A stretch of 29,733 nucleotides of DNA, taken from positions 1-29,733 of IMG/VR virus record IMGVR_UViG_3300048589_000267; one strand, written 5' to 3'. A program made the position numbers and the translations under genes. The DNA is from a virus. Numbering within the stretch: the first letter of the stretch is position 1; every line of letters starts with the position of its first letter. The notes beneath the pieces are model-generated. The model saw only the letters and a list, made by a program, of their open reading frames with translations. It searched no databases and was not told the DNA's origin. Shown here in pieces: positions 1-29,733 of the stretch.

Positions 1-2
1 AT

Positions 3-1112
3 GATATGGTGCGCGGCATCCTGGGGGTCATCAGCCAGGCGGAGCGCAAGCGCATGGGGGCGTTCCTGCGGAGCGCGTTCGCCGAACGGGCCCGGCAGGG
101 TAAGCAGCATGGACGCGCGCCCTACGGCTACCGGAAGGACGGCGACGGCCGGCTGGTGGTGGAGCCGTCCGAGCGGGCGGTGCTGCTGGAGATCGCCGAT
201 CGGTTCGAGGCCGGGTGGTCGCTGCGCCGCCTCACCTTCTGGTTGCGCGATCAGTACCCGGACGACCGGCGCTGGCACACGGCGACGGTGCGGGACCTGT
301 TGGGATCGCCGACGCTGGCCGGGGCGATCCGGTGCGGCGACGTACTGGAATGGGGCTGCCACGAGGCGATCATCGATCGGGACCGGCACGAGCGGCTGGT
401 CGCGCAGCTCGACATCCGGCGCTGGGTGCGGACCAAGAAGCACGCCTCGTGGCTCGAACGGCTCATGGTCTGCGGGTGCGGGGCGCCGATGGACTTCTTT
501 GGCCGCGCCTACGATCCGACACGGCGGCTGCACGCCAACTTCCGGTGCGCGGCCCACACGGCGTCGATGCGGTTCGACCGGCAGCACTTCCCGCCCTGCA
601 CGTCCTCGCCCCGGTCGATCATCGCGCCCCGGGCCGAACGGCTGGTGGCGGCGGCGCTGGCCGACGCGTTCGCCAGTATTCCCGACTGGCAGGCCGTCGA
701 ACGGCGCACCGCTGAACGCATCCGCGCCCACGCCCCCGACGCGGCCAAAACCCGCCGCCACCTGGAACGGGAGCGGGACCGGCTGGCCGTCGAACGGGAT
801 CGCCTGCTGGTGCTCTACCGGCGGGCGACGATCGAGGTCGACCGGTGGGAAGCCGAGGACCGGCAACTGGCCGCCCGGATTGACGACGTGCGCGCCCGCA
901 TTGCCCGGCTGCCGGAACCGCCGTCGCCAGAGGTCCTGCAGGCCACGCACCGGCAATTGACGGCGCTCTCGGACGACGTGGCGATGCTGGCGGGGTTCGC
1001 GCCGGACCGGCTGGCGGCCATCATGCGCGCCCACGGCATCACCGCGCAGCTGCACGACGGCGGCGTGCGGCTGATCTGGCCGGAATCGCTGCGATATTTC
1101 TTTGAGACCTGA
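3..1112 (+). CDS. Large serine recombinase (phage integrase), N-terminus cut by window edge
   Basis: Site-specific integrase of the large serine recombinase family, which joins attP to attB. The window starts inside the gene: the open frame runs off the left edge, so the catalytic serine domain is missing and the ATG at 6 is internal. Visible residues start at the end of the catalytic domain (long E helix with QAERKR), followed by the family's GRAPYGYR motif (about residues 36-43). The recombinase domain comes next, then a zinc beta-ribbon with Cys at about 156, 158, 181 and 198, then a charged coiled coil (about 228-312) that in this family controls integration direction. About 370 residues are visible; such proteins are usually 450-600 long. 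It reads rightward and converges on the leftward phage genes. A strong hairpin lies 70 bases after the stop. Confidence 0.93.
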   Translation, partial: DMVRGILGVISQAERKRMGAFLRSAFAERARQGKQHGRAPYGYRKDGDGRLVVEPSERAVLLEIADRFEAGWSLRRLTFWLRDQYPDDRRWHTATVRDLLGSPTLAGAIRCGDVLEWGCHEAIIDRDRHERLVAQLDIRRWVRTKKHASWLERLMVCGCGAPMDFFGRAYDPTRRLHANFRCAAHTASMRFDRQHFPPCTSSPRSIIAPRAERLVAAALADAFASIPDWQAVERRTAERIRAHAPDAAKTRRHLERERDRLAVERDRLLVLYRRATIEVDRWEAEDRQLAARIDDVRARIARLPEPPSPEVLQATHRQLTALSDDVAMLAGFAPDRLAAIMRAHGITAQLHDGGVRLIWPESLRYFFET

Positions 1113-1184
1113 GTGCGGTAATGGAGAGGTGAAGGTGATCAGCCCCCCACAACAGCACTTGGTGGTGTTGATGGTTGCGGAGCG

Positions 1185-1213
1185 AAACGCCGGGGATCAT
1201 CTCCCCGGCGTTT
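1185..1213 (+). terminator. Hairpin terminator after the integrase
   Basis: A perfect 12-bp stem (AAACGCCGGGGA / TCCCCGGCGTTT) with a 5-nt loop begins 72 bases after the integrase stop. The 3' arm ends in TTT and is followed by a T-rich stretch, as in an intrinsic terminator. The stem is symmetric with AAA at its other end, so it could also stop transcription arriving leftward from the tRNA. Confidence 0.7.
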
Positions 1214-1350
1214 GCTATTTGCCGGCAGACCCGCGACGCAGTTCTGCCAGAGGCGCCCGACGTGTCAGCATGACCCGGCGTCGTCAGACTATGCCGTACT
1301 TCGCTACGGCCACGTTCGGGCGATCCGCCACGGGCGAACCCTGAACCCGG

Positions 1351-1423
1351 TGGCGGCGGCAGGATTTGCACCTGCGTCCTTCTGGTTATGAGCCAGACGA
1401 GCTAACTGCTGCTCCACGCCGCA
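1351..1423 (-). tRNA. Initiator-like tRNA-Met (CAT), atypical and possibly degenerate
   Basis: On the minus strand a full cloverleaf can be drawn: acceptor TGCGGCG/CGCCGCC, D stem GAGC/GCTC, anticodon stem TCTGG/CCAGA around loop CTCATAA (anticodon CAT), T stem GCAGG/CCTGC, discriminator A. Two features match bacterial initiator tRNA rather than elongator Met or Ile2: the unpaired 1-72 position (T.C) and the GTGGAGCAGC D-arm with an A11-T24 pair. It lacks the three consecutive G-C pairs of initiator anticodon stems, because 29-41 is T-A. The D-loop has T at position 19 and the T-loop reads TGCAAAT (G at 55), so both standard elbow contacts are disturbed. CCA is not encoded (CCG follows the discriminator). 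It is either phage-borne and variant, or decaying. Confidence 0.7.
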
Positions 1424-1429
1424 ATGCCG

Positions 1430-1556
1430 TGCTATCCGGGAGCTTGTCCGGAACGCCACCCTGAGGGCAGCTATTCGCACGATCTCTGCCACCGACTGAC
1501 ATCGCTCGGTAGCCACACTACTGCGCTACGGGAATTACAGGACTTTCACCTACCCG
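1430..1556 (-). ncRNA. Candidate structured RNA: chain of short hairpins beside the tRNA
   Basis: The stretch between the methyltransferase gene and the tRNA has no convincing reading frame. On the minus strand it holds a chain of short inverted repeats: CGGG/CCCG (1529-1556), GTAGC/GCTAC (1509-1529), ACCGA/TCGGT (1491-1510), GGCAG/CTGCC (1466-1490), CCC/GGG (1459-1467) and TCCGG/CCGGA (1435-1452). Some ends overlap by one or two bases, so not all can form at once. No known RNA family is recognised. It may be a phage RNA processed with the tRNA, the remains of further tRNA genes, or chance pairing in GC-rich DNA. Confidence 0.25.
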
Positions 1557-1609
1557 GCCACAGCTTAGGGGCATTTTAGCAGTTGGGCCGCTTATGGTCA
1601 CCTGATGCC

Positions 1610-1633
1610 AATTCCCTCGAATTCGAGGGAATT
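1610..1633. repeat. 24-bp perfect palindrome, left copy of a pair flanking the methyltransferase gene
   Basis: AATTCCCTCGAA is followed directly by its exact reverse complement, giving a perfect palindrome centred on GAATTC. It overlaps the last bases of the methyltransferase stop codon. A near-identical copy lies at 3416-3439, upstream of the gene. It could be an operator, a transcription stop, a cassette boundary or a methylation target; the sequence alone does not decide. Confidence 0.8.
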
Positions 1634-3317
1634 AGAACCCTAGCGTTTGTTGCACCGATTGATCCTTCATGCGTGTCGCTGACATGTACGGCGGGATGGG
1701 GTGCGGGATGCGCGGTTTCGCGCCGGCCATCAGTTCTTCGATGGTGAGGAGCTGAAGCAATGGGAGCGTGCGCCCGTCCTGCGGCCACGTATAGTGGCCC
1801 GCGCGTCGGACGGCGTCCATCATTCCGGCCGTCGGATTTGCGAGCGTCACCATGACCCCCATCTCCGATGGGTAGGACGCCACCGTGCCCGCAAGATCGC
1901 GCACCATCGCCGGTCCGATGCGATCCCCACCCTTGACGGACACAATCGCTCGCCCAATGTCGGAGATTTCGTTTGCGGACTTGTACCGCTGGGCGAACCG
2001 GATGATGCCGTCGATGCCGCGATCGCCCTGCTGTTTGCCACGTTCGTTTGGCTGGCCATCGACCAGTGTGACGGCCCACCGCTCGAACTCGAACGCATCC
2101 TTCTCGAACAACGCACGGGCGCCGGCGAGCTCGTTTGGCACGCCGAACACGTCAATGGCCGCCGCGACCTCAGCACCGAACCGATCCTTGATTCGATTCT
2201 TCATCAGATCGACCGCCAGAATGGTGACGTCGATGCCGATCCAGCGCCGGCCGAGCCGTTCAGCCGCTTCAATTGTTGTGCCACATCCGCAAAACGGATC
2301 CAGCACGACATCGCCGGGATTGGAGCTGGCGCTGATGATGCGCTCCAGGAGGGCGACGGGTTTCTGGGTGGGATAGCCGAGGCGTTCTTTGGCTCTTGCG
2401 TTGACTGGAGCGATATCATCCCACACGCTCTGCACCGGCACGCCGCTAAGTTCATCGAGATATCGGATATATCGTGGCCATCCACCAATCTTCTTTGGCC
2501 AATAAATCCGTCCTTCAATCTCCAGTCTGTCTAGCGTTTGAACCGCAAACTTCCAATGGTTGCCCTTCGTGTTTGGATCGAATCCCCTCCAAGGCTTGCC
2601 AGAATCTCCGTTTCGAGTTCCCTGTGCGGTGAGGTCGGATAGGGTGTAGTGTCGTCCCTGATCGTCGACGTTCCTGTAATGCGTGTCTTTTAGGCTTTCT
2701 GAATGGTCTATGTACTGCGGATTCCACGTGTAGTCATTCCCTTTTGAGAAGAAGAGGATGGAGTCAGTATTCGGTCCCCATCTATGAGCATCACTATGAG
2801 CACTTGTTCGCTTCCAAATCACTTCATTCCGGAAGTTCTTCGGCCCAAAGATCGCATCGAGAATCATCTTCAGATAGTGGCTCGCCGTCGGATCGCAGTG
2901 CAGGTAGAGGCTGCCGGTCGGCTTCAACACCCGGTGCAGTTCCACCAGCCGGGCCGTCATCATGACCAGGTACGCCAGCATGTCGTTGGTGCCGAGCAGG
3001 TGTCGGAGCGCCATCATGGCTTCCGGAATGTTGCCGGGGCCGTAGCCGCGCTGGGTAAGGTCGATGAAGGTCTCTTCGGCGTCGTGGCCCCACATCCAGG
3101 TATCGTCGAACGCTCTGATCTGGGCCGACGATTCGAGACCGGTCCGGTCCTTGAACAGCACGTTGTAGTTGCGGTTCGAGTTGAACGGAGGATCCAGGTA
3201 GACCAAATCGCAGCACTCATCGGGGAACCGGTTGCGATCGCGGAGCCATTCGAGGTTGTCGCCATAGAAGAGCGTGTTGCGGTCAAACACCGGAGCACCC
3301 CGATCAATTAGCTGCAC
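1632..3317 (-). CDS. Beta-class DNA methyltransferase fused to a PD-(D/E)XK (Mrr-like) nuclease domain
   Basis: Predicted amino-methyltransferase (N6-adenine or N4-cytosine) with a C-terminal nuclease-like domain, 561 residues. Catalytic motif IV is DPPF (residues 42-45); the SAM-binding motif I follows much later as DPFCGCGTT (340-348). This IV-before-I order defines the beta class, and the long middle part should hold target recognition. From about residue 408 a second domain begins: FERW (410-413), then GDRGIDG with D436, then VSVKGG with K462. This resembles the D...xK core of Mrr-type nucleases, with Ser where Glu or Gln is usual. Such fusions occur in phages and free-living bacteria, often annotated only as methyltransferase. 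GTG at 3317 is the longest start but has little ribosome site; GTG at 3290, behind GGGGTG, fits the upstream promoter better. No separate restriction subunit is seen. Confidence 0.88.
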   Translation of the reverse strand: MQLIDRGAPVFDRNTLFYGDNLEWLRDRNRFPDECCDLVYLDPPFNSNRNYNVLFKDRTGLESSAQIRAFDDTWMWGHDAEETFIDLTQRGYGPGNIPEAMMALRHLLGTNDMLAYLVMMTARLVELHRVLKPTGSLYLHCDPTASHYLKMILDAIFGPKNFRNEVIWKRTSAHSDAHRWGPNTDSILFFSKGNDYTWNPQYIDHSESLKDTHYRNVDDQGRHYTLSDLTAQGTRNGDSGKPWRGFDPNTKGNHWKFAVQTLDRLEIEGRIYWPKKIGGWPRYIRYLDELSGVPVQSVWDDIAPVNARAKERLGYPTQKPVALLERIISASSNPGDVVLDPFCGCGTTIEAAERLGRRWIGIDVTILAVDLMKNRIKDRFGAEVAAAIDVFGVPNELAGARALFEKDAFEFERWAVTLVDGQPNERGKQQGDRGIDGIIRFAQRYKSANEISDIGRAIVSVKGGDRIGPAMVRDLAGTVASYPSEMGVMVTLANPTAGMMDAVRRAGHYTWPQDGRTLPLLQLLTIEELMAGAKPRIPHPIPPYMSATRMKDQSVQQTLGF

Positions 3318-3330
3318 TCAGAGTGTCCGC

Positions 3331-3360
3331 ATTCTTGCAGAATGGATAAAGGGGTGTCAA
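3331..3360 (-). promoter_or_regulatory. Sigma-70-like promoter for the methyltransferase gene
   Basis: On the minus strand a perfect -35 box TTGACA (3355-3360) is followed after 18 bases by AAGAAT (3331-3336), a four-of-six -10 match. Transcription would begin just upstream of the GTG at 3317, leaving almost no leader for that start. This favours the GTG at 3290, which has a GGGGTG ribosome site. It suggests the gene is expressed independently of the late operon, for example in the lysogen. Confidence 0.5.
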
Positions 3361-3383
3361 CGGGACCAGGCGCGAAGCATCGG

Positions 3384-3409
3384 AAAAGCCGCCGAAATGA
3401 TCCGGCGGC
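3384..3409 (-). terminator. Intrinsic terminator after the 79-residue gene
   Basis: On the minus strand a 7-bp stem (GCCGCCG / CGGCGGC) with an 8-nt loop is followed directly by TTTT. It lies about 35 bases after the stop of the 79-residue gene and before the methyltransferase promoter, separating the two transcription units. Confidence 0.6.
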
Positions 3410-3415
3410 GCTTCT

Positions 3416-3439
3416 AATTCCATCGAATTCGAGGAGTTT
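3416..3439. repeat. Imperfect palindrome, right copy of the pair flanking the methyltransferase gene
   Basis: AATTCCATCGAATTCGAGG matches the left copy at 1610 in 18 of its first 19 bases, then diverges. It keeps the TCGAATTCGA core and lies about 100 bases upstream of the methyltransferase start, between the -35 box and the stop of the 79-residue gene. Together with the left copy it exactly brackets the methyltransferase cassette. Confidence 0.7.
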
Positions 3440-3444
3440 GGGCG

Positions 3445-3684
3445 CTAGTCCGATCGTTCCACCTCGGTAAAGTAGTGATCATCAGCCGCCGCCATCAACT
3501 CGTCGAAGTCGAAGCCGTCACGATCGCACAGGTGCATCAGGTTGGCCAGCAGGTCCACCACGGCGAGCTCGCGCCCTTGCCCGTCTTCGATCACGGCGAT
3601 TCTCAGGGGGCGGTACTGGCGTCGGAGGGATGCGTCTACCACGCGGACGGTATGGTTCAGCAGCTGGCGCGTGAGGAACGACAA
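3445..3684 (-). CDS. Small acidic hypothetical protein (79 aa)
   Basis: Unrecognised 79-residue protein. The C-terminal half has a helical acidic pattern (LLANLMHLCDRDGFDFDEL, then DHYFTE) of a kind seen in small proteins of mobile elements, which supports it being real; no function is inferred. The start is TTG, since no ATG or GTG lies in frame after the upstream stop, and the only nearby GGAGG is about 20 bases away. That makes the start uncertain. It lies 40 bases after the AAA+ ATPase stop on the same strand and ends before a terminator, so the two genes probably share one transcript. Confidence 0.6.
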   Translation of the reverse strand: MSFLTRQLLNHTVRVVDASLRRQYRPLRIAVIEDGQGRELAVVDLLANLMHLCDRDGFDFDELMAAADDHYFTEVERSD

Positions 3685-3723
3685 TGTGTTTGCGGTTACG
3701 AGGCGCCTCCAACATTCTACTCC

Positions 3724-4719
3724 TCAACTAGGCTTTGACCGAGCTCTGCGTCGTTCTCGGAGCGCATCGATAAGTGCATCAGCCTGAATAATGGTGGTAT
3801 GGGCAAGGATCGCGTCTTTCGCAGCTTGGTCACAGGCTTGGGCGATTTCGGAATGACTGAGTCCTTCTGATTCAGAAACAGCTGCGGCCCAATCCACTTT
3901 GTCGCACTTCATCGTTCCGAGGCGGTTTCTCATTACTTGTAACGCAACGGCAGGCGAAGGAGACGTGTATTCAATCACCGCGTCGAACCTTCTAAACAAA
4001 GCTTGATCGAGCGATCTCACATGATTGGTCGCCGCAACAACCAGGCTGTCAGAGTCATCGATCTCGAGGAATTGCAGGAACGAATTGAGTACCCGACGGA
4101 TTTCTCCCACATCGTTACCTGATCCACGTTCACTGCCGAGCGAATCAAACTCATCGAAAAGATACACGCCGTGAGTGCTCTGCAAAGCATCGAACACTAA
4201 ACGTAGCTTCGCAGCCGTCTCTCCCAGAAAGCGCGTTACCAAGCCATCGAGTTGAACGGTAAACAGCGGGATCCCCAATTCACCCGCAAATGCACTCGCC
4301 GTCATTGATTTGCCGGTCCCAGGTGGACCCACGAGCAGCACCTTGCGCATAGGCGAATAGCCATGCATTCGAATTCGCTTCCGCTGGCGTTGTTCGCGTA
4401 CCACGCGCTCAAGTCTGTGTCGCAATTGGTCATCAAGCGCCAAATCCGATAGTCGAAGCTTTGGGTAGCTAACCGACATTAACCCAGCAAGTTCGCCTCG
4501 GGGTTGAGCAAGGGGGGTGACGCGCCGGCTAAGAACATTATCGGGTGAATTGGCCTTTGCCTTGGCTTGATCAACGGCGTCGCGAAGATCTTGCGCGAGT
4601 CGGCCATGTCCGCTCCGCGCAGCCTGAGCCGCCACTTGAAGGGCTACCGAGTAGAATCTCGCATCATCCCCCTCAGCGTGGCTTCGAATCAGGGCCTTCA
4701 CTTGCTCCGCGTTTGCCAT
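3724..4719 (-). CDS. AAA+ ATPase (331 aa), solitary
   Basis: Single-domain AAA+ ATPase of the FtsH/spastin-like group. The first ~90 residues are a helical N-terminal part, followed by Walker A GPPGTGKS (131-138), Walker B LFDEFD (D189, E190), sensor 1 VVAATN (227-232), an RRFD arginine-finger segment (243-246) and a C-terminal helical lid. The ATG at 4719 is chosen over an upstream start at 4815 because GGAGGACAA directly precedes it. In other bacteria, ATPases of this type often neighbour a subtilisin-like (S8) protease and are discussed as defence or stress modules; no protease gene is present here. A perfect dyad 70-95 bases upstream suggests repressor control. Its codon use and lower GC than the structural genes fit an acquired accessory gene. 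Confidence 0.85.
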   Translation of the reverse strand: MANAEQVKALIRSHAEGDDARFYSVALQVAAQAARSGHGRLAQDLRDAVDQAKAKANSPDNVLSRRVTPLAQPRGELAGLMSVSYPKLRLSDLALDDQLRHRLERVVREQRQRKRIRMHGYSPMRKVLLVGPPGTGKSMTASAFAGELGIPLFTVQLDGLVTRFLGETAAKLRLVFDALQSTHGVYLFDEFDSLGSERGSGNDVGEIRRVLNSFLQFLEIDDSDSLVVAATNHVRSLDQALFRRFDAVIEYTSPSPAVALQVMRNRLGTMKCDKVDWAAAVSESEGLSHSEIAQACDQAAKDAILAHTTIIQADALIDALRERRRARSKPS

Positions 4720-4786
4720 TTGTCCTCCGCGGCGCCGCGCAAGCACACGACATGAGAAAGAGAGTACGAGCGAATCGCACGTACAT

Positions 4787-4814
4787 TGTGCATTAGTAGA
4801 CCATTCAATGCACA
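4787..4814. promoter_or_regulatory. Operator-like dyad upstream of the AAA+ ATPase
   Basis: TGTGCATT (4787-4794) and AATGCACA (4807-4814) form a perfect 8-bp inverted repeat with a 12-bp spacer, lying 68-95 bases before the ATPase start codon. Arms one helical turn apart suit a dimeric repressor. A TTGAAT inside it could serve as a -35 box, but no clear -10 is seen. It touches the strong hairpin at 4813-4844. Confidence 0.45.
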
Positions 4815-4844
4815 TGAAGCCGGCAGCTCCCTGCCGGCTTCATG
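4813..4844. terminator. Perfect 14-bp hairpin ending the late operon
   Basis: CATGAAGCCGGCAG and its exact complement are separated by a CTCC loop, 37 bases after the stop of the last lysis-region gene. No T-tract follows on either strand, so it is not a textbook intrinsic terminator. Position and stability suggest transcription end or mRNA 3' protection between the late operon and the accessory genes. Confidence 0.5.
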
Positions 4845-4881
4845 AGTCCATGGACGCTACCTGATTCGTGGATTTAGTGGC

Positions 4882-5280
4882 CTACCCCGTTTGCTGCTCG
4901 ATCGCCGGCGCAATCCCGCTCGGCTTCCAGAGCGTCTGGTACGTGATCGATGCCATCACCAGAATGATCAGCACTGCGGACAGGAAGTCGCCCCGCTCGA
5001 ACTCGCCGGCGAAGTAGGACGTGCCGGCCGCCGCAACCACGGAGAAAACGAAGACCGCGCCACCTTTCACCTCAGAGCGCCACCCTTGCCGGATGACGGC
5101 CGCGGCCGCGAGTGGCAGGAACGTGCCGACCAGGAACGCCCAGCGCCCGACGTTGTTGTCGGGCGCCACGCCCTCCCCTACACCCTGCGCTGCAGCCAGC
5201 TGGATCGAGGCGGCGAGCAGCGCGAAGGCAATCACGAACCCGAACCACGAGAACCGAATCAGTCGATTGAGCTTGACCAC
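4882..5280 (-). CDS. Four-helix membrane protein, holin candidate (132 aa)
   Basis: Small membrane protein with hydrophobic segments at about residues 10-32, 47-64, 73-92 and 100-120 and a short polar tail. The first segment could also be a signal peptide ending at AAAQ. It is the last gene of the leftward operon, a few bases after the 24-residue membrane peptide and just beyond the endolysin, so holin or lysis regulation is the natural guess. Holins share no universal motif, so this rests on topology and position only. The start is GTG at 5280 behind AAAGGA. Confidence 0.65.
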   Translation of the reverse strand: MVKLNRLIRFSWFGFVIAFALLAASIQLAAAQGVGEGVAPDNNVGRWAFLVGTFLPLAAAAVIRQGWRSEVKGGAVFVFSVVAAAGTSYFAGEFERGDFLSAVLIILVMASITYQTLWKPSGIAPAIEQQTG

Positions 5281-5284
5281 GATG

Positions 5285-5359
5285 CTAATCCTTTCTGCCG
5301 GCCCACCAGATGTAGCCGACCACGATCACAAAGAACAGAACGCCGAATGCGTCTGCCAT
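5285..5359 (-). CDS. 24-residue membrane micropeptide in the lysis block
   Basis: A short open frame of 24 codons fits exactly between the endolysin stop and the holin-candidate start. It opens with MADAFGVLFF and continues with one hydrophobic span ending in WWAGRKD, giving a single membrane helix with a positive cytoplasmic end. GGAAGG lies nine bases before its ATG. Tight packing, a good ribosome site and the uninterrupted hydrophobic pattern support a real gene. A role in lysis timing or as an accessory holin or antiholin is inference from position. Confidence 0.55.
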   Translation of the reverse strand: MADAFGVLFFVIVVGYIWWAGRKD

Positions 5360-5363
5360 GGGC

Positions 5364-6860
5364 CTAGGCCTTCCGTTCCCATGAGAAGCCGCCTTCCCAG
5401 CGGTAAAGCTGATTGCCGTTGCCGCGTCTGATCTTTTCTTGCGCTTTCGGCCACAGTCCCGATTTCTTCCCGTAGGCCAACCAGACCTGGGACGGCGCGG
5501 TGTTCAGATCGAATCGTTCTTCGATGCCGGTCGTCGGGTCGATAAACCGGCCGTAGAGCCGGCGCAACGACTCGAACGTGTGCCCGTCCGGGATCGTGTG
5601 TTTCTCCGGCTCCGGGTCGGGTTGCGGTTCCTCTTCCGGCAACTCGATCTCCGGGTTCTCCTGCCAGCGCTTGAGGATCGCCCGCGTCCGCTCGATCAGG
5701 TCGTTCGTTTCACGCTTGACGACATCGAACGGGCATTTCTTCGCGCCGAGGTCGGGGCCGAATTCCTCATGCCACCGGACGAAGCTGAACCCGTCCTGCG
5801 GGGCAATCGGAAAGACGTTCCACGGAATGCCGTACTGATCGGCCCAATACGCGGTGAGCGCAGCGACGGCGTTGCGCGATGCCTCGTCAAGCGGCGTTGT
5901 CTGGAAGCCGCTGATCTCGATACTCACCTGATCGCGGTTGACCGCGTTGATGCCGTACTTCTTTGCGAACGCGGCACCGTCACCGTACGCATGGAAGGCA
6001 GAGTACGATCCGGACGCCCACCCCGACTGATAGCCGAGCGGGTTGTTCCAGCGCAGAATGACCCCGGCATTCGCTGTGCCATCCGTGGCCAGCACGCCCA
6101 CGCCGTAATCGGTGAGCGCCTTGACATCGCTGCGACGGAAATAGGTGTCGGTGCCCCAGAGGGACCCGAGGATGCGGTGCCAAACGACTCCCTTGACCGA
6201 TCGCTTGCCGAGGTTGTTTTGTCCGACGCCTTCGGGTTTGGTAATCGGGCGATCCTGAAAGGCGGGATGCGGTACCCGCCCGAATGTGACGCTCACGGCG
6301 TTCTCGCTTTCTCCCGTGGCCGGGAACAGCCGGCGCATCGTGGCCAGCAGTTTGGTGTGATAGGCGGGATCAACGGCCCAGGTGGCGCGATCCCCCTGGT
6401 AGATGAGATTGAGATCCTCGATGGTGTTGACGGCGGGGCAGCCGGGATCGGCGTACTTGCGTTGCCACCGTTGCATCCACGATGAGGCCGCCGGCGGGAG
6501 CTTGATCCGGTCCGCCTGATCCCACTCTCGCAGCGCGACCAGCATGGTCCAGACGTGGAGCCGCGCCGCGTCGCCGCCGCTGGTGATCCGGTAGGGGGTG
6601 GCGTCGTTGGCGTTGGTGATGCCGAGACCGGCCGGATTGAGCTCGCGCCAGCGTCCGGACGGTCCTCCGCCGGCGGTCTCGTGGTGCCACTGGGCCAGCA
6701 GGACCGTGGGCCGCAGGCCGAACTCGCCGCACAGGCTGACCAGTACGGCCACGTAGGACACGGTCTCATAGGGGTTGACGTCGTGGGGCGAGGCGGCGCG
6801 AATGACCGCCAGCGCATCTGCCGCGGTAATGGGGTCGCGGCCGCGAATCGGAGTGCTCAT
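5364..6860 (-). CDS. Bifunctional endolysin: glucosaminidase-like plus Amidase_2 domain (498 aa)
   Basis: Peptidoglycan hydrolase that releases virions. Residues 1-185 resemble a glucosaminidase/lysozyme-like domain, with a possible catalytic Glu61 in QWHHET. Residues about 195-395 form an N-acetylmuramoyl-L-alanine amidase (Amidase_2): VVWHR supplies H228, and RWHEEFG...KKCPFD supplies H364 and C376, the expected zinc ligands. A Pro/Glu-rich linker (401-420) leads to a C-terminal module of about 75 residues that may bind cell wall. No signal peptide is seen, so export should rely on a holin. ATG at 6860 is preferred to GTG at 6869 because it forms an ATGA overlap with the upstream membrane gene. 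Two cutting domains in one enzyme suit a thick-walled host. Confidence 0.88.
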   Translation of the reverse strand: MSTPIRGRDPITAADALAVIRAASPHDVNPYETVSYVAVLVSLCGEFGLRPTVLLAQWHHETAGGGPSGRWRELNPAGLGITNANDATPYRITSGGDAARLHVWTMLVALREWDQADRIKLPPAASSWMQRWQRKYADPGCPAVNTIEDLNLIYQGDRATWAVDPAYHTKLLATMRRLFPATGESENAVSVTFGRVPHPAFQDRPITKPEGVGQNNLGKRSVKGVVWHRILGSLWGTDTYFRRSDVKALTDYGVGVLATDGTANAGVILRWNNPLGYQSGWASGSYSAFHAYGDGAAFAKKYGINAVNRDQVSIEISGFQTTPLDEASRNAVAALTAYWADQYGIPWNVFPIAPQDGFSFVRWHEEFGPDLGAKKCPFDVVKRETNDLIERTRAILKRWQENPEIELPEEEPQPDPEPEKHTIPDGHTFESLRRLYGRFIDPTTGIEERFDLNTAPSQVWLAYGKKSGLWPKAQEKIRRGNGNQLYRWEGGFSWERKA

Positions 6861-7234
6861 CGTTCCCACCCGTCCCGGTCTCGGCGCTGGTTGTGGTCCT
6901 CGAACTCCGTCACGCAGCGCCAGAGCTTGAACGACGCCACGATGCCGGCCAGGTACAAGACGCCGATCACCAGCCGCATGATCTGCCGCACCCCAAGAAA
7001 GTCCGTTTCAATCAAGTCGTACCGATCGGAGACGGTCAGCAGGTAGGCGACGCCGATAAAGAAGGTCAGGATCGCGACAACGCCGTAGAGCCGGACCAGC
7101 CAGACGCCGATCGAGGTCTGGATGCGCGTACCCCGGACCATCAGCAAGGCCAGCCAGCCTTTCCAGAGCGCGAACAGGACGGCCGGGATGCCGACTGCGG
7201 CAAAGGTAATGGTCTCGAACATCCGGTCGTTCAT
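6857..7234 (-). CDS. Three-helix membrane protein, holin candidate (125 aa)
   Basis: Unrecognised membrane protein with hydrophobic segments at about residues 8-33, 42-67 and 81-105 and a charged C-terminal tail (EFEDHNQRRDRD). It directly precedes the endolysin with a 4-base ATGA overlap and itself overlaps the preceding gene in the same way, so the three are translationally coupled. GGAGGCGGCT precedes the ATG at 7234; the longer open frame upstream is a shadow of the neighbouring gene. Topology and position make it a holin candidate equal to, or better than, the one at 4882. Confidence 0.7.
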   Translation of the reverse strand: MNDRMFETITFAAVGIPAVLFALWKGWLALLMVRGTRIQTSIGVWLVRLYGVVAILTFFIGVAYLLTVSDRYDLIETDFLGVRQIMRLVIGVLYLAGIVASFKLWRCVTEFEDHNQRRDRDGWER

Positions 7235-7700
7235 AGCCGCCTCCGATCGTGCCGCTCTCGCAGTCGGGCAAACAGGGCATCGGCCGCGAAGTTGCCGGTC
7301 GGTTCCGGGTCGATCACGGGCGCGTACGATCGATTTGCGATGGCGCGGGCTTCGTTCGGTCCGACGATCGCGACGATGAGCGGGTCCGTCGCCGTCGCCT
7401 CGCGGGCGTCGGGGAGAGAGCGGCCGGCTCGGTGGTAGCACCAGAGCGCGAACCGGCGGAGGGCTCGTGATCCCGCATTTCCTCGATGGCGCGGCGCCGG
7501 TCGAGCGCCTCCCGGAGCGCACGGTTCTCCGCCTCGCACGTCTCGTAGTCGATCAGGATCGCGCCCAGATCGAACGCGGCGTTCTTGATCGCCCTGATCC
7601 GCGCGATAGGCCGCAACCCGAGCGCCCGTCCGATCGCCGTGACGACGATCGCCATGCCTCCCGTTATCAGTTCCGGCAACCACTGTCGCCATGCCTCCAC
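7231..7700 (-). CDS. Membrane-anchored coiled-coil protein, apparently frameshifted
   Basis: Two good protein segments lie in different frames. The first, from GTG 7700 (behind AAGGTGA), has a hydrophobic segment (about residues 10-30) and then a coiled coil ending near EEMRDHEP. After that its frame degenerates into Arg/Ser/Pro-rich sequence. The second, in the -1 frame, resumes protein-like sequence (LWCYHRAGRSLPDAREATA, then DPLIVAIVGPNEARAI) and ends in an ATGA overlap with the next gene. The switch must occur at about 7480-7430. No canonical slippery heptamer is visible there, so a 1-base deletion (real or a sequencing error) is likelier than programmed shifting. An internal GTG start for the second part is possible. 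Function unknown; location and topology suggest the lysis or host-envelope group. Confidence 0.5.
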
Positions 7701-7726
7701 CGCCCATCACCTTACGGCCCGACTGT

Positions 7727-7942
7727 TCATGGGACCCGTTGCGCTTCCGCGCTCTCGTCGCCGTCTGTCTCATCGTCCGCTGCCTGATTGATCCAGCCGA
7801 GCATGGCGGCGTAGCCGTGCCAGTAGTCGTCGGGATCCTCACCGTCGCCCATCGTGACGATGACAACCGGCGACCCATCGACGTAGATCGTGGTGGCCCG
7901 GTTCCCGTCCTCGTAGACCTCTTCGGTGGTCGTGATGCTCAT
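7727..7942 (-). CDS. Small acidic hypothetical protein (71 aa)
   Basis: Unrecognised 71-residue protein between the fibre-like protein and the lysis genes. It begins MSITTTEEVYEDGNRATTI and has a short beta-like stretch (TIYVDGSPVVIV) followed by an acidic part with Trp residues (YWHGYAAMLGW). No signal peptide or membrane segment is seen. It starts at ATG 7942, two bases beyond the preceding stop, and is 27 bases from the next start. A small virion or tail accessory role is possible from position, not from sequence. Confidence 0.6.
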   Translation of the reverse strand: MSITTTEEVYEDGNRATTIYVDGSPVVIVTMGDGEDPDDYWHGYAAMLGWINQAADDETDGDESAEAQRVP

Positions 7943-7944
7943 GC

Positions 7945-8547
7945 CTACACCTCGATCATGGCGCCGAGCGGGATCGCCCAGCCGTAGCTGATCGCGTCGT
8001 TGACGGTGCCGGTGCCGCCGGTCACGCGAGCGCGGCCCGCGATGTTGATAGACGCGCCGGTACCCATGACGACTTTGGAATCAACCGCGATCCCCCACCG
8101 CTCGCCGCCCGTTGTCGTGGTCCGGGTGCCATCGATGGTGGAACCGGTGGCCTCGATGCGGGCGCACGTGATGATGGTCTGACCGGCAGGCGCATTGATG
8201 GCCATGCCGGCGAACGCGAACACCTGATACGGGATCCCCGCGATCAGTGGTCCGATGTTGCTGTTCGTGATCGTCGTACCGCTAGTCGACGTGACATTGG
8301 TGGCGGTCACTGATCCCTTGACGTTGCTCGTTTGCAGCACCAGCGGAGACGCCCACGACAGCGGGAACTCCTGCGGCAACGTCACCGGCAACTGGCGGGA
8401 GAGGATGTTGGTAAGTTCATTGATCCGGCGCTCCATCTGGTCGAGGCGATCGAGCAGCTGCACGTCCGACGTGCCGACCAGTGACCGGTCAATGACCGCG
8501 ATCGCGGCCCGCTTCGGATCGATCAGGTGCGGGGCGTTCCGTCTCAT
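7945..8547 (-). CDS. Fibre-like tail protein (200 aa)
   Basis: Probable tail appendage subunit. The N-terminal 50 residues form a short coiled coil (LLDRLDQMERRINELTNIL), suited to trimer formation. The rest is Thr/Ser/Gly-rich and beta-like (for example SVTATNVTSTSGTTITNSN) and resembles distal ends of small phage fibres. It is the last gene of the tail module, overlapping the upstream tail-tip gene by ATGA and preceding the lysis block. No receptor-binding fold is recognised, so the fibre call rests on composition, coiled coil and position. Confidence 0.6.
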   Translation of the reverse strand: MRRNAPHLIDPKRAAIAVIDRSLVGTSDVQLLDRLDQMERRINELTNILSRQLPVTLPQEFPLSWASPLVLQTSNVKGSVTATNVTSTSGTTITNSNIGPLIAGIPYQVFAFAGMAINAPAGQTIITCARIEATGSTIDGTRTTTTGGERWGIAVDSKVVMGTGASINIAGRARVTGGTGTVNDAISYGWAIPLGAMIEV

Positions 8548-9545
8548 GCCGCCACCCTCCGCCCGGTCACGATCCCCGACACCGACATGACGCCCGAATC
8601 GTCAAGGGCGCGCGCCATGATCCGCACGGTGAGCTGGTGGCTCACCGACGGCAACAGCACGCAGATGGTGTCGCCTTCACGGAACCGCCCGAAGCAGCCG
8701 TCGACGTTGACGACGCTCAGTTCGATGGCGTGCCCGAGCTGCGCCGTCTGCTCGACCAGCCCGAGCGCGGCCGAGCGGATGTGGCTGGCGTAGGGACCGC
8801 CGGCGATGCCGATCGAACCCTGGCGCCGCCCCACGGCGGCGATCGACGCCGCATCCTCGACGACCACCGATTGCCGGATGCTGGCCCGGTCGTTGAGCGG
8901 GTAGCCTTCGAGATCGTTGATGACTGGCGCGATCGATGTCGGCGCGCGCCAGTCGGTGATGTGGCGTGATTCGATCAGCTGCACGGTGCCGGTCTTGTCG
9001 GTGCCCTTGACGCCCCAATAGAGGATCAGCGCGTCGGGATCGATCCACCATTCCCGAGCCGATTCAGACGCCATGCGGTCGAGCGCGTCGCGCAGATCGC
9101 TGCCATCGAGGTTCATGGTCACCGGCAACCCGATGTCGTCCGCGTAGCGTTCCTGGACGACGGTGCCGTGCCGTCGGGTGCTTTCAGCGATCAACGTCAG
9201 GGCGACCGAGCCGGGCCAGCCGTGGAGCGGCCGCTGCTTGCGCGGGATGCGAGTTCCGCTGAACAGGAACCGGTTGTCTTCGGCGGCGATCTCGGTCGTA
9301 CCGTCACCGTTCGGCTGCACGTCGGTGATGACTCCGCTCCAGGTGCCGGCATCGTCGTCGAGGCAGACGATCCGGTGACCGCGCAGCTCGTCGTTCAGAC
9401 CGAGGCGCACCAGATCGGGGGACACGCATTCCGCCGACAGCGATCCGGCGCCATCCACGACCCACGACCGGGCCGGCGCGCCGTTGACCGGCACCCGCTG
9501 CGTGTTGAATCCGGCTGGATCGCTGATGAAGACGGCCGGCGTCAT
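8544..9545 (-). CDS. Tail-tip / baseplate hub-like protein (333 aa)
   Basis: Tail protein that follows the distal-tail-like gene with an ATGA overlap and precedes the fibre-like gene. The sequence has the mixed alpha/beta pattern of hub proteins: an N-terminal beta region (VFISDPAGFNTQRVPVNGA), a middle part with LDRMASESAREWWIDPD reminiscent of the gpD/Tal hub domain where a reduced-order problem is evaluated, and a C-terminal beta region with repeated V-x-V strands. No lytic motif is seen. ATG 9545 is chosen for the overlap; the longer frame adds 13 Arg/Gly-rich residues from the preceding gene. Family assignment is inferred from gene order and pattern. Confidence 0.65.
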   Translation of the reverse strand: MTPAVFISDPAGFNTQRVPVNGAPARSWVVDGAGSLSAECVSPDLVRLGLNDELRGHRIVCLDDDAGTWSGVITDVQPNGDGTTEIAAEDNRFLFSGTRIPRKQRPLHGWPGSVALTLIAESTRRHGTVVQERYADDIGLPVTMNLDGSDLRDALDRMASESAREWWIDPDALILYWGVKGTDKTGTVQLIESRHITDWRAPTSIAPVINDLEGYPLNDRASIRQSVVVEDAASIAAVGRRQGSIGIAGGPYASHIRSAALGLVEQTAQLGHAIELSVVNVDGCFGRFREGDTICVLLPSVSHQLTVRIMARALDDSGVMSVSGIVTGRRVAA

Positions 9546-12325
9546 GAGTAGCTCGCCTCCACCCACGCGACATCGACGTCGCACGAGACGCCGGCTTCAT
9601 CGACGGCGATCGACAGCGTGTGCGCGCCAGGCGTGGCGTGGAGCCAGCTGGCCGCAAGGGTCTGCGTGAGATCGGCCGCCACGTCATAGACCGTGTAGGC
9701 CATCGGCGGCACCGTCCTGATTTCATCGCCGGTGCTGGTGTCGGCCACGTAGGAGGTCATGTTCGGCCCGTCAATGACGAGCGACTCATCGGCGAACAGC
9801 ACGATGTAGCGCCCGGTCGTTTCCGGGTTGATCGCCACGCGCTGGTACGGATAGCCGGCGTCGTTCCGGTCGAGGAAGAGATCGCGGTACAGGACGTAGG
9901 CGTCGGTTTCGGCGCTGATTGCGCTGCAGGCGATATCGGAGCTGTCGAGCGTCAGGTGCAGGTAGGTGTGGTTGCGGGCCGTCGCCACGTAGCCCGGGTT
10001 GATGATCCGGTAGCGGGAGGTGGAATCCGGCGTTGTGGTCCACGTGTCCACGGTCAGCGAGGTCGCCGAGCTGTCGGTGATGGTGCGCGATTGCCCCGCC
10101 CCGACGCCGCTGATGATCCTGACGGTACCGCCGATCCACTGATCGACCACCCAGTCCTTGCCGTCATCGACCAGCGTGGTCGCGGTGGCCGATGTGGCGG
10201 TGCCCTCGTCGCCCGCCCACGACGCGCCGATTTCATCCGCGCCGTTCGGGACCAGGAACATGCCGACCGCGTAGGTGTCCGGCTCCAGTGTGACGTTCTG
10301 GATGGCTTCGTTGCCGAGCGACGTGTTCGGCGTCGCGTCGGTGAATTCGTGTGTCCACGCGGTCGCGCCATTCTCCTGACGCGATCCGAAGACGAATTCG
10401 CACATGCTGTTCGGGTTCTTCAACTGGTAATCGAAGCGGGCCGCCGTAATGGGCACCGGCAGCGAGATGCTGACGCCGTCGTGCCCGCCCTGGTCCTTGA
10501 ATTCCGGGCCGCCTTCCCAGGTGCGGTTGACATCGAGGATGGCGACGTAATCGTCGGTGCCGCCCGGGTTGAACGGAGTGAAGGGCTTTTGCACGAAGTG
10601 GTCGCGGTTGTCCACGTAGAGATCCCACGACCACGCGCCCGGCACCGTCATGTCGAACCGGTTCGGTTTCTTCTGACCGCTCGACAGCCACCACAGGCCG
10701 CGCGTGCTGTCGGTCCGCTCCGTCTTGCGCACCGGGTAGACCCAGCGGTCATTGCTCGACATGCGGACCAGCACCGACACGCCGTTCGCCAGTGCCCCGC
10801 CCCCGAGCGCCGCGTGTGTGACGCTCGTGGTCGTGCTGTCGGAAATCTCGATCTCGGTGCCGGCCTGCGCCCCGGACAGCACCGTCATGGTGCCGCCGAT
10901 CCACCGGTCTATCTCCGAGCCGAGACCGCTGGGGATGTTGGTCACGGTGGCGCTGCTGCCGGTGGTGGTCGTGACGTAGGCATAGGAGATGTCGAATGCC
11001 GGGCGGGTGAAGCTGGTGAACTGGTGATTGACGCCCGGCAGGACCGTTTGATCCGAGACCAGCAGCGTGTAGGTGATCGACTCCCCGACCGGCAGATGGT
11101 CGATGATCAGCCAGCAATACGCCTGCACGGTGTCGTAATCGCTGATCTGGCAGGGTTGCGGTTTGCCGTCGCGGAGCAGCGCCCAGTAGGTGCCGGCGAC
11201 GGCGCTGCTGCTGTTGTCCCCGAGATCCACTTCATACGGGTGATTGAAGAGCGTCTTGGTGCCGTTGTTGGTGATCGTGAACTGCCGCGCGATGATCGAT
11301 TGCGGGAAGTTCCCGGCCGGCGTCATCGTCACCGTCAGGTTGGTGGGCGCGTTGCCGCCCACGGTGAACGGGGGGCTGGTGAACGGCCCGGTCACGAACT
11401 CGAACGCATCGAAGTAGGTGGTTCCGGTTTCACCTGCGGTCGCGAACACGCGCACGCCAACTTTGCAGTAGTCGGTCGTCGCCGGGGCAGGCGTGTCTAG
11501 GGTGTGAAATTGTTGCCACACATCAACCGCGTATTCGCCGGGTAGTTCAATCGTGTCGGCGAAGTTCTCTGAGATAAACGCATCAGCGGCGGTGTAGAAC
11601 CGAACCACTGGATAAATGGTGATGCCGGAACTGCTCGTCATCCCTTCGACGCTACGCACCGCCGCCCTGATGGTAATGACATCGCCCTCACTCGCAGGAA
11701 ACTCGGTGTCGTTCAAGACGTAGATCGCACCGCCCGATCCGGTGTTCACGGTCACGGCCAACTCACCCGAGCCGCCGTCGGCGTCGTACACGGTGCCGGT
11801 GTCGCGGGTGAACGCGCTGGTGACGTTGGCGGGGTCGGCTGACTTGGTCCAGCCGGTCGTGTTGGTAGCGAACGACGGGTTGGTGATCGCGGTGGCGGTG
11901 ACGACATCGGTGTCGGTGTCGGGAGTGGTGGCGTGCCAGAGCGGATCGGTCGCGTACCAGACGACATCGAACGTGTCGACGGTGCCGTCAACGACCGAGC
12001 CCGGCAACGTGATGCGCGCCTGAACCGACCACTCGGTTGCATCGTTGAACGCCACCACGAGCTCGCCGGGCGACGTATCGAGCGGATTGAGCCGTTGCAG
12101 CGCCAGCGTCCACGTGGCTTCGATGGTGCGGGAGACGGTGCCATCGTTGCCAAACTCACACGGAATGGCGCGATCACCGATGGTGACGGCGGTAATGACG
12201 CCGTCGGCGCCACTTCTCGGAACGGTGGTGAAGGTGGGGTTCCACGCGCCGCGCACGTCGTCGTCCATCCCGATCCAGATGCCGTCGTCGCCCGGTTCCC
12301 ACCCGCGCCAGCTCACCACGCGCAT
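9542..12325 (-). CDS. Large distal-tail / tail-tip protein (927 aa)
   Basis: Large tail protein immediately after the tape measure, where siphophages encode the distal tail (Dit) protein. The N-terminal ~130 residues fit a Dit-like core that would sit on the tail tube. The rest is a series of beta-rich, Thr/Asp-rich modules, as in evolved Dit proteins carrying carbohydrate-binding domains. One module type occurs twice: RWIGGTMTVLSGAQAGTEI near 10.9 kb and QWIGGTVRIISGVGAGQSR near 10.1 kb, each followed by an IxDSxxTS motif. A Trp-rich region between them (WGGPEF-type segments near 10.5 kb) could bind sugars. It overlaps its neighbours at both ends (TGATG and ATGA). Host-surface binding is inferred. 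Confidence 0.75.
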   Translation of the reverse strand: MRVVSWRGWEPGDDGIWIGMDDDVRGAWNPTFTTVPRSGADGVITAVTIGDRAIPCEFGNDGTVSRTIEATWTLALQRLNPLDTSPGELVVAFNDATEWSVQARITLPGSVVDGTVDTFDVVWYATDPLWHATTPDTDTDVVTATAITNPSFATNTTGWTKSADPANVTSAFTRDTGTVYDADGGSGELAVTVNTGSGGAIYVLNDTEFPASEGDVITIRAAVRSVEGMTSSSGITIYPVVRFYTAADAFISENFADTIELPGEYAVDVWQQFHTLDTPAPATTDYCKVGVRVFATAGETGTTYFDAFEFVTGPFTSPPFTVGGNAPTNLTVTMTPAGNFPQSIIARQFTITNNGTKTLFNHPYEVDLGDNSSSAVAGTYWALLRDGKPQPCQISDYDTVQAYCWLIIDHLPVGESITYTLLVSDQTVLPGVNHQFTSFTRPAFDISYAYVTTTTGSSATVTNIPSGLGSEIDRWIGGTMTVLSGAQAGTEIEISDSTTTSVTHAALGGGALANGVSVLVRMSSNDRWVYPVRKTERTDSTRGLWWLSSGQKKPNRFDMTVPGAWSWDLYVDNRDHFVQKPFTPFNPGGTDDYVAILDVNRTWEGGPEFKDQGGHDGVSISLPVPITAARFDYQLKNPNSMCEFVFGSRQENGATAWTHEFTDATPNTSLGNEAIQNVTLEPDTYAVGMFLVPNGADEIGASWAGDEGTATSATATTLVDDGKDWVVDQWIGGTVRIISGVGAGQSRTITDSSATSLTVDTWTTTPDSTSRYRIINPGYVATARNHTYLHLTLDSSDIACSAISAETDAYVLYRDLFLDRNDAGYPYQRVAINPETTGRYIVLFADESLVIDGPNMTSYVADTSTGDEIRTVPPMAYTVYDVAADLTQTLAASWLHATPGAHTLSIAVDEAGVSCDVDVAWVEASYS

Positions 12326-15300
12326 CAGCCCATCCTCCTCTTGCTCATGACGCGGCGTGTCCGATCCGCAAGGGCGCTCTCCTCAACCGTGATGGTCTGG
12401 TGGATGACGTTGCCCTTGTAGACCACGCTCGCGCCCTGGCTGCCCCGCCGGCGTCCCATGGGATCGAGCCGTCCTCGCGTGCCGGCGGCATTCGTGACCG
12501 TTGATCCCGTTGGCAGCGACACCAGCTCCGGCCCGGCCTCACCGACGAGCCGCAGGTGGCCGCCGGTCGCCATTCCCTCGACACGGGCGGCGATGTTGCG
12601 CTGTGAGTCGGGCAGAATGAACGTGCCGGTGGCCGCCCGGCCCGCGTTGACAAGTGATCCGCCACCAATATCGAACGTGTTGACGTAGGTGGTAATGGAT
12701 CGGCCGTCCATCGCGTTCAGCAACGCGAGCATCCGGCTCAGCCGCCCTTCAACATCGTTGTCAGTCATCTTGACGTTGATGCCGAACGCTTCAGCGATCA
12801 CTTCCGTGAACGTGGTGAGCGTGGAGTTCAGGGTGTTGAGCGCGGTGGTCGCGGAATCGACTTCGCCAAAGTTGACCTCGATGCCGGTCTCTGTCTCGGA
12901 GATCAACCCCATACTGATCAGCATCGCCTTGAGTTGCGGATCGGCAGCTGCGATCTCAGCGATCATCGCCGTCGTGGACGCCTGCATGGCGTCGGAGGAC
13001 GACGCGGCCGCCAGCTGGGCCAGTTGCAGCGCCTGCGCGGCTTTCGCCTGGTCCATGAAGCCGAGCGCCACCACCTGCTCTTCCGCGGACCGATCGGCCA
13101 GGCTATCAACGTACCGGGCATGTTCTTCGGCCAGCTGCGCCATGAGCGGCAGCTGCTTGGCCTGAATGCGCAGCGCGTCTTCCTGCACCGAGTTGTTTGC
13201 CAGCATGATCCGGTGATTGGCTTCCAACCCGTCGCGATACGTCTTGCCGGAGATCAGGCCGTCACGGAACAACTGGTTGAGCGTGCTGGATTCCTTGTTG
13301 CCCTCGGTCAGGCTGTTCGACCAGTCCCAGACGCTTTCGGAGAGCCGGGCGAAGTTCTGGGCCGCCCCGACGACACCGCCGAACGTGCTGTCGAGAACCG
13401 TGGCCGGGTTCATGCTGGACATCGACTCGCGCACGGCATCGGCGATATCCCGGTAGGCGTCCTCAAGTTCAACCAGGTCGCCCTTGGTGTCGCCGAGGAA
13501 CTGACTATGCACGGCCTGGACGGCGGCAAAGTCAGCAGTCGCACGAGAGGCCTGATCGATCGCCGGAGTGAGCTCGAGGTACTTGCTGTAGTAGTCGCTC
13601 ATCGCCGGCATCGACGCGAGCACGGCCTCTACAAAGTCGTACTGGACGACGATGCCCTCAGCCGTCAGGGCGCTCAGATCGGCGATCGCTTGCCCCATCG
13701 AAGCGAAACGCATCGCCCACGGCCCGACGTCCACCACATCGGCGGCCATCGGTTCAGCGCCGGACCACAAACCCTGCCCGCGCTGAGACGCGGCGAGGGC
13801 TTGCATCACGCGGTTCTGTTCTTCCATCGCCGCAGCCGCATTCACGGTCGCGATTGCCGCCTGATTCTGGGCTTGCTCGTAATCCATCCATGCTTGCGTT
13901 GATTGCTCGATTGCCGTTGCCTGCGCGATTGCCGCTTCTGTTTGTTGCGCCCAAGCGGACAACACCAACTGGTAGACCAGTTGCAGTTGGTCGCTCGTGA
14001 GATTGTTCAGATTGCCGATGGCGATGCCTGATTCGAGCAACGCCGCTTCGAGTTGCCGGAATGTTTCCGGGGTGAGCTGCAGTAGCTCGTCAAGCACACT
14101 GTTGAGCGTCGTATCCGCACCGGTGAGCGATGGTCCGAATGGGTCCATCTCCTGCACCGTAGTGGTCATGTCGCGAATGTCTTGGGCAAAGTAGAGGAGT
14201 TCCTGGTACGCCTCGCCACCCTTGCCGAGCGAATTCGCCCACCGGGTCAGAGCATCGGTCTGCGCGTCGATGGAGTCCATCAGGTCGTCTTGCGTTAGGG
14301 CCAGGTACGCGACCGCGCCGCCGAGCGTAACAATGGCCGGGGCCGCAATCAGCGCCGCCGCGCCAGCCGCCGTGATGGCTCCCGCTAGTCCCACCGTTGC
14401 CCCGCTGCTGCCGATTACCGTAGCAAGGGACGAGAATAGCCCCGCTCCGCCGGCGGCAGCCCGGAAGCTCTTGACTCCCTGTCCGAGCCGAACCAGACCA
14501 CCGACCGCCAAGCCGGCTTCGAGCCCGAACGATCCAAGCCCTGCCGCGGCGTCGCCGATCGGGCCGGTGAAGTCCACGAGAGCCAGCGCGGCATCTTGTG
14601 TCTGGTTAGCGAGTTGCTGCACCTGGCCGGTGGTCGTGTTCGCCGCGTCTCCCGCCGCCCCGACTGCGAATTCCGATTGCTCCATCAGGGCGTTGAACCG
14701 GAACGCGCCCGCTTCCGCGTTCGTCATGGACAACGTGAGGTTGTCCTGATCGATCGCGGCCTGATTCATCGTCAGGCCGAGCAGTTCGGCCGATTCGGCC
14801 TCACCGCGAATAGCCGCGGCAACCCGCTGTGATGCGTCAACGAGCGTGATGCCGTTGAGTGAGGCGAGATCACCGGATACAGAAATCAACCGCTTTATCT
14901 GATCTGTGGTCAATCCGTAATTGCGCTGCAACGTGCCCATGACGTTCGCAGCTTCGATAACCTGGTCGTTACTGAATATCGTGGTGGACTGCATTTGCTC
15001 CGCGAACGCCACAAATGACGCCGACGCCGTCCCATAAGTCCGCTCCAGAGACAAGAGCGCAATCTCGTGGTTGCGGGCCTGATTCGAGTAAATGGTGAAC
15101 GATGCACCCAGGGCGGCCAGACCTTGCTGTGAACGATTGACAGCATCTCGATAGTTTTCGAGCGAGCGACTGGTTCGTGCGGACTGCGTCGCCACATCGG
15201 CAGCAGAACGGGTAACCCGTTGCTGTGTCGTATCCAGCTCGCGCATCGACTGTTCAGTCGTTTCGGCGGCGCGATCCATTTGATCGAGGCCGCTCTTCGC

Positions 15301-15420
15301 GCGCCGCGACGACGACTCCATGTCCTGCGCGGATGTCTTCGCGGCCTGTCCGATCTCCTTGAAGATACGGACGGCGTCGCCCTCGACAACGATTTCAACA
15401 GCTAAACGGCGATCGGCCAT
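12325..15420 (-). CDS. Tail tape measure protein (1031 aa)
   Basis: Longest gene in the window. It opens with a long helical, coiled-coil region rich in Gln, Ser and Ala (RRAKSGLDQMDRAAETTEQS). A hydrophobic Gly/Ala stretch lies at about residues 285-385, more helices follow, and a Gly-rich C-terminus (RAATGTFILPDSQRN) ends it. This pattern, and a place between the tail-assembly chaperones and the Dit-like gene, define tape measure proteins, which set tail length and occupy the tube lumen. By the usual 0.15 nm per residue the tail would be about 155 nm. ATG 15420 has AAGGA upstream. Unusually, the gene is separated from the chaperones by an opposite-strand gene. Confidence 0.92.
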   Translation of the reverse strand: MADRRLAVEIVVEGDAVRIFKEIGQAAKTSAQDMESSSRRAKSGLDQMDRAAETTEQSMRELDTTQQRVTRSAADVATQSARTSRSLENYRDAVNRSQQGLAALGASFTIYSNQARNHEIALLSLERTYGTASASFVAFAEQMQSTTIFSNDQVIEAANVMGTLQRNYGLTTDQIKRLISVSGDLASLNGITLVDASQRVAAAIRGEAESAELLGLTMNQAAIDQDNLTLSMTNAEAGAFRFNALMEQSEFAVGAAGDAANTTTGQVQQLANQTQDAALALVDFTGPIGDAAAGLGSFGLEAGLAVGGLVRLGQGVKSFRAAAGGAGLFSSLATVIGSSGATVGLAGAITAAGAAALIAAPAIVTLGGAVAYLALTQDDLMDSIDAQTDALTRWANSLGKGGEAYQELLYFAQDIRDMTTTVQEMDPFGPSLTGADTTLNSVLDELLQLTPETFRQLEAALLESGIAIGNLNNLTSDQLQLVYQLVLSAWAQQTEAAIAQATAIEQSTQAWMDYEQAQNQAAIATVNAAAAMEEQNRVMQALAASQRGQGLWSGAEPMAADVVDVGPWAMRFASMGQAIADLSALTAEGIVVQYDFVEAVLASMPAMSDYYSKYLELTPAIDQASRATADFAAVQAVHSQFLGDTKGDLVELEDAYRDIADAVRESMSSMNPATVLDSTFGGVVGAAQNFARLSESVWDWSNSLTEGNKESSTLNQLFRDGLISGKTYRDGLEANHRIMLANNSVQEDALRIQAKQLPLMAQLAEEHARYVDSLADRSAEEQVVALGFMDQAKAAQALQLAQLAAASSSDAMQASTTAMIAEIAAADPQLKAMLISMGLISETETGIEVNFGEVDSATTALNTLNSTLTTFTEVIAEAFGINVKMTDNDVEGRLSRMLALLNAMDGRSITTYVNTFDIGGGSLVNAGRAATGTFILPDSQRNIAARVEGMATGGHLRLVGEAGPELVSLPTGSTVTNAAGTRGRLDPMGRRRGSQGASVVYKGNVIHQTITVEESALADRTRRVMSKRRMG

Positions 15421-15464
15421 TATCGGTATCCTTGTGCCGGGTTATGCGCGAAAGGGATAGACAG

Positions 15465-16016
15465 ATGAAACGGTTGTTCCTGGCGATTCTGTTGATCGCT
15501 TGTCTGGTTGGTGAGACCGCCGTCCAGGCCGACGATTCGCCGGCAGTGCTTGCGGCCGAAACGATCGGCGCGGGATGGATGTTGGTGGAGCACGCCGAAC
15601 CCGGAAACTCGCTTTCCACTTGGAAGAAGCTGACCAGATACGATCATCCGGACGGTTCGGTTGTGGCTATCTGGTTGATCGAGCTTGGCGACAGCATCGG
15701 CGCACTCGAGAGCAACTGGGGCGCTGCGCGCCTCTTCTACGGTGCGACGGCAGAACGGGAAGCAGTTGTTCCTGATCCGCTCTCGGAGGGGATCAGTGCT
15801 GCCGACGTTGCATTGCCTGACGGCGTCTCTGACGGCATCCGAATCGAGGGGCTGGGTCGCACGAATCAGGACACGACTGGTGCCGGGCTCTTTGGTTCGC
15901 TCGAACACCGGGTTGCAATCGTCGTGCTCACCGAAGGCACCGTGAACGACCTGACCGGCGTCGCCGCCGCCGACTACATTGCCGGCCTCTACTTCGCTGC
16001 GTTGTCCGATCAGTAG
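15465..16016 (+). CDS. Exported protein or lipoprotein encoded against the late operon (moron candidate, 183 aa)
   Basis: The only clear plus-strand gene within the late region. From ATG 15465 (AAAGGG eight bases upstream) it begins MKRLFLAILLIAC, a typical signal peptide. LIAC fits a lipobox, and a type I cleavage after VQA is an alternative. The mature part has a globular mixed pattern (GWMLVEHAEPGNSLSTWKK, AIWLIELGDSIGALESNW, HRVAIVVLTEGTV) and no recognised domain. The minus-strand frame over the same bases (242 aa) is Arg/His-rich and looks like a shadow. The gene ends 2 bases from the convergent G-T stop and starts 44 bases from the divergent tape measure start, so it was inserted neatly between two normally adjacent genes. 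Expression in the lysogen is inferred. Confidence 0.82.
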   Translation: MKRLFLAILLIACLVGETAVQADDSPAVLAAETIGAGWMLVEHAEPGNSLSTWKKLTRYDHPDGSVVAIWLIELGDSIGALESNWGAARLFYGATAEREAVVPDPLSEGISAADVALPDGVSDGIRIEGLGRTNQDTTGAGLFGSLEHRVAIVVLTEGTVNDLTGVAAADYIAGLYFAALSDQ

Positions 16017-16018
16017 GC

Positions 16019-16818
16019 TCATGGGGTGCCCTTTGGTTTCATGGCCTCGGCCTTGTCGATTGCCTCGTTTGCTTCCTTGATCCCGTCGTCCCATTCGTGG
16101 GCGACCTCGATGGCCAGCGCATAGAGATCGGCCGGCGTGTTGAGCCATTCGAGGATCGTCAGGCCTCGAACGTTGACGGACTTCGCGAAGACGACGTCGT
16201 TCGGGACCGGCGGGAGTTTGACCCGCGTGTTTTTGGTTTTTCGGCGCTCGGCTCTGGCGTAGGCTCCTGCCGAGCGCCGGATGTCCGGGAGCCGATCGGA
16301 AAACCCGCGCGATACGCCATCAGGGTTGTGTTGAGCAGCCAGCCCGCGATCTCCGGCGTGATGGCCGCCAGCGCCGCCGCCGCGTCTTCACGGGGCGACG
16401 GCACCGGCTCCACGTCTCCGGCGTCTCCGATCGTGACCAGGTTCCACCGGTGGATGTGCGGGGCGATGAGGCCGAACCGTTCGACCCCGGCCTCGGTCAT
16501 GGTCTCTGCGTAGGCCAGTACCTCAGACGTCCGGGCGTCGATCAACGCGCGTTGTCGATCGTCGTCTCCCTCGGCGGCCTTCAGGGCGTCGAGGTAGGCG
16601 GCCGATTCGGCCTCATGCGCCTTCATCAGCGCCTCAACCCGCGCGTCGATCTCCGCCGCAGCCTCGGTGAGGTGGCGGCGCTCCCCGTTGGTCAGGTTGC
16701 GCCGCACCTCCGCCCACAGGCCCGCGTACAGCGGTTCACCGGTCGCTGGATCCTTGAGGTCGCATTCGATCCGCACGGTGGTGACGGCTTGCAGATTGAA
16801 TCCACCGGTGACGCTCAT
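16019..16818 (-). CDS. Tail assembly chaperone G-T fusion, made by -1 frameshift
   Basis: After the G product's slippery stretch, the -1 frame stays open and protein-like for about 70 codons (KLPPVPNDVVFAKSVNVRG, then LTILEWLNTPADLYALAIE) to a TGA at 16019. This T segment has no start codon of its own near its beginning, so it must be reached by frameshifting, as in the lambda G/G-T pair. The product would be about 266 residues. In siphophages G and G-T coat the tape measure and recruit tail tube subunits during assembly and are absent from the virion. The sequence following the shift reads as helical and acidic (HEWDDGIKEANEAIDKAEA). Confidence 0.8.
16159..16818 (-). CDS. Tail assembly chaperone G (219 aa)
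   Basis: Zero-frame product of the chaperone locus, between the tail tube gene and the tape measure. It starts at ATG 16818 behind AAGGAG. Residues 1-185 are protein-like: a short beta N-terminus, a charged helical middle (RRHLTEAAAEIDARVEALM) and a helical region around WLLNTTLMAYRAGFP. The last ~25 residues (SNSRRSRTTSSSRSPS) lie beyond the shift site and are low-complexity, as expected where the coding signal has moved to the -1 frame. Most ribosomes should make this shorter form. Confidence 0.8.
   Translation of the reverse strand: MSVTGGFNLQAVTTVRIECDLKDPATGEPLYAGLWAEVRRNLTNGERRHLTEAAAEIDARVEALMKAHEAESAAYLDALKAAEGDDDRQRALIDARTSEVLAYAETMTEAGVERFGLIAPHIHRWNLVTIGDAGDVEPVPSPREDAAAALAAITPEIAGWLLNTTLMAYRAGFPIGSRTSGARQEPTPEPSAEKPKTRGSNSRRSRTTSSSRSPSTFEA
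16205..16245 (-). promoter_or_regulatory. Programmed -1 ribosomal frameshift signal
   Basis: On the minus strand two runs of five A (16237-16241 and 16230-16234) are separated by CC, giving zero-frame codons GAA AAA CCA AAA ACA; each in-frame AAA is preceded by an A and can slip back by one. Three bases after the second run GCGGG and CCCGC (16226-16222 and 16214-16210) form a 5-bp stem with a 7-nt loop, a usual stimulator. An AGGAG lies about 25 bases upstream. The site is not a canonical X-XXY-YYZ heptamer, so the exact slip codon is unsure. Confidence 0.65.
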
Positions 16819-16827
16819 CGGAACTCC

Positions 16828-17832
16828 TTAGACGAGGGTGGCCAGCGCGTTCACCACCGACACCGTGTAGTCGTTGCCGAACGTGGCATCGATGTTGCCG
16901 GCCTGCAGCTGCATGACGGCGGTCCGGTTGTGTTCGCGCTCGCTGGCCGCCCACGAAGCCCAGTAGCCAACGATGTCGATCGTGATCGACTTGCGGACCG
17001 TGGTGTGGATGATCGAGCCCTCCTGGTAGAGCCGAACCGCCCGCAGGACGGGCTCGGTGCTCAGGAAGTCGTCGTATTCGTCGTAGTCGTCGAATTCAAC
17101 GGTCAGCTGCGCGTCGAGTGTGCGCTCACCGCGTCCGGTCTTGTTGGGGGCCGCGCCGGTCACGTTCTCGACGAACGGCTTGAACGACCGGTTGATCGCC
17201 CCGCTGAGCGATGCGTCGATGAGCCAGCTCGTTTGCTGCGTGTCGCCGATGTCTCCGACGGCATCGTCGATGAAGATCTTCGTGCCGGCCGCTCGAATCT
17301 CTTCGGTGGTGCGCTGGGTCAGGGAGGCGAACGTGCCGGCCACCGGCAGCCCCAGCATCTTCAGGCCGACGTCGAGCATCCACTGCGGCTCGTTGGCGTT
17401 GTCCGGGGCAATGCGCAGCTGCCAGGTATCGACCATGACCTGCGCGTAGTCTTCGACGTGTCCGGTCACGCCAACTTCAGCCGTGAACGACTTCAGCGTG
17501 TCGGTCGTCAGGTCGGGGTCGAAGTCGTACGCGTACGCGGCCGGCGATCCACCGTCGGTCACGCCGGTGACGCCGCCTTCGGCGATCATCTGCAGCCACC
17601 ACGCCATGTCCTCGTAGGTGGCCGACTCGCTGTAGTTGGTCGTCGGCATGAATCGCGGGTAGGTGGCCTTCTGGCGGCGCACGTAGGAACCGTTGCGGAC
17701 ATTGCTCCAGACGGGCGGCCGGTCAATGTTCGGCGGCGTCCAGACGCCGTTCAGGATCCGGGTGGCGGCGACCGCGGTACCACGGGTGACCTCGATCCCC
17801 GCCTGGATTTTCTCCTGGAATAGTTCAGGCAC
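16828..17832 (-). CDS. Major tail tube protein (334 aa)
   Basis: Predicted tail tube subunit. It lies immediately before the chaperone pair, the normal siphophage position. The N-terminal motif FQEKIQAGIEVTRGTAVAA is typical of long-tube proteins of the phage tail tube family, and the remainder is beta-rich with alternating strands (QLTVEFDDYDEYDDF, RKSITIDIVGYWASW). At 334 residues it is larger than the lambda V-type core, so it may carry an extra surface domain. The start is GTG 17832; GGAGGG at the end of the preceding gene serves as the ribosome site, implying coupled translation. Confidence 0.8.
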   Translation of the reverse strand: MPELFQEKIQAGIEVTRGTAVAATRILNGVWTPPNIDRPPVWSNVRNGSYVRRQKATYPRFMPTTNYSESATYEDMAWWLQMIAEGGVTGVTDGGSPAAYAYDFDPDLTTDTLKSFTAEVGVTGHVEDYAQVMVDTWQLRIAPDNANEPQWMLDVGLKMLGLPVAGTFASLTQRTTEEIRAAGTKIFIDDAVGDIGDTQQTSWLIDASLSGAINRSFKPFVENVTGAAPNKTGRGERTLDAQLTVEFDDYDEYDDFLSTEPVLRAVRLYQEGSIIHTTVRKSITIDIVGYWASWAASEREHNRTAVMQLQAGNIDATFGNDYTVSVVNALATLV

Positions 17833-17835
17833 GGC

Positions 17836-18066
17836 TTAACCCTCCTTGCCGGCGTCGCTCGACGCCTTGGCGGTGGACTTGGCGGCCGGCGGGTTGACCG
17901 CCTTGTAGATGGCCACGCCCTTCAGGGTGTCCAGCAGTCCCCGCCGCTCGACCCGCGCCACATCGGCGGCGGTCAGGTCGCGGGCCGGGATACCGGTCAC
18001 CCACTCGGTTGGTTTGCCGTCCGCGTCGCGCGGCCCGACAAACCGGTACAGAATCTTGTCGTCCAT
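17836..18066 (-). CDS. Small tail-region protein (76 aa)
   Basis: Unrecognised 76-residue protein just before the tail tube gene. The core (VTGIPARDLTAADVARVER) resembles short proteins found beside tail tube genes in siphophages that predict a small helical fold with a Lys/Ala/Ser-rich tail. ATG 18066 is chosen because GAGGTG lies eight bases upstream; a longer frame to 18111 has no ribosome site. Its final codons contain the ribosome site of the tube gene. A tail-assembly role is inferred only from location. Confidence 0.6.
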   Translation of the reverse strand: MDDKILYRFVGPRDADGKPTEWVTGIPARDLTAADVARVERRGLLDTLKGVAIYKAVNPPAAKSTAKASSDAGKEG

Positions 18067-18080
18067 GGTCGTCACCTCAA

Positions 18081-18560
18081 TCAGGATGGGTCCGTGAAGG
18101 TCACGGCCCACGATGCGCGTGCGTGCATCAGAAAACGGACCGCGAAGAACTGGTTCTCACCAAACGACACGATCACGAATCGGTACCCCTCCACCTGGCA
18201 GTAGTCGACAATCAGCCGGTTTCCGAGATGGCGGTTCGCGTTGAACTTGGCCTTGACCAGGGGCACGAACGGCATCGCCGCGTCCTGTTCCGCGTAGAGA
18301 TCGCCGCCCCGCTTGACCAGCAGGTAGAAGTGCCAGTAGTGGTGAAAGACTTCCTTGTCGACGCCCCCGACCTCGACGCGGCCGGCCGGCAGGTCCGGGT
18401 CGGTCAGCGATTGCAGGATCGCCGGCAGCTTCAACGCCGCGTCGTCGGGCGGAATCTCCCCCACCTTCTCGTAGACGGCCTGAACGCCCGTGATGGTCGC
18501 GCCGATGGTGGCCGCGGCGTTCACGATGCCGTTGATGTCGCCGGCCGACGTGATCGCCAT
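18081..18560 (-). CDS. Tail terminator / completion-like protein (159 aa)
   Basis: Located after the HK97 gp10-like gene and before the tail tube, where the tail terminator (lambda U-like) is usually encoded. The sequence has a helical N-terminus (MAITSAGDINGIVNAAATI), a short loop with paired acidic residues and then several beta strands (HHYWHFYLLVKR, EGYRFVIVSFG), compatible with that alpha/beta fold. It caps the tail tube and joins it to the head if correct. Assignment rests on order, length and pattern; no diagnostic motif exists. Confidence 0.6.
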   Translation of the reverse strand: MAITSAGDINGIVNAAATIGATITGVQAVYEKVGEIPPDDAALKLPAILQSLTDPDLPAGRVEVGGVDKEVFHHYWHFYLLVKRGGDLYAEQDAAMPFVPLVKAKFNANRHLGNRLIVDYCQVEGYRFVIVSFGENQFFAVRFLMHARASWAVTFTDPS

Positions 18561-18561
18561 G

Positions 18562-19044
18562 TCAGCGCCTCAACACGTTCAGGAGCCGCTCGGCTCCCTG
18601 GTCGGCGACGATCTGCATCTCCGGTTCCGTTTCGGTCACGGCGTTGGTGAAGAAGCCCGAGCCCGCGAGCGCCGGGAGCCTTCGCAGGAACACCGGTTTG
18701 CCGTCTCGCCCCTCGAACCGCATGAAGCGGCCCTTCGGCATCTCGATGGGGCCACGTCCCTTGTCGACGACGATCGGGTACGGGAAGCCCTTGGCCGAAA
18801 CCGCCCCGACCGATACATCCACGACCGCCGCCTGCGCACTCACCGAGACGATCCGGGCCTTGATCGTGCTGGCCATGGTCCCGGTCTTGTGGTGCTTGGC
18901 CTGCGCCGTTACGACGGCCCGGCCCTCGATGGCGTCACCAATGTCCTTGGCGACGTCCGACAGCACCTCAGGCACCAGCTCGGCGGCCCGCTCACAGTCG
19001 GCGGCGAAATCCAGGAGATCGGCGGACGTGATGGTGATCGTCAT
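18562..19044 (-). CDS. HK97 gp10-like head-tail joining protein (160 aa)
   Basis: A 160-residue protein with the layout of the HK97 gp10 family: an N-terminal helix (LLDFAADCERAAELVPEVL), a basic region with KHHKTGTMASTIKARIV, beta strands, and a segment (YPIVVDKGRGPIEMPKGRF) matching the family's usual GRGP.RA-type loop before a C-terminal helix. These proteins act in tail completion or connection. It overlaps the upstream gene by ATGA and precedes the tail terminator-like gene by a single base. Confidence 0.7.
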   Translation of the reverse strand: MTITITSADLLDFAADCERAAELVPEVLSDVAKDIGDAIEGRAVVTAQAKHHKTGTMASTIKARIVSVSAQAAVVDVSVGAVSAKGFPYPIVVDKGRGPIEMPKGRFMRFEGRDGKPVFLRRLPALAGSGFFTNAVTETEPEMQIVADQGAERLLNVLRR

Positions 19045-19406
19045 AGCCGCACCGCCATCACCTGCACCTGCAGCCCGTAGGTGCCGGGCAGGTCAACGTT
19101 TCGAACTTCGTAGGTATCGCCGTCCCACGCGATCCGCGCGCCCTGGACGATCGGCGCCACCGACGTCGGGAACGCGAAGACGAACATCTTTTCGTCCGGG
19201 CCGAGCGCCGGCATGATCGTGACCTGCCCGGTCTGGATCGCCTGCGAGAGCGACGAAACGCCGCACGCGACGGCGGCGCGCGCCGTCCACTGCTGGCCCT
19301 GCTGGCCCGACTTGTGCGACGGATCGGAGATCACGCAGCTATCGGCGAACGTGGACTCCTGCACGGCCCGCAGTTCCGTCAGTTGTGCCGCCGTGAAGAA
19401 GCTCAT
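19041..19406 (-). CDS. Head closure-like protein (121 aa)
   Basis: Small protein matching the head-closure (HK97 gp9 / SPP1 gp16-type) slot between the connector and gp10-like genes. An N-terminal helix with LTELRAVQESTFADSC precedes beta strands ending AWDGDTYEVRNVDLPGTYG, a pattern very common in this family (strand, then a WDGxxYEVR-type turn). It should seal the portal channel after packaging. It overlaps both neighbours (TGATG and ATGA). Confidence 0.7.
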   Translation of the reverse strand: MSFFTAAQLTELRAVQESTFADSCVISDPSHKSGQQGQQWTARAAVACGVSSLSQAIQTGQVTIMPALGPDEKMFVFAFPTSVAPIVQGARIAWDGDTYEVRNVDLPGTYGLQVQVMAVRL

Positions 19407-19849
19407 CAGACCGTCTCCGGAATGGCGCCGATGGTGTCAGTGGAGATCGAGCCGAAGATCCAGGTATCGCCCTTCGGCAAGAACGGCTCGGCATTCTCTT
19501 TCGCCCGGAAGAGCGCGTTCTCGAGTTGACGCACGAACTGGGACTTGTTCTGGCTGAGCGACACGGACGGCGCACCGACGCTCTTCTGCTCATCGGTTCG
19601 ATTCAGCGCCGCATCGTACACCGTCGTCAGTCCGTAGTAGCGAACCAGCGCCAGCGCCTTCTGGGTGTCGGCGTCCTCTACCGTTGCGGTCGCGGCATCG
19701 CTGAAGCTGAAGCCGAGGGCAACGAACGTGTCATCGAGCGGCTCCTTGAGATTGCCACTCGAATCGGCGTTCACGATGCCGACCTCGGTGAACTGCGCTT
19801 GCAGCCGCCCCCAGAGGTATCCGGCAAGTTCCATCCGGCTCATGCTCAT
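19406..19849 (-). CDS. Head-tail connector / adaptor-like protein (147 aa)
   Basis: Predicted adaptor that would sit below the portal. It is mainly helical: MELAGYLWGRLQAQF near the start and ALALVRYYGLTTVYDAALN in the middle, then a C-terminal part with SQFVRQLENALFRAKEN. The position (two genes after the capsid, before the head-closure gene) is the usual slot for HK97 gp6/SPP1 gp15-type adaptors. It shares 1 base with the upstream stop (TGATG). Sequence similarity is not obvious by eye. Confidence 0.55.
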   Translation of the reverse strand: MSMSRMELAGYLWGRLQAQFTEVGIVNADSSGNLKEPLDDTFVALGFSFSDAATATVEDADTQKALALVRYYGLTTVYDAALNRTDEQKSVGAPSVSLSQNKSQFVRQLENALFRAKENAEPFLPKGDTWIFGSISTDTIGAIPETV

Positions 19850-20388
19850 CAGTCAGCCGCCTTCTTGCGGGTGCGCTTGGGAGGCGCCGGCGCGGGCTGC
19901 TCAGGTTGGGCCGGTGCGCCAGGCTCTTCTTCCGCGGGCTCACCGTCGCTTTCGGTCCCTCCATCGACCGTGACGCCGAACGCGCCCAGAACGGCATCCA
20001 GGAACGCGAACTGGTCGTCCGGCCCGGTGGCACGTTCGTCGGCGATGTACGCCTCGTAGGCGGCCACGATGTCGACGGCGAACGACTCCGCCGCGTCGCC
20101 ATCGTCGACGGCGATGCTGGCCAGGAATTCGTCGTGCAGCTGCTGGCGAAGCGCGGCGATGGCGTCGGGTTTGTCCGTTGCCTGAAGTGCCGTCGCGATC
20201 GCGTTCAGGGTGGAGATGGCCTGCTCAGCCGACAGGGCTTCACGCAGTTCGGGGTCACGGGACGCCGGACCAGACACCGCGATTGGTTCAACCGATACGC
20301 CAACCAGTCCAGCGACCTCGAGGAGGGCGTTGTTCAGGTCCGCGTTGGCCTCCTTGCGACGTCGGGTGATGCTCTGTCGGCTAGGCAT
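19849..20388 (-). CDS. Capsid-region protein with Pro/Ala-rich tail (179 aa)
   Basis: Unrecognised protein directly after the major capsid gene. Residues 1-135 look helical and acidic (AISTLNAIATALQATDKPD, AESFAVDIVAAYEAYIADE). The C-terminus is low-complexity: Glu/Pro/Ala-rich, ending in a basic KRTRKKAAD. Such tails occur in head proteins that hold nucleic acid or bridge neighbours. Position suggests a head or head-tail role, but nothing diagnostic is seen. ATG 20388 has AGGAG ten bases upstream. Confidence 0.55.
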   Translation of the reverse strand: MPSRQSITRRRKEANADLNNALLEVAGLVGVSVEPIAVSGPASRDPELREALSAEQAISTLNAIATALQATDKPDAIAALRQQLHDEFLASIAVDDGDAAESFAVDIVAAYEAYIADERATGPDDQFAFLDAVLGAFGVTVDGGTESDGEPAEEEPGAPAQPEQPAPAPPKRTRKKAAD

Positions 20389-20413
20389 GGCTCATGGCTC
20401 CTGTTCAATCAAG

Positions 20414-21463
20414 CTAGGCGTACAGCGCCGGAATGGTGTAGCTGGCGCTGGCGGCGATATGAATCACGACGCCGTTCAGGCGATTCGCCGCGCCATAGCC
20501 CTCACGGGCCCGCCAGAACGACCCGGTCAGCGGGTACTCCTGCTGGGTTGCGACCAGCTGAAGCCCCTGCAGTTCGGTCGGGATGTCGAGCCGGCGCTTG
20601 AGCGGCGCGGGCTGGGCGGCGTCCACGGACAGGACGTATCCGGCCGGGATGTAGTCCCAAACGAAGATCGCCTGCTGGTTGGCCGCGCCGATGAACCGGC
20701 CGGGTGCCGGCAGTCCGTTGACGCTGGCGAAGGCGGTTCCGTTGCCGAGCGTCACGTACTGCGGCACGGCATCGTAGAAGTCAGTCAGCGCCTTCGTGGT
20801 CGCTTCCTGCGCGCTGTTGATGAACGCGACCTTCTGGCCCTCGCCGAAGTGCTCGGAGAGGTCGGCGGATGCGAGCGCGAACGGGTTGAAGGTGTCGCTG
20901 ATGGTGGCGTTGTTGATGCCGCTGTAGTGGTCTTCCTGCGCTTCCGCGGTCGCGCCGATGACCGGCGGGTAGAGGGTGCCGTCGCCGTTGGCGAGCCGCC
21001 GGATGGTGAGCGATCCACGCAGGGGATCGGCGAACGTTTCGTTGGTTTCGTTGAACAGCGCCTTGAGGATGCGGAACCGCTTCCAGTTGGCGTAGCGCAT
21101 CTCCACGCTGCGCATGTGGGCGTCGAGCTGCGGCCCGTTCATATAGGCGATCGCAATATCGGACGCGGCCACCTGGTCCCGGGCATCCTCGATCGGGAAC
21201 GCCACGCTCAGCTCGCCGGATCGCTTGATCGCGCCCGGTCGGGTGAATTCGTTGGCGTCCTGCATCATGCCGCCGGCGGGCAGGAGATAAGTCTCACTGT
21301 GATCGGTGGTGTCGCCCTGCACGAACATCGAGCTCATGAGATTGAGATCGGCCTCGACCCGGGCGGCGAACGTGTTGAGCTCGTCGAAGATCAGCTGCTG
21401 CCCAACGGTGTTGACCGTGGTGTTGACGTCGCTGATCCCGAGGGCTCCGTAGATGGTGCTCAT
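20414..21463 (-). CDS. Major capsid protein (349 aa)
   Basis: Predicted HK97-fold shell subunit. It follows the scaffold and decoration genes and precedes the connector run, as in many siphophages. The N-terminus (MSTIYGALGISDVNTTV) begins at the mature protein, with no long delta domain, which agrees with a separate scaffold gene. A possible E-loop (YLLPAGGMMQDANEF) and spine-helix-like region follow, and the C-terminal part has strands typical of the A-domain (QLVATQQEYPLTGSFW). GGGAG lies eleven bases before the ATG. No protease gene is seen. Confidence 0.85.
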   Translation of the reverse strand: MSTIYGALGISDVNTTVNTVGQQLIFDELNTFAARVEADLNLMSSMFVQGDTTDHSETYLLPAGGMMQDANEFTRPGAIKRSGELSVAFPIEDARDQVAASDIAIAYMNGPQLDAHMRSVEMRYANWKRFRILKALFNETNETFADPLRGSLTIRRLANGDGTLYPPVIGATAEAQEDHYSGINNATISDTFNPFALASADLSEHFGEGQKVAFINSAQEATTKALTDFYDAVPQYVTLGNGTAFASVNGLPAPGRFIGAANQQAIFVWDYIPAGYVLSVDAAQPAPLKRRLDIPTELQGLQLVATQQEYPLTGSFWRAREGYGAANRLNGVVIHIAASASYTIPALYA

Positions 21464-21492
21464 TGCGTTGGTACTCCCAGAGCGTCAGGCGA

Positions 21493-21942
21493 CTAAAGCG
21501 CCGCGTAGGCCGTGTGGGTCGTCTGAACGTCCACATGCAGCACCTTGACGGCCACCCCGCCCTCGAAGATTCCCCGGACTTCACCGATCGGCACCACGAA
21601 TTGCGTCGAGGTAACCGGCGCGGTGTCGGCCAGCGCACCGGCCGTAGCCGCGCTGACGAAAACTTGCACCCCGCCGTTGAGCCCGCTCACGGTGAATCCG
21701 TAGACGGATCCGTGCTCGAGCACGTTCACCGGGCGTCCGGCGGCCGCGTCGTTGAGGGCAATGCCCCGCACGGTCTGCACGGTGCCGGTCGCGTTGGCGC
21801 GGGCGAGATTCGCCTTGCCGTTGGTGTCCTGATAGACCACCTGTCCTTTGGTGATCGCGGCGGCGGCGATCATGGTGCTGATCTCCGCCTGCGTTTCGTT
21901 GACCGGCGCGATCTGCGCGGCGGTCAGGGCAACGTCTGCCAT
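21493..21942 (-). CDS. Capsid decoration / head-stabilising protein (149 aa)
   Basis: A 149-residue beta-rich, Ala/Val/Thr-rich protein between scaffold and capsid. It resembles DUF2190-type and lambda D-like decoration proteins: the AAITKGQVVYQDTNGKANL segment and VRGIALNDAAAGRPVNVLE are typical of this group, with later strands (QFVVPIGEVRGIFEGG). Such proteins bind the expanded shell and resist DNA pressure. GGGAGAAC precedes the ATG at 21942. Confidence 0.78.
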   Translation of the reverse strand: MADVALTAAQIAPVNETQAEISTMIAAAAITKGQVVYQDTNGKANLARANATGTVQTVRGIALNDAAAGRPVNVLEHGSVYGFTVSGLNGGVQVFVSAATAGALADTAPVTSTQFVVPIGEVRGIFEGGVAVKVLHVDVQTTHTAYAAL

Positions 21943-21966
21943 GGGTTCGTTCTCCCGTCGATCCGG

Positions 21967-22566
21967 CTAGAACCGCACGCGGGTTGCCGGCGTCTTGTCG
22001 TCTTTTGCGTTTCCGTTCGGGTTCGGCGTGCGACCGAATCCGGCCGCCTGCTTCCGATCCTCGTGCTTGTCCGACAGCGCCGCGATGATGTCGGCGTGGT
22101 CGGTCAGGAACTGACGTTTGGCCAGGACGTCGGTGTCGTCGCCCCGGTAGAGCTTCGTCACCTGGTCCGGCGCAGCCGTCCAGTCCTGATCGAGCGATGC
22201 GCTAACGAGCGCCAGCGCCGCGTCGAGCTTTGCCTTCAGGGCGTCCCGCTCTCCGGTCGCCGTGTCGCGCTCGAGTTCAAGCGACTGCTTGACCTGATCG
22301 AACTCGCCCGCCTTGATCTGACGATCCCGCTCCGCCTCTTCATCCGCCTTGCGCTTGGCTTCGGCGGCCTCTTCGGCGGCAGTCTGCTTGCCCTGACGAC
22401 GCGCATCGGCGATGCGCTTATCAATGAGCTTTTGCTGTTCCGGCGTGAACTTGATCTCGGACTGATCCCCCTTTGCGCCGGGGTCGTGCGTGGTGCCCGA
22501 TTCGTGCTGTTCGCCGGCAGCGGTCGCCTGATCGTTCTGGGTGTCGTTCTGGTCGTGCTCGCTCAC
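21967..22566 (-). CDS. Capsid scaffolding protein (199 aa)
   Basis: Assembly scaffold, removed from or degraded in the prohead. It is highly charged and helical: a polar Gln/Asp/Thr-rich N-terminus, then a coiled coil beginning FTPEQQKLIDKRIADARRQ and continuing through AEEAAEAKRKADEEAERD, then the short disordered basic tail typical of phage GP20-type scaffolds. The start is GTG 22566 behind GGAGG; the longer frame to 22617 adds an unlikely Cys/Trp segment. It is the first gene after the strong terminator at 22655-22685, so capsid genes may be expressed partly from their own promoter. Confidence 0.8.
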   Translation of the reverse strand: MSEHDQNDTQNDQATAAGEQHESGTTHDPGAKGDQSEIKFTPEQQKLIDKRIADARRQGKQTAAEEAAEAKRKADEEAERDRQIKAGEFDQVKQSLELERDTATGERDALKAKLDAALALVSASLDQDWTAAPDQVTKLYRGDDTDVLAKRQFLTDHADIIAALSDKHEDRKQAAGFGRTPNPNGNAKDDKTPATRVRF

Positions 22567-22654
22567 GTTGGTCCTCCACCACTCGGTACGGCAGTGGCAT
22601 CCGTCAACTCGGATCACGGCTCCGATGGGCCTCGGTTGACTGATTCAGGGCAAC

Positions 22655-22685
22655 AAAAAACGCCCGCTCCCGTCGGGAACGAGCG
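22655..22685 (-). terminator. Strong intrinsic terminator inside the structural operon
   Basis: On the minus strand an 11-bp stem (CGCTCGTTCCC / GGGAGCGGGCG, with three G-T pairs) and a GAC loop are followed by TTTTTT. It lies 89 bases before the scaffold start and 87 bases after the preceding gene, in the largest gap within the head genes. It could lower the read-through from portal-region genes into the capsid genes, or act with antitermination. No clear promoter is seen in the 88 bases after it. Confidence 0.85.
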
Positions 22686-22771
22686 CAAAGGCGGTAGTTC
22701 TCGGCAAGAGCGGGCGAGACGGTCAGACCGTGCGGCCCTTTTCAGTTATGCCGGTATCTTACACGAAATCG

Positions 22772-22924
22772 TTATGACGCGCGCACGGGTGTTCTGGAAC
22801 GTAGCGCGGCCTCCCGCTCATCGTTTCTCCGCTTCAATGCGAGATACGATCTGCGATTTGTAACCATCACCCATGTGTTGATTCCCAGAGCGACGGCGCT
22901 AATGATGATCGCTGCTTCGCTCAT
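22772..22924 (-). CDS. Small single-helix membrane protein (50 aa)
   Basis: Fifty residues with one hydrophobic span near the N-terminus (SEAAIIISAVALGINTWVM), then a basic tail (TNRRSYLALKRRNDEREAA). This is a typical N-out, C-in small membrane protein. The ATG at 22924 overlaps the preceding stop by ATGA and has GGGCGG upstream. A longer open frame extends to 23062, but its upstream part shadows the neighbouring gene. No function is known; it is unexpected among head genes. Confidence 0.6.
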   Translation of the reverse strand: MSEAAIIISAVALGINTWVMVTNRRSYLALKRRNDEREAALRSRTPVRAS

Positions 22925-23058
22925 GCCGCCCGTTTCTCCTTGTGGTCGCCGATCTCGTACCGCTTCTCGATATGCACGCAGATCATCCGCAACGCCCGGT
23001 GCAACACGATCAGGAACGCCTTCAGGTCGTCGTTCTGGTCCGGTGGTCGTTCGCTCAT
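22921..23058 (-). CDS. Small hypothetical protein (45 aa)
   Basis: Forty-five residues, MSERPPDQNDDLKAFLIVL followed by a helix-like basic segment (HIEKRYEIGDHKEKRAA). It starts at ATG 23058, one base before the previous stop (ATGAATGA region) with GGGGGTGG upstream, and ends in an ATGA overlap with the membrane protein. The tight overlaps and sensible composition support it over the longer frame in another phase. Function unknown. Confidence 0.55.
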   Translation of the reverse strand: MSERPPDQNDDLKAFLIVLHRALRMICVHIEKRYEIGDHKEKRAA

Positions 23059-23271
23059 TCATCCACCCCCGACGATCTCATAGGTCACATCGTGCGCCAT
23101 CAGCGCGTTCTGAAATGCAAGCGCCAGCGCGACCGCCGATGCTTCGCTTATTTTGACGGCCCGCATCATCATGTAGTGCCGCGCCACCTGTTTGCTGATG
23201 TCGTGGATGGCGGCGTCGTTCTGGTCGCGCTCAAATACGACCTGAGTCGCCTCGGCTTCATGGTCGCCCAT
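23059..23271 (-). CDS. Small hypothetical protein (70 aa)
   Basis: Seventy residues, starting MGDHEAEATQVVFERDQND, followed by a helical region (ISKQVARHYMMMRAVKISE) and ending DVTYEIVGGG. It overlaps the preceding stop by TGATG (ATG 23271 chosen over GTG 23274) and precedes the 45-residue gene without a gap. No motif recognised; it belongs to a cluster of four small genes between the minor head protein and the terminator. Confidence 0.55.
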   Translation of the reverse strand: MGDHEAEATQVVFERDQNDAAIHDISKQVARHYMMMRAVKISEASAVALALAFQNALMAHDVTYEIVGGG

Positions 23272-23498
23272 CACTTCACCACCTTGATTGGTTTTGTCGC
23301 CCGCACATATCGCTTGCGGCGTTGAACCGCCGCCTCGAGGTCCGCGTACTCGTCACGGCAGAAGGCGTCGCCCCGCTGCCCGTCGTGCGCGTCAACGCAA
23401 TCCGTGAAGGCCTGCGCGGCTTGAACCGCCGGCAGCAGCGAATCGATCGCTTCCCGCAATTCAGGGTCAATCTCGATGGTGATCTTGCCTGATGCCAT
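23271..23498 (-). CDS. Small hypothetical protein (75 aa)
   Basis: Seventy-five residues. The N-terminus MASGKITIEIDPELREAID resembles the beta-strand-helix start of ribbon-helix-helix proteins, but the remainder (VQAAQAFTDCVDAHDGQRG and a basic end VRATKPIKVVK) does not complete that fold clearly. ATG 23498 lies seven bases after GGGGGA and ten bases beyond the minor head protein stop. A DNA- or RNA-binding role would be speculative. Confidence 0.55.
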   Translation of the reverse strand: MASGKITIEIDPELREAIDSLLPAVQAAQAFTDCVDAHDGQRGDAFCRDEYADLEAAVQRRKRYVRATKPIKVVK

Positions 23499-23507
23499 GC
23501 GTCCCCC

Positions 23508-24536
23508 TTATCCGGTGCGACGTCGTGCGTTGGCCCGCGCCCGGTCCGCTCCCACGATCCGCGTCTGCGCGCCCCACTCAGTGTCGTACGATTCGGCAAA
23601 GTCCTGCAGATCGACCTCGCCGGCCTTCCACGCTTCATAGCCCGGGTTGCCCAGCGTGGCCCGCTGCACGGATTCCGGCTGACGTTCCAGCCACGCGGCG
23701 CCCGATTCGATCTCCTGAATCCCGATGCCGCTTTTCAATACGGGGATCATTCTTCCCCGACAGTTCGCGTGAAACGGCACATTCGCATCGACTGGATAAA
23801 TAGTGCCATGGAGCGCCACACAGGCCCGGCATGTCTTCGCGTCCATCACCTCGACGCGCATCTTCCCGGAGAGCCGATGGCTGTTCTCGCGATACGACTG
23901 ATCGGCCGCGCGACGCTGCACCCCGAACGTCGATTCGCGGGTCACCATCAGGGCCCGGCGCTCGGCCATGCCGGTTTCCTTCGCCAGCTCACGGCCCAGA
24001 TCCCCGACATTGACATTGTCCGCCACGGCCCGCTCGATGACCTGTTCGATCGTCTGGCTGGTTTCGGGGCCAAATCGCTGCAACCACCGGTTCAGCGGCG
24101 TTCCGTCGGCCAACGTGGTGATCAGCTCCTGCACGGCCGTTTCATCGAGCCGGCTCCACGAGCGCGCCAGGTCGATCCGATCCTTGAGGGTGAAGCCCTG
24201 CGCGGTCGCCATGTCTTCCGCCGCCTTGAGCGCCGCCGCGACCGCGTCCCGCCGCGCCTTCATCAGGGTTGGCTCAATGGCGATGCCGGCACGCGTCAAC
24301 GTCTGCTCGATCTGGGTGAGCAGTTCGGCCCGCGACGCCAGCGAAAGCGCGTTCGACGTCACGGCGGCCGTTGGATCGCCCAGCGCCGCAATGAGCGCGT
24401 CAACCTGTTCCAGGATGCGGAGCCGTGCCCGCCCGAACACCAGCAGGGCGCGCCGCATCGCGACCGCATCGATGGCGTCGAGGTCACGGCGCAACTGGTC
24501 GGCGAGTTCGAGCGGGTCAGGCGTCGGCACGCTCAT
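23508..24536 (-). CDS. Minor head morphogenesis protein, SPP1 gp7 / Mu gpF type (342 aa)
   Basis: Portal-associated minor head protein thought to enter the capsid and help DNA handling. The N-terminal 200 residues are helical (LARSWSRLDETAVQELITT). The C-terminal domain is diagnostic: RRALMVTRESTFGVQRRAA followed by a DAKTCRACVALHGTIYPVD motif and PFHANCRGRMIPV, the Cys/His pattern (C-x2-C...H-x2-NCRG) of the MuF domain. It lies downstream of the portal, as usual, but one extra gene separates them. No fused toxin domain is seen after the MuF core. Confidence 0.88.
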   Translation of the reverse strand: MSVPTPDPLELADQLRRDLDAIDAVAMRRALLVFGRARLRILEQVDALIAALGDPTAAVTSNALSLASRAELLTQIEQTLTRAGIAIEPTLMKARRDAVAAALKAAEDMATAQGFTLKDRIDLARSWSRLDETAVQELITTLADGTPLNRWLQRFGPETSQTIEQVIERAVADNVNVGDLGRELAKETGMAERRALMVTRESTFGVQRRAADQSYRENSHRLSGKMRVEVMDAKTCRACVALHGTIYPVDANVPFHANCRGRMIPVLKSGIGIQEIESGAAWLERQPESVQRATLGNPGYEAWKAGEVDLQDFAESYDTEWGAQTRIVGADRARANARRRTG

Positions 24537-24539
24537 CGT

Positions 24540-25268
24540 CTAGGCCGGGTTCAGGGCAATCATCATTGCTGTGAGCGAGTACGTAGGAGCCGCGGTATAC
24601 ACCACGGTCCGCGTTCCGGTGGCTCCCGATGAGGCGAGCGCCTCAGTCCAAACTGCAAGCTCATTGGTACTGTCAACGCCCCCTGACCACGTAGGCTCGG
24701 CAGCGTTGCAGGTGTGGCCGGTAGGCGCATTCCCCGCCGCACCATAGGAGCACACCACAAGCAATGTTCCATCGGCGTCTGGACTAATTGAGTCGAGTTC
24801 AACAGACTTTGACGGCGCAGAGCCTCCCGCTTGTGACTCGTAGGCTCCCCAGGTGTTGATTGGATTCCCGTTGTCGACACCTGAGAACCGCATGATGTGC
24901 GAGATGGGAGGCGCCCAACTCGGATCAGCCGCGATAGGCGATGACTCGTCGCCGGTGGCGATGCGGTATTGCAGGCTCCACCAGTTCCATTCACCGCCGT
25001 ACTGCTCAACGACGGTGAAGCCGTCAATCGTTTCCGGCGTGTCGTTTTCCCAACCGACGAACGCAAGCAACAGGTCGCCCGCCTGAATATCGTTCGGCAG
25101 CGTCCATTCGCCTGGATAGGACGACGAACTGTGAGCGACTGATTCGAGCACAATTTCGCCACCCGGTGGCTCGGCCGCAACGGCAACCTTTCCCGCCAGC
25201 GCAAACGCACCACCGGGTGAATCGGTTGCGATGATGCTCTTTCTTCGTTTGCTCAACAGCTGATACAT
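24540..25268 (-). CDS. Beta-rich virion accessory protein between portal and minor head protein (242 aa)
   Basis: A 242-residue protein with a short basic start (MYQLLSKRRKSI), then an all-beta region with many Trp, Ser and Gly (YPGEWTLPNDIQAGDLLLA, VVEQYGGEWNWWSLQYRIA) and strands that resemble surface-exposed jelly-roll or Ig-like modules of phage tails and head fibres. The ending (YSLTAMMIALNPA) matches such a domain closing. It sits between portal and MuF genes, which are normally adjacent, and its GC looks lower than theirs. A head-surface adhesin or decoration role is inferred; no catalytic motif is seen. Confidence 0.6.
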   Translation of the reverse strand: MYQLLSKRRKSIIATDSPGGAFALAGKVAVAAEPPGGEIVLESVAHSSSSYPGEWTLPNDIQAGDLLLAFVGWENDTPETIDGFTVVEQYGGEWNWWSLQYRIATGDESSPIAADPSWAPPISHIMRFSGVDNGNPINTWGAYESQAGGSAPSKSVELDSISPDADGTLLVVCSYGAAGNAPTGHTCNAAEPTWSGGVDSTNELAVWTEALASSGATGTRTVVYTAAPTYSLTAMMIALNPA

Positions 25269-25279
25269 CCTCAGTTCCC

Positions 25280-26821
25280 CTACCCTGCGACCGATCCCGC
25301 GAAGAACTGGCGGGAGGCCCGATCCGCTTCCGTGTCGGCGGCCTCCCGGGATTCGTTGAATTGCGCGGTCACGGCCGCTTCGTCGAGTCCAATGCGCCGC
25401 AATCCCTCCCGTGTCTGTAGTCGCTCAATGGCCGCCGCCTGCGCGATCTTCTGGTCGAACGATTCCGGGATCAGGGTGCGCGGCGTGAGATTGAACGCGA
25501 GCTCGCCCCGGTCGTAGGAGTCCGGGGTAAAGGCGTCGAACTTGCGTTGCTGGTCCGTCAGGGTGCGCCGATCCCAAATGCCGTCCCGCAGACATTGCGC
25601 GGCCATGCTGATGCACATCTGACCGAGCTTGATCAGCCCGGCGTCGTAGTTGGCCGCCGCCTCGTCAAGCTTGTGCTGCACGTCCTGCACCAACGGCACC
25701 GCGCCCGGGCCGGTCACCTGGCTCATGTCGAGCAGCTTGGACGACAGGGTGATCTCCGGAAGGTCCTCTTCGATCTCGGTGAGCAATCGGTCGCGGTGCG
25801 GGACGGCCTCGCCGAGCCCCATGTTTTCGATCAGGCGTGCCACGCTCACGGGCGGCTTGGCCCCCATGACCTTGATGCCGTCGCGCCGGCGCGCCATGTC
25901 TTCGGACGTGATCTCCTCATCGATCCGGCCGCGCCGCGTTGCATTACTGGCGGTGAGCGCCGTGTTGAACGCGCCCGGATCATCGGTGCCGATGATGATG
26001 TGCTGCTTGGTGAACCGCAGGATGTAATCGTCGATCTCGGAGACGATGCCGTTGAGCTCATCGATCTTGTTCATCACGCCGGCGAACGCGGGCGCGCCGT
26101 GCTGGGTGCCGACGTTCTGATGCTGCACGAGAATGGCCGGCACGAATCCCCAGAGGTTTTCCACCGTCGCCGGCTGCCCGTCGTACCCGTGCGGCTTGCC
26201 GTCGAGCAACGTGGTGATGCGCCACTTGTCAACCATCTTGCCCCACCGGTACGGGCGACCCTCCGAGGTCACCATCGGAATCTCGACCTGGTAGTAGGTG
26301 ACGTCGCCGGTGTCGTTCCAGGCAACGTCGGTCAGGTAACGCGGGTGCGTCAGCTTCGGATAGACCTTTTGGCGTTCAGGATCGCTCACGACCTCGGCGA
26401 AGACGTCGCCCAGCATGGCGCCGGTGCGCACGTAGAGCCCAAGGTCGAAGCCGACCGCTCCCCATTGGAATGCCTGCTGGACGGCCAGCCGGACCCGCTC
26501 GTCGGTGTCGTCGGCATACGGGATGCGATTCGGTTTGCCGGCCGTTGGCAGCCCGTCTTCGCTCATGGCGCCGGGCGTGACGCGGCCCGCATACCAGTCG
26601 ACGACACGCCGCACCGGGTTGTGAATCGGGCGAATGGTCACCGGCAATCCCGTGCGGGTATCCCGGTATTGGCCGGATCGCGCGTACATCGTGTTCGCGT
26701 AGTACGACTCATAGAGCCGGTACGTCTCGGGAATCGGAGCGAAGTCCGATCCTTCGGTGTCGGCCGAATGGTCGGCAACGAGAATGCCGCGGCCGATCGC
26801 CTGAAGCGTGGTGAACATCAT
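25280..26821 (-). CDS. Portal protein (513 aa)
   Basis: Dodecameric portal through which DNA is packaged. It follows the large terminase (with a 49-residue peptide between) and precedes head genes. Length and features fit the SPP1 gp6/HK97 portal group: an N-terminal YESYYANTMYARSGQYRDT clip/wing region, the RRVVDWYAGRV motif, a long stem-like helix (MNKIDELNGIVSEIDDYIL) and an acidic Thr-rich C-terminus. ATG 26821 is chosen for its ATGA overlap with the peptide and AAGGGG upstream; ATG 26818 is an equal alternative. The ~75 upstream residues of the open frame are shadow sequence. Confidence 0.85.
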   Translation of the reverse strand: MMFTTLQAIGRGILVADHSADTEGSDFAPIPETYRLYESYYANTMYARSGQYRDTRTGLPVTIRPIHNPVRRVVDWYAGRVTPGAMSEDGLPTAGKPNRIPYADDTDERVRLAVQQAFQWGAVGFDLGLYVRTGAMLGDVFAEVVSDPERQKVYPKLTHPRYLTDVAWNDTGDVTYYQVEIPMVTSEGRPYRWGKMVDKWRITTLLDGKPHGYDGQPATVENLWGFVPAILVQHQNVGTQHGAPAFAGVMNKIDELNGIVSEIDDYILRFTKQHIIIGTDDPGAFNTALTASNATRRGRIDEEITSEDMARRRDGIKVMGAKPPVSVARLIENMGLGEAVPHRDRLLTEIEEDLPEITLSSKLLDMSQVTGPGAVPLVQDVQHKLDEAAANYDAGLIKLGQMCISMAAQCLRDGIWDRRTLTDQQRKFDAFTPDSYDRGELAFNLTPRTLIPESFDQKIAQAAAIERLQTREGLRRIGLDEAAVTAQFNESREAADTEADRASRQFFAGSVAG

Positions 26822-26967
26822 CGAACCCCTTGCGCGATCAGATCGCCGATCACGGCCAGCCCCACGACCACGGCCACCAGCACCAGCACGGCGGCGGCGA
26901 TGCCGATCGCGACGGCAAACGCGCCGGCGGCGGCTTCCACGAACCGGCTGACTCGCGAACGGTCCAT
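26818..26967 (-). CDS. 49-residue single-helix membrane peptide between terminase and portal
   Basis: A short frame starting MDRSRVSRFVEAAAGAF, followed by one very hydrophobic span of about 25 residues (AVLVLVAVVVGLAVIGDLI) and a short end AQGVR. It overlaps the terminase stop by TGATG and the portal start by ATGA, so it is fitted exactly into the operon. The overlaps and the continuous hydrophobic helix make it a likely gene, although it is too short for most gene finders. Function unknown: membrane-tethered packaging accessory, superinfection exclusion or a lysis modulator are all possible. Confidence 0.6.
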   Translation of the reverse strand: MDRSRVSRFVEAAAGAFAVAIGIAAAVLVLVAVVVGLAVIGDLIAQGVR

Positions 26968-28385
26968 CACTGGTAGCCTCCAAATGCGTCGGCAAAGAAG
27001 TCGCTGATGTTGTCGGAGAAGGACGGGCCACGATCGATGTTGGCAAACGCCAGCATCAGGGCTTCCGCCCGATCAGGCGACTTCAGCCCACGCTTTTTCA
27101 TGTCCTCTTTTTTCTCGATCAGTGGATAGGTGTGTCGGGAATCGAACGAATACTTCACGCTCGAACACTGCCCGATGGTGGTTTCATCCGTGACGCCGTG
27201 GATCTCGTTGTTGTGGAAGAGTTCGCGTAGCTCCCACCAGAGCTCATGCCGCAGGTTCGGCCACTTTTCCGGGTCGCTCGCTGCGGAACCAACATTGACA
27301 TCGACAACCTCATAGCCAAGTTCGCGCAACCGATCGGCCACGCCGGCGCCGAGACCAATCGCGTCCACCTTGATCTTCCCGACCTCGTAGGGTTCCAGCA
27401 CCGATCGAATGCGCCCGACGCTTTGCATGAGGTCATAGCCGTGCCAGGCGTCGAATCCAAGCACGTCGGCGCCACGCCGGAGATAGATGCAGGTTTCATC
27501 GTCGCCACTCCGGGCGACGTCGATGCCCGCCTCGACCGGACCGGCATCAGGGTCGGTGTTCACCTGATCGATCCGGGCGGCGCTCGCTTCCACCCAGCCA
27601 AGGGCGATCAGGGTATCAACGCCAGTCTTCGGAAACTGCGCATGAACACGGGATTGCACATAGGCAGAATCGGGGCCGAACTTCGTGACCGCATCGTCAA
27701 TCCACTGTTGCGTAATCAGGTACGGGCGCACCGTTTGCCCCGATTTGATGTTCGGGGTGTCTGACGCCGCGATGGTGATGAGGTTGTAGATGGATCGCGC
27801 AGAATGGAACGCATCGTAGAACGTGCCGCTCGGATTGGTCGGGTTACCGATGAGCAGCATCCGGGCGTTCTCTGAGGTCATGACCGCGTCGAGGGCTTCG
27901 TAGACCGCAGGGGCCACGCCGGCGGCCTCGTCGATGACGACCAGCGGATAGGTCGAGTGGAATCCCTGGAAGCGATCAGGCTCCGTGTCGGCGGCCTTGA
28001 ATCCAAGTGCATACCAGTCGGGAGCAATGTCGTAACGGACATTGAGCGGACGTCCGAGCAGCGAACGCCGCTTTGCCGCCGCCGCCGATCTCAGCTCGCG
28101 CCACAGAATGTTTTCCACCTGGTTGTTCGTGGGGGCGGTGGTCAGGACCATTGAGCCGGGGAACGCGTGCAAGAACCACAGGACGATACGGGCCGAGAGA
28201 AACGACTTCCCGGAGCCGTGACAACTCTTGACGGCGGTACGGCGATTATCGCGCACGCTTTCGGCAATCTCGATTTGCTTCGCCCACAGATCGGCTCCGA
28301 GGAACGACGTGATCCAGCCAGCCGGATCACGCTGCATGCGCTGGAAACCGGCTTTGGCCGGTGCGTCAAGCGTTGCCGTCGCCAT
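26967..28385 (-). CDS. terL: Terminase large subunit (472 aa)
   Basis: Packaging motor and DNA-cutting nuclease. From ATG 28385 the ATPase domain has Walker A SCHGSGKS (54-61), Walker B VVIDEA (149-154) and a LLIGNPTNPSGTFYD coupling motif. The C-terminal RNase H-like nuclease has GIDVARSGDDE (D289), then KVDAIGLGAGVADRL, then KSPDRAEALMLA, matching the three acidic catalytic groups. ATG 28385 behind GGGAGCGGG gives a 20-base overlap with the small subunit; a start at 28409 is possible but adds little. It is translationally coupled to its partner and is followed by the 49-residue peptide. Confidence 0.95.
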   Translation of the reverse strand: MATATLDAPAKAGFQRMQRDPAGWITSFLGADLWAKQIEIAESVRDNRRTAVKSCHGSGKSFLSARIVLWFLHAFPGSMVLTTAPTNNQVENILWRELRSAAAAKRRSLLGRPLNVRYDIAPDWYALGFKAADTEPDRFQGFHSTYPLVVIDEAAGVAPAVYEALDAVMTSENARMLLIGNPTNPSGTFYDAFHSARSIYNLITIAASDTPNIKSGQTVRPYLITQQWIDDAVTKFGPDSAYVQSRVHAQFPKTGVDTLIALGWVEASAARIDQVNTDPDAGPVEAGIDVARSGDDETCIYLRRGADVLGFDAWHGYDLMQSVGRIRSVLEPYEVGKIKVDAIGLGAGVADRLRELGYEVVDVNVGSAASDPEKWPNLRHELWWELRELFHNNEIHGVTDETTIGQCSSVKYSFDSRHTYPLIEKKEDMKKRGLKSPDRAEALMLAFANIDRGPSFSDNISDFFADAFGGYQ

Positions 28386-28848
28386 CGCCCGCTCCCGTAC
28401 CGAACTCACGCAACGCCTGCATGAACGATTCCGCTGCGTTCAGTTCCAGGTTGTCCGTAAAGAGCTTGTGATGCTTGCCGATCAGTTCCAGCGCGTCGAC
28501 CTTCGAGCGCATGTCCATCTTGAATCGCGCCGGGTTCCCCTCATCATCCCAATCGAGAATGACCAGAAACTCTCGCCATTCCGCCATCGCAATATCGGCG
28601 AGTTCGTTGAGCACGGCTTTGGCCGGGACGGCCGCGGCATCGAGTTCTTCGCGGATACGCGCGGAGACTTTAGGGTCTTTCAGGAGATCCGTCGCCTGGG
28701 CATGGGCCGATTTGGGGCTGTAGCCGGCCTCGATGGCCGACTTTGTGCCGTGGAATGGACGAAACCCGTCCGGGCCCTTCTTCCCGCCCAGGTAGAAAGA
28801 CACAAACATTTCTCGTTGCGCTGTCAGTCGCCCGGTTCCCGCCATCAT
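28366..28848 (-). CDS. terS: Terminase small subunit (160 aa)
   Basis: DNA-recognition subunit of the packaging terminase. The segment GTKSAIEAGYSPKSAHAQA followed by DLLKDPKVSARIREEL is the characteristic helix-turn-helix of the terminase_2 family, and the remainder is helical with an acidic end. It overlaps the large subunit. Two GTG and two ATG codons occur in tandem at the start (28854-28845); ATG 28848 is chosen but no clear ribosome site distinguishes them. A cos or pac site is not identifiable by eye. Confidence 0.9.
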   Translation of the reverse strand: MMAGTGRLTAQREMFVSFYLGGKKGPDGFRPFHGTKSAIEAGYSPKSAHAQATDLLKDPKVSARIREELDAAAVPAKAVLNELADIAMAEWREFLVILDWDDEGNPARFKMDMRSKVDALELIGKHHKLFTDNLELNAAESFMQALREFGTGAGDGDGNA

Positions 28849-28939
28849 CACCACGCAGAAAAGCCGCCAGCGAACGCCCGCACGGGCAATCCACTGACGG
28901 CCTCAGTCCACCGTCCTCAGTTGTTGTTGACAGTATAGA

Positions 28940-29152
28940 TCATGCCGCCCGGGTCCGCTGGGCGAATCGCAGCCAGCCACCGACGAACGTTCGGGACCCG
29001 CCGCACGGACAGGTAATCTCGAAGTCGCGACCGATCGGCCGCACCGACGCGCCCACATCGATCCAGATGATCAGCGTCGCCCGGCCGGCATCGTCGCGGG
29101 CGATCTCGCCGAGCGCACACCGGCAGTGCACACATCGCCAGGCACGAACCAT
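28940..29152 (-). CDS. Com-like zinc-ribbon protein (70 aa)
   Basis: Small protein with a probable zinc ribbon: C7-x2-C10 near the N-terminus (WRCVHCRCALGE) and C48-P-C50 (ITCPCGGSRTFVGG) near the C-terminus, like Mu Com and related small phage regulators. It starts at ATG 29152 with AAGGGGGCAGGG upstream, after the nested hairpin at 29175-29216. Com in Mu activates translation of mom, a DNA-modification gene; whether this protein has an RNA target here is unknown. Its place at the head of the packaging genes would suit a late regulator. Confidence 0.65.
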   Translation of the reverse strand: MVRAWRCVHCRCALGEIARDDAGRATLIIWIDVGASVRPIGRDFEITCPCGGSRTFVGGWLRFAQRTRAA

Positions 29153-29174
29153 CCCTGCCCCCTTAAACCAGCAA

Positions 29175-29216
29175 CGCCGGAGGCCAGGACCGTCACGGTC
29201 AATGGAACCTCCGGCG
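29175..29216 (-). terminator. Nested hairpin between small genes, terminator-like
   Basis: A 9-bp outer stem (CGCCGGAGG / CCTCCGGCG) encloses a second hairpin, GACCG-TGA-CGGTC (29188-29200). It lies between the stop at 29257 and the start at 29152. A TTTAAGGG follows about 7 bases later, so intrinsic termination is weak. It may instead fold the leader of the zinc-ribbon gene. Confidence 0.45.
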
Positions 29217-29256
29217 AGGGTACGCCGTCTGCGTTATCGCGTCCCAGTATAACAGA

Positions 29257-29535
29257 TCAGGTGTTCGGGTTGGGATCGTCCTCGTACAGCTCGCGGATCA
29301 ATTGCTCGGACGGCACACCCGGCTTCAGGTGCTTCAGGACGCCCCGCGCCTTGCGCCATTCCCACGGCCCGTCTGTGCGCGGCACAATCTCGTACCCCGC
29401 CTCATGCAGCGCGGCAAGGATCGCGTCGGCGGCATCGCCGTGATAGCGATCAAGCTCGGGCTCCGTCCACTCGTGCTCATACGCCACACGATGCGCCTTA
29501 AGGGACGCCCGCGCAATCACGTCGCGCTCACGCAT
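29257..29535 (-). CDS. Small hypothetical phage protein (92 aa)
   Basis: Unrecognised 92-residue protein, mainly helical: MRERDVIARASLKAHRVAY, then WTEPELDRYHGDAADAILA, then WEWRKARGVLKHLKPG and an acidic tail. No cysteines and no membrane segment. AGGAGG seven bases before ATG 29535 is an excellent ribosome site, and the start overlaps the end of the preceding gene by eight bases. It belongs to the block of small genes that precede the packaging genes. Confidence 0.65.
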   Translation of the reverse strand: MRERDVIARASLKAHRVAYEHEWTEPELDRYHGDAADAILAALHEAGYEIVPRTDGPWEWRKARGVLKHLKPGVPSEQLIRELYEDDPNPNT

Positions 29536-29733
29536 TGCCCGCCTCCTTCAGCATGGCGGCGATCCTGGCATCCATCACCAGCCATGCAGCGGTGTACCCG
29601 GCACTACGCTCGGGGTCATCACAGTGCGGGAAATCATCCTCCAACCACTCCCGCAACTCCCGCAGCCCCGCGTTCCGGGCATCGGCGTGCAGGGCTTCGA
29701 CACGAGCGCGGGCGGCGTGGAACGTGCCGTCTA
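29528..29733 (-). CDS. Small hypothetical protein, N-terminus cut by right edge
   Basis: An open frame enters from the right edge and ends at TGA 29528-29530, overlapping the next start. About 67 residues are visible, with a helical, acidic pattern (RVEALHADARNAGLRELRE, then WLEDDFPHCDDPERSAGYT, ending IAAMLKEAGNA). No start codon that would make it shorter is convincing, so the gene probably begins outside the window. It resembles the small helical proteins that precede phage packaging genes; function unknown. Confidence 0.6.
   Translation of the reverse strand, partial: DGTFHAARARVEALHADARNAGLRELREWLEDDFPHCDDPERSAGYTAAWLVMDARIAAMLKEAGNA

What the first reader, a model, noticed from the sequence alone, without database searches (positions are those of the whole stretch)
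15465..16016. Exported-protein moron inserted between G-T and tape measure genes
The gene runs against the late operon, fits between two normally adjacent tail genes with 2- and 44-base gaps and encodes a signal peptide with a possible lipobox. A surface protein expressed from its own promoter in the lysogen could alter phage adsorption (superinfection exclusion) or host surface. Its domain is not recognised.
Basis: partly seen in the sequence, partly recalled or inferred. Interest (0 to 1): 0.65.

Follow-up and report, generated by a model that had tools for sequence, protein, structure and literature searches.

The report
Reverse exported-protein gene in phage tail operon
A temperate-type bacterial virus carries an extra, backwards-facing gene for a secreted protein wedged between two tail genes that nearly touch in its relatives; it is most likely a cargo gene that benefits the infected cell, perhaps by keeping out competing viruses, but its protein resembles nothing known.

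Summary
A 183-aa plus-strand ORF (15465-16016) lies exactly between the end of the frameshifted G-T chaperone frame (16019) and the tape measure start (15420), with 2- and 44-base gaps. Codon statistics favour it over the fully overlapping minus-strand ORF, which scores like ordinary antisense. It begins with a Sec signal peptide and a signal-peptidase-I-like site (VQA|DD); the proposed lipobox fails the PROSITE PS51257 pattern as applied here, so a secreted soluble protein is likelier than a lipoprotein. The two relatives found with a homologous tape measure (54% and 30% identity in best segment) have chaperone-to-tape-measure gaps of 12 and 3 bases and no insert; insertion is favoured over loss but not proven. 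E. coli phage HK97 carries a known moron, gp15 (superinfection exclusion), in this same slot, and its relative HK022 has the slot empty. No promoter or nearby terminator was recognised, so expression in the lysogen is untested. No homologue was found in any collection searched, and the single-sequence fold was unusable. Most likely a moron for an exported protein; superinfection exclusion acting on tape-measure-dependent DNA entry is the leading but unproven function. New member of a known kind, modest interest.

The parts
15465..16016 (+). moron gene, 183 aa exported protein (mature about 161 aa, pI 4.2, net charge about -16, no further hydrophobic segment like the signal)
   Evidence: ORF and codon statistics
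15465..15530 (+). predicted Sec signal peptide, residues 1-22, cleavage VQA|DD
   Evidence: hydropathy and cleavage-motif inspection; no SignalP available
15452..15455 (+). weak Shine-Dalgarno-like AAGG, 9 nt before the ATG
   Evidence: sequence
15421..15464 (.). 44-base spacer between moron start and tape measure start; carries the tape measure's AAGGA on the minus strand
12325..15420 (-). tape measure gene, 1031 aa
   Evidence: PHROG 167 E=5.6e-6; homologue in L002
16159..16818 (-). G-type tail assembly chaperone frame, 219 aa
   Evidence: position between tail tube and tape measure; weak match (E=1e-4) to the relative's G
16019..16241 (-). T frame (-1) reached by inferred frameshifting at the A5 runs 16241-16237 or 16234-16230; ends ...ILEWLNTPADLYALAIEVAHEWDDGIKEANEAIDKAEAMKPKGTP*
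   Evidence: translation in three frames; frameshifting inferred
16828..17832 (-). tail tube protein
   Evidence: Pfam Phage_tube_2 E=4.4e-5, below its curated cut-off; homologues in L003 and L004
6..1112 (+). large serine recombinase cut by the contig start (temperate lifestyle)
   Evidence: PF07508; 84% identical to a 486-aa recombinase in the relative

Best explanation
The ORF is a real cargo gene ('moron') inserted in reverse orientation between the T frame and the tape measure gene of a temperate siphovirus-type phage. It encodes a small acidic protein exported by the Sec pathway and probably released by signal peptidase I. Because it faces away from the late operon it is most likely transcribed separately, plausibly in the lysogen. 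The most likely function is superinfection exclusion: the exported protein would meet the incoming phage's tape measure or injection conduit outside the membrane and block DNA entry, as described for HK97 gp15 and TP-J34 Ltp. Shown here: the gene, its signal sequence, its absence from two relatives, and use of the same slot by HK97 gp15. Inferred: direction of the event (gain), expression in the lysogen, and the exclusion function.
For: Codon usage and six-frame pattern. Signal peptide. Relatives L002 and L003 lack the insert, gaps 12 and 3 bases, with homologous tail tube and tape measure on both sides; Arthrobacter phage Joann and Dulem virus 32 also have no gene annotated in the slot. HK97 has moron gp15 in the same slot and HK022 has none. 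Literature: gp15 and Ltp block DNA injection, and escape maps to tape measure changes (Ltp) or to HK022 tail tube plus tape measure genes (gp15) (PMC10883804). The recombinase indicates a temperate phage.
Against: No homologue, so function is inferred from position and export only. No promoter or nearby terminator found. HK97 gp15 is co-directional, short (62 aa) and reported as a predicted inner-membrane protein, with no sequence similarity seen here. Only two relatives with a homologous tape measure, both distant, were available. Trinucleotide composition does not mark the insert as foreign.
Confidence: 0.4

Rival explanations
1. It is an exported moron, but for host fitness or lysogenic conversion (binding a ligand, modifying the envelope, interacting with other cells) and not phage exclusion.
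For: Signal peptide and soluble acidic mature domain; morons often serve host fitness (review abstracts). No defence-family match in PADLOC.
Against: The nearest positional precedent, HK97 gp15, is an exclusion protein. Lack of a PADLOC match is weak, since that library holds only described families.
Confidence: 0.35
2. The minus-strand ORF 15420-16148, whose TAA overlaps the tape measure ATG (TAATG), is the true gene or a longer T extension, and the plus-strand ORF is its shadow.
For: It is open across the whole interval and its stop overlaps the tape measure start.
Against: Codon score -0.11 overall and -0.014 in the shared part, as expected for antisense; T already has its own frame ending at 16019; no family match; nothing comparable in L002 or L003.
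Confidence: 0.06
3. The gene acts only as antisense control of the late operon, or is a recently captured gene that is decaying or not expressed.
For: No promoter or nearby terminator recognised, and a plus-strand transcript would run antisense into T and G.
Against: Intact ORF with coding-like codon usage, start site and signal peptide.
Confidence: 0.15

Closest known systems
HK97 gp15 superinfection-exclusion moron
   Same: [quoted passage not shown] slot empty in the relative HK022. Envelope-located product that blocks DNA injection (PMC10883804).
   Different: gp15 is co-directional, 62 aa, predicted inner-membrane protein with YebO-family host homologues (PMC6379469); here the gene is reversed, 183 aa, with a cleavable-type signal peptide. 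No sequence similarity seen.
Ltp superinfection-exclusion lipoprotein of Streptococcus thermophilus phage TP-J34
   Same: Phage-encoded exported protein; reported target is the tape measure protein (PMC10883804; reference title).
   Different: Ltp is a lipoprotein; here the lipobox test fails. The window protein matches no Pfam, PHROG or NCBIfam family. Location of ltp in its genome not tested here.
HK97 gp23 and HK022 gp23, reverse-oriented morons
   Same: Annotated moron products on the strand opposite the tail operon.
   Different: They sit between I and J, not in the chaperone-tape measure slot; sequences not compared.

Membership tests
Moron (phage cargo gene) | Extra gene between two genes that adjoin in relatives | tested here: met
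   L002 gap 12 bases, L003 gap 3 bases, window 598 bases holding one ORF
Moron (phage cargo gene) | Own promoter and terminator | tested here: inconclusive
   No sigma-70-type promoter in 14500-17500; best loose match 8/12; one terminator-like hairpin on the plus strand at 16210-16226, about 195 bases downstream, with 2 sites found against 2.4 expected in shuffles. The host's promoter type is unknown.
Moron (phage cargo gene) | Expressed from the repressed prophage | not testable with these tools
   Needs lysogen RNA
Moron (phage cargo gene) | Base composition differing from the phage (often present, not obligatory) | tested here: not met
   Trinucleotide profile ranks at the 61st percentile of window segments for likeness to the rest of the window
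Bacterial lipoprotein (lipobox) | PROSITE PS51257 core pattern at Cys13 | tested here: not met
   No match from either ATG 15465 or TTG 15432
Sec-exported protein, signal peptidase I | Basic N-terminus, hydrophobic core, small residues at -3/-1 | tested here: met
   MKR + LFLAILLIACLVG + VQA|DD; simple rules, not SignalP
HK97 gp15 / YebO family | Sequence similarity | tested here: not met
   No BLASTP alignment to gp15 reported at E up to 1000
Superinfection exclusion protein | Protects a lysogen or expressing cell from related phages | not testable with these tools
   Needs phage challenge

The most novel reading that the evidence does not exclude
The gene founds a new family of secreted, non-lipidated superinfection-exclusion proteins that act on the tape measure of incoming phages, carried beside the tape measure gene and read against the late operon so that it can stay on while the operon is silent.
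Probability: 0.12. Interest if true: 0.6.

Novelty: new member of a known kind. Interest (0 to 1): 0.3.

Why it matters
If confirmed, it would add an unrelated exported protein to the chaperone-tape measure slot already used by the HK97 exclusion moron, suggesting that genes acting on tape-measure-dependent DNA entry recur beside the tape measure gene. It would also be a reverse-oriented gene in that slot, which none of the few other genomes I looked at has, and it shows how a nearly gapless insertion can sit in a late operon.

Tried and rejected
Minus-strand gene 15420-16148: rejected on codon statistics. Lipoprotein: rejected on PS51257. Foreign composition of the insert: not seen. Target-site duplication at the borders: no direct repeat of 6 or more bases found between the two border stretches, only a 7-base inverted match, likely chance. 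Homologues: none in PHROGs, Pfam, NCBIfam, PADLOC, PDB sequences, phages, plasmids, viral contigs (two scans) or genome contigs; the contig scans use short exact peptide patterns and find close relatives only. Fold: single-sequence AlphaFold2 gave mean pLDDT 38.7, and the PDB fold search of it gave nothing at E<=0.001, which says nothing either way. More relatives: further scans with the tail tube, tape measure, major head and distal tail proteins returned only the same two contigs or none.

Full report
Setting. The window is itself a virus record of 29,733 bases. The left end carries a large serine recombinase cut by the contig start, followed by a tRNA-Met, a DNA methylase and an AAA ATPase, an amidase, then a minus-strand tail and head module running back to terminase: tape measure (PHROG 167), tail tube (Phage_tube_2), major head protein and head morphogenesis protein, terminase large and small subunits. 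The recombinase indicates a temperate phage. The host was not identified.

Observation. A 183-aa plus-strand ORF runs 15465-16016. On the minus strand, the G frame (16818-16159) is followed by a -1 frame that reads as a plausible T domain and ends at 16019; two A5 runs at 16241-16237 and 16234-16230 are likely slip sites (frameshifting inferred). The tape measure starts at 15420. The ORF touches neither neighbour's reading frame.

Is it coding? Shadow ORFs are common here, and a 242-aa minus-strand ORF covers the same bases and ends in TAATG with the tape measure start. A codon model trained on 17 window genes gives the plus ORF +0.225 bits per codon. All 156 antisense-frame segments of the training genes lie at or below +0.153, and coding-frame segments average +0.33. 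The minus frame scores -0.014, the usual antisense value, and the six frames together follow the pattern of a plus-strand gene. One real gene in the set scores below zero, so the test is good but not absolute.

Export. The N-terminus MKRLFLAILLIACLVGETAVQA|DD has a basic start, a hydrophobic core and a signal peptidase I type site. The lipobox LIAC at Cys13 fails the PS51257 pattern from either possible start codon. The mature protein would be about 161 aa, pI 4.2 and without cysteine.

Presence and absence. Scans with the tape measure found two relatives: L002 (54% identity in best segment) and L003 (30%). In both, tail tube, G, T and tape measure follow in the same order, with T-to-tape-measure gaps of 12 and 3 bases. 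A search of the whole record behind L002 for the protein found no match. Two more remote tape-measure matches, Arthrobacter phage Joann and Dulem virus 32, have no gene annotated in the slot. Insertion in the window's lineage is the simpler reading; loss in the others is not excluded.

Precedent. HK97 carries moron gp15 between the frameshifted tail protein and the tape measure gene, while HK022 runs from gp14 to the tape measure without it. gp15 and the exported lipoprotein Ltp of TP-J34 block DNA injection; [quoted passage not shown] In HK97 and HK022, reverse-oriented morons are annotated elsewhere in the tail operon. This is precedent by position and export, not homology: the window protein did not align to gp15 and matched no profile library used.

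Expression. No sigma-70-type promoter was recognised in 14500-17500; the best loose match in 15330-15465 scores 8 of 12, reached or passed by 16 of 120 comparable stretches. The nearest plus-strand terminator-like hairpin is at 16210-16226, within chance expectation. A weak Shine-Dalgarno-like AAGG lies 9 nt before the ATG. Independent expression in the lysogen is therefore an inference from orientation alone.

Verdict. A genuine, reversed cargo gene for an exported orphan protein in a slot known to hold a moron. Superinfection exclusion acting on tape-measure-dependent entry is the leading functional guess (about 0.4), with host fitness close behind.

Noticed in passing
window 1113-4815: A tRNA-Met (1349-1423), a DNA methylase with Mrr-like domain (1632-3317) and an AAA ATPase of PHROG 3757 (3724-4815, low GC3 and atypical codon score) lie between the recombinase and the lysis genes; in the relative (L004) the homologous recombinase and amidase genes are only about 450 bases apart, so this looks like a second accessory block.
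   Followed up: partly
window 4882-5280, minus strand: A 132-aa membrane protein with a signal-like first segment and further hydrophobic stretches beside the amidase gene; possibly a holin or other envelope protein. No confident family match.
   Followed up: partly
L004 1757-2479, plus strand: The relative carries a different 240-aa protein with a signal-like N-terminus next to a short repressor-like gene; no significant similarity to the window protein.
   Followed up: partly
window versus L004/L005: The relative shares the recombinase (84% identity), lysis and tail genes (mostly 50-80%), but tblastn gave no match for terminase or major head protein: mosaic genomes.
   Followed up: partly
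window 15420-16148, minus strand: A 242-aa minus-strand ORF overlaps the plus ORF completely and shares TAATG with the tape measure start; codon scores mark it as antisense.
   Followed up: yes
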